This document shows positions 1-64,000 of a stretch of 64,000 nucleotides of DNA, piece by piece. Origin of the DNA: Leptolyngbya ohadii IS1. GTDB taxonomy: Bacteria; Cyanobacteriota; Cyanobacteriia; Elainellales; Elainellaceae. Each line of letters begins with the position of its first letter. The stretch's first letter is position 1. A program made the translations under genes and the position numbers. Where the stretch lies: positions 186,001-250,000 of the forward strand of contig NZ_NKFP01000007.1 of the NCBI RefSeq assembly GCF_002215035.1, given 5' to 3'. The notes beneath the pieces are model-generated. The model saw only the letters and a list, made by a program, of their open reading frames with translations. It ran no database searches and was not told where the DNA came from.

Positions 1-2964
1 CAGTTCAGCTTCAGCTTGTTTACGATCGCTGATGTCTAACAGTACGCCTAGTAGCCGTAGCGGTTGCCCAGCCTTGTCGTACATCCCCTTGGCGCGTGCC
101 ATCATCCAGCGAATAGAACCATCGGCGTGAATCACGCGATACTCTGCGGCGTAGTCGGTCTGAGTGTTGAGAGCATCCGAAAGTTTTTGATTAACCCAAT
201 CAAGGTCATCGGGGTAAACATGGTTTGACCACAGTTTCTCACTGGCTTCACAACGCCCAGGGACTAATCCAAGCAGGGTAAAGTGATTGTCATTCCAGAC
301 CATTTTTCCACTGGGCAGGTGGTAATCCCAGAAGCCAATGTGGGTTAAATCTAATGCTAATCGCCGTCGTTCCTCGCTCTCGCGCAGGGCTTCCTGAATC
401 TGGGCTTGCTCCTGATAGGCAACCAGTAAGCGATCGTTGAGGGCAACCAGTTCTGCGGTGCGTTCTGCGACCCGTTGCTCTAGCTCTGCGTTTAACGCTT
501 GCAGTGCTAGCTCTGCCTGCTTTTGTGGAGTAATGTCGATCGCAATGCCGATCATGCGGACAGGTTCACCAGAATTGCCATAGAAGATTTGTCCGATATC
601 AGCAAACCAGCAGATTGTGTCCGACCGGATGACGCGAAACTCAATTCTGATGTCAGAGGCTCCGGTTTCTACGGCTCGTTGGGTTTGTTGGTGGACTCTC
701 TCTCGATCGTCGGGATGGATATGACGCAGCCAGTTGTCATAGCTTGCTGCAACACTGGGGTCAAGTGCATAGAGCTGATAATATTCAGGCGACCAGAAAA
801 CCGTGTTCGACTGGATATCCCAATCCCAGACCCCAGAATGACTGGCAACTTGAGCTAATCGCAATCGAGCTTCACTTTGTCGAAGTGCAGCTTCATTTTG
901 TTTGCGTTCGGTGATTTCCTCACAAACCGCACTAATCCCGATGATGTGATTTCCATCCCACAGCGGCAAAAAGTGTTCGAGCCAGGTGCGTCGCACTCCG
1001 GGTTGAGCCGGGGTTTCTCCGGTGATTTCGACATTCAGCCGGGGTTCTCCCGTTTCTAGAATGGGACGTAACAGTTGGTCAGCCGTATCAGCCAGGTCTG
1101 GCACGAGATCTCGAATAGTACGCCCTAAATGATCTTCCACCGAAAAGCCATTCATTTCCGCTAATCGTTCGTTGATGCGAACAAAGCGAAGGTTCGTGTC
1201 CAGCACGGCTAACCCAACAGGAGCATTGCGGTAGATAGTTTCAATTTCAGCTAACTGTCGCTGGATTTGGTTCTGGCTCTGTTGCAATATATCCTTCGCT
1301 TGTTTGTGCTGAGTGACATCGAACGAAAAGATGATGATGCTACCAATGTCATCCGTGGGCTTGTACCAGGGGCGAATTTCCCACGAGATCCATTGGAGTG
1401 TTCCATCTGCCCGCACAAACAAATCTTCATCTCCTCGTTCGATCGCTCCAGCCAAGCACTGCCGATGAATCTGCCGCCAGGTTTCTGGAATTTCGGGAAA
1501 GACTTCGTAGTGGGATCGATTCAGTAAAGATTCAATGGAATCCAGTTGATATTCATTTACCCACTGCTGACTTGCCATGAGATAGCGCATCTCCGAGTCC
1601 AGCATGGCGATACCAGCAGGCGCGTACTGAATAAACAGGCGCAGGAGCAATTCCTTTTCTTGCAGGGCAGCTTCAACTCGCTGGCGCTGAGCTAATTCAG
1701 CCTGTAATTGTTCAACCAAATTCATCTGCTGAAGCGAAATTCCGACCTGTAAAGCGATTTGTCGGAGCAGGTTGATTTCTGAGTCCTGCCATGTGCGAGG
1801 AGCCGCACAATGGTGAGCAATGAGCAGCCCCCAGAGTTCACCCCCCTGCATGATTGGCACGACGAGGTTGGCTCTCACTTGAAACTGAGACAACAGTTCT
1901 AGATGACATGGCTTAATTTCAGCCGTATGAATGTCAGCTTTGGCTGTGACTAGACCTTGTTTGAAGGGTTCAACGTAAGTTTCACTAAAGCAGGGGTCGT
2001 AGAGAGTGGTTGATAGGATAGCAGTCCAATCCGCTTCGCAGGACTCAACCGCCACAATGCCCTGCCAATCCTCAAAAAAGCGGAAGATAATCACGCGGTC
2101 TGTTTGCAACAATTGCCGCACCTCATCCACTGTTGTTTGCAGGATATCGGACAGATTAAGGGACTGGCGGATGCGTTGCGTCACCTCCATGACTAAACGC
2201 TGTTGCTCAAGCTGCTGCTGTGTTAGAAGTTGTGCCTGCTTACGCAGGTCGATCAACATGACCGTGCCTGACATCCGCACGGCTTTTCCTGCCTCGTTAT
2301 AGAAGGCTTGTCCTCGCCCTTCGACCCAATGGATGCTGTCATCTGCCCATTGCACCCGATACTCACATTGATAAGGGAGACGACTGACCAAAGCTTGAGC
2401 GACTGCTTGGTTGACGGCTTCTCGATCGTCTGGGTGCAGGCAATTCATGAAGGAAGTGTATTGCCCATCAAACTGACCAGGGAGCAATCCGAAGATTTGC
2501 TCCTGTTCCGGCGACCATTGGATTTCTCCTGTGATGATATTCCAGTCCCACATCCCTATCTGGGCAGCATTGAGAGCAGCTTTGAGACGGTCTGCACTCT
2601 CCTGGAGTAGGGATTGATTGAGCAGGTCGTTTTTCCGTTGGTTTTTCTTTAATTGAGCATTAATAAGAGCGATGACTATTGATACTGTGATGAACCGAAG
2701 GAGAAACGAAGCCGCTTCAACGTTTGAGATCCCGACTGAATTAATTGATTTAGTCAAAGAATAAAAGATTACCAGCGTTGAAAGGACGATCACGATAATG
2801 CTGGAGCGCAATCCGCCATACCAAGTACTTAGAGCAATGACAATGTAGAAAACGATTTCGTAGGCTTGTACGCTGGTTGCAGCTCGGCAAAGGGTGAGGA
2901 AAGCGGCACTGACGGTTGAGGTAACTGCCCCTTCAGAGTTTAAAAAGTGTTCAAAGAAAATCAT
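1..2964 (-). CDS. Multi-PAS/GAF membrane sensor protein (3' end outside window)
   Basis: The frame is open from ATG at 2964 to the left edge (988 codons, no stop), preceded by a strong AAGGAGG ribosome site. The first ~110 residues are hydrophobic and give about three membrane segments. Then come a PAS fold (~130-235, with WDWN and HPDDRE), a GAF domain (~255-410), three more PAS folds (~430-800), a short coiled coil and a last PAS (~845-985, HVYPDD and EYRVIHADGS). Most PAS units end in the usual D-x-T/S-x-x-K-Q PAC motif. The output domain lies beyond the window; by family it should be a histidine kinase or a GGDEF module. The protein is a membrane-anchored sensor. Its neighbours are also sensor kinases. 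Domain order is read by eye; family assignment is firm, ligand unknown. Confidence 0.9.
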   Translation of the reverse strand, partial: MIFFEHFLNSEGAVTSTVSAAFLTLCRAATSVQAYEIVFYIVIALSTWYGGLRSSIIVIVLSTLVIFYSLTKSINSVGISNVEAASFLLRFITVSIVIALINAQLKKNQRKNDLLNQSLLQESADRLKAALNAAQIGMWDWNIITGEIQWSPEQEQIFGLLPGQFDGQYTSFMNCLHPDDREAVNQAVAQALVSRLPYQCEYRVQWADDSIHWVEGRGQAFYNEAGKAVRMSGTVMLIDLRKQAQLLTQQQLEQQRLVMEVTQRIRQSLNLSDILQTTVDEVRQLLQTDRVIIFRFFEDWQGIVAVESCEADWTAILSTTLYDPCFSETYVEPFKQGLVTAKADIHTAEIKPCHLELLSQFQVRANLVVPIMQGGELWGLLIAHHCAAPRTWQDSEINLLRQIALQVGISLQQMNLVEQLQAELAQRQRVEAALQEKELLLRLFIQYAPAGIAMLDSEMRYLMASQQWVNEYQLDSIESLLNRSHYEVFPEIPETWRQIHRQCLAGAIERGDEDLFVRADGTLQWISWEIRPWYKPTDDIGSIIIFSFDVTQHKQAKDILQQSQNQIQRQLAEIETIYRNAPVGLAVLDTNLRFVRINERLAEMNGFSVEDHLGRTIRDLVPDLADTADQLLRPILETGEPRLNVEITGETPAQPGVRRTWLEHFLPLWDGNHIIGISAVCEEITERKQNEAALRQSEARLRLAQVASHSGVWDWDIQSNTVFWSPEYYQLYALDPSVAASYDNWLRHIHPDDRERVHQQTQRAVETGASDIRIEFRVIRSDTICWFADIGQIFYGNSGEPVRMIGIAIDITPQKQAELALQALNAELEQRVAERTAELVALNDRLLVAYQEQAQIQEALRESEERRRLALDLTHIGFWDYHLPSGKMVWNDNHFTLLGLVPGRCEASEKLWSNHVYPDDLDWVNQKLSDALNTQTDYAAEYRVIHADGSIRWMMARAKGMYDKAGQPLRLLGVLLDISDRKQAEAEL

Positions 2965-3358
2965 TGAGATGCCCTCCTTTCCTCATGCGGCTAAGGGGCT
3001 GTAAATGCCAACACCCTGCGTTTGCCTAACCCGACTAAAGCTAAGTATGCACTGATTTTGCGTAAATCTATCTTTAGTTAGATGACAATAATAATTAATC
3101 AGTAAGTTGAGTATTGTATTCTGCAATCAATACCCGCAGATTTAGAAAATTCATTCCACTTTGCCTGTTTTATTAAAGGCGGTTGTTCAACGTCCTCTGA
3201 TTGCTCTAACCATCGGATAGGATTGGGAAGAAGTTAAACGCTCGCTGTTTAGCGCTCACCTGATCCCAGCAGACGACCGCGTCTTCGCAGTGGAGAGTTT
3301 AATCGATGTGAGATTGAGCGAGAAACGAGACAATTTCTGATGAAGCAATCTAACTGCA
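2965..3358. other. Intergenic, possible decayed ORF
   Basis: This ~390-bp gap holds no intact gene. From about 3183 to 3340 a plus-strand frame reads like coding sequence (DWEEVKRSLFSAHL then DDRVFAVESLIDVRLSEKRD) but is broken by an in-frame stop, so it may be a gene remnant. I do not recognise the family. The promoter of the minus-strand sensor gene should lie near 2970-3100. Confidence 0.35.
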
Positions 3359-4252
3359 TCACTCGCCTGAGATAGCCTCAATATCCTTCATTGGTAAAAG
3401 GATACGAAAACAGACCTCTTCAGATATACTGCTGACCTCAACCTGCCCTCCCAGTAAACTGGTAAATTTTTTGACAAGTGCCAGTCCTAACCCGGTTCCC
3501 CCGCTTCTCCAGCGATCGCTTTGAGGAATCCGATAAAACGGATTAAAAATTTGTTCCTGTTCCTCTAGAGGAATCGTGACCCCTGTGTTGCAAATTTCCA
3601 GAATCATCCGAGAGTAAGGATCTGTCCCATTAGGACGCTGAACCGTTGCTGTGATAGTAATCTGTTCTTCAGGCGGTGTGTATTTACAAGCATTGTTGAG
3701 CAATTCCGAGAAAATACGGGACAAGGCTTGCGAGTCTGACCAAAAATCAGGCAAGTCAGACGGAACATTAAGATTGAGAGCTTGATTATTTTCTTCAATT
3801 TTAAGTTGAAACGGCTCAACCAATTTGGGAATCCAGGTAGAGACCTGAATTAATGACAATTCAAGGGAATAGGTTTCAGCTTGAATTCGTTGAATATCAA
3901 GTAGGTCATTAATTAAATTAAGTTCCTGTTCGGTTTCCTGTTGTAGGATGTGGATGTATCTGGAGATCGGTGTGTCCGTCATTCCAGTTGATTGAGCCAG
4001 GAGATCTAGCTGGTCGAGCGCGATAGTCAACATTCGAGTTGCCATTTTGATGTTGGACAATGGTGAACGAAGTTCGTGAGATACGGTACTCAAAAAATCA
4101 TCTTTGAGCCGATTCAGCTTTTCCATCTCCTGCATTTGCAGTTCCAGTTGTTGAGCACGAGCTACTGCCAAATCACGCTCATTAGCAAGCCGTAAAGTAT
4201 ACGCATCTCGAAAGACAATAAGGGGCTTGCAAATAAATAGAATCCCAGTCAT
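3359..4252 (-). pseudogene. C-terminal half of a REC-PAS-histidine kinase, split by an IS
   Basis: This part encodes HisKA and HATPase_c: the H-box DDFLSTVSHELRSPLSN, an N-box LNNACKYTPPEEQ and a G-box GGTGLGLALVKKF. The frame appears to start at ATG 4252, but its first 11 residues (MTGILFICKPL) are encoded by the end of the inserted IS. The native sequence begins at codon 12-13. The missing N-terminal half is on the other side of the IS (5544-6309). Removing the IS and one TAA copy joins the two halves in frame and gives a 541-residue protein with a smooth PAC junction (GVVTGG-IIVFRDA). Translation of this half alone from the IS-borne ATG is possible, but no ribosome site is visible. The H-box is nearly the same as in the kinase at 10694-12544. 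Confidence 0.85.
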
Positions 4253-5543
4253 TCTAGGGAGTAGAGAGCAGGAAGTCCCTGCCTTTACTCAGGCTCTATC
4301 GCAAAGAAGATCCTCCAATTATGCTCAACGACACTATTAAAGCAACCTTCAAGGATGCTGCTCAAAAGCTGACGGGGCATCGGAAGCGGGACTTCATGGC
4401 AAAAGTGGCTGAAGACTATTTTGAGGGGTCAGCCCGGAAAACCGAAACCGCTTTAGGTTGGAATCGAGATAGTGTCCAACTTGGATTGCATGAGCGGCGT
4501 AGTGGAATCCTCTGTGTCGATAACTATCGAGCGAGGGGACGGCACAAAAGCGAAGCGGTGCTGTCGAATTTGGAGCGTGATATTCGCAGCTTAGCCGATG
4601 GGCAAGCGCAAGCTGACCCGAAATTTCAATCCCCCTTTTTGTATGCCCGAATCAGCGCCAAAGCTGTCCGAGAAGCCTTGATTGCCCAGAAGGGCTACGA
4701 TGAATCTGACTTGCCCTCTCGGCAAACGATTGGCGCAATTCTCAATCGTCTGGGATACCGCCTAAAAAAACACAAAAAGTCAAACCCCTAAAAAAGATTC
4801 CTCAAACGGATGCCATCTTTGACAACGTTGCTCAGGAAAATCAAATCTCTGATGCCAATCCCAAGTCCTTGAGATTGTCGATTGACAGTAAAGCCAAAGT
4901 CAAGATCGGGAATCTTTCACGCAATGGCAAAGCCCGGATATTAGAGGCGAAAAAAGCAGATGACCACGACAACCAATGGCAAGCAGTGTTAGTCCCGTTC
5001 GGCATTCTCAATTTGGATAACGACGAGTTGTCGATTTACCTGGGGCAGTCAGCCGAAACCAGTGATTTCATTGTCGATTGCTTAGATTGGTGGTGGCAAG
5101 ACAATCAAGCTCTTTATCCCGATGTTGAAGAGTGGGTGATCAATTTAGATGGAGGTCCTGCCACTCGCAGTGACCGCACTCAGTTCATCAAACGCATGGT
5201 CGAATTGTCCAACACCATTGGTCTCACCATCCGGCTCATTTACTACCCACCGTATCACAGCAAGTACAATGCCATCGAACGATGCTGGGCAGCGTTAGAA
5301 CATTACTGGAATGGAGCCATATTAGATTCGGTAGAAGCCGCTGTTCAATGGGCAACTCATATGAGTTGGAAAGCGATGGCTCCAGTGGTCTACTTAGTCG
5401 ATGGCATCTATGAAAAGGGAATCAAGTTGCTGTCCGAGGAATTAGAACCCTATCTTCCCTTTTGGCAACGGTCTGAAACGCTACCCAAGTGGGATATCAC
5501 CATTCTTCCTGCATGACCGGGGTGTTATTTAATCGCAAGCCCC
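4222..5543 (+). mobile_element. ISAzo13-type insertion sequence, copy 1
   Basis: The element is 1322 bp. Its ends are inverted repeats starting GGGGCTTGC (left) and ending GCAAGCCCC (right), and the repeat continues imperfectly for about 8 bases. Both sides carry TAA (4219-4221 and 5544-5546), read as a 3-bp target duplication. It holds one two-frame transposase. The second copy at 32266-33587 lies in the same orientation, is flanked by TAA in a different context and encodes identical proteins. This copy interrupts the REC-PAS-histidine kinase gene. Identical proteins and intact ends point to recent transposition. Confidence 0.92.
4321..5516 (+). CDS. ISAzo13-type DDE transposase made by -1 frameshift
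   Basis: Two frames, 4321-4791 (156 aa) and the frame open to 5516, together make one transposase of about 398 aa. The N-terminal part carries the helix-rich DNA-binding region. The C-terminal part carries the DDE-type core with LDGGPATRSDRTQF, YYPPYHSKYNAIERCW and the final PKWDI motif, as in the ISAzo13 family. The frames are joined at a slippery A-AAA-AAA heptamer (4764-4770) followed by C. A -1 slip there continues as TQKVKPLKKIPQTDAIFDN into the second frame, which is open well upstream of its apparent TTG start at 4869. Stop is 27 bp from the IS end. The same layout appears in the diverged copy at 21033-22255. Confidence 0.88.
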
Positions 5544-6309
5544 TAATGCCTCCCGTTACAACTCCTTGTCGATCTCGCAAAGGAGCAGCGCTATCGAAAA
5601 TGGGGACCTCCTGTCCTGATTTGGTGATCAGGAGAGTATCTAGAAGAAGGTAGAATAACTCTCCGTGAAAGACAGTTTGGAGCAATGTAGACAGCAGAGG
5701 CGATCGTTCTTTTTCACAGATAAGGTGAAATATATGTTGGATGGGCTGATCAATCGCTTCTGTTTCAGTCCATCCGGTCAGGGATTCTGCTACTGGGTTG
5801 ATAAATCTAATCCGGGATTCAGTATCAAACACAATCACCCCATCTCCCATGCTGCTCAGAATGTGGGAAAGCCATTCCTCCCGTTCATGTAAGGCACGTT
5901 CTAAGCGGTGACGCTTCAGAGCTGTTTCGATCGCCACCCATAGGTCTTTTTCTCGAAAGGGTTTGAGCAAATAGCCAAAGGGATCGGTCGCCTTTGCTCG
6001 CTCCAAAATAGTAGTTGTGGCATGGGCTGTGAGATAAACGACCGGAACCCGAAACTGATCGCGAATCTCCTGAGCCGTTTCGATACCATCGCGCTCGCTG
6101 TCTTCCAAGACAATATCCATCAAGATCAAATCGGGATGCCAGATCTCAGCCAGGGCAATGGCTTCAGCGCTAGAACTGGCGATCGCCGGAACACAATAGC
6201 CTAAATGCTCAAGGCTCTCTTTCAAATCCCTGGCAATGGCTCGTTCATCTTCTACGACTAAAATCTTTGCTATCTCTGCTTCTAATGTATTCTCTTTTAA
6301 CAAATTCAT
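5497..6309 (-). pseudogene. N-terminal half of a REC-PAS-histidine kinase, split by an IS
   Basis: The fragment starts with a receiver domain (ILVVEDERAIARDL, phospho-acceptor Asp in LILMDIVLED, YLTAHA, and LLKPFREKDL with the conserved Lys). A PAS domain follows (SSMGDGVIVFDTESRIRFINP to DRQGVVTGG). The native frame stops at 5544 where the IS begins; the last residues (IRGLRLNNTPVMQEEW) are IS-encoded. The rest of the gene (HisKA, HATPase_c) is at 3359-4218. ATG at 6309 overlaps the stop of the upstream kinase by 4 bp (ATGA), so the two were translationally coupled and probably work as a phosphorelay pair. The remaining REC-PAS protein may still be made, but without the kinase output. Confidence 0.85.
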
Positions 6310-9038
6310 GACTCTAAGTTAAACGTAATGCGAAATAAACATCCATGCCTTGACTCAATGGTAATCGCACCTCGCAACTGATCAACAAAATCTTGAACCA
6401 GAGTAAGACCTAATGTTTTAACTCCAGGTAGATCAATCGTTTTCGGAAGCCCGCTTCCATTATCTTGGACTGTTATGATAACTGTGTTCTCGAATTGAGT
6501 ATGGTCAACCGTCACTTCAACCAAAATCTGTCCCGATTTCTTCCCAGGAAAAGCATATTTTAGCGCGTTTGTAACCAGTTCATTTAAGATCAAGCCGCAG
6601 CAAATTGCTTTTTTCATGGAGACAATAATGGATTCCACGTCAGTTTTCACGACTACTGCGGGAGCAGTGACGTGGTAAAAAGTGGCAATATGCTGCACCA
6701 GAGTAGGAATATAGTCTTTCAGATTAATTTGTGCCAGGTTATCTGATTGATATAGAATTTCATGCACTAGGCTAATGGTCATGATCCGGTTCCAGCTATC
6801 TTGTAATGCCTGGACTGCTTCTGGGTTCTTGAGCCGTCGTTGTTGCATTTGGAGCATACTCTGGATCAGTTGCAGGTTATTTTTAACCCGGTGATAGACC
6901 TCTTGTAGTAACACTTCTTTTTCTACCAGAGCTTCCTGTACCTGAAGTTCTGCCTGTTTGCGATCGTCAATATCCCGCCCAACTGATTGAAGTTCCAGCA
7001 AATTTCCTTGAGAGTCATAAATTGCGTGATTTGTCCATTGCGTCCATCGCACAGAACCGTGCCTGAAGACACGATTCTCTACAACACCAACTGGATTTTC
7101 GGGTGACAATGTTGCTAAACACCGATCGATTGCCGCTTGATCATCTGGATAAATGATGAGCTTATAATTGAACTCAATGCTCTGCTCTTTGGTGATTCCA
7201 AAATAACGACAATATGCATCGTTGACAAACAGCAAGGTACCATCGAATTTAAATCGGGTAATTAGTTCTGTTTGATCTTCTAGAATTGCTAGATAGCGGG
7301 CTTCATTTTGTTGTAGGGCAAATTCAGCCGCTTTGCGATCGCTAATATCTTTTGCAAATCCAATGAAATGTAATGGATTCCCAGATTCATCTTGTACTAG
7401 ACTAATTTGAGCCGAGATCCAGTGAACTGCACCACTTGGTTGGATAATTCGATATTCCCTTTGAACCGAATTTCCAGCAAATTGATCCGCTAATGATTGA
7501 ACTACCAAAGAGCGGTCGTCGGAATGAATGGATTCTACCCAGGAGTTGGGATTTTGATATAAACTTTCGCAGCTGCGCCCCCAAATGCGTTCATAAGCGG
7601 GACTGATATAAATGAACTCTCCTGTTATTGCTGAACGAATAAAGAACAGTTGGCTAATAGTTTGAGCAATCTCCTGAAACCGCTGTTCGCTCTGCCGCAC
7701 GGCTTCTTCTGCTTGTTTTAAGGGAGTGATATTTCGTATACTCACAACCACTCCAGAGATGTCCCGATCTGCCTCTCGATAAGGGGAATAGGTGACGCTC
7801 AAAAACTGCCGTCCCAACCCCGGAAACTCGAACCAATCATTATATTGCACTGTTTCTCCGGCAAGACAGCGATCGAGACGGGGTTGAATGACCGTTGCAA
7901 ACACCTCCTGATCGACAAGTTCGCTGACCGAATGCCCGACAATCTCAGTGTAAGATTTTTGATGCCAATCCAGATATACCTGGTTGACGATCTGATACCG
8001 ATACTGGCAATCGATCAGGGAGATGGCATCGGCAGTAGCAGAAACAATTCGCTCATATCGTTTAAAGCGGGGCTCGCTGGCTTGCAGCGCGGCTTCTGCT
8101 TGTTTGCGATCGGTGACATCTAGGGCAAACGACAACATTGAGACTAAATTCCCCTGTTCATCCACCAGGGTAGAGTTATACCACTCACAGAACACCAATG
8201 AACCATCTTTGCGGTAATTTCGGTTATGACACGTTGTACTAACTCCATTGAGTAATTGAGCCACGATCTGATTGACCTGTTCTCGATCCGCTTCAAAGAC
8301 AAACTGCCAATCAAAAGGAGTTTTACCGATCACTTCCTCATCTGTCCACCCAAATATATTCTCTGCTCGTTTAGACCAGAAGGTAACTCGAAATTCTCGA
8401 TCCCAGCAAATGGTGGCTAAAGGCGAGGTTTCAATGTGATGGGTTAATTCTTGTAGGGTTTGTTGCAGCGTAATTCCAGATGGCGGTTGCACAACTTCTA
8501 TGGCAGAAGCAGGAGATTGATTTGTCAAAAGGGAAGAAGCTTGAAATCCTGTTGCAAAGACTCCCCCAATTTGCCCACTTTCATCCCAAAGAGCACTATA
8601 CGACCACTCAAATAGCAAGCTTTTGGTGGAATTGTTCTGGTTCACCGGAATTAATGTTTGTTCTCGTTGCAAGGATTGTCCGGTTGTAAAAACTCGCTCT
8701 ACATTCAATCGCACCTGCTTCCAATTCTGATCCCAACTCTCATTCACAGATTGCCCACAGGAGATAGACATATTGCATTCCCTTAACACAGCGAGAAACG
8801 CATCATTGTAGAACAGAATGCGATCGCTGCCCCAGACGATAAAAGTAGGCAACTCCGCATTCAGCAGAATACTAAGGGCAGTTTTGAGGCTCTGGCTCCA
8901 GGTTTCAACAGTACCCAACGTTATCTGAAAGTTATGGATGTGATCTGTCGGATGGGTCGCGTGCGATCGCAACCACGCTCTGATCTCTCCTTCCCCTGCA
9001 AGCCAGGTTTCAGTAACTGCCCTGTTATAGTCAGCCAT
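6306..9038 (-). CDS. Multi-PAS histidine kinase, HisKA_2 type
   Basis: A 910-residue protein with about five PAS folds (~60-170, 210-325, 335-450, 455-575, 580-700), each ending in a PAC motif such as DVTDRKQAE. These are followed by a HisKA_2 dimerisation domain (EVYHRVKNNLQLIQSMLQMQ, phospho-acceptor His) and a HATPase_c domain with N-box ILNELVTNALKYAFPGK and G-box residues DNGSGLP. No membrane segment is seen, so it is probably a soluble sensor. HisKA_2 kinases are found in light or stress signalling and often act on a nearby receiver. Here the next gene, overlapping by 4 bp, starts with a receiver domain. Start at ATG 9038 is the first in-frame ATG; the ribosome site is weak. Ligand unknown. 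Confidence 0.92.
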   Translation of the reverse strand: MADYNRAVTETWLAGEGEIRAWLRSHATHPTDHIHNFQITLGTVETWSQSLKTALSILLNAELPTFIVWGSDRILFYNDAFLAVLRECNMSISCGQSVNESWDQNWKQVRLNVERVFTTGQSLQREQTLIPVNQNNSTKSLLFEWSYSALWDESGQIGGVFATGFQASSLLTNQSPASAIEVVQPPSGITLQQTLQELTHHIETSPLATICWDREFRVTFWSKRAENIFGWTDEEVIGKTPFDWQFVFEADREQVNQIVAQLLNGVSTTCHNRNYRKDGSLVFCEWYNSTLVDEQGNLVSMLSFALDVTDRKQAEAALQASEPRFKRYERIVSATADAISLIDCQYRYQIVNQVYLDWHQKSYTEIVGHSVSELVDQEVFATVIQPRLDRCLAGETVQYNDWFEFPGLGRQFLSVTYSPYREADRDISGVVVSIRNITPLKQAEEAVRQSEQRFQEIAQTISQLFFIRSAITGEFIYISPAYERIWGRSCESLYQNPNSWVESIHSDDRSLVVQSLADQFAGNSVQREYRIIQPSGAVHWISAQISLVQDESGNPLHFIGFAKDISDRKAAEFALQQNEARYLAILEDQTELITRFKFDGTLLFVNDAYCRYFGITKEQSIEFNYKLIIYPDDQAAIDRCLATLSPENPVGVVENRVFRHGSVRWTQWTNHAIYDSQGNLLELQSVGRDIDDRKQAELQVQEALVEKEVLLQEVYHRVKNNLQLIQSMLQMQQRRLKNPEAVQALQDSWNRIMTISLVHEILYQSDNLAQINLKDYIPTLVQHIATFYHVTAPAVVVKTDVESIIVSMKKAICCGLILNELVTNALKYAFPGKKSGQILVEVTVDHTQFENTVIITVQDNGSGLPKTIDLPGVKTLGLTLVQDFVDQLRGAITIESRHGCLFRITFNLES

Positions 9039-9588
9039 AACTGTCTTTGCAAACCTCAGAAACAGTTGTCAGTTGGTTGTCTAAAAAGACTGAAGCACGT
9101 AACGGAAAATAGAAGCCGAAGTTCATGCTCTTACAGACTTCTATTTGTGAGATACTCCAGCTTTATTAGGTTTACCTGCTTACATTGCTAAGATACATGA
9201 CATCGAAAAAATTCACATCATAAAACTCAGCTTATTGCTGCCTGCTTCCAATCTTTAAAGTCGATGTAAATTTTTACATTCTATGTTTGCATTGATATCG
9301 TTTCTACAGGGGGGCTAATCTGGTAATGCGTCAAATTCATGTGAAATAGGTCCGATATCTTGCCAATTCTACAACAGGCTTGCCGCTACATGTCACTGTA
9401 TAGTGCGATCGCAACTTTTGAGGGTTGAAAGCTCGCCTAACTTGGTTTTGAGTAATTTAATTACCATTATCAGCACATCTTGTTGGTTCTCCCTGATATG
9501 CGCTCATCTGCCATCGCCGTTTCTACTCCCCGCTAGGTTCGTGATGGGTCAGTGTGGCTTAAGTAAACCGAAAATCAGCCGCTGAAAT
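9039..9588. other. Intergenic region upstream of the HisKA_2 kinase
   Basis: About 550 bp without a credible gene. The AT-rich part nearest 9040-9300 should carry the promoter of the minus-strand kinase. From about 9530 the sequence runs into the broken start of an IS4-type transposase remnant. Confidence 0.4.
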
Positions 9589-10092
9589 TTGATTCATAGC
9601 GTGTTAGCAGCAAGTGCCGAGGGAGTGCCGCTGGGAGTGCTGCACCAGGACGTGTGGGGACGAGTGGGAATGCGCTCAGCGGTGAAGCGTCGGGAGATCG
9701 CAGATAAAGAGAGCCAGCGGTGGCTAACAAGTTTGGCAGCGACGCAAGCAATCGCGTCTGAAGGGATACGAGTGGTTACGATCGCAGATCGAGAAGCAGA
9801 CATTTACGAGTTGTTTGCCCACCCGCGCCGCCCCAATTCGGAGTTTCTGATTCGTGCTGCCCAGAACTGCAATATAAAGGAGGAGCCGGAAGGGGAGTCC
9901 GTTCAACCGTTATTTGCCGCAATTCGGCAAGTGCCGGTGCAAGGAGAATTCTCGCTAGCGATAGAACGCACCCCGCGTCGTGCAGCGCGAACAGCGACAT
10001 TAACGGTGCGGTTGGCGCGGCTGTGGCTGCAACCGCCTGCCGAACAGCGCGGCATAAGTGCGATCGGCTTGCCGCTGCGCGACGCGCCGTAG
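9589..10092 (+). pseudogene. IS4-family (Tn5-like) transposase remnant
   Basis: The 167-codon frame begins at TTG in mid-domain (IHSVLAASAEGVPLGVLHQ) and contains the DREADIYELF motif that carries the second catalytic Asp of IS4/Tn5-type transposases. The N-terminal DNA-binding part and first catalytic region are absent. The C-terminal part, with the catalytic Glu, is lost after a stop at 10092. GC content is higher than in the flanking genes. It is immediately followed by a dispersed repeat. A full-length transposase of this family is about 400-480 residues, so this is a dead fragment. Confidence 0.75.
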
Positions 10093-10106
10093 CGCGTTGC
10101 GATCGC

Positions 10107-10425
10107 CTCATTCATTCATCAAGGGACAGAACTGGAGGCAGGGCAGGGCACAGTGATGGCGACTTGGCTCCACCAAACGATCGCCTCCTGTTGAGCTCCA
10201 TCCATGCCCATCCTCCACCAATTCAGCATCGCCAACAGCGATGCGTCAAGGCAAGCGCAGCGTAGCCCCACTGAAGCTCACACCTTAGCCGCAAAGGAAA
10301 AAGGAATTGATGCTAGGATAACGGGGGATATTATGCTCGTCAGGGCACTGAAGGGAAAAACCCCTGTCCAGCCTAGAGGATTGCCCTGATTGTCACCAGC
10401 GGCGGTAGCCGCATAGAAGCATTTC
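10107..10425 (+). repeat. Dispersed repeat, copy A
   Basis: Copy A starts at TTCATTCATCAAGGGACAG and matches copy B (from about 16425) over its first ~90 bp. The two match again around GCGATGCGTC and CAAGCGCAGCGTAGCCCC and at the 3' hairpin, where GCGGC-GGTA-GCCGC (10399-10412) forms a 5-bp stem. The middle is diverged. No protein is predicted. This is a typical cyanobacterial intergenic repeat; mobility is not shown. Confidence 0.65.
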
Positions 10426-10546
10426 CTAGGTGGTGTCTGGTGAACAGACGGTGCTTTGTGGGCAACCTGAATCTTATGCCCTTTTGCAAATTAACCGCTG
10501 TGTCCTGCTAAGGTCAAGGGCAGCAGCAATCATCCCATTATAAAAT

Positions 10547-10604
10547 CCCCAAACGCATGAATAGTTTGAGGGGGTGACGTTCATTTGTGATGTGGAGCTA
10601 TATT
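10547..10604 (+). promoter_or_regulatory. Hairpin plus TGTGGAGCTATATT motif, copy 1
   Basis: A stem CCCCAAAC with GTTTGAGGGG (10547-10574) is followed 17 bp later by TGTGGAGCTATATT (10591-10604). The same arrangement, with a different stem sequence but the same downstream motif, occurs at 61998-62057. TATATT could serve as a -10 element, which would place the stem near -35; alternatively the pair is a structured RNA. It lies about 90 bp upstream of the GAF-GAF kinase start. Confidence 0.5.
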
Positions 10605-10693
10605 TTTGTATTTTCCAGGTAATGTTTGGACTAGGGTAATCTTACAATGTCTTGTTAACCTCGATTTCCTTCAGTTCCTTTCAGGATTGGTCT

Positions 10694-12544
10694 ATGTTCC
10701 GATTATCTACTGATTCGGTTCAAGCTTCTTTTAATTCGCAAGATAATTTGACTCAACGGGAATCGCAATCAGGAGGATTTTCCAATGCTGTTGAATATGC
10801 AGGTTTTGAAACTCTTGAGAATAACTGGAAGCTAGCGATCCACGAAGCACAGAACCGTGTCTTAGAGCTGGTCGCTAGAGCAGAACCATTGCCTTGCTTA
10901 TTGAAGGTTTTGGTCAAGGAAATCGAAGCTCTTTCCGAAGCTCACTGTTCAATTTTGTTACTGAATGAGACTAAAACTCATCTTCATTTAGGAGCAGCCC
11001 CTAGCTTTCCCGATAGTTATCAAGCCCTTTTGCGGGCAGGACTGCCGGTGGTGGACAACGCTGGAACTTGTGGCTCAGCAATTTGCCACCGAAAATCGGT
11101 AGAAACCTTTGATGTACAGGTTGATCCACTGTGGGATTCTTGCCGAGAGTTTCCGTTGTCCTTTGGGTTTTATGCCTACTGGTCAAGTCCGATTTTAGAT
11201 AGGTGTGGGGAGCCAATGGGAACCTTTGCGATGGTATATTCCCGCCCGCAGCATCCAACCGAATTAGATCGACAACTGGTTGCAGCAGCAACCCATCTGG
11301 CAGGCATTGCCATTGAACGTCAACAGGCGGATGAGAAACTACGATCGCTCAACGCCAACCTGGAATTACAGGTGCAGCAGCGCACCGACCAACTTCAGCG
11401 ATCTCTAAAGTTTGAAGCGCTTTTGAACCGGATTACCGATAAGGTTCGCATGAACTTGGACGAAGCCCTGAGTCTTCAGGCTGCTGTTGAAGAATTGGGG
11501 CAGGTGTTGAACTGTCTTGCTTGTGAAGCCAGCATCTACGATCATGAAACCTGCACGCGCACAATTCGGTATGAATACACTACGCTGTCCTCGCGCATTG
11601 GCAGAGCGGAGACGCTGGAATGGACTGCGACCGCCCCAGTCTGCTGGCTTGAATCTCCTTTTCCAATCCATGACCGCCCGACGGTATTGACTTGTCTTAT
11701 TGAAGACGAACAACGTATTATCGGCGCTCTGTGCTTGTTTAAGCCCTGTGCAGAGACCTTTGACGAATCAGAAGTTGTGCTGGCTCGTCAAGTTGCGAAT
11801 CAATGTGCAATCGCTCTCCGACAAGCACGCTTGTATGCTGCATCTCAGCAACAGGTCAACGAATTGGAGCAATTACATCAACTCAAGGATGACTTTCTCA
11901 GCACCGTATCACACGAACTCAGAACCCCGATCGCTAATATCAAAATGGTCTCAAAGATGTTGCAGACTAATCCTCTTTCCTCTCAGCGGGAGAAATATCT
12001 ATCCATCCTTGAACATGAATGTCAGCGGGAGTCTGACCTGATCAATGATTTATTGGATTTGCAATGGCTAGAATCCTCTTTGTCGCCCCTTGTGAAAGAG
12101 GATTGGATATTTTTACCTGAAGTCATAGCGCAACTTGTAGAACCTTTCCAAGTGCGAGCAAAGCAGCGCAACCAGGAACTGAGGGTAAGTCTACAACTGG
12201 GCTTGTCTCCACTGTTGACCCATCGTTCTAGCTTTGAACGGGCTTTATCAGAGTTGCTGAACAATGCCTGTAAGTACACGCCAGCTAAGGGGCGTATTGA
12301 GTTGGATATTTGCTCTACCCAGCAGGGATCAAAGTTTGTGGTTCGGAATGAAGCCTTCATCCCTGCTAAGGAACTGGAACGTATTTTTCAGAAGTTTTAC
12401 CGAGTTCCCCATGCAGATCCCTGGAAGCAGGGTGGCACTGGTTTAGGGCTGGCGCTGGTCAAAAAATTGGTGGAGCGGTTAGGTGGGACGATTGGTGTGG
12501 AGAGTTGCAAGAACTGGACAACCTTTACGGTAACTCTCTATTAA
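10694..12544 (+). CDS. GAF-GAF hybrid-free histidine kinase
   Basis: The protein (616 aa from ATG 10694) has two GAF domains (~50-205 and ~245-385) linked by a coiled coil (LRSLNANLELQVQQRTDQLQ). HisKA follows (H-box DDFLSTVSHELRTPIANIKM), then HATPase_c (N-box ELLNNACKYTP, G-box GGTGLGLALVKKL). The frame is open from TTG 10652, but ATG 10694 has AGGA about 8 bp upstream and is preferred. There is no receiver domain and no membrane segment, so it is a soluble kinase that must act on a partner encoded elsewhere. Its HisKA core closely resembles that of the split kinase at 3359-6309. By analogy GAF domains of this type bind small molecules or bilins, but no clear chromophore Cys context is seen. 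Confidence 0.92.
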   Translation: MFRLSTDSVQASFNSQDNLTQRESQSGGFSNAVEYAGFETLENNWKLAIHEAQNRVLELVARAEPLPCLLKVLVKEIEALSEAHCSILLLNETKTHLHLGAAPSFPDSYQALLRAGLPVVDNAGTCGSAICHRKSVETFDVQVDPLWDSCREFPLSFGFYAYWSSPILDRCGEPMGTFAMVYSRPQHPTELDRQLVAAATHLAGIAIERQQADEKLRSLNANLELQVQQRTDQLQRSLKFEALLNRITDKVRMNLDEALSLQAAVEELGQVLNCLACEASIYDHETCTRTIRYEYTTLSSRIGRAETLEWTATAPVCWLESPFPIHDRPTVLTCLIEDEQRIIGALCLFKPCAETFDESEVVLARQVANQCAIALRQARLYAASQQQVNELEQLHQLKDDFLSTVSHELRTPIANIKMVSKMLQTNPLSSQREKYLSILEHECQRESDLINDLLDLQWLESSLSPLVKEDWIFLPEVIAQLVEPFQVRAKQRNQELRVSLQLGLSPLLTHRSSFERALSELLNNACKYTPAKGRIELDICSTQQGSKFVVRNEAFIPAKELERIFQKFYRVPHADPWKQGGTGLGLALVKKLVERLGGTIGVESCKNWTTFTVTLY

Positions 12545-12982
12545 GGCTCATTCCATGTACGTCGATACCAGCATCAAACTGAAAGGGTGAAAGTCCCTCG
12601 ATCCCAATTTTTCGTTCGGGAATCTAGCAGGAGGTCGAGTGAATGAAGTGATTGATGTGTTTAAGTAGGCTTGAACGAAAGGATGCTTCAATCTGCCTAA
12701 CTCATAAAGCACAGCATCCCGAAGGGGATGCGAGCATCCCAGCAGCAGTGCAGCTGATGCCCTCACTGAAACCAGGAGCAGGACGATCGATCGTCGGTCG
12801 GTGCAGGATGCTGAATGAGGACAGAGTAAAGAGGTAAAAAGAGGAATAGTGCTGTTCAGAGTAGTTGCCTATCCGTAATCATCAGAGCATGACAAGGAGC
12901 AAAAAGCAGAACAGTGCAGTTAGGGACATTGAATGAGTAAAATCCTGCTCAGAAAGACAGGCTTAGCCTTCTTAAACCACCA

Positions 12983-12996
12983 GCAGCGGTAGCTGC
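12983..12996 (+). repeat. Dispersed-repeat hairpin, copy C
   Basis: GCAGC-GGTA-GCTGC forms a 5-bp stem with a GGTA loop. It is preceded by an ACAGGC...TAGCC...AAACCACCA context shared with copies A and B. The third stem pair is A-T here and G-C in A and B, so pairing is kept by compensatory change. Confidence 0.55.
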
Positions 12997-13021
12997 CCAT
13001 TGCGAGTGTTTTCCTTGACGA

Positions 13022-13065
13022 GGTTGTGTAAAACTTGAACTTTATTGCCCAGATTTTACACAACC
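13022..13065. repeat. 44-bp palindromic element, copy 1
   Basis: GGTTGTGTAAAA (13022-13033) and TTTTACACAACC (13054-13065) are perfect 12-bp inverted repeats separated by 20 bp. A second copy in the opposite orientation, with a partly similar spacer, is at 60044-60086. Both lie just downstream of genes. Confidence 0.65.
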
Positions 13066-13147
13066 GATTGCCTTCCCCCGTGCTGCTGACTATTCCAGTT
13101 CATCCAGCAAGAGACGATCGAAAGATGTCACATTCTCATTCCTCTTC

Positions 13148-16051
13148 CTATGACTTATCCCCATTAGTCAACTTGTCCAGCAGTTCCTCACAATCGGCTT
13201 TGAGGGGGATACCGAGTTCAGAGGCTAGAGCCAGAGCTTGCTGGCAGAGGGGGAGAGCAGTGGGGGTGTCGTTGAGGTCATGATAGAGTTTGGCGAGGTT
13301 GAGGAGGGCTTTGGCTTCATTAGTGCGATCGCCAATCTGTTGAAAGATTTGCAGTGCTGCTTGGTTATTAGCTAATGACTCTGAGTATTGCTGGAGCTTG
13401 CGTTGGGTTTCACCTAGATTGCCCAGTGTAATGCCTTCTCCTAGCCGAGCGCCAATTTCTCTTTTAATAGCAAGAGATTGTTGATAGGAATCAATGGCTT
13501 GAGGATACTGACCGAGATTGGCGTAAGCGTTGCCCAAATTGCTCAGTGCAATGCCTTCTCCAAAGCGATCACCAATTTTACGTGCAAGCTCTAGAGATTG
13601 TTCATAACAATCGATTGCCTGTTGATATTCATTTAAATCTGAATGGACTAATCCTAAAGTGTTCAGTGCGATGACTTGTTCGTAATTAGCATTTAGTTTC
13701 TGGCTTATTTTTAACTGTTCTTGAATACATTTTTTTGCCTCTAAAAATTGATTTTGCCCCCGATAAACAAGTCCTAGATTTCCTAACGTATGCATTTTGG
13801 GAACGAAATACTGAAACTGCTCCGCTATTATTAGGGATTCTTCATAATATCTTTTCGCGCTTGAAAAGTCCCTTATAGAGTAATAACCGAGACCCATATT
13901 GCTAAGAGCTTTTGACAAAACTTCCATATTTCCAGTTTTTTCTGCAATATTTTTACGTTTCTCTGCATAGTAAATTGCTTGTTGATAATTACCTAAATAG
14001 TTATTAGCAAGACTTAAACCACCTAAGCAATCCATATCTACTTCTAAGGATACTTTTTCAATTAGCTTATCGCAAAGTTTAATTTGTTCATCGAAGTAGC
14101 TCCAAATATTTAGCTGCCAATGTAATATTTCTTCTCCGGGTGAACTTTGAAAGACAAATTTAGCCTTGTCCCAATCCTGAATTTCGCAGAAGTGGTCAAA
14201 AGCTTCGAGATATCCTCGAATAGTTTCGATGTTGGGCGCATCGTAAGGCGGTACATAGGCTGTCAACCAAAGGTCAGCAACTTTTCGTTCTGCCTGCTCC
14301 CACTTCTGGTTATCCGTTTTGAGCAAGCCATAGCTGATAGAACGGATAAGATTATGTTGACGTACCAGACAGGGTTGACCCGGAACATCGACGTACTCCA
14401 CCAGCTTGCGACCCTGAAGACAGTCAAAAGCGGCATAGGGATCATCGCCTTCACTCATTTCAAGCCAGAAGGTTTCCGGCACTGGGCGACGGAACACCGA
14501 ACAGGCACAAAGCAACTGTTTAGCAGTATCAGGCAAGCTTTCAATGGTTTGCTCCACCCGTTGCCGGACGCGAGTTCTAAAGGTGCGAGAACGATCGACC
14601 TTACCCTGGGGAGTTGCGGCTTCAAACTCCTCCCCATACCTATCCCAATAGCTCTGAACATTGCCATTAAAAGGACGTTGCTTGATTTCATCTGCAATGA
14701 CTTGAAGTACAAGGGGATGCCCATCATAGAACTGCCCGATGCGTTTCAGTCGTTCCTGGTCATCCCTCAATCCCAACTTCTGAAATAGGTCTAATTGCTC
14801 CTGCTGACTCAACCCCTGAAGCGTTTGGCAAAACCAGAATTGGTTGAAACGATCGCCCATCCCCTCTAAATCTCCAGGAATATCTTGAGTGGTAAGGATC
14901 AGTTGGCTTGCCATTTGATTTGTGGACAGCACCCTTTGAAACAGTGAGAGCCAGAGGGGATCACAAAACTCGCTCCACCCGTCTTGTTCATTGCCCTTCA
15001 GCAGTCTCTCCATCGAATCAATCTGAAGCCGACAGGGGTGACTCTGTAACCTGCTAACGATGTGGCTGACTAGATTAGTAGGGTCTTGCTGGTCTTCCAG
15101 TGTTAGTTCCTCACCCAGTTCCCTGAGCAAAGCAGCCCCACTGGAAGAGAAATCAGTGCCGATAGAACGATCGTCGAGGCTAAAGCGGACATAGGGCAGT
15201 GTTTCTTCATCCTGAGCTAATTGATCGATCGCCCGTTCCGCGAGCGTGGTTTTGCCCACTCCTGTCATGCCCACAATGGCAATAATCCGACAACCTCGGC
15301 GCAGTTGCTCACAGATTGCCCCAGTCTCCGCTTCCCGTCCTGTAAACGTCTGAGGGTTATAGGTAGAGAATGCGATCGTCGCAGTTGTCGAAACTGGAGG
15401 TCTGTCTGGTCGATGGGTGATCAAGACGGGAATGTGATCCTGATTAATGCCTGTCATCTTAATAGCGACAGTAGCAAGATCAAAGGCGAATTTGATATCT
15501 TTCCCTGCCCCGATCGCATCATAGAAGGCGACGGAGAACTCGATTGCAGCTTTGTCGGCAATTGCCTGATTCATGCCAATGACATAGGGAATGTGTTGGG
15601 CTATAGCCTGAGCCTGTCGTTCTGAATAGCAGGCATTTAAGACCACACACTCGACAGACTCTCGAAAGAGTTCAAACAGTGCTGCCAATGCCTCTGTCGT
15701 AACGAGTTGGGGTTGTCCGGTCTGGTCTTCCAGGATCAGTCCCTCCTCAGCAGGTTCTAGCCGATCGACTGGCACCAGCTTTCGTGTTTCTTCTAATACT
15801 TGTCCTTCCTGCGCTGTTGCTTGCCCCACGCCATGTCCAGAAAAATGAACAATCTGCGGTTGATGATCGAGCATCGCCCTTTGTAAATCTCTAGAGCGGA
15901 CAGCCCACTGTTGTTTGAGATGGAATCGATCGCGGTACTTCGACCTTTGTAAGCCTGCCTCAATTTCACGGATTTCTTCATCGAGGCGAAGTCTTGCCGT
16001 GGAGGTAGGTTGAGCTGCCAGAAATAGAATTGCTTTTGTGCGATCGTTCAT
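13148..16051 (-). CDS. CHAT protease - STAND NTPase - TPR protein
   Basis: From ATG 16051 the protein has 967 aa. Residues ~1-215 form a CHAT (caspase-like) domain with the catalytic dyad His73 (HFSGHG) and Cys141 (VVLNACYS). An NB-ARC/STAND-type NTPase follows with Walker A GMTGVGKTT at 261-269, and the C-terminal third is a run of TPR repeats (NLGNAYANLGQYPQAIDSYQQ type). The frame extends upstream to 16222, but those 57 codons lie in a dispersed repeat (SSHGGSRHG is repeat-encoded), so the later ATG is preferred. This architecture is that of signal-activated proteases: TPRs sense, the NTPase oligomerises, CHAT cleaves a target. Related modules take part in programmed cell death and anti-phage defence. 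No obvious cleavage partner is adjacent; the small protein at 16803 is a weak candidate. Confidence 0.9.
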   Translation of the reverse strand: MNDRTKAILFLAAQPTSTARLRLDEEIREIEAGLQRSKYRDRFHLKQQWAVRSRDLQRAMLDHQPQIVHFSGHGVGQATAQEGQVLEETRKLVPVDRLEPAEEGLILEDQTGQPQLVTTEALAALFELFRESVECVVLNACYSERQAQAIAQHIPYVIGMNQAIADKAAIEFSVAFYDAIGAGKDIKFAFDLATVAIKMTGINQDHIPVLITHRPDRPPVSTTATIAFSTYNPQTFTGREAETGAICEQLRRGCRIIAIVGMTGVGKTTLAERAIDQLAQDEETLPYVRFSLDDRSIGTDFSSSGAALLRELGEELTLEDQQDPTNLVSHIVSRLQSHPCRLQIDSMERLLKGNEQDGWSEFCDPLWLSLFQRVLSTNQMASQLILTTQDIPGDLEGMGDRFNQFWFCQTLQGLSQQEQLDLFQKLGLRDDQERLKRIGQFYDGHPLVLQVIADEIKQRPFNGNVQSYWDRYGEEFEAATPQGKVDRSRTFRTRVRQRVEQTIESLPDTAKQLLCACSVFRRPVPETFWLEMSEGDDPYAAFDCLQGRKLVEYVDVPGQPCLVRQHNLIRSISYGLLKTDNQKWEQAERKVADLWLTAYVPPYDAPNIETIRGYLEAFDHFCEIQDWDKAKFVFQSSPGEEILHWQLNIWSYFDEQIKLCDKLIEKVSLEVDMDCLGGLSLANNYLGNYQQAIYYAEKRKNIAEKTGNMEVLSKALSNMGLGYYSIRDFSSAKRYYEESLIIAEQFQYFVPKMHTLGNLGLVYRGQNQFLEAKKCIQEQLKISQKLNANYEQVIALNTLGLVHSDLNEYQQAIDCYEQSLELARKIGDRFGEGIALSNLGNAYANLGQYPQAIDSYQQSLAIKREIGARLGEGITLGNLGETQRKLQQYSESLANNQAALQIFQQIGDRTNEAKALLNLAKLYHDLNDTPTALPLCQQALALASELGIPLKADCEELLDKLTNGDKS

Positions 16052-16144
16052 TTCGAGCAAAGCGTCATTATTTGCAGACGCTTTAATTGTATTGAATGGA
16101 GGCAGAAGCAATTCAAGTGCGGGTCTAGAGAAGATGAGTCCATG

Positions 16145-16158
16145 ACGGCTACCGCCGT
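16145..16158 (-). repeat. Dispersed-repeat hairpin, copy E (minus strand)
   Basis: Read on the minus strand this is ACGGC-GGTA-GCCGT, a 5-bp stem with a GGTA loop. It is preceded by an ACGGG...ACAG...CCCTTC...CCAG context that matches copy B. The outer pair is A-T instead of G-C, again a compensated change. A CAGCGTAGCCC-like segment of the same family lies at about 16345-16375 on the minus strand. Confidence 0.5.
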
Positions 16159-16424
16159 GGCTGGAGATGAAGGGCTGTGCCCGTCTTGGGCAGGGTTTAA
16201 CCACTGCAATGCTCAAGTTCATCAGTGCCCAAGTTCATCTAATCTTCAAGGCTTCATGCTTCAAAATCCCAATGTCCTTCAATCCTCCAAGTTTCAACAG
16301 TGATTCTGGGGTTTCAGTGGGTGCAGCCGCTACGCTGCTGCTTGCTCGCTACGCTGCGCTATGGGCTACGCTGTTGCTTCGCCCTTCCCAATTAAACAAT
16401 CATCAGTCGATCGTCTAATTCATT

Positions 16425-16736
16425 CATCAAGGGACAGGACTGGAGGTAGGACAGGGCACAACGATTGCTGCATGGCTCCAATAAACGATCGCCCATAGCG
16501 CCGATTTTTCCATCCATTCTCGAACTCCCTGATCCCAGCATCGCCAACGGGCGATGCGTCTAGGCAAGCGCAGCGTAGCCCCCAATGAAGCCCCACCCCA
16601 GCAGCAGGGAAAAAAGGAATTATGTTGTTGGTTGAAGCGGGAAAAAAGAATTAATGTGATTGGAGCATTGAAGGGGAAAAAGCCTTTTCAGGACGGGACA
16701 GGCGCAGCCCTCTTGAACACCAGCGGCGGTAGCCGC
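16425..16736 (+). repeat. Dispersed repeat, copy B
   Basis: Copy B matches copy A over its first ~90 bp (TCATTCATCAAGGGACAGGA onward), around CAAGCGCAGCGTAGCCCC, and at the 3' hairpin GCGGC-GGTA-GCCGC (16723-16736). The flanks differ from copy A. Together with copies C, D and E this makes at least five members within 7.5 kb. Confidence 0.65.
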
Positions 16737-16802
16737 AGGGTCGCTTCCAGGGCTTCGATTGCTGGGTTGTGGAATAAGGATTAGGAAGTACAGTGCTGCT
16801 TT

Positions 16803-17189
16803 TTACCATCTTGCCCCTTTGTCAATCGGAACGTGGTAGTACCACCAGTGCTGCTCTTTGCTATATCCGTACTTAATTTCATTCTCGCTGCCCCAAATAC
16901 AGTCTTCAACCGGAACAGTAGAATCAAAATATACTTTATCCGCAGCTTGAAGACGGTCTTGATACTGTTCAATCTGCTCATCCGATGCTAATGACCAAAC
17001 TTCATCGATAATCTTGCGAGTATCCATATCATTTAGATACTCTTCCCTCATTGAAGTGTAACCAGTCTTGATTTCAAGAACGGTTTTTTCCCATGTTGGA
17101 ATTAAATAATCAAGTCCATTTTCAATGACAAAACTGGCAAACTTTCGGTGCTTGCAATATTCCTGGATAGCAATTCTTCCTCTGTGCAT
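16803..17189 (-). CDS. Small hypothetical protein
   Basis: A 128-residue protein starting at ATG 17189 (MHRGRIAIQEYCKHRKF). It is soluble, acidic and rich in aromatic residues near the C-terminus (EQHWWYYHVPIDKG). I do not recognise the family. It lies between the CHAT-STAND gene and the Tn3-type miniature element. It has no membrane segment or signal peptide. Its size and position next to a STAND protein would allow an accessory or immunity role, but nothing in the sequence shows this. Confidence 0.6.
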   Translation of the reverse strand: MHRGRIAIQEYCKHRKFASFVIENGLDYLIPTWEKTVLEIKTGYTSMREEYLNDMDTRKIIDEVWSLASDEQIEQYQDRLQAADKVYFDSTVPVEDCIWGSENEIKYGYSKEQHWWYYHVPIDKGARW

Positions 17190-17465
17190 TTTTGCGAACG
17201 AATAGTAAACAGTCTCAAATTATTTTTATTGTGTGCAAGGAGAAGTCAAAAACAGCCTTTTCGATTTAAGCCGTAGAACGTCGTAGTTGAGCGGCAACCG
17301 ACTTTTGCATCATAACCGATCGCCTTCAGTCGCCCGATGGAGTGACCATCGATTTTGTTTAGTAAGGTTCATCAGTCAACCTTACAAATTCTGGCAACTG
17401 AGGTAGGAACTGTCTGATCGTCTCCCTTCTAGCAGGCAAAGCTGTCTAAGCCTCTAGCATATCCA

Positions 17466-17479
17466 GCAGCGGAAGCTGC
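17466..17479 (+). repeat. Dispersed-repeat hairpin, copy D
   Basis: GCAGC-GGAA-GCTGC forms the same 5-bp stem as copy C with one loop change. It is preceded by GGCAAAGC...AAGCCTCTAGCAT..CCA, the degenerate family context. It lies 25 bp from the left end of the Tn3-type miniature element. Confidence 0.45.
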
Positions 17480-17503
17480 CCCCTAGCTGCTTTCCCCCTA
17501 CCT

Positions 17504-17700
17504 GGGGTTTCCGTAGTTCTGGAACAGAAGGTCGTGTTAAGGCTGAAATACTGAGTCTATTCGTGTTTCAGAAAATCTTTCCAATTAGAAAATGAGTGTG
17601 GTTAGGCTCAGAGGCGATCGAGCTGCAACGAAGCAATAAGGATTCCAGCCTCCGAACTAAGGCTTAACACGACTTTCTGTTCCAGAACTACGGAAACCCC
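17504..17700. mobile_element. Miniature element with Tn3-type 38-bp inverted repeats (TIME-like)
   Basis: The two ends (17504-17541 and, inverted, 17663-17700) are 38 bp each and identical at 37 positions. They begin GGGG, contain TGGAAC at positions 17-22 and end GTTAAG. These are the length and hallmark positions of Tn3-family terminal repeats. The 121-bp centre has no gene. Total length is 197 bp. The 5-bp flanks (TACCT and GAGTT) do not match, so the expected target duplication is missing or decayed. Confidence 0.8.
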
Positions 17701-17720
17701 GAGTTGGTTAGCTCTGGCGC

Positions 17721-18044
17721 GTGAGAGCGGTTGGCATCCGCAAGGTTTGTAATGTTTTCTCGATCCTGGCGTTTTGTCCACTTGGTCGGATGAGCGACGG
17801 CAACAAGAAATTGCTGAGCGATCGCGGCGAAGTGATTTCTAGCCTCTGGGGTGAACAGCCCGGATCTCAGCACACCAAAATTGAATCCAGAATTATCAAG
17901 GAACTTCCGCCAGAAAATGCTGATGATCTGTCCGGCTGGATTGTGGAAACAACGCGACCGATTCAACGGACGGCTAACCCTTTTGCGGAGTGGGCGGTGG
18001 ATTATCGGACTGTGAGTCACTATGCGCCTTGTGAGCGATCGTAG
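17721..18044 (+). pseudogene. Unassigned ORF next to the miniature element, possibly truncated
   Basis: A 107-codon frame (GEVISSLWGEQPGSQHTK, then DDLSGWIVETTRPIQRTANP) looks coding in composition but begins only 20 bp from the miniature-element end and has no ribosome site. It may be the 3' part of a gene cut by the element. I do not recognise it. A minus-strand frame covers the same bases and cannot be excluded. Confidence 0.3.
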
Positions 18045-18257
18045 GGGGTGTTGGGTGGGTGTTGGGGGTTTTGCACGCCCCCTAAATCCCCCAATTCTGG
18101 AGGACTTTGAAATCTCTCATCCTAGCGACCTGAAAAGATTGCCTGCTGTTTAATGACTTGATTTCCTGAAGTTAATGAAGGCTTTGCGATGTAAGAGACG
18201 ATCGGTGATGTGGATGCCATATTGGTAATGACTCATCTTCATGGGCTTACAAGATAT

Positions 18258-21212
18258 ATGGTGGATTGGTTAGTCGTCTGGGGAGCTGCACAGGCTGCTG
18301 GATTTGTGTTTAAGCCAATTTTGGAAGATTTGGCGAAAGAATCGGCTAAGGATTACGCCAAAGATTTCTTTAAGGACTGCCTCAAGAAAGTAATCCGCCT
18401 ACCTGAGAAAGATGCTCAGAAAGAGGCTTATGGCAGGGCTTTAAAGGAATTCTTGCAGCTTGTACAGCAAGAGCTTGAGGACGCTGACTACCAGGACGTT
18501 CAGATTAAACAGTTCATTCAGCCGCTGAGAAGATTTGTAGACCAGGAAGAAGTTGCGGCGGCGTTAGGGCAAGCTTTTGAGCCAAGCTGTTCTGGATTAG
18601 ATATTCAGACTTTAGTTAGAGCATGGAAGAAGCTTGATTTGCCTTACCTGCCAGAGGAGTTTAGCTGGGAGCGGGTAAGCAAACGCTATCTCAAGAAGGT
18701 AAGGGCAATTGTTCAAGAATCTGACAAGCTGCGACCGATCTTTGAGACTCAGGCACAGGCAGCAACAGCAGAGGGAGTTCAGGAGCTAGTTGGCGTTCAG
18801 CCAGAGTTTGATTTGGGTCGCTATGCGGAGGGACTACGTGAGGAGTACGGCAATCTAAAACTAGAATCCCTTGATACAACTGGAGCCTACTACAGCCTAA
18901 AACTCTGGAAAGTTTTTATTCCGCAGAGCGTTCGTGAGTGTCAAGAGTTTTTGCCGCAGGTCTATGAGATTCCAAAGGAATATGGACGCAGGCTTCGTGA
19001 GCAGGATCAACTAGATGAGGCGGAAATTGCTGAGGCGGAGTTAGAGCGGTATCGCAGAATGTATGTGGAGCAGCCAACGCGATCGGTTCTAGAAATTGTC
19101 GGTGATCCGATGTCTTCTACTGAGAAGCCTTCTCCTCTAGGCGTTCGATACGACGGCTCGATGCTATATGACGGATCTAGAAGATATGGCAGTACGTTCA
19201 CCCAACGTGCAGTGATTCTGGGTGATCCGGGTTCAGGAAAATCAACACTGCTGCAATGTATAGCTTTGGCTTGGGCAGAGCGATCGTTGAGTGAGTTGCC
19301 GCTATACCCCATCCCGCTGTTAATTGAGCTACGTACCTATGCTCGTGATAAGCAAGAGCGTAAGTGCGAGGATATTCTTTCATTCCTCCATTCTGGCAGT
19401 ATTACCTGTCGTTTAAACCAGCGGCAGCTTCACGACAAACTGAAGGCAGGTCAGGCAGTCGCTTTATTTGATGGCATTGATGAGGTGTTTGAGCCAGCAT
19501 TGCGGCATGAAGTGGTAACGGATATTCACCGCTTTACGAATGAGTATCGTGATGTGCAGGTGATTGTGACTTCCCGTTGGCTGGATTATAAAGCACAGCG
19601 ATTGCGCGATGCTGGGTTTCGTCACTTTATGCTACAAGACCTAGAGAAAGAACAAATTGAGGAATTTATCCAGCGTTGGCATAACGAAACACTTGCAGAA
19701 GGAGCAGATAAGGTAAGGAAGCAAGAGCGACTACAAAAAGCAATCTGGGAGTCGAAAGCGATTCGAGAATTGGCAGGCAATCCGCTGCTGCTAACAATGA
19801 TGGCAATCTTAAATCGTAATCAAGAACTGCCACGCGATCGCCCGCAGCTATATAACCGGGCATCGGAGGTACTACTGCACCAATGGGATGTGGAACGTAC
19901 CCTAGTAGAAGACCATCGCCTTGACCCTAAAACGATCGACTATCGAGATAAACAGGCAATGCTGCGAAAGGTTACCTACTTCATGCAATCTAGCGAAAAA
20001 GGCTTGGCAGGAAATATTATCAGCGAAACTGATTTAAAGAACATTTTGATAGATTATCTGAAGACGATTTATCCAAATCAACCGGAAATAATTGCTCGGC
20101 TGATGATTAACCAGCTGCGAATTCGCAACTCCACTCTCTGTTCCCTGGGAGGAAACTCATATGCCTTCGTTCACCGCACCTTTCTGGAATATTTCTGCGC
20201 TTGGGAATTCGTTGATCAGTTTGAGAAGCAGCGAACTCTGGATTCTGAGCAACTCATTCAGGCGACGTTTGGTGAACATTGGCAAGATGAAACCTGGCAC
20301 GAAGTCTTGCGATTAATTGCTGGAATGATCAATGCTAAGTTTGTCGCAGAAGCAATCGATTTCCTGCTAAAGCAGGAGGTCAATCGGGAGAATTTTTTAG
20401 ATGAGGCAAATCAGCAAAAGAAAGAGGGGCTGAGTAATCTCCTATTGGCGGCAGAATGTTTTTCTGAAGTTAGAAATAAGTCTGCAATTTGTTCTATCAC
20501 AACTCAACTTTTAAATCGATTACAGCGTGAAGTTGAGCAGGGATACTCTTATCAGCTTCATTTAGAAATACCAGTTGCGCTTACCACTCATATTGCTACT
20601 ATTGGACGAGAGAATCCTACAACACTACCTTGGCTAAAGAATTACCTTAAAGAAGCTGATTGGTTTGTAGCAGAGTCGGTTGTTCAGACAATCGCTCAAG
20701 TTTGGAAAGACGACCCTGAAACTTTACCCTGGCTTAAAGCTCTTGCTCAACAGGATAAAGATGACTTTGTGCGTCAAGCAGCAGTGCGAGAGCTAGCAGA
20801 AGGCTGGAAAGACGACCCTGAAACTTTACCAATTCTCAGAACTCGTGCTCAATCTGATAAGAGTAATCTTGTACGTCAAGTAGCAGTGCAAGAGTTAGCA
20901 AAAGGCTGGAAAGATTTAGCTGGTATGTTTGAGTTTTTGCGAGATCGAGCTATACATGATCCATTTAATTACGAAGATTCTTGGGACGATAATCCTCGCC
21001 AATCTGCCCTAAGGAGATTTCTGAAGATAACGTTACCCAGCAAGGGGCTGGATCAAGATGTCCCATTTTGGCAAGTCCGGATGTCGCTGCAATCTGCTTT
21101 CAATGTCCCGCATCGCCACTTTAGTCAGCGAAATTCCGGTCGCATACGGTTTATCGTTCAACTTCACAATCGGATGAATCCCTTTCCAGGTCATACTTTG
21201 CGCCCAAGCTAG
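18258..21212 (+). CDS. NACHT-HEAT STAND protein, 3' end replaced by IS sequence
   Basis: ATG 18258 (MVDWLVVWGAAQAAGFVFKP) fits the usual N-terminus of cyanobacterial NACHT proteins; the frame also extends to GTG 18210. Walker A is GDPGSGKST at about 321-329, and Walker B-like ALFDGIDEV and the sensor VIVTSRW follow. The NACHT winged region ends near FVHRTFLEYFCAWE. The C-terminus has about three ~31-residue HEAT-like units (ETLPWLKALAQQDKD...VRQAAVREL). The gene then runs into an ISAzo13-type element: residues from about ITLPSKG onward are antisense IS sequence. The native 3' end is therefore lost, though most of the repeat domain remains. NACHT proteins of bacteria are anti-phage sensors; the N-terminal effector here is not a known nuclease or protease by eye. 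Confidence 0.85.
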   Translation: MVDWLVVWGAAQAAGFVFKPILEDLAKESAKDYAKDFFKDCLKKVIRLPEKDAQKEAYGRALKEFLQLVQQELEDADYQDVQIKQFIQPLRRFVDQEEVAAALGQAFEPSCSGLDIQTLVRAWKKLDLPYLPEEFSWERVSKRYLKKVRAIVQESDKLRPIFETQAQAATAEGVQELVGVQPEFDLGRYAEGLREEYGNLKLESLDTTGAYYSLKLWKVFIPQSVRECQEFLPQVYEIPKEYGRRLREQDQLDEAEIAEAELERYRRMYVEQPTRSVLEIVGDPMSSTEKPSPLGVRYDGSMLYDGSRRYGSTFTQRAVILGDPGSGKSTLLQCIALAWAERSLSELPLYPIPLLIELRTYARDKQERKCEDILSFLHSGSITCRLNQRQLHDKLKAGQAVALFDGIDEVFEPALRHEVVTDIHRFTNEYRDVQVIVTSRWLDYKAQRLRDAGFRHFMLQDLEKEQIEEFIQRWHNETLAEGADKVRKQERLQKAIWESKAIRELAGNPLLLTMMAILNRNQELPRDRPQLYNRASEVLLHQWDVERTLVEDHRLDPKTIDYRDKQAMLRKVTYFMQSSEKGLAGNIISETDLKNILIDYLKTIYPNQPEIIARLMINQLRIRNSTLCSLGGNSYAFVHRTFLEYFCAWEFVDQFEKQRTLDSEQLIQATFGEHWQDETWHEVLRLIAGMINAKFVAEAIDFLLKQEVNRENFLDEANQQKKEGLSNLLLAAECFSEVRNKSAICSITTQLLNRLQREVEQGYSYQLHLEIPVALTTHIATIGRENPTTLPWLKNYLKEADWFVAESVVQTIAQVWKDDPETLPWLKALAQQDKDDFVRQAAVRELAEGWKDDPETLPILRTRAQSDKSNLVRQVAVQELAKGWKDLAGMFEFLRDRAIHDPFNYEDSWDDNPRQSALRRFLKITLPSKGLDQDVPFWQVRMSLQSAFNVPHRHFSQRNSGRIRFIVQLHNRMNPFPGHTLRPS

Positions 21213-22350
21213 CATCGTTTGCACATCCCCCAGCAATGTCCCATTCCAGTGCTGTTCCAGAATCCCCCAACACCGCTCAATCGGGTTGTACTTGCTGTGG
21301 TAAGGCGGATAGTAAAGCAATTGAATCGGCTTGCCAATCGTGTCGCAAAACTGCACCATGCGCTTGAGAAACTGCGTGCGAACACCACTACTTTCAGAAC
21401 CGTTATCCACCTTCAACTGCACCCTTTGCGTCTGTTGCTGTTGCTGGAGCGTCAATGTCTCCCACCAATCACTCAGCGTATCCACAATGAAATCACTGGT
21501 TTTGGAAGAACTGCCAAACTGGATGTATAACTGTCCACTATCTTCATCCACAATGCCGCAAGGAATGTACTTCTCCTTATCTCCCAAATCATGATCACAC
21601 GCTTTGGTGTCTCCCCGTGTTTGTCCACCGCGTGAATACGCTCCGATATTCACACTCGCTTTGCAATCGATGCTCAATCGCTTGACTTCGCCCTTGTGTT
21701 GCTTTGGGTCTTTGGCTTTGATGTTGTCGAAGATCGCGTCGGTTTCGGGCAGTTTTTTTGGGGCTTGGCTTTCATGACGGGACGCAAGCGATACCCCATC
21801 CGATTCAGCACCACTGCCATCGTACTGGGCGCAGGCAACTGTTCAGCAGAAAAGCCTTGCAGTTGCAGTTGTTTGAGAGCGGCTTGAGCCGTTAATCGCG
21901 TGTACGCAATACTCGTTTGAAACGTCGGGTCTTGTTGGGCGTGCTGCTCTGCTAATGCTCTAAGGGCAGTCGCAACATCGGGGTACTTCTCCTCCCAGCA
22001 TTTCGCTCCGCTGTAACCAGATTGAGCACCCACACAAATGATTCCAGTTCGCTTTTCTGCCAATCCCACCTCGACGTTGACTCTGCCCCAGCCAAACACC
22101 TGCTCTGCTAATCGCGCATTCCCCTGACAATACTTGAGTGCCATCTCTGCCTGGAAACTACGACGTTCTGCCCCATGCATTTTGGAAGCGGCAAGCCGCA
22201 AGTCTTCGATTTGAGAGGTACTCAAGACTGGACACTGATCACTAAAGTGCTTCAATGGTTTGTCCCTAACTCTAGAGATATTCTAGATGACTGGTAACTT
22301 CTTTGCCGGAAACCACCCTAGTATTATTTGAACTTAGAGCGATTTGAGCG
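21028..22350 (-). mobile_element. ISAzo13-type insertion sequence, diverged copy 3
   Basis: The element carries a two-frame transposase on the minus strand, related to but clearly different from that of copies 1 and 2. Terminal repeats and a target duplication could not be fixed by eye: the left end must lie close to the transposase stop at 21033, and the right end, by analogy with copy 1, about 100 bp beyond 22255. It sits in the 3' end of the NACHT gene. Limits given are approximate. Confidence 0.7.
21033..22255 (-). CDS. ISAzo13-type DDE transposase made by -1 frameshift
   Basis: The first frame (22255-21674, TTG start) encodes the N-terminal 190 residues (KHFSDQCPVLSTSQIEDL onward). The second frame (to 21033) encodes the DDE core with LKVDNGSESSGVRTQF, YYPPYHSKYNPIERCW and PKWDILIQP. 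They meet at an A7-C run on the minus strand (21759-21752). There A-AAA-AAC allows a -1 slip, giving LPETDAIFDNIK, which matches the junction of copies 1 and 2. The frames overlap by 4 bp at 21674-21677. The protein appears intact (about 400 aa), so this copy may be active. Confidence 0.85.
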
Positions 22351-22462
22351 TCACAAGCTACTCTTCGGCAGCGGCATTGGCACGGGTTATGGATTTTCCC
22401 AGGACAGGCGTAGCAGGAGAGATGTCGGTGGGAGAAATCGTGCTAGTGATGCTCCAAATCGC

Positions 22463-24139
22463 TCATGGGATTGACCGGGCTGCGATCCATGCCTCAGCGA
22501 CGTCGATCGCCTCCTCAAGACCCTGACCAACGAGCGAGTCGGATAGGAATACATTCTCGCGACCCAGCGATCGCAGCATCCCCGTTCGCTCTAGTTGCCG
22601 CCTCACGGACGGTGCAACACCCACCAGCATCAGCAAGCTGTCTTGGCTACGCAGAGCTTCGCCGTAGCGGGTGAGCACATTCAGGAAGGTGCTACCCAGA
22701 TCCGTCTCACCCCGCAACCTCAGGATCACCACCGCGTGGCGCGAATTTTCCGTTACCGTTGGTAGCTGCTCGTTAAATACGGGTGCTGCCGCAAAGAACA
22801 AACTGCCATAGGGCACCAGAATTGTCACCTGTCCACCGGGCACCTCCTTGGGCGGCTCGACTTCGAGCGGGTACTGCCCCGGCTTCACGCGCCACGCAAC
22901 GACCTGTATCCGGTTTGACTGCTGAATAACATACAGCAGCACTGCCAAACCAACGCCGATCAATACCGCATATTGCAGCGGCATCAGCAAGCAGGCAATA
23001 AACGTGAGCATCATCACGATCTGCTGGGTCAAACCAGTTTTCCAGACGCCAGTCATCTGGCTGAGTTTAAACGTGCGGCAGCCGATGACAATCAGGAGTC
23101 CAGCCAGGGCGGGCATGGCGATCGCTCCCACCATACGTCCGAAGAACACAATGCAGAGGGCAATCACGATGCCAGCAAAGATATTCGCCAGACGCGATCG
23201 AGCACCCGACGCGATCACCAGCGACGTTGCTGACATCGAGGAAGCAACGGGCATTCCCTGAAACAGTCCGGCGGCAATCCCTGCTACCCCCTGTCCAACG
23301 AAGTCCCCCGACGCATCGGGAGTACTACCGTCGGGGTTAGGAACAGAGGCGCTAATGCCCGTACCCTGTACTAGCCCCACGAACGCCAGCGAGAGGGCGG
23401 GGATGAGCAGTGCAGGCACGAGGGAAAGGGACGGCAGGATGGGGGTCGGCAGCGAGTTTGGAATATCAGCCACCTGTCGGGCTAGAGCCACATTATCCGC
23501 GCCAACCAGGGGCACAATCAGCGAGGCGAAGAAGATCGCAACCACCATGCCTAACGCATTGAGCCGAGTCCGCTCCAGGGTCAGAATCAGGATGATCGTC
23601 AGTACGCCGATGATCAGGGTGGGTCGGTGGATCTGATCGAGATTGAGCAACAGATCAAAAGTTCTGACCAGGCGGTTTGGTCCTGAGCTGCGGTAGCCCG
23701 TCAGGTTGTCAAGTTGCCCCAGGACGATCAGCAGCGCGACGGCGTTGACGAAGCCAACCATGACGGAGTTTGGGACGAAACGAACCAACCTGCCGAGTTT
23801 GAACAGTCCCGCAGCCAGCATGATTACCCCCGTCAGCACTGCCAGGGTAAACAGTGGGATGTTGGGGCTAGTGGCCTCTGTCACCTCAGGTACGCTGGCG
23901 ATGATCAACGCCATCGCGCTGGTTGCCTGGACGGATATGAAGACCGAGCTGGTGAAGAAGGCACCGACGAATACCCCCGTCATATAGCTATATAGCCCAT
24001 AGACCGGATTGACCAAGGCAAGCAAGCCAGTGGCCAGCCCATCGGGAATGCTCTGAATACCCAACACCAGCCCAGCACTCAGGTCTTCAGGGATCGTGGC
24101 GGGATTGAAGAATGGTCGGCGTAGGATAGGGTTCTTCAT
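22463..24139 (-). CDS. SulP-family anion transporter with STAS domain
   Basis: The protein (558 aa from ATG 24139, MKNPILRRPFFNPATIPEDL) has the SulP entry motif followed by about 10-12 hydrophobic segments and a C-terminal STAS domain (~435-555: VTILVPYGSLFFAAAPVF...LRGETDLGSTFLNVL). SulP proteins carry sulfate, bicarbonate or other anions across the inner membrane. The frame extends to GTG 24199, only 10 bp after the upstream stop; neither start has a good ribosome site, and the later one fits family N-termini. It is the last gene of a minus-strand run that includes an alkylsulfatase, so sulfate uptake is a reasonable substrate. Bicarbonate, as for BicA, cannot be ruled out. Confidence 0.88.
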   Translation of the reverse strand: MKNPILRRPFFNPATIPEDLSAGLVLGIQSIPDGLATGLLALVNPVYGLYSYMTGVFVGAFFTSSVFISVQATSAMALIIASVPEVTEATSPNIPLFTLAVLTGVIMLAAGLFKLGRLVRFVPNSVMVGFVNAVALLIVLGQLDNLTGYRSSGPNRLVRTFDLLLNLDQIHRPTLIIGVLTIILILTLERTRLNALGMVVAIFFASLIVPLVGADNVALARQVADIPNSLPTPILPSLSLVPALLIPALSLAFVGLVQGTGISASVPNPDGSTPDASGDFVGQGVAGIAAGLFQGMPVASSMSATSLVIASGARSRLANIFAGIVIALCIVFFGRMVGAIAMPALAGLLIVIGCRTFKLSQMTGVWKTGLTQQIVMMLTFIACLLMPLQYAVLIGVGLAVLLYVIQQSNRIQVVAWRVKPGQYPLEVEPPKEVPGGQVTILVPYGSLFFAAAPVFNEQLPTVTENSRHAVVILRLRGETDLGSTFLNVLTRYGEALRSQDSLLMLVGVAPSVRRQLERTGMLRSLGRENVFLSDSLVGQGLEEAIDVAEAWIAARSIP

Positions 24140-24208
24140 CGTGATGGTGCGAGTAGTTTTGACAAACTTTAAGAATTGAGCATTAGTTGAGAACGGCACT
24201 ACTGACTT

Positions 24209-25606
24209 TCAGACTTTCACGATGTCGTCGGGTCTCCAGGTCTGATCGAAGAAAGGCTCCAGCGGGCCGTACAGGCGAATGTAAGTGAACCAACCCTTGC
24301 CAGGAACCGTCTGGACCCAGTTCCTTTCCTTGCCTGCTGGTGCGCTAGGGCCAAAATAGATGTCATAGGAACCGTCAGGGTTCTGTTCCGGCTGATCAAA
24401 GCTGTTGACACTCGGCTTGGGTTGATCGGCCCGCAGCAGCGATCGCGTGCCGGGATCGTACAGTGTCACCGACCAGAAGTTGTTGACGGGTATGTTTGGC
24501 GGCAAGTGAAGCTGGTAGTTCTTGCCGCCATCCAGATAATCGCCGTCGGCATCTTTATAGGCGCACATGTACTGAGAGCCGACGCCAACCACCTTGTTCA
24601 CCATCGCCGGGGTCACGCAAATGACGGCAAAGTGGAACAAGGTTCTGGCATCGAGGTTTCTAACGCCATTCCTCAAGAATTCGTGGCTACCGCCAACGAA
24701 GATGTATTCCCACTTGCGGTCAGGATAAACCTGCGCTTCCGGCTCGCGCGATTGATAGGCAATGGCCCTGGCCATACCCAGACCGGTCTTGGCCGCCGTA
24801 TCGAGGATCTGCTTCATGCGCTCGTCGGGGTCAAACGTCTTGCCCTTCTCGATACCCAGCGATCGCAACAGCCCCAACTGTTCTGGCGCAAATGCCGCCG
24901 TCGGCTCGTATTGAATCACCTTGTCGAGGTTGACGAAATACTGGAGATCATTGGGGTGGGTGGTATCTGCCGACAGGCTGCCGCAATTCCTGACATTGGG
25001 ACTTCTGTAGCCATCCTTTAACGGGTAGACCGCACAATGATCGCCATACCACTTGAGGGCCTGTTCGCCCATGCCGCTGATCTTTTGGCTGGCACGCGCC
25101 ATGACCCAAACTCGATAGGTGCGCGACTGCGCGACGAAATAACCTTCGGGCACGTCGCCTTTATAATCCGGCGGCAGCAGCAGATATTTGCCCCCTTGCC
25201 CCTGATCTGGGCCAGCCATGCCAAAATCGACGATATACCGGAAATAGGCATCGTTGGCCATCCCCAACACCTGCGGCGGGATTTCAACCACCGTGGGGCC
25301 ATCTTTCTTGAGGTCAACATTACAGGCGAAATAAATGCTTTCCGTGTTGCCGGTCAAAACCAGCGGGATGGCGGTTAGCAAATCAGCGGCCACCGCCAGG
25401 TCAGAACATTCCTTACACCCCCAGCCCTTTTCCTGTCCCTCAAGCAATGAATACATCGACATTGCGGGCATGAAATCAAGGTAAGCCTGGCATGCCCGCT
25501 GAAAATCAAGCGCGTCGAAAAGTTTCTGCGCTGACTCCTGGGTTGGATAACCGCCCAGCGTAAATTCAAAATCTCCAATCGGTGTCGTTAGTTTTTCGGT
25601 ACTCAT
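24209..25606 (-). CDS. DUF1254/DUF1214 protein, second of a tandem pair
   Basis: A 465-residue protein (MSTEKLTTPIGDFEFTLGGYP) with an N-terminal DUF1254 region (~20-150, ending VEIPPQVLGMANDAY) and a C-terminal DUF1214 region (~330-460: NFWSVTLYDPGTRSLL, then NGDxG/DIYFGP-type motif and LRLYGPLEPFFDQTW). ATG 25606 has AGGA upstream; an alternative ATG at 25630 overlaps the upstream stop by 4 bp. No signal peptide is seen. The biochemical role of the family is unknown. It is clearly a paralogue of the upstream gene, with shared GPDQGxGGKxLLLPPxYxGDVPEGYF. Confidence 0.85.
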   Translation of the reverse strand: MSTEKLTTPIGDFEFTLGGYPTQESAQKLFDALDFQRACQAYLDFMPAMSMYSLLEGQEKGWGCKECSDLAVAADLLTAIPLVLTGNTESIYFACNVDLKKDGPTVVEIPPQVLGMANDAYFRYIVDFGMAGPDQGQGGKYLLLPPDYKGDVPEGYFVAQSRTYRVWVMARASQKISGMGEQALKWYGDHCAVYPLKDGYRSPNVRNCGSLSADTTHPNDLQYFVNLDKVIQYEPTAAFAPEQLGLLRSLGIEKGKTFDPDERMKQILDTAAKTGLGMARAIAYQSREPEAQVYPDRKWEYIFVGGSHEFLRNGVRNLDARTLFHFAVICVTPAMVNKVVGVGSQYMCAYKDADGDYLDGGKNYQLHLPPNIPVNNFWSVTLYDPGTRSLLRADQPKPSVNSFDQPEQNPDGSYDIYFGPSAPAGKERNWVQTVPGKGWFTYIRLYGPLEPFFDQTWRPDDIVKV

Positions 25607-25626
25607 AATATTTTTTCCTGAATCAG

Positions 25627-27105
25627 TCATGCCATCTTCTCGAAGTCACCCGGCACCCAGGTCTTGGAGAGAGCTGGTTCAGTCGGTCCGTAGAGCCGCA
25701 AAATGGCGAAGTATCCTCGTCCAGGTACCGTAGCAAGCCAGTTCTTCTCCTTGCCCTGAGAGGCGATCGGCCCCAGGTAGAGGTCGGTGCTGCCGTCGGC
25801 GTTCTGCACCGGATTGTCACGCGATCCCAGCGACGGGAAGGGTTGACCGTTAGCGAGCAGCGCTGCGTCTTCCGCTTCATAGAGCGTCACCGACCAGAAG
25901 TTCGCGGTTGGCACATCCTTTGGCAGGCTCAGTCGGTAGTTCGTCCCACCTGTTAGGGGCGCACCCTCACTGTCGGTGAACGCAATGATGTAAAACGCTC
26001 CCTTGCCGGGAATCTGCGAGAGCATACCGGGGCTGACCGAGTAGTAGTTCGTGAAGAACCAGGGGCGGCAATCGACATCGAGCGCCCCACCCCGATCCAC
26101 TCGCCGCCAACTCAGGTCGAGCTTGCCGCTGGGGTTCTCTGTAGTTGCATCCGCCATCGGATTGAGCCATCGGCGATCGCCATACATCCGGAACGATCGC
26201 CCCGACACAACCTCATCGAAGCCGATCACACGGCTCATCTTATAGGCGGACTTTGCGGCGCGATTGAGGATGCCCCGCGTGTGTTCGTCCGGTTGGAAGG
26301 GTTGCCCCTTGATGATGCCGAGTCCGGCCAGCATCCCCATCCAGTCTGGGTCGGCCAGGTGCGGCCCTTCAGCGTCCACCAGTTGCTTCAGGTAGTCGAA
26401 GGCGATCGCATCACGAAGTGGCAACATATCGACCGGAACACCCGAAGCATCGGGGAACTGCATCGGTTTGGCTTCGCCCTGGAGCGGGTAGATTTTCGTT
26501 TGCTCAAGCAGATCGACGGGTGCTTTCAAATTGCTCGGATCGGCAACCAACCCCCGCAAGAACATGAGCACGTTGTTGGTGCCGGATCGGTAGACGAAGT
26601 ACCCTTCCGGGACGTCGCCCTCGTAGCCCGGCGGCAGGAGCAGAAACTTTCCTCCCTTCCCCTGATCTGGCCCGAAAAAGCCAACGTCACCCGCGAACTT
26701 GTCGCCATCGACGGGAATTGGACGCTGCCAGTAATCCAGCAGGATGCCCTGGAGCATGGGTGGCGCTTCGAACACGAGCGGCCCGTCCTTGCCAAGGTCG
26801 AGATAGCTCATCGCATACATAACGTCACAGTTTGGTGTGGTTACAAGCGTCCTGGCATTTGTCAGCGTCTTCCAGATAACCAACACGTTGTAGCCCGCGC
26901 CGAACGTCTTTTCGGAACCGACCTGCATACCGAGGGTGTTGAGGAGCGGCAGTGCCCAGAGGTACGTCTGCGTGGCACGGTGGTAGAGCAGTTCATCACG
27001 AAGGGCCTGCGCCGTATCCGCTGTGGCTCGGTTTTCTACGAAGGGAAGGTTGGCGATCGCCTCCTGATGCTGAATGGCAGGTGACGGATCAGGCGTGATG
27101 GACAT
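25627..27105 (-). CDS. DUF1254/DUF1214 protein, first of a tandem pair
   Basis: A 492-residue protein with DUF1254 (~50-175, MYAMSYLDLGKDGPLVFEAPP) and DUF1214 (~365-485, TANFWSVTLYEAEDAALL, DLYLGPIASQGKEKNW, ILRLYGPTEPALSKTW). It shares GPDQGKGGKFLLLPPGYEGD with its downstream paralogue. ATG 27105 follows CAGGAGTCC, an acceptable ribosome site. No signal peptide or membrane segment is seen. The pair lies between the alkylsulfatase/YqhA genes and the SulP transporter on the same strand. Proteins of this family often occur near redox or degradation genes, but no reaction is established. Confidence 0.87.
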   Translation of the reverse strand: MSITPDPSPAIQHQEAIANLPFVENRATADTAQALRDELLYHRATQTYLWALPLLNTLGMQVGSEKTFGAGYNVLVIWKTLTNARTLVTTPNCDVMYAMSYLDLGKDGPLVFEAPPMLQGILLDYWQRPIPVDGDKFAGDVGFFGPDQGKGGKFLLLPPGYEGDVPEGYFVYRSGTNNVLMFLRGLVADPSNLKAPVDLLEQTKIYPLQGEAKPMQFPDASGVPVDMLPLRDAIAFDYLKQLVDAEGPHLADPDWMGMLAGLGIIKGQPFQPDEHTRGILNRAAKSAYKMSRVIGFDEVVSGRSFRMYGDRRWLNPMADATTENPSGKLDLSWRRVDRGGALDVDCRPWFFTNYYSVSPGMLSQIPGKGAFYIIAFTDSEGAPLTGGTNYRLSLPKDVPTANFWSVTLYEAEDAALLANGQPFPSLGSRDNPVQNADGSTDLYLGPIASQGKEKNWLATVPGRGYFAILRLYGPTEPALSKTWVPGDFEKMA

Positions 27106-27193
27106 GATGGACTCCTGTCAAGCTAGAGATGCATGGGTCGAAATTAAATGCGCTTGGTTAATGTTTGTTGATATAGAATCTTCGATACAGAGT

Positions 27194-27721
27194 TTAGGGA
27201 TGCTCCTCCAGCGATCGTTGCGTTTCAGTCATTCCCACTGATTCTGAATGGTGAGAGGCGATCAGGCGGACGTAGAAGATGAGCCCCAGTCCTGCAATGA
27301 CAGCCGCGATCGCCAGCCCCAGATTCAAAATTGCAGTACTTCCATCCCAATCCACAACAACGCCCGTAAAGTTGATCGCCAAAATGACAATGACGACACT
27401 CAACAAGATGATTTTTAACTCATCAAAGTCTTCGATTTTAAGCCAGCGGGGCAGACGCAGAGAAGCATCGATAAACAGATGGTAAAGACCCAAAGCAATA
27501 ATATATAGAGCAACCCCTAGAAACAATAAATCAATTAACTGGATGAAACTGAGAGTAATTGTCTTTATTGCCTCGCTAGTAAAGGTACGGGCATTGATTA
27601 ACTCGATCATGAGATGAATTAATACAATCACGCCATAAAGCAGAATCGCGGCCGCTCCCGCCAGAGCTGCGATCACGGCCAAATTAACCAGATAACGGCT
27701 ACTCAATAAAAGACGATTCAT
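27194..27721 (-). CDS. YqhA-family inner-membrane protein
   Basis: A 175-residue protein with four hydrophobic segments (~10-40, 55-85, 105-125, 135-155) and the YqhA/UPF0114 pattern RYLVNLAVIAALAGAAAILLYG and LFLGVALYIIALGLYHLF...LPRWLKIEDFDELK. The function of the family is unknown. It lies in the minus-strand run, 70 bp downstream of the alkylsulfatase stop, so it is probably cotranscribed. Confidence 0.85.
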   Translation of the reverse strand: MNRLLLSSRYLVNLAVIAALAGAAAILLYGVIVLIHLMIELINARTFTSEAIKTITLSFIQLIDLLFLGVALYIIALGLYHLFIDASLRLPRWLKIEDFDELKIILLSVVIVILAINFTGVVVDWDGSTAILNLGLAIAAVIAGLGLIFYVRLIASHHSESVGMTETQRSLEEHP

Positions 27722-27790
27722 TCTCGATTCATTCCGATGTGTAGGTAGGCATTCATCCCCCAGCAGAACCGGGGAATGAACCGCGATTGA

Positions 27791-29833
27791 TTAACCTCCC
27801 GATGTGTTTGCGGGTTGAGGCTGAGCAAAAACGTCTTTGTCTGACGGAGTTTCCGTTTTCGCAGGTCTGGTTCCTGGCATGATGTCAAAGTTTGGAGTGA
27901 ATTCAACTAGAATACTCTTGAGTTGCTCAAAGACGGCAGGATTCCCCTCCAGCTTGACCTTGCCTTCGCCGATCAACGCCGGAAATGTGTTTAACCCGGC
28001 CATAATCAATTCCAGGTCACTGCGGTTAATGGTAAGGGTGAGATCGGGGTTTTTCGCCTGGAATCCCTTAATGTTCGTTAGAGTGGAATTGCTCATTTCT
28101 ACCGCAAATTTCTCACCATTGTCAGGGGTGACTAAGTTAATGGTGAACGTCATCCCAGCCGCCTTCTGGCTATCCACCCGAATTGCGATGAAATCGAGCA
28201 GGAGTTCGGTGGACATGGCGCGAACCGTATCGGGAGTAACCGTCTTTGCTGTGACTCCCGTGGGGAAGCCATTCCGTAGCTCATAGGCGGCAGCCAGGAA
28301 ACTGTTCCGAACACTGGGGCTTTCTTTCTGGTAACCAATCTGTTCAAACACATCCGCCAGCAAATCTTTAGCCGTCTGATTCTGGGGTTCGGCATAGACC
28401 AGCTTGTTCAGGATTTCCATTGCTTCGCGGTATTTGCCCTGGTTGTACAGTTCTGTCCCTTTGGCAAGGATCTTCTCGGCACCGCCCATCATCTCAACAT
28501 AAAGCGGAGCCGATTCGCTCGGTGACAGTGGAATCAGGGTGGCTGGGTTAGCATCCCAGTAACCCAGGTAGCGGTTAATCACCGCCCGACTATTATGTTC
28601 TTCAGACCCGTGGTAACTGTGGGCTGCCCACTGTTGCTGTAAGCTCTCAGGCTGTTTGTAAACATTGTGGATCTCATTAATCGTTACCCCCTGATTCGCG
28701 TGGTGCAATACCTCGTTATGCAGGTGGGCATAGGTGTCCCGCTGTACTCGCATCACCTCTTGAATGCGATCGTTGCCCCAGCGAGGCCAGCTATGGGAAG
28801 CAAACATCACCTCCGCTTCCTGCCCAAACAAGTAAAGGGCTTCACTAATTTTTTTTGACCACTCCAGGGCATCCCGCACCAGTGCTCCCCGTAGTGTATA
28901 AATGTTGTGAATCGTGCCGCAGATGTTTTCCGCTGCCCAGAATGCTTTCCAGTCTGGGAAATAGGTGTTCATCTCGGCGGGTGCTTCAGTGCCGGGAGTG
29001 TTCTGAAACACCATGCGGACACCGTCGATCGTCAATTCTTCAACATCCTGATTGATGTAGCGGTTCGGTTCAATCAGTCCTGTGTTGCCTGCGGCAATAT
29101 TCTTGCCGATCGACTGATCGACATGACCAAAGGGACTGCGGGGCAACAGCAACCCGTACTGGAAGTAGCCGCGACGCACCATTGCCGTCCCCGAATATAC
29201 GTTCTCCGCGATCGCGTGTTCCATGAAGCTGACTGGGGCAATCACCTGCACCTTGCCGCTTTTCACATCCGCCTCATCAACGACACCACGCACTCCACCA
29301 AAATGATCCACATGGGAATGGGAATACACAACCGCCACTACCGGACGCGAACCCAGATGCTCATTCACCAGTTCCAGAGCGGCTTTTGCGGTTTCCTTAC
29401 AGGTCAATACATCGAACAAAATCCAGCCTGTATCGCTCTTGATGATCGTCATATTGGCGAGGTCAAACCCGCGCACCTGATAAATCTTATCGGGCAAGAC
29501 TTCATACAACCCGTAGGCCATGTTGAGAATTGCTTGACGCTGTAAGGAAGGATGAATGCTATCAAACACGCTGTCGAAGCCCCGCAACAGGAATTCATAG
29601 CTGCCCATATCCCAGGCAACATTGCCTGCATCTGCCATGATTTGCTTGTAGGGAGGAGCGGCAATAAAACCTCGCTGCGCTTCTTCAAAATCTCGCTGAT
29701 CCTGGAACGGTAAGCTCTTGCGTAAACCGTTCTGTAACTCAATCGTGAATGAAGAGGGCATCTTACCTTTCGGGTCAAAATGCTTATCCTTGATGGATTG
29801 GGAATCCGGAGTGGCTGCTTGTTGAATGCTCAT
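27791..29833 (-). CDS. Alkyl sulfatase, metallo-beta-lactamase type
   Basis: The protein (680 aa from ATG 29833) has the metallo-beta-lactamase Zn motif HSHVDHFGG in VVAVVYSHSHVDHFGGVRGV. It also has the downstream ASHSWPRWG motif, an alkylsulfatase dimerisation region (~380-520) and an SCP2-like C-terminal domain (~550-660). This is the SdsA1 architecture, which hydrolyses primary alkyl sulfates to alcohol and sulfate without a formylglycine residue. ATG 29833 has GGAGAAG 6 bp upstream; the frame extends to 29881 without a better site. No clear signal peptide was seen at the chosen start. It heads a minus-strand run ending in a SulP transporter, which fits the release and uptake of sulfate from detergent-like sulfate esters. 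Confidence 0.9.
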   Translation of the reverse strand: MSIQQAATPDSQSIKDKHFDPKGKMPSSFTIELQNGLRKSLPFQDQRDFEEAQRGFIAAPPYKQIMADAGNVAWDMGSYEFLLRGFDSVFDSIHPSLQRQAILNMAYGLYEVLPDKIYQVRGFDLANMTIIKSDTGWILFDVLTCKETAKAALELVNEHLGSRPVVAVVYSHSHVDHFGGVRGVVDEADVKSGKVQVIAPVSFMEHAIAENVYSGTAMVRRGYFQYGLLLPRSPFGHVDQSIGKNIAAGNTGLIEPNRYINQDVEELTIDGVRMVFQNTPGTEAPAEMNTYFPDWKAFWAAENICGTIHNIYTLRGALVRDALEWSKKISEALYLFGQEAEVMFASHSWPRWGNDRIQEVMRVQRDTYAHLHNEVLHHANQGVTINEIHNVYKQPESLQQQWAAHSYHGSEEHNSRAVINRYLGYWDANPATLIPLSPSESAPLYVEMMGGAEKILAKGTELYNQGKYREAMEILNKLVYAEPQNQTAKDLLADVFEQIGYQKESPSVRNSFLAAAYELRNGFPTGVTAKTVTPDTVRAMSTELLLDFIAIRVDSQKAAGMTFTINLVTPDNGEKFAVEMSNSTLTNIKGFQAKNPDLTLTINRSDLELIMAGLNTFPALIGEGKVKLEGNPAVFEQLKSILVEFTPNFDIMPGTRPAKTETPSDKDVFAQPQPANTSGG

Positions 29834-29917
29834 TGAAACTTCTCCAGAGAATGAAGGATTTGGCAGAAAATCGATCGTCACGCTTCAGGTGATCCGAACA
29901 ACTTATCTGTAACTGTG

Positions 29918-30418
29918 TTAGATAGTCTTTCCTGGATCGGGAAGAACGGACTGCTGCTTGACCTCCGAATCAGGGACGGAACGCTGCTCGATCTCCGGGT
30001 CAGGGAAGATGGAGCGCTGCTCAATCCAGTAGCCAATCGTCCAGATTGCGACAATGGTATCCACGACTAGAACTGGAAAATAGCCGTAGGTGCTTTTATT
30101 GGCGAACCCGCCGGAAACCACATACAGCAAGACCATCCAGCTTTTTTCCGCGAACGAGTAGAAGACGACCGGAGAACGCCAGGATTTCTGAAACGCAGCA
30201 ACCATCATCACCACGCCCATAAAGCCGACCATCACGCCCCAGTGATAATAGAAGAAGTAGTGCCCTTGATCGAAGTAGTTTGACGCAAAGTTTTCATCAT
30301 ACGGGAGTCCCAATAGATTTACGATTCCCCACACAGGCGCGATCGCGTAGATGAAGCAACAGGCTGTCGCCAATCCCATAACGAAGAGCATCTTTGATAG
30401 GTAGCGGGTAAAAAACAT
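29918..30418 (-). CDS. Four-segment membrane protein of unknown function
   Basis: A 166-residue protein (MFFTRYLSKMLFVMGLA) with four hydrophobic segments (~8-30, 50-75, 85-110, 118-135) and a Gln/Ser/Pro-rich cytoplasmic tail holding an imperfect repeat (SIFPDPEIEQRS, SVPDSEVKQQS). ATG 30418 has GAGGA upstream; the frame extends to 30451. I do not recognise the family. It lies between a secreted protein gene and the alkylsulfatase gene, all on the minus strand. Confidence 0.75.
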   Translation of the reverse strand: MFFTRYLSKMLFVMGLATACCFIYAIAPVWGIVNLLGLPYDENFASNYFDQGHYFFYYHWGVMVGFMGVVMMVAAFQKSWRSPVVFYSFAEKSWMVLLYVVSGGFANKSTYGYFPVLVVDTIVAIWTIGYWIEQRSIFPDPEIEQRSVPDSEVKQQSVLPDPGKTI

Positions 30419-30451
30419 ATGGGAATCCTCGTTGACTATTGCCTGAATCAA

Positions 30452-30946
30452 TTATTGGCAGGCTAGAACGGAAACCGAGTAAGCCGTATTGCGATCGCCT
30501 CGAACGTTCGTATTAATCTGGAAAGGTTGCCGATTGGTTGGGCTTTGCAGTTGAACGGTGTAGAGGTAAAACCGTTCTGCATTGAGATCGCGGGAAATAG
30601 GAGTGGATGAGGAGTTGTCAGAATACCGGAAATTAACCGCAACCCGGTAGCGGGCGTTATTTTCGGGCAGAAATTCAGCGATGTAGCTCGTGAAAGCGAT
30701 ACCGGACGGGACTGCAAAATCAACGTTCGCATTGGTATTGGCGGTGGCAATCTGTTTGCGAATTACAGCTTTACCAGTTGTCACTTCTCGCAGATAAACA
30801 CAGTTTCCCCTCGTTGTGGGAGTAGATGCAGGAGCGGGTGCGGGTGCAGGTGCGGGTGCCTGTGCTTGGGAGGTTTGGTTCAATGCTGGGATTAAGGCTA
30901 TAGCGGCGATCGTCAATCCTGCCAGCAGGGGTATCGGTTGTTTCAT
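30452..30946 (-). CDS. Small secreted protein with signal peptide
   Basis: A 164-residue protein with an N-terminal signal peptide (LLAGLTIAAIALIPALNQTSQAQA), an Ala-Pro repeat linker (APAPAPAPAPA) and a beta-rich domain containing two Cys (GNCVYLREV and VSVLACQ), which may form a disulfide. It is predicted to be periplasmic or exported. The promoter region carries the shared 11-bp direct repeats (31058-31086), so it belongs to the putative regulon with the sulfatase and channel genes. Function unknown. Confidence 0.8.
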   Translation of the reverse strand: MKQPIPLLAGLTIAAIALIPALNQTSQAQAPAPAPAPAPASTPTTRGNCVYLREVTTGKAVIRKQIATANTNANVDFAVPSGIAFTSYIAEFLPENNARYRVAVNFRYSDNSSSTPISRDLNAERFYLYTVQLQSPTNRQPFQINTNVRGDRNTAYSVSVLACQ

Positions 30947-31057
30947 TGTTCTTTACTCCAGTAATCAAGATTGAATTAGATTAGCTAAAAGCGATCGTGA
31001 AAGCCGGGATTGCAGCGATAAAACTGTGTTTACTTGTATTCTCCTGACTAATTTAAA

Positions 31058-31086
31058 TAGCAAAAAGTTATATGCAACTGATATGA
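31058..31086 (-). promoter_or_regulatory. 11-bp direct-repeat operator, upstream of secreted-protein gene
   Basis: On the minus strand, 7-mers TCATATC, GCATATA and TTTGCTA recur every 11 bp (31086-31080, 31075-31069, 31064-31058). The core reads CATATAACTTTTTGCTA, followed by a TTTAAAT -10-like stretch. It is 112 bp upstream of ATG 30946. Five other genes in the window have matching cores. Confidence 0.6.
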
Positions 31087-31126
31087 TGCTCCTGTTCATG
31101 AGTAGCCTTAGCAATTACTGTCAGCA

Positions 31127-32227
31127 TTAACAGGATGTCGGAAAATTAGGAATCGCATTTGTTTCAATTTGTTGATCAATTGCTTCCTGATAAATCGATG
31201 TGGAATGGCTCAGGCTCACACTGCCCTGGGCATAATCTAAAAACACCCATGCTTCTCCAAAGTGGCTGTACTGCTGCTCTCTCAAATTGGCAGGTGGAAC
31301 CATCGTCACCATATCTGCCATATTCAAAACTCGGTAGCTGTTTGGAGCGATCGTTTTCAGATATTCAACAAAAGCTTGATTGCCAACCCTGGGCGCACCG
31401 TAGGTATAGAGGCGAATCTGCTCTCTGAGTGTCGGATAGTGATAGGCGAGATCTGCTGCTGCCAGTGTTGCGAGTGCCCCTCCAAGACTGTGACCTGCAA
31501 TGAAACAGGGCAGTGATGGATTGAGCGTATTTGCCGCCTGCCGTACCTGTCTCGACAGCCGATTATACAATCGCAGAAAACCCGTATGGACGCGACCCTG
31601 CGCCCCTCGCAACCGCCCATAGTTACTCTGCCCCGACTGAAAGTTTGCCATCCACTCCTTCGGGTTTGATGTGCCGCGAAATAGAATAATATTGTGGGTT
31701 TCTGATGTCAGCACAAAGCCGATAAAGGCAAGGGTCGGGGGAATGGCTCGTCGCGTAAGCCGTCTACCGATCTGACCTAAATCGGGCAGTAGCGTGGTGG
31801 TTGCATCTAGCTCAACTCTAAAGGTTGCCGCCTGGGTATAGGGCTCCAGTTCACGCGGAAAGTCCTCCAGGGCGCGAATCGAACCATCGTATCTGCGATC
31901 GCGTTGTCCCTGGGCAAACTGTTCCATTCCCAAGCGGCTACAGCGAATTAATAGCCTTGATATATCTCGATCGTAGGGGATTAGGGGAGACGTAGACGAA
32001 TCAGACAGGTTATCAGGAGAACGATCAGAAGCTAAACGCTCCGAACCCAGGAGGGCATCTAATGTCTCGTCTGTGGCAATGATTTCGTCCGCAGCCATTT
32101 CGTCTGCAATGATTTCGTCAGAGGTCGGTGGGGAGGGCTGTGCTTGAACTGAGTGTGCGACTTGGCTACTTGCAATCCCTGCCGTCACACTTGCAAATAG
32201 GAATTTGCGGCGACTGATATTCTTCAT
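31127..32227 (-). CDS. Class-3 lipase with Tat-type signal
   Basis: The 366-residue protein starts at ATG 32227 (MKNISRRKFLFASVTAG), a twin-arginine signal with cleavage near VQA. A Lipase_3 domain follows (~150-350): NIILFRGTSNPKEWMANF, the nucleophile elbow CFIAGHSLGGALATLAA, YTYGAPRVG, and DMVTMVPP with a later His (YSHFGEAWVF). The region between signal and domain is acidic and Asp-Glu-rich. The open frame reaches into the IS copy 2 at 32266-32296, where the ATG is IS-encoded. The IS lies only 38 bp upstream of the true start and probably separated the gene from its native promoter. Exported folded lipases of this type act on triacylglycerols or glycolipids. Confidence 0.88.
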   Translation of the reverse strand: MKNISRRKFLFASVTAGIASSQVAHSVQAQPSPPTSDEIIADEMAADEIIATDETLDALLGSERLASDRSPDNLSDSSTSPLIPYDRDISRLLIRCSRLGMEQFAQGQRDRRYDGSIRALEDFPRELEPYTQAATFRVELDATTTLLPDLGQIGRRLTRRAIPPTLAFIGFVLTSETHNIILFRGTSNPKEWMANFQSGQSNYGRLRGAQGRVHTGFLRLYNRLSRQVRQAANTLNPSLPCFIAGHSLGGALATLAAADLAYHYPTLREQIRLYTYGAPRVGNQAFVEYLKTIAPNSYRVLNMADMVTMVPPANLREQQYSHFGEAWVFLDYAQGSVSLSHSTSIYQEAIDQQIETNAIPNFPTSC

Positions 32228-32265
32228 GTTTAGAAAGGAAAAGAGGCTCTCGATCTGTTTAGTAA

Positions 32266-33587
32266 GGGGCTTGCAAATAAATAGAATCCCAGTCATTCTA
32301 GGGAGTAGAGAGCAGGAAGTCCCTGCCTTTACTCAGGCTCTATCGCAAAGAAGATCCTCCAATTATGCTCAACGACACTATTAAAGCAACCTTCAAGGAT
32401 GCTGCTCAAAAGCTGACGGGGCATCGGAAGCGGGACTTCATGGCAAAAGTGGCTGAAGACTATTTTGAGGGGTCAGCCCGGAAAACCGAAACCGCTTTAG
32501 GTTGGAATCGAGATAGTGTCCAACTTGGATTGCATGAGCGGCGTAGTGGAATCCTCTGTGTCGATAACTATCGAGCGAGGGGACGGCACAAAAGCGAAGC
32601 GGTGCTGTCGAATTTGGAGCGTGATATTCGCAGCTTAGCCGATGGGCAAGCGCAAGCTGACCCGAAATTTCAATCCCCCTTTTTGTATGCCCGAATCAGC
32701 GCCAAAGCTGTCCGAGAAGCCTTGATTGCCCAGAAGGGCTACGATGAATCTGACTTGCCCTCTCGGCAAACGATTGGCGCAATTCTCAATCGTCTGGGAT
32801 ACCGCCTAAAAAAACACAAAAAGTCAAACCCCTAAAAAAGATTCCTCAAACGGATGCCATCTTTGACAACGTTGCTCAGGAAAATCAAATCTCTGATGCC
32901 AATCCCAAGTCCTTGAGATTGTCGATTGACAGTAAAGCCAAAGTCAAGATCGGGAATCTTTCACGCAATGGCAAAGCCCGGATATTAGAGGCGAAAAAAG
33001 CAGATGACCACGACAACCAATGGCAAGCAGTGTTAGTCCCGTTCGGCATTCTCAATTTGGATAACGACGAGTTGTCGATTTACCTGGGGCAGTCAGCCGA
33101 AACCAGTGATTTCATTGTCGATTGCTTAGATTGGTGGTGGCAAGACAATCAAGCTCTTTATCCCGATGTTGAAGAGTGGGTGATCAATTTAGATGGAGGT
33201 CCTGCCACTCGCAGTGACCGCACTCAGTTCATCAAACGCATGGTCGAATTGTCCAACACCATTGGTCTCACCATCCGGCTCATTTACTACCCACCGTATC
33301 ACAGCAAGTACAATGCCATCGAACGATGCTGGGCAGCGTTAGAACATTACTGGAATGGAGCCATATTAGATTCGGTAGAAGCCGCTGTTCAATGGGCAAC
33401 TCATATGAGTTGGAAAGCGATGGCTCCAGTGGTCTACTTAGTCGATGGCATCTATGAAAAGGGAATCAAGTTGCTGTCCGAGGAATTAGAACCCTATCTT
33501 CCCTTTTGGCAACGGTCTGAAACGCTACCCAAGTGGGATATCACCATTCTTCCTGCATGACCGGGGTGTTATTTAATCGCAAGCCCC
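32266..33587 (+). mobile_element. ISAzo13-type insertion sequence, copy 2
   Basis: Same 1322-bp element as copy 1 in the same orientation, with ends GGGGCTTGC and GCAAGCCCC and TAA on each side (32263-32265 and 33588-33590). The encoded proteins are identical to those of copy 1. It is inserted 38 bp upstream of the lipase start. The two direct copies are 28 kb apart and could recombine to delete the DNA between them. Confidence 0.92.
32365..33560 (+). CDS. ISAzo13-type DDE transposase made by -1 frameshift, copy 2
   Basis: Two frames (32365-32835 and the frame ending 33560) joined at the same A-AAA-AAA slippery heptamer (32808-32814) as in copy 1. Protein sequences match copy 1 exactly, so both copies should be equally active. 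See copy 1 for motifs. Confidence 0.88.
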
Positions 33588-33677
33588 TAACATTACTTTC
33601 TGAGAATTGGGTTTGTCCTTTTAAGATAATTTAGAAGTAAAAAGTGAATGAGTATCGCGATCGCAAAAACTACTTTT

Positions 33678-34427
33678 TTAAGTCTCTGTTGGTGTAATAC
33701 CTGACTTCTTGCGGTAATTGTCAATCAGAATATAGGCGCTAATCAGGAGTATCCACAGCGGAAATAGCATAAACACCCACCCCAATCGATTGATGCTGCC
33801 AATTCTCAAAAGCATGAGGGCTGCTAATCCATAGCCTAACAGCGCTATCCAGCTAGGAACGGCTCTACTCCGCAGGAAAAGGGTGCAAATAGAAATCATA
33901 AAAACGCCTGCCATCCGGATGCCGTAGGTATTTAGAATCACGCGGGTAACAACGCGCCCCAGATCGTGATAGGTCGATGCAACGATAGGATTAGAGGCTT
34001 CTTGGTTGAGTAACAAGAGGCTTCCAGCCGTTGCCGCAGAGGCAAAGAGCATGGCAAGAAATAGTAGCCCGCTGCCGAGAAAAACGGTGGCAAAAAACTG
34101 GTCTTCTCGCTCTCCTAACCGATCGCGCACCGCACCGATAAACCAGAGAAATGCAATTCCGGCGAAAGGAACGAGATTGAGAGCTAGGAGGGCATCTTTG
34201 TTCGCAATAAATGATCTCTCAACATCATCCGGATTGGACGCGATGCTGGTCAGAATCAGGACGATGCTGATCATGAGGAGAACGGAAAACATAATTCCGG
34301 CGATCGCAGCCGCTTTAGGTGCTTTCAAACGTTCGCGAAGGCTCAAAGGTTCTGTCGGTTGCACTGTATCCTCCCTGTTGCCTGTATCACCTGTATAAAC
34401 ATCCTCAGAAGCGGAATACCATGCCAA
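33678..34427 (-). CDS. Multi-pass membrane protein of unknown function
   Basis: A 249-residue protein with a polar N-terminus and about six hydrophobic segments (~42-65, 85-100, 112-135, 170-185, 193-208, 215-238). It ends in a basic tail (IDNYRKKSGIT). I do not recognise the family beyond a general resemblance to small bacterial membrane proteins. It overlaps the upstream outer-membrane protein gene by 23 bp, so it is translated from the same transcript. Its promoter is therefore upstream of 35763. Confidence 0.78.
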   Translation of the reverse strand: MAWYSASEDVYTGDTGNREDTVQPTEPLSLRERLKAPKAAAIAGIMFSVLLMISIVLILTSIASNPDDVERSFIANKDALLALNLVPFAGIAFLWFIGAVRDRLGEREDQFFATVFLGSGLLFLAMLFASAATAGSLLLLNQEASNPIVASTYHDLGRVVTRVILNTYGIRMAGVFMISICTLFLRSRAVPSWIALLGYGLAALMLLRIGSINRLGWVFMLFPLWILLISAYILIDNYRKKSGITPTET

Positions 34428-35763
34428 GATAAGGTCCGTGCAGCAGCAGATTCGCCCCTAGCTCTTCTCCTCGCACATCGGCAGTGTATTGCAAAGTCGA
34501 AAGGCGATAAGCCAGCAGCAGTGAAGTGTCGCCCGCAAACAGCCAATCGATGCCAGCCGTAAATGAGGTGGCGAACAGCGTTCCGCCAATGCCAAAACCC
34601 GCAACGTCTCCTCTCACCCATCCCGCTAACGTTGGAGAAACATTCCACCGGATGCGTCCGCTGGCTAATGGAGTGATGAGTGTTGTACTGCTTTGCAAAT
34701 TGCGATCGCCCCCTAGATTGGTACTGATATTGATCTCCTGCTCAAAGGCATAAATTCGTATCCCCAGAATGGCATCAAACACCAGCTCACCCATTTCAAA
34801 CTCGGTTGCCGCACTGGATACGTCCGTTCCATAGCGATAGCCAACGCCCAGATCAAATTGTCCATATTGCACATTGATCTCGGTGTCGATTCGAGAAGGA
34901 AGAATATTACAAAGACAGTTGGGAATTGATAAATCGCTTGAGCGCTCCTGCCCCAAATCAAAGTATGCCGCATCAAAGATCAAGCCCAGGCTGCCTCTCC
35001 AGGCTTCTACCCGTCCTGCTAACGCAAAGTTTAATGGCTCCAGAACGTCGCTCAATCCTAAGTTGAGATCTGACCTGAAATTCCTCACCGTGACACGACC
35101 ATTGACGCTGAATGGAACAAAAACATTTGGGGTGACGCTAAATCGCCAGCGAGGTGATGCAGAGGGTTCTGCCGCTTCCGGAGGAGGTTGGGGTGCTTCT
35201 GGTTCAGGAATTGGTTCAGCCTGGGCAATCTGCCAATGCTCGGATTCCGGTTCAGACCTGCTTTGCGCTAGCTCGGATAGGGCGATCGGGCTAAATACAA
35301 CTTGCGGTTCGATGGAAAAGCTTGTAGGAGCAGGGTCTTCAGTAAAGGCTGACGTATCAGCTTGTATAAATTGGCTCTGGTTTGAATTCTCAGCACTTAA
35401 ATTCTCAGCCAGGGTTGAGGTAGGCTGTTCTAATTCTGATGCTAATCCTGACGCTAATTCCGATGGAGAGGGCACAGCATTGGATACAACATTAGGCACA
35501 ACTGGCGTATTCGGATGGTCTTCGATCGCGCCATCTTCTATTAAGCTATCTATGCTAGAAGATTGTAAGGTTTGCTCTGATGCGATCGCCTCATCTGCCG
35601 TTTCAAAAGTCACATTTCCAAGTCGATCGTCGTCTACTGTGGATTGATGAGATTTGATCTGCGAGGGAACCTCAGCCGCATATCCTGAAAATGCTGTTAT
35701 TCCAGTCAGACTTACGGCGATCGGAATAACCTGTAGGAAAGACAAAACTCGCTGCATTCGCAT
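34405..35763 (-). CDS. Predicted outer-membrane beta-barrel protein
   Basis: A 452-residue protein with an N-terminal signal (VLSFLQVIPIAVSLTGITAFSGYAAE) and a long Ser/Glu/Pro-rich low-complexity linker (~30-200). It ends in a C-terminal domain of alternating hydrophobic strands ending in GMVFRF, the terminal Phe typical of outer-membrane barrels. Strand-rich segments include ARVEAWRGSLGLIFDAAYFDLG and GQFDLGVGYRYG. The substrate is unknown. It is cotranscribed with the membrane protein at 33678-34427 (23-bp overlap), which suggests a linked envelope function. Start ATG 35763 or the ATG two codons later are both possible. Confidence 0.82.
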   Translation of the reverse strand: MRMQRVLSFLQVIPIAVSLTGITAFSGYAAEVPSQIKSHQSTVDDDRLGNVTFETADEAIASEQTLQSSSIDSLIEDGAIEDHPNTPVVPNVVSNAVPSPSELASGLASELEQPTSTLAENLSAENSNQSQFIQADTSAFTEDPAPTSFSIEPQVVFSPIALSELAQSRSEPESEHWQIAQAEPIPEPEAPQPPPEAAEPSASPRWRFSVTPNVFVPFSVNGRVTVRNFRSDLNLGLSDVLEPLNFALAGRVEAWRGSLGLIFDAAYFDLGQERSSDLSIPNCLCNILPSRIDTEINVQYGQFDLGVGYRYGTDVSSAATEFEMGELVFDAILGIRIYAFEQEINISTNLGGDRNLQSSTTLITPLASGRIRWNVSPTLAGWVRGDVAGFGIGGTLFATSFTAGIDWLFAGDTSLLLAYRLSTLQYTADVRGEELGANLLLHGPYLGMVFRF

Positions 35764-35773
35764 ACCCAGTTCC

Positions 35774-37300
35774 TCACCCTCGTCTTGTGGTCAAAAGCTC
35801 TTTTAGCCCAGGCAATCCAGCCAGTTCCGCTTGAACGGCATTAAGAATGGCTGAACCCCGTTCCTGAATCCCAAAATTGGGGAGGACACTTTTCAGACGA
35901 TCGCCAATGAAATCGCTGGAGCTAATTGAGCTTGCCTGAACCCCTTCGAGAATCGCGATCGGTTTACCTGTAGTGGAAACCGCAATTACGGTATCTCTGC
36001 CCTGCTGCCGAATGTCTAAATCCCTAAAGCGAGTTTGATTGGGAATCAGCAAAAGATCACCGTTGGTATCAAAGTCCTGAATCGTATTGATGCTGCGCTG
36101 CGTTCGGAGCGAGAAGATGTCGCAGCCGCTTCCGCCATTCAGCAGATTATCGCCCAGTCCGCCGCTCAAGAAATCGATGCCGTTGCCCCCGATCAGCGTG
36201 TCGTTTCCCGCCTGACCAAAAAGCAAATCGCGCCCTGCTCCACCCTGAAGAAGGTCGTTGCCAAAACCACCTAACAGCAAATCGCTGCCTTCCAGTCCTC
36301 GGAGGCTATCTGCGCCTGCTCCACCCAGAAGCGAGTCATCACCCCGGTTCCCTTCCAGCGTGTCCTGACCCGATCGCCCCTCAAGCAAGTCATTTCCGGC
36401 ATAGCCCACTAGCCGATCGCTAAAGAGAGTGCCAATCCGGTTAATGCTTTGGGTAATGCCAGTCACGACATCCTGCCGCAGCGTCCCCGCAAAAATGGTG
36501 TGTCCTTGGGTCGTTGGATGGGTCTGATCCCAGAAGAAAAACTGGTTCGGATCTGCTGCTGGATTGGCAGGAACAAGACCCTGAAGATAGGCTGCGGTCA
36601 CATTTGAGAAACCGAAAGCAGACGGATTTTGAGCAATCTCCTCACCGATCGGAAATAAATTGCTCAGAACGATGTTGAGATTCGCATTGCGTTCTAGCGG
36701 CGTGAGTGCTGATTCGAGCTGCTGGTTAAAGCGAAGCGTCAGGGTGGTCAGCGCATCGAGTTGTCCTGCCTGAAGACTGAGGGGGGTGCGTCCCAGGTTA
36801 GGGTTTTGCACCACGACAATGTTCCTGGCTCCCAGATTTGCCAAAGTGGCGACAGCCGTTTTGATATTTCCCACTGCCTGACTAATAGCTGAAGCGGGGT
36901 CAGTCGGTAGACTCAGAAAATCATCTCCGCCTGCCCAAACGAAATACAGCGCCTTTGAATTTGCCCCTTGTGCGCCGACGGTACTGGCAAATCGATCGAT
37001 TTGATCCAGCAAGCCACCGAATTTCAGGTCATTCGTATCGCCGATATTGTCCCGTCCAGTTTTGGCACCGCCGATGGCAAAATTTGTTTCAGGAGTCAGG
37101 GTTAGTCCCAGCCGATTCGCCAGCGTTTCAACCGCAACGGCTCCGTTGGAAAAGCGTCCATTAAAGTAGGGAGGACTGGGGGGGAAGCGACCGCCAGTCG
37201 CTCTAAAGATATTCCCGGTATCAGAAAGACTGTCCCCAAAGGCAATAATCTGGGCATCCGCTGCCGTGACTCTGGTTCGATCGTTTTTAGCTGTGTTCAT
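35774..37300 (-). CDS. GDSL-type esterase with RTX calcium-binding repeats
   Basis: A 508-residue protein. Residues ~15-280 form an SGNH/GDSL hydrolase: block I FGDSLSDTGN with the Ser nucleophile, a Gly block NFAIGGAKTG, an Asn/Asp block YFVWAGGDDF and block V DQTHPTTQGH with Asp and His. Residues ~290-400 hold RTX nonapeptide repeats (GxGxDxLxG type, for example GNDLLQGGAGRDLLFG). A C-terminal region of the kind used for type I secretion follows. There is no N-terminal signal, consistent with type I export. It is likely an extracellular esterase or lipase needing Ca. Its promoter region has the strongest copy of the 11-bp direct-repeat operator. Confidence 0.9.
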   Translation of the reverse strand: MNTAKNDRTRVTAADAQIIAFGDSLSDTGNIFRATGGRFPPSPPYFNGRFSNGAVAVETLANRLGLTLTPETNFAIGGAKTGRDNIGDTNDLKFGGLLDQIDRFASTVGAQGANSKALYFVWAGGDDFLSLPTDPASAISQAVGNIKTAVATLANLGARNIVVVQNPNLGRTPLSLQAGQLDALTTLTLRFNQQLESALTPLERNANLNIVLSNLFPIGEEIAQNPSAFGFSNVTAAYLQGLVPANPAADPNQFFFWDQTHPTTQGHTIFAGTLRQDVVTGITQSINRIGTLFSDRLVGYAGNDLLEGRSGQDTLEGNRGDDSLLGGAGADSLRGLEGSDLLLGGFGNDLLQGGAGRDLLFGQAGNDTLIGGNGIDFLSGGLGDNLLNGGSGCDIFSLRTQRSINTIQDFDTNGDLLLIPNQTRFRDLDIRQQGRDTVIAVSTTGKPIAILEGVQASSISSSDFIGDRLKSVLPNFGIQERGSAILNAVQAELAGLPGLKELLTTRRG

Positions 37301-37460
37301 CTATTAAAAATTAAGCGCAATTCTGATCCCGCAACGCGATTTTTATGCACTCTGTCGATCTTGTGGCAGCAAGTGTAAACCAGGACACCCAATCCATTCG
37401 CGCCTGTGTCAACGTCGTGTAAAGCTACTATTTCAGGCGCGATCGCACTATTCTTATAAT

Positions 37461-37511
37461 GCTAAAAAGCTATATGAAAGTTATACGTCAGCTATATGAA
37501 AGCTGTAAGTC
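37461..37511 (-). promoter_or_regulatory. 11-bp direct-repeat operator, upstream of GDSL-RTX gene
   Basis: On the minus strand five 7-mers recur every 11 bp: GACTTAC, TTCATAT, GACGTAT, TTCATAT, TTTTAGC. The last part gives the core CATATAGCTTTTTAGCA, followed by TATAAG as a -10. This is the longest and cleanest site of the group, about 160 bp upstream of ATG 37300. Confidence 0.7.
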
Positions 37512-37517
37512 GATCGC

Positions 37518-38648
37518 TTACGCTGCTCTGATCTCCGAAGGCAAAGCCACCATCGAGGCAAACTCGTCTAATAGCTGCGACGGAATGCCAGCTTGTGTTG
37601 GCAGCAATCGGATATCCGGTACACCTCCCATCAGTTCATAGGCTCGGAGCAGGGTGCGATCTTGCCAGATATCCGGGAGAGGAGAATGTTTTATTGTCTC
37701 AGCGCTGAAACTGTATTTCCAGCCACCCAAAATGCCTGCAACGACACGGTTTGCCATATTGCTCACAAACTGGCTGCTGCTGGGGTCGGTTAAAGCCTGT
37801 TTGTTGAGCCACGGAGCTTTACGCCAGTGCATCATCAACCATGCCAGGGAGACCAGATCGTGAGCGATCATGGACCGGGAAGCGATGACTAAACCCTGTT
37901 GCGGGGCAAACACATGACCCAGATCCGGTCCTAACGTTGCCAGGATCTTGTCTGCGGCTGTGACAACCAGGCGTTGCTTTTGCAGCAGGGTAGGAACGGT
38001 GTTGGCTTCGGCGGTTTTTTCCTGAATGGTTTTAGCGGCGTGATGATATTCTAGGCGAGTGTCGTAGCGCATATACCCAACTACAGACTTAATACCGAGG
38101 GTATTCCCCAGCAGGGCATGGCGGCTACAGCGGGGCATGGATACGATATGATCCACCTCTCGCAGCACGTTGGGGAGCATGATACCCCGTTTCCAGTGCG
38201 AACCGGGGGTAGGTTGTTCTTCATAGAAGCTGTCCCAGCCTGCTTCTTCAAAAAAAGACCACTCCGCCCCAGCGTCCAGCACAGGCTTCAACATCCCTGC
38301 ACTCTTCGCCAGCTTGCGGCTACTGCCTTTACACCCCTCCGGACGCTGATCCAGATGCCCAACTCCACTCATGTCACCGACGATGACCCGCCCTGCACCC
38401 TTTTCCTTCAGCAAACGGATCATGCTGGTCAGCGCGAGGGGACTGGTGGTAGACGGATAAGGTTTGCCTGAGTTCAGGACGGGCTTAATGAATACAGTGT
38501 CACCCCGTTGGAGCCAGTCAAGCTGATCAACAGCAAAAGTGGCGCTGCGAATGGCTTGATCCATGTCCTGGGGCGAGGGATCTCGGTTCACTGGGGACAG
38601 GCTTACCGTTTCGCTCTGTCCGAGTCTGAGGTCGATCGGATTTTTCAT
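37518..38648 (-). CDS. DUF362-domain protein
   Basis: A 376-residue protein with the DUF362 core: GDTVFIKPVLNSGKPYPSTTSP, VIVGDMSGVG and VLREVDHIVSMPRCSRHALLGNTLGIKSVVGYM. DUF362 proteins are often fused to ferredoxin domains; this one is not, and no CxxCxxC cluster is seen. No signal peptide. The function is unknown; members are thought to be redox- or metal-linked. Start ATG 38648. Its upstream region has AACTGT repeated with 11-bp spacing (38721 and 38732 on the plus strand), a weaker relative of the shared operator. Confidence 0.85.
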   Translation of the reverse strand: MKNPIDLRLGQSETVSLSPVNRDPSPQDMDQAIRSATFAVDQLDWLQRGDTVFIKPVLNSGKPYPSTTSPLALTSMIRLLKEKGAGRVIVGDMSGVGHLDQRPEGCKGSSRKLAKSAGMLKPVLDAGAEWSFFEEAGWDSFYEEQPTPGSHWKRGIMLPNVLREVDHIVSMPRCSRHALLGNTLGIKSVVGYMRYDTRLEYHHAAKTIQEKTAEANTVPTLLQKQRLVVTAADKILATLGPDLGHVFAPQQGLVIASRSMIAHDLVSLAWLMMHWRKAPWLNKQALTDPSSSQFVSNMANRVVAGILGGWKYSFSAETIKHSPLPDIWQDRTLLRAYELMGGVPDIRLLPTQAGIPSQLLDEFASMVALPSEIRAA

Positions 38649-38954
38649 AATGGCATCCCGCCTGAAATAGTTGTTCTAACAACTTTAATGATGGTTCTAA
38701 TGACAACCTTAATACTCAACAACTGTAGAATAACTGTGAAATATTTATATCATGGTGACATCAAAGTCAATTGCTGAGTCATTTATCCGTACCCAAGAGA
38801 TTCACTAGTAGAAGAATCAACTTTGAAGAGATTCTAAAACGGTGAAGCTGTCCCAACGCTAAAAAAAGCGATTTTTGAATAGTCGGAAGCCAAAAAATCC
38901 CGACCAGCATCTCGGATGATAAAGTTTCATAATTCAGATTTAATGTAAATTTTT
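38649..38954. other. Divergent promoter region, DUF362 / FGE
   Basis: About 300 bp between divergent genes. It contains a palindrome AGTTGTT-CT-AACAACT at about 38666-38681, near the DUF362 start, and AACTGT repeats 11 bp apart (38721, 38732). Nothing coding is seen. The FGE start at 38955 lacks a clear ribosome site. Confidence 0.45.
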
Positions 38955-39947
38955 ATGAGTCAAAATCAATTTGTATCTTCACCAACTAAACCCCCCGGTC
39001 GTCCTCCTGCAAAAGGCATGATATGGATTCCTGGCGGCACCTTTTCAATGGGATCAGACCACCACTATGCGGAAGAAGCTCCCGCGCATCTGGTTACGGT
39101 AGACGGCTTCTGGATGGATCAATATCTCGTCACAAATGCCCAGTTCCAGAAATTTGTTAAAGCCACGGGCTATGTCACCTTTGCCGAGCGTTCAGCCAAT
39201 CTGGAAGACTACCCCGATGCCCAACCCGAAATGCTGCAACCCGCTTCCTGTGTCTTCGTCAAACCCGGTCGTCCAGTTGACCGAAGGGATCACTATAACT
39301 GGTGGGCTTACATTCCCGGTGCAAACTGGCGGCATCCAGAAGGTTCTGGCAGTTCCATTAAGGGGCGCGAGAATCATCCCGTTGTGCATGTCGCCTATGA
39401 AGATGTAGAAGCCTATGCGAACTGGGTGGGCAAAGTCATTCCCACAGAAGCAGAATGGGAGTTTGCTGCCTGGGGAGGACGGGAAAATATCGAGTTTGCC
39501 TGGGGCAATGAACTCCATCCCAAAGGCAGAATGATGGCGAATACCTGGCAAGGAGAGTTTCCCTGGGAAAACCTGAAGACCGACGGTTATGAGCGCACGT
39601 CTCCGGTGGGCGTGTTCCCCGCCAATGGTTATGGACTGTACGACATCATTGGCAACGTCTGGGAGTGGACGACGGACTGGTATCAGGAACACAGTCAAAT
39701 CAAAAGGGACTCCTGCTGCGGTACGGCGTTGAATCCACGCGGGGGCGATCGCGAAACCAGCTATGACCCTGCTCTGCCCGATGTCAAAATTCCCCGCAAA
39801 GTGATTAAGGGTGGCTCATTTTTGTGTGCGCCCAGCTATTGTCGCCGCTATCGTCCGCCTGCCCGGATGGCGCAACCTTTAGATACTTCCACCTGCCACC
39901 TGGGGTTTCGCTTGATTGTCCGCCTGCGACCGAGATTCAAGACTTGA
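38955..39947 (+). CDS. Formylglycine-generating enzyme (sulfatase maturation)
   Basis: A 330-residue protein of the FGE-sulfatase/SUMF1 family. Landmarks are WIPGGTFSMGSDHHYAEEAP, VTNAQFQKFVKATGY, IPTEAEWEFAAWGG, FPANGYGLYDIIGNVWEWTTDWY and GGSFLCAPSYCRRYRPPAR. The last matches the family's active-site region, where a Cys pair binds Cu and oxidises the sulfatase Cys to formylglycine. The protein has no signal peptide, so maturation occurs in the cytoplasm. The arylsulfatase at 41659 has the needed C-x-A-x-R sequence and lies 1.7 kb downstream. The gene overlaps the 3' end of the AraC regulator gene by 11 bp on opposite strands. Confidence 0.92.
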   Translation: MSQNQFVSSPTKPPGRPPAKGMIWIPGGTFSMGSDHHYAEEAPAHLVTVDGFWMDQYLVTNAQFQKFVKATGYVTFAERSANLEDYPDAQPEMLQPASCVFVKPGRPVDRRDHYNWWAYIPGANWRHPEGSGSSIKGRENHPVVHVAYEDVEAYANWVGKVIPTEAEWEFAAWGGRENIEFAWGNELHPKGRMMANTWQGEFPWENLKTDGYERTSPVGVFPANGYGLYDIIGNVWEWTTDWYQEHSQIKRDSCCGTALNPRGGDRETSYDPALPDVKIPRKVIKGGSFLCAPSYCRRYRPPARMAQPLDTSTCHLGFRLIVRLRPRFKT

Positions 39948-40923
39948 AGCCCTGCTTCAGTGTTTCTGAAGGTAACTCACCAAACATGGTTTTGTAGTCT
40001 CGGCTGAAGTGTCCCAGGCTCTGAAACCCATAGGAATGGGCAATCTCTGCGATCGCCGCTGCTGGATCGGCAAGTTGGAGCTGGGTTCGAACTGCCTGCA
40101 ATCGTAGGGTTTTCAGATAAGCCATCGGGCTGACTCCAAACACTTCGCGAAAGCCGTAGGTCAAGGGTCGTTCGCTGGTATGCAGTGCTTTGCAGAGGGA
40201 CATCAAGGTGATAGGGGCTTTCAGATGGGTTCGCATATACTCTTCTGCCTGCTTCACCAAAGAAAACCGACGGGGCGATTGCAGCGATAGCTCGGCGGCA
40301 GGATTAGGAATGGAATCAATCAGCAAGGGCAGAAAATCCTCCAGCAGATGGGGCGATGCGAATGCGAAGCAGTTCCCCCTTTGGGGTAATCGGGATTGGG
40401 TTAAATACTCTGGCTGATGAAGCGCGATCGAATAGAGCCGTTTGAGATAGGCTTGCACTTCAGACAGCATCGTTGGAATGGTAATAAAGTTTGTTTTAAA
40501 GAAGTGCATATTCAAATCACTGCGCTGCATCAGATCTGCATAGGCTTCAAACACATCTCGCCGAATCTGAGCTACACAAATCATGCTCTGACCCGGCACG
40601 ATCATATTTACTTCCCGCGTTGGGTCGAATCCAAACAAAGTATTTTGGGGGATCGCCTGCTCATAGGCAAAAAAATCTTGCTGACCCGGTTGCAGAATAA
40701 AGCTAAATTCAAGGCATCCTTGCCCTTTGGCTCCCGCAACGTGTAATGGGCATGAGGTTTCTGTAAAAGAGAAGCTAATCGATTCATTCTCAATTAGCAG
40801 CAAATTACACTGCAAGGAATTCAGACTGAGCTGCCGAATTGTTGTCTGTCGCCGAGCGTTCACAGCCTGGCTCAGCGCTTCGGAGTTGCGGAAACGATAC
40901 TGGAGGACGGAAATACTAGACAT
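39937..40923 (-). CDS. AraC-family transcription regulator
   Basis: A 328-residue protein with an N-terminal sensor domain and a C-terminal AraC helix-turn-helix pair (~225-325: LVKQAEEYMRTHLKAPITLMSLCKALHTSERPL, then IAEIAHSYGFQSLGHFSRDYKTMFGELPSE). Start ATG 40923. It sits between the FGE and arylsulfatase genes on the opposite strand and is therefore a good candidate to control them. Its effector is not predictable; some AraC regulators respond to sulfate esters. It is not an OmpR-type protein, so it is less likely to bind the 11-bp repeat operators. Confidence 0.9.
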   Translation of the reverse strand: MSSISVLQYRFRNSEALSQAVNARRQTTIRQLSLNSLQCNLLLIENESISFSFTETSCPLHVAGAKGQGCLEFSFILQPGQQDFFAYEQAIPQNTLFGFDPTREVNMIVPGQSMICVAQIRRDVFEAYADLMQRSDLNMHFFKTNFITIPTMLSEVQAYLKRLYSIALHQPEYLTQSRLPQRGNCFAFASPHLLEDFLPLLIDSIPNPAAELSLQSPRRFSLVKQAEEYMRTHLKAPITLMSLCKALHTSERPLTYGFREVFGVSPMAYLKTLRLQAVRTQLQLADPAAAIAEIAHSYGFQSLGHFSRDYKTMFGELPSETLKQGFKS

Positions 40924-41658
40924 CGTCGTAAGACATCATGACGAAGTGTTTACAGAATCCTGTTTAAAGGCTTAAGTACAAAGCACTAAAACTTGATGCA
41001 AACGAGCGATTTTTGAATATTTTACTTCCAACAATATTACCTGATGTTGTCGGATAATGCATAGGGTATAGCCTGTGTGCCTTTAATTTATTTAATGCAC
41101 GCTATCTAATGCACGTCGATTATGTTGATCATTTAGATAGGCTGCATTAGCGACGGTGGAACGCTGGGTTGGGGAGGTTCTGGTGCTTTGCATCTGCGCC
41201 TAGCGTAACCCTTGTTCCTGGCGCATTCTATTTGGTTGTTTCCGATTATCGAAGTCAGCAGTGAGGTAATGAGATACGGTAGAAAAATTCATTCCTATTA
41301 GTTTCATATCTTTTTTCGCTAGACTGAAGCTGAACTAACTTTATTGCCCTGATCTCATACATTTTGGCAATCTCTTTCACTTAATTGCTAGTCGATTGCT
41401 ATCGTGTTTTGATGTCTTCTGGGGATGGGCTAAACCCTGCAAGGTTTCCCCTCACCTCCCTTGAACAAGGGAAACTGAATCTTTGCAAACAAACTCCAAT
41501 CAATAAACTGCGAATTCTCCGTTTCAAAGTCTCCCTTGATCAATGAGAACTTAGAGATATTGGTATGATTCGCAGCTACCAGGAAAGCTTTTCAAACACC
41601 TTCTAACATTACTTCATTCCTTCTAATTAGTTCCTCTAACTCTGCTGGAGAAGCGTTT
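40924..41658. other. Long upstream region of the arylsulfatase
   Basis: 735 bp without a gene. It includes the shared operator (41292-41320) and, in the putative leader, small hairpins such as AAACC-CTGCAA-GGTTT near 41432-41447 and TCCCTT-GAAC-AAGGGA at 41457-41472. The AT-rich 40960-41120 part is probably the AraC promoter. Confidence 0.5.
41292..41320 (+). promoter_or_regulatory. 11-bp direct-repeat operator, upstream of arylsulfatase
   Basis: TTCCTAT, TTCATAT and TTTCGCT recur every 11 bp (41292, 41303, 41314). The core reads CATATCTTTTTTCGCTA. The minus-strand site upstream of the MscS gene is almost the same over about 30 bp. It lies 339 bp upstream of ATG 41659, so the leader would be long. 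Confidence 0.6.
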
Positions 41659-43152
41659 ATGGCAACGGGCAAAAAACCAAACATTTTAATTCTTTGGGGT
41701 GACGATATTGGCTGGTGGAATATCAGCTATAACAGCCGAGGACAGATGGGCTATCGCACCCCGAATATTGATCGCATCGCGAACGAAGGCGTGGCTTTTA
41801 CTGACTACTACGGTCAACAGAGCTGTACTGCGGGACGAGCAGCCTTTATTACCGGACAGAATCCTATCCGCACTGGACTCACTAAGGTTGGGATGCCCGG
41901 AGCCGATCTGGGTTTACAGAAAGAAGATCCGACGATCGCGGAACTGCTCAAACCTCTGGGCTATGCAACGGGACAGTTCGGTAAAAATCATCTGGGAGAC
42001 CGGGACGAATTTTTGCCGACGATGCATGGCTTTGATGAGTTCTTTGGCAATCTTTACCACCTCAATGCAGAGGAAGAACCGGAAGATCCGGATTACCCCA
42101 AAGATCCCGCCTTCAAACAGCGGTTTGGACCGCGTGGCGTAATTCATAGCTGGGCAGATGGCAAAGGTGGACAGAAGGTGGAAGATACGGGACCGCTGAC
42201 CAAAAAGCGGATGGAAACCATTGATGAAGAAGTCACTGAACACGCCCTCCGCTTTATCGACCAGTGCCATCAGGACGGCAAACCTTTCTTTATGTGGTAC
42301 AACACCACCGCCATGCACTTCCGCACTCACTGCCCGGACAAACACAAAGGCAAGAGCGGACAGGGGGATTACAACGATGTCATGGTTGCTCATGATGAGC
42401 TGATTGGTCAGATGCTCGACAAGCTGGATGAATTGGGGATCGCTGAAGATACGATCGTCATGTACTCCACCGATAATGGGATTCACTACAACACCTGGCC
42501 CGATGCGGGAATCACGCCCTTCCGCAGTGAAAAGAATACGAACTGGGAGGGGGGGTGGCGCGTTCCGGCTTTTATCCGCTGGACGGGACATTTTCCGGCA
42601 GGGTCGGTGGTCAATGGCATCGTTTCTCACCAGGACTGGCTACCCACCCTGTTAGCTGCGGCAGGAGAACCAGAGATCAAGGAAAAGCTGCTGAACGGTC
42701 ACACCATTGGCGATCGCACCTACAAAGTGCATATCGACGGCTTCAATATGCTGCCCTACCTGAACGGTGAAGTGAAGGAAAGCCCACGGAATACCCTCTT
42801 TTACTTCAGTGATGATGGTGATCTGATCGCCCTCCGGTTTGGGGATTGGAAGATGGTTTTGATGGAACAGCGGGCAAAGCAACTGCAATGCTGGTTTGAG
42901 CCATTCGTGCCGTTACGGGTACCCAAAATGTTCAATCTGCGCCGCGATCCGTTTGAACGAGCAGATGAAAATTCCAATACCTATTGGGACTGGGTCATTT
43001 CTCATGCCTATCTGGTGTACGCAATGCAGGGGCTGGTCGCGCAGGAAATCGAGGACTTTGTGAAGTATCCTCCCCGCCAAAAACCCGCCGCCTTCAACCT
43101 GGATGCAGTAATGAGGCAGCTAGAAGACGCAGCCAGCAGCCGCAATCATTAA
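41659..43152 (+). CDS. Arylsulfatase, formylglycine type
   Basis: A 497-residue sulfatase-family protein. It opens with PNILILWGDDIGWWNISYN (metal-binding Asp pair) and has the modification motif QSCTAGRAAFITGQ, where the C-x-A-x-R Cys becomes formylglycine. Later come GKNHLGDRDEF and the metal-binding DNG (MYSTDNGIHYNTW). It hydrolyses sulfate esters. No signal peptide is seen, so it may act in the cytoplasm or rely on another export path. The formylglycine-generating enzyme gene lies 1.7 kb upstream. An ATG at 41659 has GGAGAAG upstream. A truncated HAD gene begins 5 bp after the stop. The upstream region has the shared 11-bp repeat operator. Confidence 0.93.
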   Translation: MATGKKPNILILWGDDIGWWNISYNSRGQMGYRTPNIDRIANEGVAFTDYYGQQSCTAGRAAFITGQNPIRTGLTKVGMPGADLGLQKEDPTIAELLKPLGYATGQFGKNHLGDRDEFLPTMHGFDEFFGNLYHLNAEEEPEDPDYPKDPAFKQRFGPRGVIHSWADGKGGQKVEDTGPLTKKRMETIDEEVTEHALRFIDQCHQDGKPFFMWYNTTAMHFRTHCPDKHKGKSGQGDYNDVMVAHDELIGQMLDKLDELGIAEDTIVMYSTDNGIHYNTWPDAGITPFRSEKNTNWEGGWRVPAFIRWTGHFPAGSVVNGIVSHQDWLPTLLAAAGEPEIKEKLLNGHTIGDRTYKVHIDGFNMLPYLNGEVKESPRNTLFYFSDDGDLIALRFGDWKMVLMEQRAKQLQCWFEPFVPLRVPKMFNLRRDPFERADENSNTYWDWVISHAYLVYAMQGLVAQEIEDFVKYPPRQKPAAFNLDAVMRQLEDAASSRNH

Positions 43153-43157
43153 CTCCT

Positions 43158-43661
43158 ATGACCGATCCCCTCGTCTCCTGGAATGATGGGGTTGCCAAGG
43201 ATGCAATCCTCGGCTTTGTGGCGAACATCACCACACCAAACAGCTCGTCCTTCCTGCCGCCCAGCGATCGCACTGCGGTTTTTGACAATGACGGCACCCT
43301 CTGGGTGGAGTACCCCCTGTATGGGCAGGCGTTCTTCGCCTTTGATCGCGCTCGGCAACTGGCACCCCAGCACCCGAAGTGGCAGATCCAGGAGCCGTTT
43401 GCGTCGGTTTTGAAAGGAGAGCTGAAATCTGCGATGGCGGCAGGCGAACCTGCTCTACTGGAATTGGTGATGGTGACTCTTGCAGGCATGATAACGGATG
43501 AGTTTGCCGCGAGCGTCCAGAATTGGTTTGCCACAGCCATCCATCCGCCCCTGCATCGGCATTACTGGGAGTTGGGGTATCAGTCGATGGTCGAACAGCT
43601 GCACTACCTGAGAAAGCCCGCCAGCTCAAGGAAGCGGAACCAAGCGAGAGGGCAAACCTGA
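43158..43661 (+). pseudogene. HAD-family hydrolase, C-terminally truncated
   Basis: From ATG 43158 the 167-residue frame carries HAD motif I (TAVFDNDGTLWVEYPLYGQ) and the first cap segment, and continues to YQSMVEQLHYLRKP. There the family normally has motif II (a Ser/Thr in a V-S-G-G context), the Lys and motif III. Here the frame instead ends in RKRNQARGQT and a stop. The full-length relatives are about 300 residues. It is probably a decayed gene. Frames further upstream (from 42984) only overlap the sulfatase in another phase. It is separated from the sulfatase by 5 bp. Confidence 0.75.
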
Positions 43662-43760
43662 TTATGATTGCAGACGTTGAGCAAAGAAAGCTTTAGCTGC
43701 TTCCATAGCACGGGACACAAACTCCGTCAGAACTAGGAAAAAACTTTCAGAATGAGAGTT

Positions 43761-43797
43761 GTTGCTATATTTCATTCCTATTTTTGAACGACATAAT
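43761..43797 (+). promoter_or_regulatory. Shared operator core upstream of RTX gene
   Basis: The core CATTCCTATTTTTGAAC (43773-43789) is followed by CATAAT (43792-43797) as a -10. An 11-bp rhythm runs through TTGTTGC, TTTCATT and TTTTTGA. It matches the other sites in spacing and in the T-run; sequence match is weaker. Confidence 0.5.
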
Positions 43798-43799
43798 GC

Positions 43800-43840
43800 C
43801 CTGTCAGTTTGAATGACAGGATGACCTCTTGAACGAGGTC
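43800..43840 (+). other. Two tandem hairpins in the leader of the RTX gene
   Basis: CCTGTCA-GTTTGAA-TGACAGG (43800-43820) and GACCTC-TTGAAC-GAGGTC (43823-43840) are two perfect stems separated by 2 bp. They lie between the -10 and the start codon, 41 bp upstream of ATG 43881. Such a tandem may stabilise the mRNA or control translation. Confidence 0.55.
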
Positions 43841-43880
43841 GTCGCTAGAGATTAAGCAATAGAATCAGGAGTTGACGCAG

Positions 43881-45005
43881 ATGCGAAACAAACGTGCAAG
43901 TTTCATTTTCATTGATGGAGTTAACCGGACTGGAACTCCTGGTCCTGACACCTTGCGAGGAGGCGATCGCAATGACCTGCTCAATGGGGTAGGAGGCGAT
44001 GATGATCTGACGGGACGATCGGGGAGCGATCGACTAATTGGGGGTAGCGGTAACGACCGAATTCGCGGGGACAACGGCAACGACCAAATTCGGGGTGACA
44101 GTGGCGGCGATAATATCACAGCCGGAAGCGGGGATGACTTAGTGCAGGCAGGTTCTGGCAACGATAGAGTTGCGGGTGGCAATGGCAACGATGAGCTGGA
44201 TGGAAACAGCGGCGATGATGAACTGCGCGGGGAAAGCGGATCGGATGAACTGGATGGAGGGGATGGAGCCGATCAACTGTTTGGGGCTGGTGGCGACGAT
44301 GAGATCAAGGGAGGGCGCGGCAATGATGAGCTGAACGGAGATGACGGTATCGATACCCTGAACGGAGATGACGGTATCGATCGGCTGCGAGGTGGCAATG
44401 GCAATGATGTGCTAAATGGTGGATCAGGCAACGATGAACTGACTGGACAAGGAGGTGCCGATTCTCTATTTGGCAGAGATGGAAATGACTCGATCATCGG
44501 TGCTGCTGGAAATGACTCGATCGATGGCGGCAGCGGTAACGATACCATGAACGGACAGCAAGGACAGGACCAACTGCTGGGCGGCAGCGGTAATGACACG
44601 GTTCTTGGGGGAGATGGAGCAGACTCCCTCAACGGTGGCGATGGACGTGATACTGTTAGCGGACAAAACGGACGAGATACGCTTGTCGGAGGGAGTGGCG
44701 ACGATCGATTGGTCGGCGGCAATGATGCCGATACTCTCACTGGAGACAGCGGTAGAGATCGGCTGAATGGGGGTCAGGCAGCAGATATTTTTGTCCTTCA
44801 GTTAGACAACGGCTTCGACATCGTGGAGGACTTTCAAGTCAATACCGATCGTCTCGGTTTGTCTCGTGGTATCAGTCTGAATGGCATTAGGATCGGTGCA
44901 GAGGGCAGCAACACGACAGTGATTCGCTTCGAGGGACAAGTGCTTGCCCGATTAGAAGGCGTTAACTCCAGCCAGGTTACCCTGGATGCCTTTACCTTTG
45001 TTTGA
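43881..45005 (+). CDS. RTX-repeat protein without a catalytic domain
   Basis: A 374-residue protein starting at ATG 43881 with AGGAG 8-9 bp upstream (a TTG at 43872 is in frame but lies in the ribosome site region). Almost the whole length, residues ~15-290, is RTX nonapeptide repeats of the GGxGxDxLxG type, about 30 units. A short C-terminal domain (~295-374, [21 protein letters not shown]) follows, usual in type I secreted proteins. No enzyme domain is visible. It is probably a Ca-binding extracellular or surface protein. A 24-bp tandem duplication of DNA is seen at about 44332-44380 (LNGDDGID twice), showing recent repeat growth. Confidence 0.88.
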
Positions 45006-45019
45006 TCGTTTAACGCCTA

Positions 45020-45042
45020 AATGTAGCAAAGCTACATTATTG
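45020..45042 (+). terminator. Likely terminator after the RTX gene
   Basis: AATGTAGC-AAA-GCTACATT (45020-45038) is an 8-bp perfect stem followed by ATT, 12 bp after the stop codon. The U-run is weak. Confidence 0.5.
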
Positions 45043-45680
45043 AGTACCACATGATGGTTGTGTTTGTTGTGTTCATTACACAGCAAGACTTCTACCAACA
45101 AAATAGCTTTCTTCCACCAAATTGCTCAGCAAAACTTCAGCGATCGCTGAAAGTTCCTATCAGTTTCATATCTTCTCCTTGTAAACTGTGGTACGAGTAG
45201 ATTGTTCATGTACTGCATTAATTATTTCTGTTGTGATTGATGTGGTTAGATAACGTCTGTTTTTTGAAGCTACAACTTTCACAAATTAATAAATAAGGGG
45301 ATATGAGTTTATCCCTAATTAGGAGATTTGCCTAAGGTGATAAACGATCGCAATTTTCAAACTAACCATTGATTAAGCGCATTTCCCTGACCTATTAAAC
45401 AACAGGGAAATTAATCATACCTAACGCTTGAATCGAGTTTGACTTTCTAAACGATTAGCAGATCGGCTTTGCAGTTGAGAAAACGCGTACACAAAATCGT
45501 GGTGCAGGAACAGCAACTCGTTACATAAGAGCAATGAAATGAACCCTATGCGATCGAAAGCCTAATGAATTCAAGTAGTATCAATCCATAGGAGCCTGAG
45601 TTCGAGGCGGAGACGCATTGCAGAGGGGTACACCTTACTGGCGCTATTCCCTTCTTCAATTTAAACCCCATTTTGCTGCT
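45043..45680. other. Upstream region of the ClC channel gene
   Basis: About 640 bp without a gene. It includes the shared operator (45154-45182), an A/T-rich stretch near 45280-45330, and no clear ribosome site for ATG 45681. Confidence 0.45.
45154..45182 (+). promoter_or_regulatory. 11-bp direct-repeat operator, upstream of ClC gene
   Basis: TTCCTAT, TTCATAT and TCCTTGT recur every 11 bp (45154, 45165, 45176). The first two units match those upstream of the arylsulfatase exactly. It lies about 500 bp from the chosen start, so control of ClC through it is less sure than for the other genes. Confidence 0.5.
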
Positions 45681-47024
45681 ATGGTAAACAACAAACAGTA
45701 CCCTCTGTTGACTAGAGTCAGCACGTGGACAGTCGGGGGGCTGCTCGGAGGGTTGGTTGGCTCTCTGACTGCGGTGACGCTGACTCAGGCGATTAAGCAA
45801 ATCCTGGATTTCGTCTCTGGACTGGGTTCTCTCTGGTTCCTGCTGCTGCCCCTGCTCGGCATCGCATTAGCGGTGCTGGTACTGTTTGGATTGGGTAAGG
45901 GTGTGCCGGTACAAACCTTAGTTCCCCAGGATGCCACTGTTGATCAGCATCTGAAGCAGACCTGGTACTCTTTCCCTCATGACGTTGCGCGAGCCGATTT
46001 GACAGGTGATGTGGTGAACACTGCCGGAGCAGAAGAGCGATTCCCCTGGGAGCGAACACCGTTACGTGCCCTGGCGATCCTGTCTACGGTTGGGTTGGGC
46101 GCACCGATGGGAACTGAGTCCCCGGCGGCTCATATCGGCGTTGCAACTGGAGTCTGGCTAACTAGCATGAATTCAGGGCTACGACGATTCGTGCGTCCTG
46201 CTGCGATCGGGGGAGGTGCCGCAGGGGTGTCCGCCTTGATGGGGATTCCGCTGGTGGGTAGCTTTTTCATGTTTGAGTTAAGCCAGCGCAGACAAATTCC
46301 CCTGACACCGGAACGGGCAGCAGCGATGGTAGCTGGGGGAGTCGTGGGTTGGGGAGTCAACTTCATCTTCAAGCTCAATCTGATCCGGCTGGTTGTGCCC
46401 AGGGTTCCCCCGGCTGACCTGGGGGATGCGGTAGCGGCGGCACTGTTCGTTGGAGCTATTGCGGGAGTGATTACATCCCTCTCCTCTGAGGCAATCTACT
46501 GGGCGAGAGGCTTACAAATCCGTCCCGTCACTCGTCTGCTGTTTGGGAGTCTGGCGATGCTGGTGCTGGCGATCGTGATTTCACAAGTTGCATCTCCGGC
46601 AGCAGCGTTAGGTCCAGGTGGAGGGGCGATCGTTTGGGCTGAATCTGTTGAAACGACCCCTTACCACCTGCTGGCAGTCTCCTTGCTCCGGGCTGCATTA
46701 ACGACGGCTGCGGTGGTGGCAGGGGGATGTGGTGGGGTGTTTGTGCCTTTCCTGGCGATCGGGGACTTGGCGGGTCGGGTGTTTGCAGCAGCCTTTGGAG
46801 TACCGTCGGATTTGGCGGGGGCGGCTGGATCAGCGGCGGGGATTGCGGGGGGCTACCGGCTACCGTTGACAGCGATGGCGATGGGACTAGGGGTCGGGGG
46901 TCCAGCAACCGCCACGCTAACTTGCCTCGCCACCGTTGGGGTCGCCTCCCTTTCTGGATTGATTACCGCACAGGGAGTCAATAAACTCTCCAGTATCCTG
47001 CGCTCCTACCATATCCTGCGATAG
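45681..47024 (+). CDS. ClC-family chloride channel or transporter
   Basis: The protein (447 aa from ATG 45681, MVNNKQYPLLTRVSTWTVGG) is hydrophobic with about ten segments. It has ClC selectivity motifs: GAPMGTESPAAHIG with the gating-position Glu, a middle GIPLVGSFFMFE and GGCGGVFVPFLAIG (the GxFxP motif). TTG 45618 lies in frame, but ATG is preferred. It mediates anion movement, perhaps with H+ exchange. It is convergent with the MscS gene (11 bp between stops), and both have the shared operator motif upstream, suggesting joint control of anion and osmotic balance. Confidence 0.88.
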   Translation: MVNNKQYPLLTRVSTWTVGGLLGGLVGSLTAVTLTQAIKQILDFVSGLGSLWFLLLPLLGIALAVLVLFGLGKGVPVQTLVPQDATVDQHLKQTWYSFPHDVARADLTGDVVNTAGAEERFPWERTPLRALAILSTVGLGAPMGTESPAAHIGVATGVWLTSMNSGLRRFVRPAAIGGGAAGVSALMGIPLVGSFFMFELSQRRQIPLTPERAAAMVAGGVVGWGVNFIFKLNLIRLVVPRVPPADLGDAVAAALFVGAIAGVITSLSSEAIYWARGLQIRPVTRLLFGSLAMLVLAIVISQVASPAAALGPGGGAIVWAESVETTPYHLLAVSLLRAALTTAAVVAGGCGGVFVPFLAIGDLAGRVFAAAFGVPSDLAGAAGSAAGIAGGYRLPLTAMAMGLGVGGPATATLTCLATVGVASLSGLITAQGVNKLSSILRSYHILR

Positions 47025-47035
47025 CTAACACCGGA

Positions 47036-48790
47036 TCAGGAATGATGGTTCTGATCCTGAATTTGAAATGAAGGAGCAGTGTAGTCTTCCGAAAGATACT
47101 GACTAGGAATCGCCGAATGATTGCCGTCACGAAGCGCAGCATAGGCGGGAGATAGAATTTCGATGCCTGCTTGATTGCAGTAGTCCTGAAGGTTTTGATG
47201 GAGTTCTGAATAGATTTGGGGCATCAGTTCAGGACGGTCTGTATAGACCTGTAGCTCATAGCTCACGTTAAAATCATTCAATCCAGTTTGAAGGACAAAG
47301 GGCGACGGGTCGGAAATAACGCCCGGAGTTGCTTCTGCGGCTTGAATCAGGACTGCATGAATCGTGCGCCAGGGAACATCGTATCCCAACGTGACGGTGG
47401 TGTGAAGCAAGAGATATTCCTTGAGGTCGCGAGATCCTGTGCTGTCTTCGCGAATCCTGGACGCGATTTTAGGAACTCCAGGGATGCGGGAAATCGCATT
47501 GAAGTTAACCAGATTGCTGCTTAAGACCGCTGAGTTGGGAATCGTAATCACTTCCCGCCTAAAGGTCAGGATTCGGGTGACAAATAAGGATTTTTCAACA
47601 ATCTCACCTTTCATCTCGCCAATCTGGACGATATCCCCAATGCGGAACGCCCTGGTGTAAATCAAAATGACGCCTGCGATTCCGTCTGCTATTGCAGAGG
47701 ATGATCCCAGCGTAAACAGCGCACCCAAAAATAGCCCTATTCCCTGAAAGGCTAGTGAGTTGAATCCAGGCATATAGGGAGTTGCCATAATGCAGGCGAC
47801 CACCACCATAAGGACAGTTGCCAGCCACTTTGTCGGCTCTATCCATTCGGGATAAAACCAGGGATAGGCATCATCTCGTCCTAGTTCGGTGATGACAAGT
47901 TTAACGAACTGAATGAGGTAGTAGGTGAAAACTGCAATCAGGACAATAATAACCAGATTTGGCAGATATTCCACAAACGCAGCACCCGTCTGATTCATGC
48001 GCTCGACAGTACCGCTCAGAAGATATTTGCCGATCGCCCGCGTTCCCGGAAACTGACTGAGGACAAAGGGAATGTAGAGATAAAAAGCAGCGAGAACCAG
48101 GATCAGCCGCAGGAGTCCAGTTAGACCTATCAGCAAATAACCCGTTGCTTCAGAGCCAAGAAGCTGAAAATTTTGCACTCTGAAACTGAGTACCCTGGCT
48201 TTTTGAGCCGCCCTCATCCTGCGAATCAGACGCGAAACGAACCGCTGAACCAGCGCCAGAAATCCGATCAGGGCGATCGTGCTAATAAGGGTAAATAACA
48301 TACTATACACAAGCTGTTGGGCACTACGATCTTGTCGATACTGTGTTATCGCAGACCGCATCGCCTGAACATGCCTAGCTGCGGTTGCCCGCCGAGGCAG
48401 ATCACCGTCGCGATCGATCTCTCGCACAGTCAACAAAACGGTGTTGCCTGCCAGAATAACAGAACTGCCTCCCTGTTCATCAACGCGGATTGTGTCCGGT
48501 GAAATCGATTCATCATTGGCGATTTGAACTAAGCGAGTATTGACAATGCCCGCCCGTTCCCGCACAGACACAACGCCAGGAATTCCCTGCCTGATGCGAA
48601 ATAACTCGGTTCCATCCAGAACAACGGGATACCCATCGACCGGGTTTCCGGCTGAAATCTCCGATTGGGCAACTCCTGGATTGAGGGCGATCGTCAAAAG
48701 CGCAGCTAAAAGGCTGAGAATAAGGCTGATAATCAACCGGATCTGTATTCGCTGACAAAGCTGGTGAAACCGCCGAAGCAAGACTTGCAT
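47036..48790 (-). CDS. MscS-family mechanosensitive channel with periplasmic domain
   Basis: A 584-residue protein with an N-terminal signal or membrane segment (~20-42), a periplasmic region (~45-160), several membrane segments (~165-190, 210-235, 240-260, 280-305 and 325-345) and the MscS pore helix and beta domain (~350-430: GIGLFLGALFTLGSSSAIADGIAG, then FRIGDIVQIGEMKGEIVEKS). The family opens under membrane tension to release solutes in hypo-osmotic shock. Start ATG 48790 follows CAGGAATTCAGGAG. The shared operator is 122 bp upstream. Confidence 0.9.
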   Translation of the reverse strand: MQVLLRRFHQLCQRIQIRLIISLILSLLAALLTIALNPGVAQSEISAGNPVDGYPVVLDGTELFRIRQGIPGVVSVRERAGIVNTRLVQIANDESISPDTIRVDEQGGSSVILAGNTVLLTVREIDRDGDLPRRATAARHVQAMRSAITQYRQDRSAQQLVYSMLFTLISTIALIGFLALVQRFVSRLIRRMRAAQKARVLSFRVQNFQLLGSEATGYLLIGLTGLLRLILVLAAFYLYIPFVLSQFPGTRAIGKYLLSGTVERMNQTGAAFVEYLPNLVIIVLIAVFTYYLIQFVKLVITELGRDDAYPWFYPEWIEPTKWLATVLMVVVACIMATPYMPGFNSLAFQGIGLFLGALFTLGSSSAIADGIAGVILIYTRAFRIGDIVQIGEMKGEIVEKSLFVTRILTFRREVITIPNSAVLSSNLVNFNAISRIPGVPKIASRIREDSTGSRDLKEYLLLHTTVTLGYDVPWRTIHAVLIQAAEATPGVISDPSPFVLQTGLNDFNVSYELQVYTDRPELMPQIYSELHQNLQDYCNQAGIEILSPAYAALRDGNHSAIPSQYLSEDYTAPSFQIQDQNHHS

Positions 48791-49130
48791 CTCCTGAATT
48801 CCTGGTTTTGTTTTGAAACAATACAGCGAGTTCTACAGGGCGCATATCTGACCAGAATCTACCAAACTCGCCTGAGGGGTTTGAGCCTTTAAGTCAATAT
48901 GATGACAATCTAGTGAAAAAAGACATGAAACTAATAGGAAGAAATACCTCTAGTAGACTGCGGCAAGAATAGGACAACCCTGTAGGAGATAGCAATCGCC
49001 GTACTAGGGCAAGCTCGAACTGGAGTTGAGCTAGAGGTTCGAGAAGAAGAGCAATTGCGGATGCCGAATTAGTTTGGGGAGGCAGTGCTTTTGGGATGGT
49101 ACTGGTGGGTTTGTCGCTTAACTGAAACTG
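48791..49130. other. Upstream region of MscS gene and boundary of the plasmid-like module
   Basis: 340 bp without an intact gene. It contains the MscS operator (48912-48940). A short plus-strand coding-like stretch (ARTGVELEVREEEQLRMPN) near 49008-49068 ends in a stop and may be a gene remnant. No direct repeat marking an element end was found. Confidence 0.4.
48912..48940 (-). promoter_or_regulatory. 11-bp direct-repeat operator, upstream of MscS gene
   Basis: On the minus strand TTCCTAT, TTCATGT and TTTCACT recur every 11 bp (48940-48934, 48929-48923, 48918-48912). The core CATGTCTTTTTTCACTA is nearly the arylsulfatase site on the other strand. CATATT downstream may be the -10. Confidence 0.6.
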
Positions 49131-50177
49131 TCAGATCTGGGTACTCCAATCACACATGATTGCTGTAGTCGGTAACCAACCCTCCTTGCTGTGGAGGGTA
49201 TAGTGTATTCCGTTAATCGCTGTTGCCGCAATCACTAATCCCTGCGCTCTAGCTCGATCGAACCATTGCCTAAAGCCGATAGGAACGATCGCCTCAGAAG
49301 ATTCAGCAACATTCAATTCCCACCCCTGGACGATCGCCTCATACAGATACCCCACCGGGTTTTTGATCTGCCGCTTTTGCTGCTGCTGGCACAGATAGGC
49401 AATTGCAGGCTTGACGCGATCGGGGAACCGTTCGATTGCCTCCTTGAGAGTCACAGGTAAAGGAGCGTTCGGAGGATGCTCGATCGCCTCAGCCACCTCT
49501 TCTGTAAGTTCCACAAGTTCTGGGAATTCTGCGGGTTGAATTTCAATAACTTTCCCAGAACTGGCTGGGGAAAGAGTCGCCTCTATTGCGCCGTCCACTT
49601 CTACACCAGAACCCTGCTCACAGCCTGCCGCTTCCCCAGCTTCAGCAGATCCAGCCTCTTCCTCATGCATTTGAGAAACAACAACAAAAGCCGTTTGTTG
49701 TTCTGAAAGAGAATTATTTGAAGGAATCTCTGTATCTGTCGTGCGATCATTCAACACCTCGATCGGATCACTGTTCGCACATCGAGATGCGAACACATCA
49801 CACACGGCTCCAGCAAATGCCGACAACCGATCGTAATCAATTCGATAAAACATAACGCGCTTATACGAAGTAATCCAATGTTGAGCCGTTTGGATGAGTC
49901 CAAGCTTTTTCAGATTAGCGATCGCCTTCCTCAACCCATACTGGGTCATCCAGGGAAACTGCTCCTGCCAGGACTTCAGGGAGTTGTAGATCCATTTGCT
50001 TCCATCCACCATCCAACCAGACACGGCTGAATTGGTCGTCCAATAATGCAATTGCTGCAAGAAAGCGCTCTCATCAAACCCCGTTCCAGATTTACCCAGC
50101 GTTTGCTTCAGCAATCCTGCCAGTTGAGGGGGAATAGGGATGGAGTTTGCTTCCAACGTTTTATGCGTCATGCTCAT
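49131..50177 (-). CDS. Replication-initiator-like winged-helix protein
   Basis: A 348-residue protein. Residues ~35-125 look like the N-terminal winged-helix region of plasmid or phage replication proteins (FLQQLHYWTTNSAVSGWMVDGSKWIYNSLKSWQEQFPW, then GLRKAIANLKKLGLIQTAQ). The middle (~165-250) is acidic and low in complexity, and the C-terminus (~255-345) is a separate small domain (IKNPVGYLYEAIVQGWEL). It overlaps the downstream end of the next minus-strand gene by 4 bp (50174-50177). The family assignment is inferred; it could also be a regulator. Its place beside an RHH repressor gene fits a plasmid or integrated-element backbone. Confidence 0.65.
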   Translation of the reverse strand: MSMTHKTLEANSIPIPPQLAGLLKQTLGKSGTGFDESAFLQQLHYWTTNSAVSGWMVDGSKWIYNSLKSWQEQFPWMTQYGLRKAIANLKKLGLIQTAQHWITSYKRVMFYRIDYDRLSAFAGAVCDVFASRCANSDPIEVLNDRTTDTEIPSNNSLSEQQTAFVVVSQMHEEEAGSAEAGEAAGCEQGSGVEVDGAIEATLSPASSGKVIEIQPAEFPELVELTEEVAEAIEHPPNAPLPVTLKEAIERFPDRVKPAIAYLCQQQQKRQIKNPVGYLYEAIVQGWELNVAESSEAIVPIGFRQWFDRARAQGLVIAATAINGIHYTLHSKEGWLPTTAIMCDWSTQI

Positions 50178-50791
50178 CCCCTCCCTGCACGAGAAGGTTG
50201 ATTCAACCGCAGCAGCCGTCTTCCTGTACTCCGCACAAGCTGCCTGAGCCGAACTATCCGTGCATCAATTAGCGATTGCTGCTCCTGGAGGGCTTTCACC
50301 TGCTGTCCTCGCTCGACCGCTGCCCGGACTCCGCCCACCTGTTGATGGGAGAGGTGCTTGGTTTTGACCTTGGGCTGACCGGACTTTTTGTACTCGCCCG
50401 TGAGCCAGCGCAATTGATGGTAGGTGTATTGCTTGCCATTTTTAGTTTTCGTATAGGGTTCGACCCACTGATCAAAGTAAACGTCGCCCTCCTGCTCGAT
50501 CGCTCGAATGTCCTGAGTGAAGCGATCGCGTTCAGCCTGGAGCCTGTGCAGGACAGCGAGGTAGCGGGAGATCCACTGGAGTTCTGGGAATTGGTCGAGA
50601 TCGAGAACAATCGAATTTCCCAGAACTTCTTCCGATTCAGAGTGCGGTGGCGGGAAAGCTGGGCGGGGGGAGGCAGTGAATTTCTGCATAGGAAAGCTGA
50701 CCCACGACAAGGGTGGGTTTCCAAAGGGTGGACAAACGACAAGAGAGCGATCGCCTACCTCCAACTGGAAAGGGCGATCGCCTGCAATCAA
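50174..50791 (-). CDS. Hypothetical protein with basic C-terminus
   Basis: A 205-residue protein with an N-terminal Pro-rich part and a basic C-terminal region (~130-205: KNGKQYTYHQLRWLTGEYKK, then KTKHLSHQQVGGVRAAVERG, and coiled coil ALQEQQSLIDARIVRLRQL). The Tyr-rich sheet followed by K-T-K is reminiscent of DUF6788-type element proteins, but this is a guess. It overlaps the Rep-like gene by 4 bp, so the two are coupled. It may bind DNA. Confidence 0.6.
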   Translation of the reverse strand: MIAGDRPFQLEVGDRSLVVCPPFGNPPLSWVSFPMQKFTASPRPAFPPPHSESEEVLGNSIVLDLDQFPELQWISRYLAVLHRLQAERDRFTQDIRAIEQEGDVYFDQWVEPYTKTKNGKQYTYHQLRWLTGEYKKSGQPKVKTKHLSHQQVGGVRAAVERGQQVKALQEQQSLIDARIVRLRQLVRSTGRRLLRLNQPSRAGRG

Positions 50792-50797
50792 ATTGAT

Positions 50798-51163
50798 TTA
50801 GAAGGGAAGAACTTTATCGTGCAGATCTTTCGTGACCAGGATTATCCAGTAGCGATCGCGGTAGCCCAGCGCCACTTTGCCAAAGCCCAGTCGTTCTCGA
50901 TCCTGTTCCCAGCGGTGAACTGAATGTAGGGCAGTTGTAAGGTCAGAAATCCGACAAAAGGGAGTCAGCTCTGGGTTTTCGGTCGTGGAGCGACACCCCT
51001 CTGCGTAGCCTTTGAGGTAGTGGGTGTTATCTTGAAATTGAGGATGGGTGGCACGATGATTCATGCCGTCCCTAAAACCCGCACTAAAAAGCTGGTCTGG
51101 CGCAAGGGGTGTACCTTGCCAGGAATCTTTTGGTATCATGGCTTGTAAGTCTATAAACGACAT
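50798..51163 (-). CDS. Hypothetical protein
   Basis: A 121-residue soluble protein (MSFIDLQAMIPKDSW) with GFRDGMNHRATHP and YLKGYAEGCRS in its N-terminal half, and two C-terminal aromatic segments (YRDRYWIILVTKDLH). I do not recognise the family. It lies 6 bp from the start of the next gene in the same operon (51613 toward 49131). There is no signal or membrane segment. Confidence 0.6.
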   Translation of the reverse strand: MSFIDLQAMIPKDSWQGTPLAPDQLFSAGFRDGMNHRATHPQFQDNTHYLKGYAEGCRSTTENPELTPFCRISDLTTALHSVHRWEQDRERLGFGKVALGYRDRYWIILVTKDLHDKVLPF

Positions 51164-51415
51164 TTAGAAGGCGATCGCTGTCTGTGGAAAGTGAGCGGTC
51201 GCTTTCTCTTTAACTCCCTCTGCGTTTCTCAACCAGACTTGGGACTGGCTTCGGTCGCATTACTTGTCATGAAGTTTGTGGGTGAAAGTTAAAGCCTGAT
51301 CAACTTCTCCAGTACCGTATAGCCGCAGCCCAACAGCGGTACTAGAAGTCTAGAAACCCAATAAACCTTGAAGCTAAACCTGATAGAGAAGCAGGAGATA
51401 TGGTGCTACTAGCCC

Positions 51416-51613
51416 TTACTCCTGCTTCTGTTGATTTTGATTTGCTAATGCCGCTAGAACAATTCGCTCGACTAGGTTAGAGACGGTACGCCCTTCTCCT
51501 TCAGCCCATGCTTCCAACGCCTGCTTCGTGTCAGCAGTGCAAGTGAAGGTAACTTTTTCTTTCTTCGTTGGAGCCATTTCATCGGACAAGAAAAACTGGG
51601 CTGCAAAAATCAT
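51416..51613 (-). CDS. Ribbon-helix-helix transcription repressor
   Basis: A 65-residue protein from ATG 51613, preceded by GAGGTGAG as a ribosome site (TTG 51628 is in frame but lies in that site). The KVTFTCTADTKQALEAWAEGEGRTVSNLVERIVLAAL segment is a CopG/Arc-type RHH: strand, helix, helix. The gene heads the minus-strand operon and lies beside two inverted-repeat operators (51640-51650, 51660-51670). It probably represses both its own operon and the divergent plus-strand operon. Confidence 0.8.
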   Translation of the reverse strand: MIFAAQFFLSDEMAPTKKEKVTFTCTADTKQALEAWAEGEGRTVSNLVERIVLAALANQNQQKQE

Positions 51614-51639
51614 ACTCTCACCTCGCAAGTAATAGGTTG

Positions 51640-51682
51640 GCTTCGGAAGCTATTTGACAGCTTCCGAAGCTATGCTAACATT
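51640..51682. promoter_or_regulatory. Divergent promoter with two RHH operators
   Basis: GCTTC-G-GAAGC (51640-51650) and GCTTC-C-GAAGC (51660-51670) are two palindromes exactly 20 bp apart, centre to centre, about two helix turns. TTGACA at 51654-51659 is a good -35 for the plus-strand operon, and the second operator then lies between -35 and a -10 at 51675-51682 (TAACAT). The first palindrome lies in the spacer of the minus-strand promoter. This is the layout of a repressor-controlled divergent pair. Confidence 0.75.
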
Positions 51683-51758
51683 CTTCGTAGGAACTGGATA
51701 CCCCTACCTACCACTTTCCCAGTTGCTATCTGCGAACGTTCTTTTAGAGCTTACGAAT

Positions 51759-52571
51759 ATGACGCAATACATGAATTCATCCGCATTTCAGCCGATGCTA
51801 GACTCGATCGCCTTCCCCCAAGAAGCCGATCTGCCACCCGCCCAAACCAACCTGCCACCCACCCCCGAAGCCCAGGGCGAGGTGGCTGCGACTTCCCCTG
51901 CGACTTCCCGCGAAGGTAGTACGAATCAACCTCCCTTGTGGCAGCCAGTTGAACCCCAATTCACCAAAGCGATCGCCCAGTATTACGGTGTGTCCCGCAA
52001 ATCGGTGCAGCAGTGGTTCCAAAAGGTCAAGGAAGCCTGCCCCTGGTTCAGTGAATCTGACCTCAAGTTGCCAGATGAGCGGTACAGCCCTCTTTGTGTG
52101 GAACTGATGGGGCAATACCGCACTTCAGGCTTACCGTTTGAAGCCTGGAAAACTCAGATTTGGGAGCAAAATCCGGAACTGGTTGCCGCCTATCAAGCCG
52201 CTCAGAAGATTCACAACCCGTCAACTGACCCATCCCTCCTCTCTAGCATCACGCTCAGCCCTTCTGATGTGCCGCTCCCGGTTTATCCTCTTCAGCCCCT
52301 GCGTCTCACCGTGGTTGATTCCACCGATCGCCTGACGGAAGCGATCAATAACTTGAACACGACCTTGCAGCAGTTTGTCACCAACGACCAAACCCTGGAA
52401 GATGCCCTGAAGCAAAACGCAACGCAAAAAGGCTCCCGCCTGGGTACAGAACTTGCAATAGCCGAGATTGGCAGCATGGTACAAGCGACGGAATCAGCAC
52501 GAGTGGAGCTGGCAAAAAAGCTGGGCTTGCTCTCAATCCCCACCGACCCGCCCCAACCGCAGTCCGCCTGA
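51759..52571 (+). CDS. Putative DNA-binding protein of the element
   Basis: A 270-residue protein from ATG 51759 (MTQYMNSSAFQPMLDSI). Residues ~65-95 (FTKAIAQYYGVSRKSVQQWFQKVKEACPWF) look like a helix-turn-helix. A Pro-rich stretch and a C-terminal coiled-coil-like part (~190-255) follow. ATG 51672 is also in frame, but it lies directly after the second operator without a ribosome site. It is the first gene of the plus-strand operon and may be a regulator or a structural DNA-binding protein. I do not recognise the family. Confidence 0.6.
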   Translation: MTQYMNSSAFQPMLDSIAFPQEADLPPAQTNLPPTPEAQGEVAATSPATSREGSTNQPPLWQPVEPQFTKAIAQYYGVSRKSVQQWFQKVKEACPWFSESDLKLPDERYSPLCVELMGQYRTSGLPFEAWKTQIWEQNPELVAAYQAAQKIHNPSTDPSLLSSITLSPSDVPLPVYPLQPLRLTVVDSTDRLTEAINNLNTTLQQFVTNDQTLEDALKQNATQKGSRLGTELAIAEIGSMVQATESARVELAKKLGLLSIPTDPPQPQSA

Positions 52572-52756
52572 GCCGCACGGCAACCTTAAGCGCGATCGTA
52601 TCTCTGCTCGCCCTATCTGCCCTGCTTCTAATCGCCACTCTCCTGGCTGCAAGACCCCTTCAACCTCCTCCCCCTTCCAATTCCCCCAATAGGGAAGAGT
52701 CCCCAACCTCTGGTCGGTGCGAGACCTGCCGGGGACTCCAAAAAGGATCGCTTTAA
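52568..52756 (+). CDS. Possible small membrane protein with CxxC, non-standard start
   Basis: The frame has a hydrophobic segment (LSAIVSLLALSALLLIATLL), a Pro-rich linker and a CETC motif near its end (62 codons). There is no ATG, GTG or TTG; the only candidate is CTG 52568-52570, which overlaps the upstream stop (C-TGA). It could be read by reinitiation, or by a +1 or -1 shift at the end of the upstream gene, or it may be a chance frame. Confidence is low. Confidence 0.3.
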   Translation: MSRTATLSAIVSLLALSALLLIATLLAARPLQPPPPSNSPNREESPTSGRCETCRGLQKGSL

Positions 52757-52855
52757 TCGTGCCACAGCCACTCCATCCGGCTCATCACCCGATCGGCTTT
52801 TTTCAGAATCGATCGACCCCTTCGCGTTCTCTAAACCCATCAGGAGATACCCTCA

Positions 52856-53941
52856 ATGACCCCCATCAACCTGACTCCCTACATCGACCCCGACTACGGC
52901 ATTTTGCTCCCCACCGCCCTCGCGATGCCTGCCCTCGGACTCACCGACCACGGGCTGCGGAAATTCCGCCCGCTCCTGGTCGAAGCCGTGGACTTTATCC
53001 GCCAGCCCGGACCCGGCTCGATTGAACGCATCTTTTACAGCGCTACGGGCTTACTGAAGCTTGCCAACGCCGCTGCGACTCCCCAGGCAGAAGCCCTCAA
53101 AACTGCTCTGCAACCTTATCTGCCGCCGCCGCAAGGCTCCTCACCGTCGCTGCCCCCACCGCGAGATCCTGCCGCTGGGATCGTCCCTCTCCCGCCCCAC
53201 GCCGTGCAGCTCTACACCCCATCGCCCAGCGACCTCGACCCTTATGCCCCCGCCCAGCGCCGCGTTCCGGCATCTACCTCCATGACCACGAGATCCACTG
53301 TAAGTGCGGATCACACCGTCATTCCTCCATCTATCACTCCGGCGTATGCTTTTGCCGGAAGCGATAATCCCGCCCTTGAGATCGCTCACCAGCTTGCCCC
53401 GCACCTGGCTCCTGCTGTAGCGGCTCAGGTCGCTCAACAAGTCCTGCCCCAGATGAACGCTGCCCTGGCTCGATTGAACGATCGCCCCAAGGCACTGACC
53501 GAAGCAGAACTCCTGTTTGAGCAGCAGAAAATCTCGCTCCAGCAGCTTGAAGCGATCCAGCGAATGACCCTCGCCGCGCAGGAAGCAGGGGTCAACCAAG
53601 CCACCACGCTGATGAACGCTATTCCCCAACCCCAGGCGTTTTTAATTCAAGGCAATGGCGGGTTTGAGGATCTGATTGCCCTGATGCGATCGGAGGGGAT
53701 GCAGATGCTAATTGGCTTAGTCGCTTTTGCCTTTGCCCTGGTTGCTTTGTTGGGGTTTCTCTTTAGCCGATCGTCTGACCCAGTACCTTTGCCTGACCCC
53801 ACAACGGCTGCCCCCCTTGCCCCTATAGCCCCGCAGCCTGTAGCCCCGGTTGCGCCCGTTCCCACCGCTCCCGTGGCTCCGGCTGCTCCGGCAAACCCCG
53901 TTCCTCGTTACGACACCCCCTCGACGACTGCTCCCCAGTAG
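52856..53941 (+). CDS. Membrane protein with Pro/Ala-rich regions
   Basis: A 361-residue protein from ATG 52856 with AGGAG upstream. It has an N-terminal folded region (~1-85), a Pro-rich linker (~88-150), a helical region (~170-255), a single membrane segment (~278-300: MQMLIGLVAFAFALVALLGFLFS) and a Pro/Ala/Val-rich C-terminal tail. I do not recognise the family. It is the third gene of the plus-strand operon and may anchor or scaffold the ATPase complex at the membrane. Confidence 0.65.
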   Translation: MTPINLTPYIDPDYGILLPTALAMPALGLTDHGLRKFRPLLVEAVDFIRQPGPGSIERIFYSATGLLKLANAAATPQAEALKTALQPYLPPPQGSSPSLPPPRDPAAGIVPLPPHAVQLYTPSPSDLDPYAPAQRRVPASTSMTTRSTVSADHTVIPPSITPAYAFAGSDNPALEIAHQLAPHLAPAVAAQVAQQVLPQMNAALARLNDRPKALTEAELLFEQQKISLQQLEAIQRMTLAAQEAGVNQATTLMNAIPQPQAFLIQGNGGFEDLIALMRSEGMQMLIGLVAFAFALVALLGFLFSRSSDPVPLPDPTTAAPLAPIAPQPVAPVAPVPTAPVAPAAPANPVPRYDTPSTTAPQ

Positions 53942-53994
53942 TCCAAGGAGGAACTGGAACAGATTAACCCTTCAAAAAAGGAGACCTAATAACC

Positions 53995-54480
53995 ATGCCA
54001 GCCGGTATTTCCGAGTCCGATTTTAAGATTCAGTCTGAACGTATTCTGCGTCAAATCCGTGCCACCAAACTGGAGGGGCTGCAAGCCGACCTCGACCGCG
54101 AAAAGCTCATCACCAAGCGCAAGCAAAAATCCGTTGAGGTTGCGGCGGAGCAACTGCGCCAGGAAGAGATCAAGCTCTCGATCGAGCAGGTCCGCACCGA
54201 CATCTTGCGGAACAACCTCAGGAAAACGGAAGTAGAGCGATCGATTAGCGAGGTTGAAATTACAGGCGCACAAGACCGCTTGAGCTTTGAAACTCAGGCG
54301 GTGGACTTAAACCGCGATCTTTTCCGGCAACGCCTGGAGGCACTGGATCTGACGCTGGGTGAAGCGACGTTCCACAACGACGATCGCCGCAGTGAGTTCC
54401 GCGAGAAGGAGATTCGCGTTGGCTTGCCGCGTTCCTTCACATTCCCCGGTATGGGTGCGGCGAACGCCAACCTCAACTAA
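53995..54480 (+). CDS. Small helical protein, likely coiled coil
   Basis: A 161-residue, almost wholly helical protein (ILRQIRATKLEGLQADLDREKL, then KQKSVEVAAEQLRQEEIKLS). ATG 53995 follows AAGGAGACC, a strong ribosome site. Charged heptads suggest a coiled coil from ~15 to 115. No membrane segment is seen. I do not recognise the family. It lies between two membrane-protein genes upstream of the ATPase. Confidence 0.65.
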   Translation: MPAGISESDFKIQSERILRQIRATKLEGLQADLDREKLITKRKQKSVEVAAEQLRQEEIKLSIEQVRTDILRNNLRKTEVERSISEVEITGAQDRLSFETQAVDLNRDLFRQRLEALDLTLGEATFHNDDRRSEFREKEIRVGLPRSFTFPGMGAANANLN

Positions 54481-54537
54481 ACCACTTTTGTCGTTTTTGC
54501 CGCTCCGACCCTCGTGGAGCGGCGTTATTCAAGAATT

Positions 54538-54912
54538 ATGGAACAGCGCATCGCAGTGGGTTTATCGGCTCTCCTTATCTCTGGTGTCATGGCTCAACTG
54601 CTGAAACTCTTGTGGCTGATTCCACTGGTTCCGCAGGGTGTCACGCTGATTGCGATCGTGATTGCCCTTGTGTTTGGACTGGCAGCCTGGTGCCAGTGGC
54701 TCAAACTACTCCGTCGTCGCCAGATTAAAGCCGCAAAACGCCTTCAAAAAGACGCGGAAAGCTTTTCCTACTTCATCCAGTCAGAGCTTGTGGAAAAAGA
54801 GCTTGATCTGACGCCTGATGCCCAGCATGACCTGCAAACCGTCCTCCTCAGAGTCGATCAAGCCCTGCCCCTGGTGATGGGAGCGATCGGGATTCTGCTC
54901 GGTCTGTTCTAG
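54538..54912 (+). CDS. Small two-segment membrane protein
   Basis: From ATG 54538 (MEQRIAVGLSALLISG) a 124-residue protein with two hydrophobic segments (~8-26 and 33-52) followed by a basic helix (KLLRRRQIKAAKRLQ). A weaker hydrophobic C-terminus follows (LPLVMGAIGILLGLF). GTG 54514 is in frame. The gene lies 41 bp upstream of the ATPase start. No family recognised; a small membrane subunit would suit the context. Confidence 0.6.
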   Translation: MEQRIAVGLSALLISGVMAQLLKLLWLIPLVPQGVTLIAIVIALVFGLAAWCQWLKLLRRRQIKAAKRLQKDAESFSYFIQSELVEKELDLTPDAQHDLQTVLLRVDQALPLVMGAIGILLGLF

Positions 54913-54952
54913 CTCCCCTGTTTTTGCCTTCTCACTGCCTCCGGTGCAGCCC

Positions 54953-57370
54953 ATGACTGTCTATCCTCGCATCATTCCCACAGATAACCCCTTTCGTCCT
55001 CTCGCGGCTCGTCCCACCCGCGAGGTGAAGCCGCGACTGTGGCTTCTGGCCTTGGCAACCTGCACGACCCTCACCTTTGGCATTCGCCCCCAAGAGCCTC
55101 TGCTCGCCACGTTGCTGTGGGCAATTCGCCTGGGTGGTGCCGTCTGCGCGATCGCGGCTCTTTACCGTGACCCAGAAGTGGAAATCTATGACCCGATCGC
55201 CGAAGCCACAGTTTTGCATCAATTTCAAATGACCCGCTTGCAGGAATCTCACCAGCTTGCCCTTCAACAACAGCAGTGGGAAATCCAGCAGTATTACGAC
55301 GCTCAGGCGACTCAGCAGATCCAATCAACGATCGATCACTACGCCAGACTGTTGCAGCAAAAGGAATTTGAACTCTTACAGATCAGGCAATCGCTTGCCA
55401 ATCAGCAGGTCGAGTTTGAAACGGAAAAGCAACGCCTGACGCAATCCTGGCAAAGTCAGTGGGAACGCCTGGAAGTACAAACGGCTGAACTCGAAGCCAC
55501 GAAAAATCAGCTCAAAGCCGAACGTGATGCCATTCATACCTGGGCAGAAGAAAAGGCAGTTGAACTGGATGCAGCGGAGCGAGACGCCCGATCGCAGCTC
55601 AGTGCCCGTGCTGCCAAGCTAGAGCAAGACCTCGACAATCAGCGCAAGCTCTTGATTGAAGAATTTGAAAAACAGCACCATGCCCTGGTTGCGGCAGCTC
55701 AAAAGGAAATCGATCGCTACCGGCAACTGATTGCTGATCAAGAAGCCACGATCGAGTCGCAGCGGCTCTATCTCTACAACCTTCAGCAGCCGGAGCTGAT
55801 CAATGGCTCCACGACCTTTGAACTCTTGGCAGACCGGGTGATTCAATTCCTCTACCACCACGGCGTGATTGTGCGCGACCCGCGCATTGTGCCCTTTAGT
55901 AAGAAGTTCCAACTGAGCTTCAACATTCTGCCGATCGCCCCTGGCAAGAACGATAAGAACAAATACGCTGAGAATCTGATTGACGCTTATAAGCGCATCC
56001 ACGATCGCTTGCTCGAAGGCGTGATGGCAGAGGTGCCCAACTGTAAAACCAAGCCAGGGCTGGAGATGAGTAACCGTCGCATTGTGCTGACGATCGATAT
56101 TTCTGGCATTGATTGGGAAGCCGAGAATGCGGTTGACCCGATCGTCGAGGCAGACCCCGATTGGCTGCTGACGCTCGTTCGCATCGCCAACCACTTCCGC
56201 ATTACGGGCAACACCGACACCGGAAAATCGACGCTAGTGGATAACCTCGTCGGTGCGATGCAGCAGGTGTGGGCAGAACTGCGTCTCAGCGTGGCTGACC
56301 CCAAGTATCCCTTTACCGAGTGGTCCACGTTCACCCCCAACTACAAGGGCGTGGAAGAGTCATTCAAAGGTGTGAGTTCTCTAGAGCAGATTGTCGATTC
56401 TCGCTTCCGGCTGGCGCGAAAAGCAAAAGAAGCCGGGAAACCTCTACCAGAGTTTGCGCCTGAACTGTTTGTCTTAGATGAAGCGGAGATCCTGATGGAT
56501 GAAGCCCGGACGATCGACGAGGCAAACCCACCGCAGCGCGGCAAAATCTCGCTGCAAAAGCACCTGACGCGGATGCTCAGGAAAGGGCTGAAACTGGGAC
56601 GAGGCTTGACCAAGCAAAAAGGAAAGGGATTGAAGGTGGCATATATCGCCCAATCTCCACTTTGCTCCCGCCTGGGCATGAACCGCGATGACTTCGATCA
56701 ATCCGTCAATATCTTCATCGGGGAGAACATTCCCCGTGCGCTGGAAGAGGAGCTAAAGACGAAGATCAGCAACGCGGATAAAGCGTACTGGAAGGAGCAA
56801 TATCACCTGCGCGTGGAGCGAGGCGATCAATACTTCTGCCTGGTGAAAGCTCCCGGCATGAAGCCCTTTATCGCCACGATGCCACCGCCGGGACACTATG
56901 CTTTGGGGGCGATCGAAACGGTTGCGCTGGCGGTGCCTGCTTCCAGCCAGGAGGAAGAGGTGCTGGAGATTGAAGCTTATGAGGAAGACGAAGAAGACAC
57001 GGACGAGGACATCCCTGTGGATGACGACGGTGAGCCGATCGAGGAGGAACTGTCGGAACAGCGCGATCGTTTAGACGAGATCTTTAACCTGCCCGACTTA
57101 ACCCAACTGCCAGAACGAGGGTTGGAGCTACTGGGATACGTTTACGGGAAAGGCGATCGCCACGCGGACGAGGAGGGCTGGTTTGTCGTCGCCAAGCTCA
57201 GGGACAACTGGGCAAAGGATCGAGGCATGGATACGCTGGCTTTGAAAACGCTCTTGCATCAGCTCAACGATCTGGGCGTGGGTGAGTTTCGTGTCCTCCC
57301 CGACGAGAACCCCGAAGCCTTCTGGCGACCCCGAATCGATCCCCGATTTCTACCCCGAAACGAAGCGTAA
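54953..57370 (+). CDS. Membrane-anchored FtsK/TraB-like ATPase
   Basis: The protein (805 aa from ATG 54953; GTG 54944 is also in frame) has two N-terminal hydrophobic segments (~25-65), then a long coiled coil (~90-280). The ATPase core follows with Walker A GNTDTGKST (~419-427) and Walker B PELFVLDEAE (~503-512), plus an acidic low-complexity linker (~665-700). The last ~95 residues (FNLPDLTQLPERGLELLGYVYG, then ALKTLLHQLNDLGVGEFRVL) look like a winged helix. This order (membrane segments, linker, RecA-like core, winged helix) is that of FtsK and of the TraB proteins of actinomycete conjugative plasmids. The assignment to that group is inferred; HerA or VirD4 relatives are alternatives. The 3' codons are already part of the ACCCCGA repeat array at 57309-57558. 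Confidence 0.75.
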   Translation: MTVYPRIIPTDNPFRPLAARPTREVKPRLWLLALATCTTLTFGIRPQEPLLATLLWAIRLGGAVCAIAALYRDPEVEIYDPIAEATVLHQFQMTRLQESHQLALQQQQWEIQQYYDAQATQQIQSTIDHYARLLQQKEFELLQIRQSLANQQVEFETEKQRLTQSWQSQWERLEVQTAELEATKNQLKAERDAIHTWAEEKAVELDAAERDARSQLSARAAKLEQDLDNQRKLLIEEFEKQHHALVAAAQKEIDRYRQLIADQEATIESQRLYLYNLQQPELINGSTTFELLADRVIQFLYHHGVIVRDPRIVPFSKKFQLSFNILPIAPGKNDKNKYAENLIDAYKRIHDRLLEGVMAEVPNCKTKPGLEMSNRRIVLTIDISGIDWEAENAVDPIVEADPDWLLTLVRIANHFRITGNTDTGKSTLVDNLVGAMQQVWAELRLSVADPKYPFTEWSTFTPNYKGVEESFKGVSSLEQIVDSRFRLARKAKEAGKPLPEFAPELFVLDEAEILMDEARTIDEANPPQRGKISLQKHLTRMLRKGLKLGRGLTKQKGKGLKVAYIAQSPLCSRLGMNRDDFDQSVNIFIGENIPRALEEELKTKISNADKAYWKEQYHLRVERGDQYFCLVKAPGMKPFIATMPPPGHYALGAIETVALAVPASSQEEEVLEIEAYEEDEEDTDEDIPVDDDGEPIEEELSEQRDRLDEIFNLPDLTQLPERGLELLGYVYGKGDRHADEEGWFVVAKLRDNWAKDRGMDTLALKTLLHQLNDLGVGEFRVLPDENPEAFWRPRIDPRFLPRNEA

Positions 57371-57558
57371 ATCGTCGGGGTAGGGGCTGAATTTGTCGGG
57401 GTAGAGCCATTACCCCGACCATTACCCCGAAAAACCCCGATTGCTGAAACGTTTGCTCTGCTTCATTTCCCGCTGTTGGCTGACTGACCCCGAAAACCCC
57501 GAAAGTACCCCGAAAAACCCAAATTTGCAGTTTGCATCTCACAACCCCGAAACCCCGA
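57309..57558 (+). repeat. Array of 13 ACCCCGA heptamers beside the ATPase gene
   Basis: ACCCCGA occurs at 57309, 57328, 57352, 57412, 57424, 57434, 57487, 57496, 57507, 57544 and 57552. Two inverted copies lie at 57375 and 57396, and one TCCCCGA at 57340. By chance about 0.03 would be expected in 250 bp. The first three lie in the last codons of the ATPase (ENPEAFWRPR, FLPRNEA), the rest are intergenic. An 8-bp recognition repeat cluster (clt/TRS) is known next to TraB genes of Streptomyces plasmids, and iterons near plasmid origins are another precedent. Confidence 0.85.
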
Positions 57559-57587
57559 TTTTTAGACTCCAATTCAGGAGCAGCTTG

Positions 57588-58175
57588 ATGAAACTCAGTA
57601 GAATTCTTCTTTATTCCGGTGTAGCGATCGTTGGCGTAACTTCAGTGTTGTCCTGGCAGCGATCTAATGCGACCGCGACGGCGCAGAGACGAACTACTGT
57701 AATGGCGACAGATCAACGTGGAGCTGCGATGCCTCTAGCAGTTCCCAATGCGATTGCAGCAGCGCCAACTCCGCCTCAGGTCACTTCCCCTGCTCCCACA
57801 ACTCCGGTTCCCCCTGCTTCACCGTCTCCTGCACCCCAGCCAGAATCGCCTTACTTCAAACCATCTCCTTCTCCCACGCTCGGTAATCCTGGTAGCGTTC
57901 TCACAATCAGCAATTGCAACGGACAAGCTGGAAACGCCAATCTGCGCTCAGAGCCAAGACTTGCACATGAAACAATTTTGGGCGTGGTTCCACAGGGGCA
58001 GGCGGTGAAGCTGACGGGCAGAGCAGCAATCAGAGATGGGGAGTTCTGGTACGAGGCGATCGCTCTCTCGCCACTTGCTGCCAGTAACAATACCCTCGCT
58101 GCCAATACTGGAGTAGGTCAACAGGGAATGACTGGATGGATCTTTGGCTGTTTTGTTAACGGTGAGGGACAGTGA
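57588..58175 (+). CDS. Exported SH3-domain protein
   Basis: From ATG 57588 (MKLSRILLYSGVAIVGVTS), with AGGAGC upstream, a 195-residue protein with a signal or anchor segment (~3-22). A Pro/Thr-rich linker (~50-105) and a bacterial SH3 domain (~110-190: SNCNGQAGNANLRSEPRL, GVVPQGQAVKLTGR, GMTGWIFGCFVNG) follow. SH3b domains bind peptidoglycan or peptides. The frame extends upstream to 57441 through the heptamer array, but that part has no ribosome site. It may be a cell-wall-binding component of the element. Confidence 0.78.
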   Translation: MKLSRILLYSGVAIVGVTSVLSWQRSNATATAQRRTTVMATDQRGAAMPLAVPNAIAAAPTPPQVTSPAPTTPVPPASPSPAPQPESPYFKPSPSPTLGNPGSVLTISNCNGQAGNANLRSEPRLAHETILGVVPQGQAVKLTGRAAIRDGEFWYEAIALSPLAASNNTLAANTGVGQQGMTGWIFGCFVNGEGQ

Positions 58176-58579
58176 CGGGAAAGCGTTCCGTATCTCCTCA
58201 GTACGTTGCTTACATCCAGAGCAGCGGCTGGAAGGTTTCGTTAAGGCGAAAGATTGCCCTCAACCTGCTGTTTGGGCGAGATCCGATTATCCCCCTACTA
58301 AAAGCGCACGATGTGGAACACCTGAGTTACAGGCGCATTGATTTTGAAAGCTGCGTCGGCTATGAGATTCCATTTCTCGATTTGATGCCGCTCAATCGCT
58401 TTATGCACAGGCAAGTTGTCACGCCAGTTAAAGACGTGCTGCGGAAACGGTTGGGGCGGAGGCTGGGCAATGCGATCGTTGCCTACTCTTTGAGGTTTTG
58501 CCTCTTGTTCTGGTATGGAGTACTCCTGGTACTCGGAGGCATCTTTATTCTCTTGATTTTGTATCTCCTTGGTTTTTAA
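58172..58579 (+). CDS. Small membrane protein
   Basis: A 135-residue protein starting at GTG 58172, which overlaps the stop of the SH3 gene by 4 bp (GTGA), so the two are coupled. The N-terminal ~100 residues are soluble and basic; a C-terminal membrane segment follows (~112-133, LLFWYGVLLVLGGIFILLILYLLGF). I do not recognise it. The C-terminal anchor suggests attachment to the inner membrane near the ATPase. Confidence 0.6.
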   Translation: MTGKRSVSPQYVAYIQSSGWKVSLRRKIALNLLFGRDPIIPLLKAHDVEHLSYRRIDFESCVGYEIPFLDLMPLNRFMHRQVVTPVKDVLRKRLGRRLGNAIVAYSLRFCLLFWYGVLLVLGGIFILLILYLLGF

Positions 58580-58677
58580 TTTTGGTTTTTATAATTCCTT
58601 TGGGTGATTTTGAAGAAATGAGTGGATAACGTGTATTGGGGTGCAATAAGATAGATTCGTTGTCTCATCCTCAAATT

Positions 58678-59424
58678 ATGCCTCGTTCTTCTTCTGCCGT
58701 TTCCCCCACGTCAATCAGCAGCATTGCCGATAGTCTCACCACGCTTCCTGAGAAGGCAAAGGAAGGATACACCTTGAAAGAAGCGATCGCAGCGCTGGCA
58801 GAGCCAATCCGCACGGCACTAGAGCGAGGCTATAGCCATGCTGATATTGCAGTTATCCTGCACGATCATGGCATCCCCATTTCTCCTACTTCTCTCAAAG
58901 CCTATCTGCCCCAAAAAGGTCAACCCAAGCGCCGCACCCGTCGCCCTCGCAAAACTGAAACGCTTCCCGCCATTGAAGCAGTTAGCGAAGTAGTCAGCAC
59001 GCCTGATCCGACTCCTGCCCCGGTTGAAGCACCTGCCCCGGCTGAAGAAGCTGCACCCAAGCGTCGGGGACGACAGCCGGGTACGAAGACGGCGGCTAAA
59101 ACACCTGCCAAAACAGCTACTAAGACGGCAGCTAAAGCAAAGACTGAAACACTTCCCGTGATTGAAGCAATCATTGAAGCCGTCAGCACGCCTGAACCTA
59201 TTCCTGCGCCTGCTGAAGAAGCTGCGCCTGCTGAAGAGGCTGCACCTAAAAAACGTCGGGGACGACAGCCGGGTACAAAGACAGCAGCTAAAACTACCAC
59301 TAAAACGACAGCTAAAACTGCTGATAAACCGTCTACCAAAGCATCGACCAAAACGGCTGCTAAAGCAAAGGCTGCTCCTCGCACGACAGCAGCTAAAGGC
59401 AGAGGACGGAAGAAGCAAAGCTAG
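58678..59424 (+). CDS. HTH protein with histone-H1-like tail
   Basis: From ATG 58678 (MPRSSSAVSPTSISSIADSL), 248 residues. The N-terminal part (~25-75: EGYTLKEAIAALAEPIRTALERG, YSHADIAVILHDHGI, PTSLKAYLP) resembles small helix-turn-helix proteins of mobilisation modules. The rest is low complexity with repeated PKRRGRQPGTKTAAKT and TKTAAKAK units, the AlgP/histone-H1 composition seen in DNA-condensing proteins. It is likely to bind DNA through both parts. Two near-identical copies of the KRRGRQPGTKTAAKT unit indicate internal duplication. It ends the plus-strand operon. Confidence 0.65.
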   Translation: MPRSSSAVSPTSISSIADSLTTLPEKAKEGYTLKEAIAALAEPIRTALERGYSHADIAVILHDHGIPISPTSLKAYLPQKGQPKRRTRRPRKTETLPAIEAVSEVVSTPDPTPAPVEAPAPAEEAAPKRRGRQPGTKTAAKTPAKTATKTAAKAKTETLPVIEAIIEAVSTPEPIPAPAEEAAPAEEAAPKKRRGRQPGTKTAAKTTTKTTAKTADKPSTKASTKTAAKAKAAPRTTAAKGRGRKKQS

Positions 59425-59651
59425 AACGGTGTGCAAAGTTCATGCCACTGAATAGCAACCAGCGTTAAATGCTCGTCATCCTGGGGAACGCACTGAATTC
59501 CCCAGGTATGGATATTCCAGACAATGCCTGTCGCGATCGTGGGAGATTGAAGCCACCGCACCGTAAGTCCTGATGGCTTAGAAGAATAGCCAATCAAATC
59601 GCCCACTTCTAGGACTGCGGCAATAGAGACGATTGCTTGCTGATGGTTCAT
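59421..59651 (-). CDS. Small hypothetical protein
   Basis: A 76-residue protein (MNHQQAIVSIAAVLEVGDLIG) that overlaps the end of the upstream plus-strand gene by 4 bp in convergent orientation. It has repeated Trp residues (LTVRWLQ, IVWNIHTWG, AIQWHEL) and looks folded, SH3-like in pattern. No family recognised. It is divergent from the small gene at 59712. Confidence 0.5.
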   Translation of the reverse strand: MNHQQAIVSIAAVLEVGDLIGYSSKPSGLTVRWLQSPTIATGIVWNIHTWGIQCVPQDDEHLTLVAIQWHELCTPF

Positions 59652-59711
59652 GAAGGTTAGTGCTAGTCACTTCATCCCACAGTACCACCCGCATAATCCT
59701 TTGCTCGCGTG

Positions 59712-59954
59712 ATGGTTGCAATTCGAGTTGGAGCTGAAACCTTAGTGAGAACCTACGTCCGGGGCAATTGCCTCCCCTCTGAAGCACAAGCCAACCTTAC
59801 AGCAGCAGGACTGAAGCAATATTGGCGAGTGAATGATCAAGGAATGCCTGTGGGAAAGCCTTTTCAGCGTCGCAGAGATATTGAACTGTACGAGAAGACG
59901 ATCCCTGACCGGAACTACGAGATTATTGCAAGACCACGGGGAAAGCGATCGTAG
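59712..59954 (+). CDS. Small hypothetical protein
   Basis: An 80-residue basic protein from ATG 59712 (MVAIRVGAETLVRTYVRGNC). GTG 59709 is also in frame. Central GLKQYWRVNDQGMPVGKPFQRRRD and a basic end (IIARPRGKRS) suggest nucleic-acid binding, but no family is recognised. Divergent from 59651. Confidence 0.5.
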   Translation: MVAIRVGAETLVRTYVRGNCLPSEAQANLTAAGLKQYWRVNDQGMPVGKPFQRRRDIELYEKTIPDRNYEIIARPRGKRS

Positions 59955-60043
59955 TCTTAGTGCCTGATCTCTCCTGCTGCTGGTGTGAGGTGCGCCCCTA
60001 CCGTGGCGCGGCAGCGGCAGGGCGGGCTTGAGGGTTCTGAATA

Positions 60044-60086
60044 GGTTGTGTAAAAAATGAATTAAAGCGTTCAAATTTTACACAAC
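60044..60086. repeat. 44-bp palindromic element, copy 2
   Basis: GGTTGTGTAAAA (60044-60055) and TTTTACACAAC (60076-60086) give 11 paired bases around a 20-bp spacer. Read on the minus strand the spacer is partly like that of copy 1 at 13022-13065 (TTGAAC...TTTA). It lies between convergent genes. Confidence 0.65.
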
Positions 60087-60155
60087 TTTTTGAGAGGTGA
60101 TAGGCAATCGGCTGGGGCAATTGTTCTATTAGGATATTGAGCGGGGGTAATTGGT

Positions 60156-61364
60156 TTAGAGGCTATCTATATATTTCTGAGCTTCTTCAAGCGTTTTGAA
60201 CCGCTCTGGATATCGGTCTTTCAATACCTGGGATATTTCCTTGCAGTCTCTATTCGGGTCGATCGTGATGTGGGGAGGTAGTTTAATTTTGTATAGATAG
60301 GGAGGATATTCCCCCTCTAGCTGTTCTTGAGTTAAATACTGTGCCTCACTTAAATCAGTTTTAAGAATGATCGCACCGCTGAGATTAGTATTACTGAGGT
60401 TGGCAGGACCAAGGTTGCCAAAGCTGAGATCGGCAGTGAGGAGGTCAGCATCTTTGAGATTGACAGCGTGAATGTCGGCACCACTAAAGTCGGCACCTAA
60501 GAGGTGGGCACCTAAGAGGTTGGCATTGAAGAGGTTAGCATTGCTGAGATTAGCATAGTAAAGTTTGGCATAGCTAAGGTCGGTATATCTGAGGTTGATA
60601 CCACTGAGGTTAGTACGGCTGAGGTCAGTACCACTAAGGTTAGTACCACTCAAACCGAGCTTCAATTCACTTACTATCTCTGTTTCAGCCAAAAACCGAA
60701 TTACGTTTGTCTTACGGGTTGAGTCTTTTTCTAGTCTTCGCAATATCGATAATGTCCTGGCTTGAATGACATCTTTAGCTGCATTAATCAACTCTTTTTG
60801 TTCATCTGTAATTGGTTCTACTGATGGATTATTGGGTAAATCATCTGCTGCTTTATTCTGCCGAACCGCAATTGCAATAATATTCCTATCAATCAGCAAG
60901 GTTGATATCCGATCGGAATAAGCTTGTAGTGCTTCTTCTTTGGCTGCCTCATCTGCCTGCTTTCGCTCTCGCTCTGCCGTTTCTTCTGCTTGTTTTTGCT
61001 GTAGTTTTGCCGCTTCTTCTGCTTGTTTTCGTTCTCGTGCTGCGGCTTCATTTGCTTGTTTTTGCTGCAACTGCTGAAGCCAAAAACCTAAAACCGCTAA
61101 AGCGAGTGGAACTCCCAGCAGGCTCAGAAAATCCCAAAGCGTCTTCCCAGACTGAATTTTGGTCGTCTCAGTGCTTTTAACTATCTGCCCACCTTGGTTC
61201 CGCTCTACCGTTCTGGAAATCTCCTCATCCTCTCTAAACCCAGTGCGATCGACCAGCTTTAATCGCCCATTTTCAATCCCCACAAATGCATACCCCAGTA
61301 CGATTGCAGCAATTGCAGCTCCCGCCAGCGTCCATCGCCCTTTTCGCCCCAACAACCGTTTCAT
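60156..61364 (-). CDS. Membrane-anchored pentapeptide-repeat protein
   Basis: From ATG 61364 (MKRLLGRKGRWTLAGAAIAA), with GAGGAGAG upstream, a 402-residue protein. It has two membrane segments (~13-30 and ~80-100), a Lys/Glu/Ala/Gln coiled coil with repeated AARERKQAEEAAK-like units (~105-150), a helical part and about 20 pentapeptide repeats (A/D-x-L-x-x: ~230-330, NLSGTDLSRTNLSGINLRYTD). A C-terminal domain follows. Pentapeptide repeats form a right-handed beta helix; the role is unknown. The frame to 61388 has no better start. Confidence 0.85.
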   Translation of the reverse strand: MKRLLGRKGRWTLAGAAIAAIVLGYAFVGIENGRLKLVDRTGFREDEEISRTVERNQGGQIVKSTETTKIQSGKTLWDFLSLLGVPLALAVLGFWLQQLQQKQANEAAARERKQAEEAAKLQQKQAEETAERERKQADEAAKEEALQAYSDRISTLLIDRNIIAIAVRQNKAADDLPNNPSVEPITDEQKELINAAKDVIQARTLSILRRLEKDSTRKTNVIRFLAETEIVSELKLGLSGTNLSGTDLSRTNLSGINLRYTDLSYAKLYYANLSNANLFNANLLGAHLLGADFSGADIHAVNLKDADLLTADLSFGNLGPANLSNTNLSGAIILKTDLSEAQYLTQEQLEGEYPPYLYKIKLPPHITIDPNRDCKEISQVLKDRYPERFKTLEEAQKYIDSL

Positions 61365-61476
61365 GTCGCCTCTCCTCACTCTCAGCACAATTCTGGCACA
61401 AGGTTTACGAAAGGATGAGGGTTCGAGCCACGATCATCTGCACTATAATTCGATCGGCAAATTACCGGAAACCTTT

Positions 61477-61752
61477 ATGGACAAAGGCGAACTGGTCGAT
61501 CAAATTGTAGAAAAAGTAGACGTGACCAGGAAAGAAGCTGAAGCCATCCTAACTGCTCTCACCGAGTCCATCATGGAAGCCGTGGCAGAAGGCGATAAGG
61601 TCATGCTTGTTGGCTTCGGTACCTTCGAGCGTCACGAACGGCAGGCACGGGAAGGGCGTAATCCTCAGACCGGACAAACTATCTCCATTCCTGCCTCTAA
61701 AGTCCCTGCCTTCTCTGCTGGAAAGGGCTTTAAGGATGCTGTAGCAGGGTAA
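61477..61752 (+). CDS. HU-family DNA-binding protein
   Basis: The 91-residue protein (MDKGELVDQIVEKVDVTRKEAEAIL) has the HU pattern: two helices, then VMLVGFGTFERHERQAREGRNPQTGQ, the DNA-binding beta arm, and IPASKVPAFSAGKGFKDAV. ATG 61477 is preceded by GGAAAC; the frame extends upstream to 61159 antisense to the pentapeptide gene, which is not coding. HU packages and bends DNA. It is divergent from the pentapeptide gene. Confidence 0.93.
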   Translation: MDKGELVDQIVEKVDVTRKEAEAILTALTESIMEAVAEGDKVMLVGFGTFERHERQAREGRNPQTGQTISIPASKVPAFSAGKGFKDAVAG

Positions 61753-61818
61753 ACGTTAGCCTGTTGTTGCACTAGGGCATCTTATAAGCATCACCATTGT
61801 TGGTGCATTCCTGAAGCT

Positions 61819-61848
61819 AGCCGACTGTCCTACCTGGTCGGCTTTTTG
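61819..61848 (+). terminator. Rho-independent terminator after HU
   Basis: AGCCGAC (61819-61825) pairs with GTCGGCT (61837-61843) in a 7-bp stem with an 11-base loop, followed by TTTT. It is 67 bp after the HU stop. Confidence 0.8.
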
Positions 61849-61930
61849 CTATTTATCTATTCCTGTCGTTAGCCCGTTACTGCGTCTGGGCATACTTGCT
61901 GTTATTAGCAGACTTAAATTAATCTCCCAA

Positions 61931-61969
61931 AGCCCGATCGTCCCTTCCAATTGCACGGTCGGCTTTTTA
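61931..61969 (+). terminator. Second terminator-like stem
   Basis: AGCC-C-GA (61931-61937) pairs with TC-GGCT (61959-61964), with one bulge, followed by TTTTAT. The tail GGTCGGCTTTTT is also that of the first terminator, so the two may be a duplication. A short transcript between them is possible. Confidence 0.5.
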
Positions 61970-61997
61970 TTGGCAGTTAACCAGCTCAATAGCAAAA

Positions 61998-62057
61998 CCC
62001 CTCAAACCAGTGGGTGGTCGAGGGGCATCGTAGTCATCTGTTGTGTGGAGCTATATT
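61998..62057 (+). promoter_or_regulatory. Hairpin plus TGTGGAGCTATATT motif, copy 2
   Basis: CCCCTC-A-AACCA...TGGT-C-GAGGGG (61998-62025) is a stem-loop, followed 18 bp later by TGTGGAGCTATATT (62044-62057). Copy 1 is at 10547-10604. Between 62058 and 62316 no gene is seen; the region could hold a small RNA. Confidence 0.5.
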
Positions 62058-62316
62058 CTGCTTATAACTTTTAGTATGGCTGCAAATAAGCGGATTGTGG
62101 GCAAAAGTCTCTTAATTGAACAGTAAAGACAGAATGAACCCGGTGTCCTGATCGCTGTTTTCCATCGCCCTTTTTATCCAAGAATGGCTTTATATCAGAA
62201 GCAGGAGCGATTGCGCTTGATGCAACGCGTAGAATTTGAAATGCTTCAGCCAGTTTTTACATAACTTGCTCTTGAGTTCAATTTGGCTTCTGGCAAGATT
62301 ACAGCAACTTCTCGCA

Positions 62317-63159
62317 TTATTTGAGGAGTTCTGAATAGATCCATCCCGTTTGCCCATTGACCTGAACTTGATACCAAAGCTGCTCAGAGCTGTTGGTTTG
62401 CTTAGCCAGGATCTTTACCGAAGTCCCATTGGAAATTTTTGCAATGGTTTCGACCTCTGTGCTGGGCTGAATTCTCAAATTCGCATAGCCATCCTCTGCT
62501 TGAACTATTCGATCTTGAGAGGAAGACGGTTCGCTGAATTGGCTGGAACTGGGCATTTCAGCCGACTGGTCTTGTAAATCTCCCCATTCTTCTTCAAGGA
62601 CGTTCAGCCTGCGAATCGCCTCATCGCTTTGAATGCCCCACTGGTGAGGAGCCATCATGCCGCGACCACAGATAATTCCTCCCCGAAATCCAATAAAAGA
62701 GCAAGCCCCTTTGACCTCACCTTTTGGCTCAAGACCATTACCTTGATGCTTATAGAGCGTGTTGACGTAGAACCCTCGTTGTAGCAGTTGTTCGTCTGTA
62801 AGACCACTTCCAATCCAGACATTTTGTAGAAAACCCTTTAAGAAGGAGTCGGAGAGAATAAAATCTCTGAGTTTTTGATTTTCAGGCGGTAGGAATGATT
62901 GGAAGTCGTCTGAATTGTTTGCTAGATGTTCTTCCTGCGTTTGCTGAACAGTTTTTGAGCTTTGGACATCTGGCTGTGGGAGAGACGAGGCTTGAGAGTT
63001 ATGATCACTGGATTGAGTAACTTCAGTCTGAGAAGGAGTTGAAGTCTGAGGTACCGACGTACAGGAGACCGTCGTTGCAACAACTAGTCCAGTAAGGACA
63101 GAACTTATATTCAGGGCACGAAAACTGGAAACTTGCTTCACCAGGAAAATGACTAACAC
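62317..63159 (-). CDS. SH3-domain lipoprotein
   Basis: A 280-residue protein with an N-terminal lipoprotein signal (ISSVLTGLVVATTVSCTS, Cys33 as the likely lipidation site), a Ser/Gln/Thr-rich linker (~35-85), a helical middle region with a few Cys (GACSFIGFRGGIICGRG) and a C-terminal SH3b domain (~215-280: QAEDGYANLRIQPSTEVETI, GTSVKILAKQTNSSEQLWYQV, GQTGWIYSELL). Attached to a membrane and probably wall-associated. Other in-frame starts are not better. Not adjacent to the other SH3 gene at 57588. Confidence 0.82.
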   Translation of the reverse strand: MLVIFLVKQVSSFRALNISSVLTGLVVATTVSCTSVPQTSTPSQTEVTQSSDHNSQASSLPQPDVQSSKTVQQTQEEHLANNSDDFQSFLPPENQKLRDFILSDSFLKGFLQNVWIGSGLTDEQLLQRGFYVNTLYKHQGNGLEPKGEVKGACSFIGFRGGIICGRGMMAPHQWGIQSDEAIRRLNVLEEEWGDLQDQSAEMPSSSQFSEPSSSQDRIVQAEDGYANLRIQPSTEVETIAKISNGTSVKILAKQTNSSEQLWYQVQVNGQTGWIYSELLK

Positions 63160-63596
63160 TACAATTCAATTGTGCCCTTACAATAATATTGTCTAACTCA
63201 ATAGAATAAAGTTGAGTTAAAGGTTGAGCATTTTGTTGATGAATATTTTGTGTATGTAGAAAGGTATGAATTTGCACATGATTTAGATTACTTCCTTGTA
63301 TAACTCACACTTGTTAAGCAGTGGAGTAAGTGCCTTTTGTTTCACCTTCTATGATTTGAGCATCGGAGTAGTGTGAGATTCATACCATAATGCGCCTAAC
63401 ATCTTCCGAGGTATGGTGCATGTGCTAGGAGTCGATGCCTCACACTGCTGCCGCAGGTAGGTTGGCACTCCATAGAGCTTCATCAAGTATTACTTTGCAA
63501 TATGAAGTTTTTGCTACATTAATCTATTAGTGAGTTGAAAGAATTTTAGAGACTGGAATAATTACAAGAAGCTTTGACAGCCTTCTAACTATCGTT
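63160..63596. other. Divergent intergenic region
   Basis: About 440 bp between the lipoprotein gene (minus) and the partial gene (plus). It is AT-rich and should contain both promoters. No repeat or RNA gene is recognised. Confidence 0.4.
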
Positions 63597-64000
63597 ATGT
63601 TAAGCAAGTCTATATTTTCCAATTCTCCCCAGTCCTCACGTGCTGCTGTTTTACCCACTTCTCAAGGAACCAGAGATAGAGACGATTTCTTGAGTAGCGC
63701 TAAACTGATCGGGACTCTTCGAGCTAACTCAACGCCAGCCACGCTTAGGATAAGAGGCAAGCTCGATCGCAACGATCGGGTTGATTATTTCAGGATAGAC
63801 GTTGCGCCAGGTGCAGCATTTTCAACCCAAATTGATAGCGGTACAATTCGAGGAGGACGCATAAGAGCTACCTCCTACGTCGAGGTTCCTGGACAACCGC
63901 TGCAAAAATCTCAAACAGTGATCTACCGTCCTGGCTCCTACTCTCAGGAAACTAGCGTGCCATTTGTGAATAACCTAGGCTTTACGCTTCGCATTTATAC
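63597..64000 (+). CDS. Hypothetical protein, 5' part only (runs off right edge)
   Basis: An open frame from ATG 63597 to the right edge (MLSKSIFSNSPQSSRAAVLP; 134 full codons). It continues with RGKLDRNDRVDYFRIDVAPG, a beta-strand pattern found in bacterial pre-peptidase C-terminal domains and in cyanobacterial exported proteins, and with IYRPGSYSQETSVPF. No signal peptide is seen. I do not recognise the full protein; only the start is available. Confidence 0.6.
   Translation, partial: MLSKSIFSNSPQSSRAAVLPTSQGTRDRDDFLSSAKLIGTLRANSTPATLRIRGKLDRNDRVDYFRIDVAPGAAFSTQIDSGTIRGGRIRATSYVEVPGQPLQKSQTVIYRPGSYSQETSVPFVNNLGFTLRIY

Follow-up and report, generated by a model that had tools for sequence, protein, structure and literature searches.

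The array of ACCCCGA heptamers at the 3' end of a membrane ATPase gene of Leptolyngbya ohadii is probably a cis-acting docking site of the very ATPase whose gene it overlaps, as judged from sequence comparison. We favour this reading because an orthologue with the same C-terminal tail keeps the array, because a paralogue has exchanged both tail and repeat, and because C-terminal helix-turn-helix (HTH) domains and short repeats are associated across loci. The window, meaning the whole 64-kb stretch analysed, covers bases 186001-250000 of contig C7 (292 kb), in a genome of 7.9 Mb. Its features relevant here, in window coordinates, are as follows.

49131..50177, minus strand: gene resembling replication initiators (DnaD/O-like), 7 kb away from the array
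52856..54912, plus strand: upstream operon genes, for proteins of 361 aa (one TM), 161 aa and 132 aa (TMs)
54944..57370, plus strand: membrane-anchored coiled-coil ATPase of 808 aa, with a putative FtsK/HerA-like motor, Walker A near residue 421
55800..57585, plus strand: variable cassette (motor end, winged helix and array), replacing a different cassette in the C2 paralogue
57056..57367, plus strand: predicted C-terminal winged-helix domain, residues 705-808, about 95 residues (from the model, Foldseek and recurrence of the domain on unrelated proteins)
57309..57558, plus strand: ACCCCGA heptamer array, 13 exact copies, 11 direct and 2 inverted
57309, 57328, 57352, 57412, 57424, 57434, 57487, 57496, 57507, 57544, 57552: starts of the direct copies
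57375, 57396: starts of the inverted copies
57370..57423, plus strand: inverted repeat within the array, arms 57370-57388 and 57405-57423, 84% complementary
57588..58579, plus strand: downstream operon genes, for an SH3 protein of 195 aa (N-terminal hydrophobic segment) and a 135-aa TM protein

The array and the gene it overlaps

The 13 copies, counted already in the preliminary description, compare with about 0.02 expected by chance per 250 bp, as estimated from shuffles of the window. The window holds 26 copies in all, half of them in these 250 bp, as opposed to 5.4 +/- 2.0 when shuffled, and nowhere else in it does any 7-mer exceed six copies per 300 bp, the runner-up in density being the HIP1-type word CGATCGC. 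The scan of the remaining genome that had been recommended turned up no second cluster: in a paired-copy search of all 7.9 Mb, pairs within 30 bp were limited to the array and to five scattered pairs, the latter not exceeding the pattern of a reversed control. The copies are scattered, not tandem, 8-60 bp apart, and follow the order of three forward in the ATPase gene, two reverse and eight forward, the last grouped as 3, 3, and 2. The first three lie in the last codons of the ATPase, ahead of its stop at 57370, as had been described, and the remaining copies occupy the gap up to the ATG of the next gene at 57588. The inverted pair sits directly 3' of the stop codon, every other copy being direct, and falls in the left arm and the loop of the inverted repeat, from which a terminator-like T run is absent. 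A scan of the array for a promoter-like site or a terminator found none.

The membrane segment, the RecA-like core and the likely winged-helix C-terminus that had been read from the ATPase sequence have all found support. The N-terminal anchor is a hydrophobic segment (residues 53-71, Kyte-Doolittle 1.94), a long coiled coil is present, and the RecA-like P-loop core is visible as Walker A GNTDTGKST, ADPK, and Walker B LFVLDEAE. For the C-terminal domain, a winged helix is predicted by a structure model (pLDDT 82), and its nearest PDB folds in Foldseek are the wHTH domains of CodY, MarR, ArsR, and BlaI, with modest E values of 0.02-0.1. The motor appears FtsK-like at the level of remote profile similarity: a Pfam search of the ATPase gave a weak P-loop match and none to FtsK_SpoIIIE, and a profile of the motors of five relatives matches a true FtsK (L057, whose Pfam FtsK_SpoIIIE match has an E of 1.6e-35) with 96% probability and an E of 2e-9, compared with 85% for the window-type motor alone and 1.7% for an AAA_25 control. 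The top PDB-sequence match of the motor profile is EccC, an ESX FtsK-type ATPase (E 6e-4); the structure model of the motor was unusable (pLDDT 44).

The same kinds of upstream genes precede the ATPase at the C2, G001, G030, G073, and G038 loci, and the ATPase operons of the set hold genes for SH3, M23-peptidase or other envelope proteins. A separate relaxase and a T4SS-type coupling protein (T4CP) are encoded elsewhere on C7. ParA-type ATPases are encoded on both C7 and C5, with the best match on C7 at C7:40443, about 200 kb from the array. As to the remaining contents of the window, HIP1-type CGATCGC words are dense at 50501-50750, beside the Rep-like gene, and two large STAND-type genes, CHAT/NB-ARC/TPR (13148-16222) and NNH2-NACHT-HEAT (18210-21212), are present, the second resembling NACHT immune proteins.

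Tails and repeats across loci

One example of exchange is presented by a paralogous operon on contig C2 of the same genome (L025). The flanks of the cassette are about 90% identical overall between C7 and C2, ranging over 72-100% at 52.6-55.8 kb and 74-100% at 57.6-59.5 kb, while identity drops to 28-69% within 55.8-57.58 kb and homology resumes just past the last heptamer. As the dissimilar block ends right after the array, the motor end, the putative DNA-reading tail and the array have been swapped as one block. The C2 ATPase possesses a different motor end and a different C-terminal HTH ("type B"), and in place of an ACCCCGA array, which is lacking, it has CCGCACC repeats, with 15 near copies of CCGGTGC/CCGCACC in the coding sequence just ahead of the type-B HTH. 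Its counterpart in G001, a contig of Cyanobacteria bacterium FACHB-502, has 13 such near copies. G001 also carries an orthologue of the window ATPase with the same tail, and here the array is kept (L010), with 10 of the 11 ACCCCGA of the examined stretch within it. The orthologue check that had been proposed thus came out in favour of the association, paralogues with other tails having other repeats. In the non-coding part of the array, heptamer bases are 95.7% identical between C7 and G001, as opposed to 74.6% for the spacers (p=9e-5).

The same winged helix is also found on other proteins, again with a matching array, if more weakly on C5. One example is a two-TM protein devoid of an ATPase domain in G068 (Myxacorys), where two copies of the gene are followed, directly 3' of their stops, by ACGCCGA (8 copies) and ACACCGA (4 copies), respectively; in these arrays base 3 is the main difference from ACCCCGA, and inverted copies come first, then direct ones. 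Another example is a 501-aa membrane ATPase on C5 of the window genome, whose stop is followed by GACACRC/ACACRCG words, weak in exact counts. C5 (65.9 kb) is taken to be circular, with a replicon length of about 54 kb, since its ends repeat 11.8 kb at 98.7% identity (L024, L053). The one clear exception among the carriers of this wHTH is G030 (Elainella), in which the array has decayed. A search of 386 genomes of the phylum with an HMM of the wHTH matched only G068 besides the genome of origin, so this type is rare, and it was other tail types that showed generality. PLSDB searches found relatives neither of the window's own ATPase nor of the array DNA, and viral contigs contained none of the wHTH or the motor; a weak type-B match there was dismissed as what looks like a chance match of 12 residues.

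The survey accordingly covered 30 membrane-ATPase and related loci, 16 HTH-bearing and 14 HTH-less, a repeat being scored when at least four exact copies of a 7-mer occurred in 250 bp (background 2.2%). It draws on a PLSDB family of membrane ATPases akin to that of C5, found on 42 plasmids, mostly of Nostocales, from which 18 loci were read, 4 with a C-terminal HTH and 14 ending at the motor. Exact repeats are present at 13 of the 16 HTH-bearing loci versus none of the 14 HTH-less ones (Fisher p=5e-6), and a shuffle-corrected test with one mismatch allowed gives p=4e-6 for the association, both values being optimistic because of near-duplicate loci on both sides and doubtful words at L080 and L083. 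The repeat word covaries with the type of C-terminal domain across loci. Similar tails on two different plasmids, Calothrix p3 (L079) and pCAL6303.03 (L080), are both accompanied, 3' of the stop, by GYGACA words of which the inverted ones precede the others, the p3 array lying between convergent genes; the ATCAATC of L080 belongs to a low-complexity linker coding for Asn/Ser, and the sites are more likely the GYGACA words. The Scytonema locus L083 is a weak case, in that GGCAGAA after its stop may be common low-complexity filler, and in-gene CACCGC words suit its type-B tail better. A third kind of tail, on Calothrix NIES-22 plasmid8, is accompanied by TTTAGAC, and the G288 tail by CTGAACC.

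Further observations concern genes met along the way. On Calothrix brevissima NIES-22 plasmid8 (AP018215.1), the ATPase relative at L044:13475-16057 carries the annotation "chromosome partition protein Smc" (BAY67223.1), for which its coiled coil is probably the reason, and the gene at L044:17267-19006 has a telomere-resolvase domain of the ResT/TelK type (E 2.7e-25). The record is given as circular and has ATATAAC repeats near both its ends; this plasmid is possibly a linear hairpin plasmid. In G068, a RepA-like AAA_25 gene (L023:6701-8581, G068:C103) contains 11 ACTGATC in codons 451-525, ahead of its C-terminal domain, the same design of in-gene repeat and C-terminal domain in a replication protein.

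Known systems and rival explanations

In the FtsK/SpoIIIE-KOPS/SRS systems, a C-terminal winged helix reads short oriented DNA words and so loads and orients a membrane-bound motor. The system considered here would be similar in this respect, and differs in having one dense array beside the gene instead of many skewed sites across the chromosome; a KOPS-like genome-wide distribution of ACCCCGA is ruled out, paired copies outside the array being at control level. Plasmids of the RepA_N type have iterons inside the rep gene, that is, recognition repeats in or beside the gene of their reader, near a variable C-terminal domain, an arrangement like the one proposed here, except that the candidate reader is an ATPase of the membrane and no initiator of replication.

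The closest precedent, closely matched in anatomy, is the clt locus of pWTY27, which spans the last 16 bp of traA and 159 bp beyond, contains 7-bp TGACACC repeats and inverted repeats, and is bound by TraA (PMC3583192). TraB of pSVH1 reads 8-bp repeats via a C-terminal winged helix, and clt of pJV1 contains nine 9-bp repeats (PMC3583192; PMC4170104). Like the Streptomyces TraB/TraA proteins (pSVH1, pJV1, pWTY27, pIJ101), the protein is a membrane-anchored ATPase with a predicted C-terminal winged helix, and, as in clt, short direct and inverted repeats are positioned at and just beyond the 3' end of its gene. Unlike in Streptomyces, the host is a Gram-negative cyanobacterium, the ATPase has a long coiled coil and no Pfam FtsK_SpoIIIE match, the operon holds several membrane or envelope genes, a relaxase and a T4CP are present elsewhere on the contig, and tail and repeat are swapped as a cassette and occur on non-ATPase membrane proteins as well. 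The system is thus filed with the TraB/clt kind by likeness, not by proven membership. Of the clt-like locus proposed earlier, the anatomy, the retention of the array with the tail and the covariation have stood, and its purpose may be conjugation.

Among other readings, iterons of a plasmid origin, to which a Rep protein would bind, were previously named the main alternative, and short repeats near a plasmid gene, with a Rep-like gene 7 kb off, would fit, as would in-gene iterons, which the RepA-like gene of G068 suggests may exist in this group. This alternative has lost its place, however, since C2 has this Rep-like gene in the same surroundings (DNA 87% identical) and yet no ACCCCGA array, and the repeats follow the C-terminal domain of the ATPase, not the Rep gene; we consider it very unlikely. 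The position of the array between the ATPase gene and the next (57371-57587) and the likeness of the fold to repressor wHTHs would also suit an operator through which the winged helix represses the SH3 gene or adjusts the operon. Such a role is improbable, given that in type-B relatives the repeats lie midway along the reading frame of the ATPase, that the Calothrix p3 array, between convergent genes, serves no downstream promoter, that the array has no promoter-like site, and that 13 copies are many. Finally, cyanobacterial genomes are rich in short repeats, as in the HIP1 clusters at 50.5-50.75 kb, yet neutral repeats of this common sort are barely credible for an array that is unique in its genome, with units scattered rather than tandem, heptamers conserved above their spacers, and a strong association with a protein domain.

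A more serious competitor, if still somewhat unlikely, is a parS-like centromere in membrane-tethered segregation, in which the protein would keep the plasmid in place or move it when the cell divides, with no cell-to-cell transfer. It agrees with the plasmid-borne position, with each co-resident replicon having its own repeat type, and with the same wHTH and array on the ATPase-less two-TM protein of G068, which alone could only anchor. It agrees less with the ParA-type ATPases already encoded on C7 and C5, or with multi-gene operons whose SH3, M23-peptidase, and other envelope proteins exceed the needs of a tether. Segregation or tethering nonetheless fits the data nearly as well as transfer does.

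A proposed mechanism and its meaning

Returning to the docking site, we propose that the C-terminal winged helix would read ACCCCGA and that the heptamers, grouped and mostly pointing one way, would serve to load a ring motor of FtsK/HerA-like type, anchored in the membrane, onto the plasmid that encodes it and to orient it there. This motor would then pull or hold double-stranded plasmid at the membrane. Its purpose would be either cell-to-cell transfer, as for TraB at clt, where double-stranded plasmid DNA requires TraB and clt alone to be transferred, or moving the plasmid across or away from the septum. Reading head and site array would form an exchangeable cassette, so that plasmids sharing a cell would have one kind of machine, each with an address of its own. 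What we infer here is the binding, the loading, the translocation and the biological task. Transfer may be that task, in view of the likeness to clt and of the operons' envelope genes, SH3 and M23; segregation or tethering we hold to be a less probable one. The relaxase and T4CP elsewhere on C7 offer another transfer route, which leaves conjugation by this ATPase as a proposal.

In conclusion, we tentatively propose that cyanobacterial plasmids encode a relaxase-independent, TraB-like or segregation-type motor for double-stranded DNA, for which an interchangeable cassette of C-terminal HTH and cognate heptamers, in or next to the motor's gene, would serve as a private plasmid address. The literature searched, a set that most subscription journals lie outside, describes no such arrays or clt-like system in cyanobacteria, and the joint recurrence of the tail and its matching word, with differing words, across many plasmids of cyanobacteria points to a plug-in system, so far undescribed, that would move plasmids or anchor them. 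Little is known of how most of these plasmids pass from cell to cell, or stay separate in filaments that contain many of them. A code of tails and DNA words that can be recognised would predict which protein handles which plasmid and provide binding pairs testable straight from sequence, including natural sets of orthogonal wHTH/heptamer pairs, and it would extend the TraB/clt logic of actinomycetes to another phylum, perhaps by convergence.
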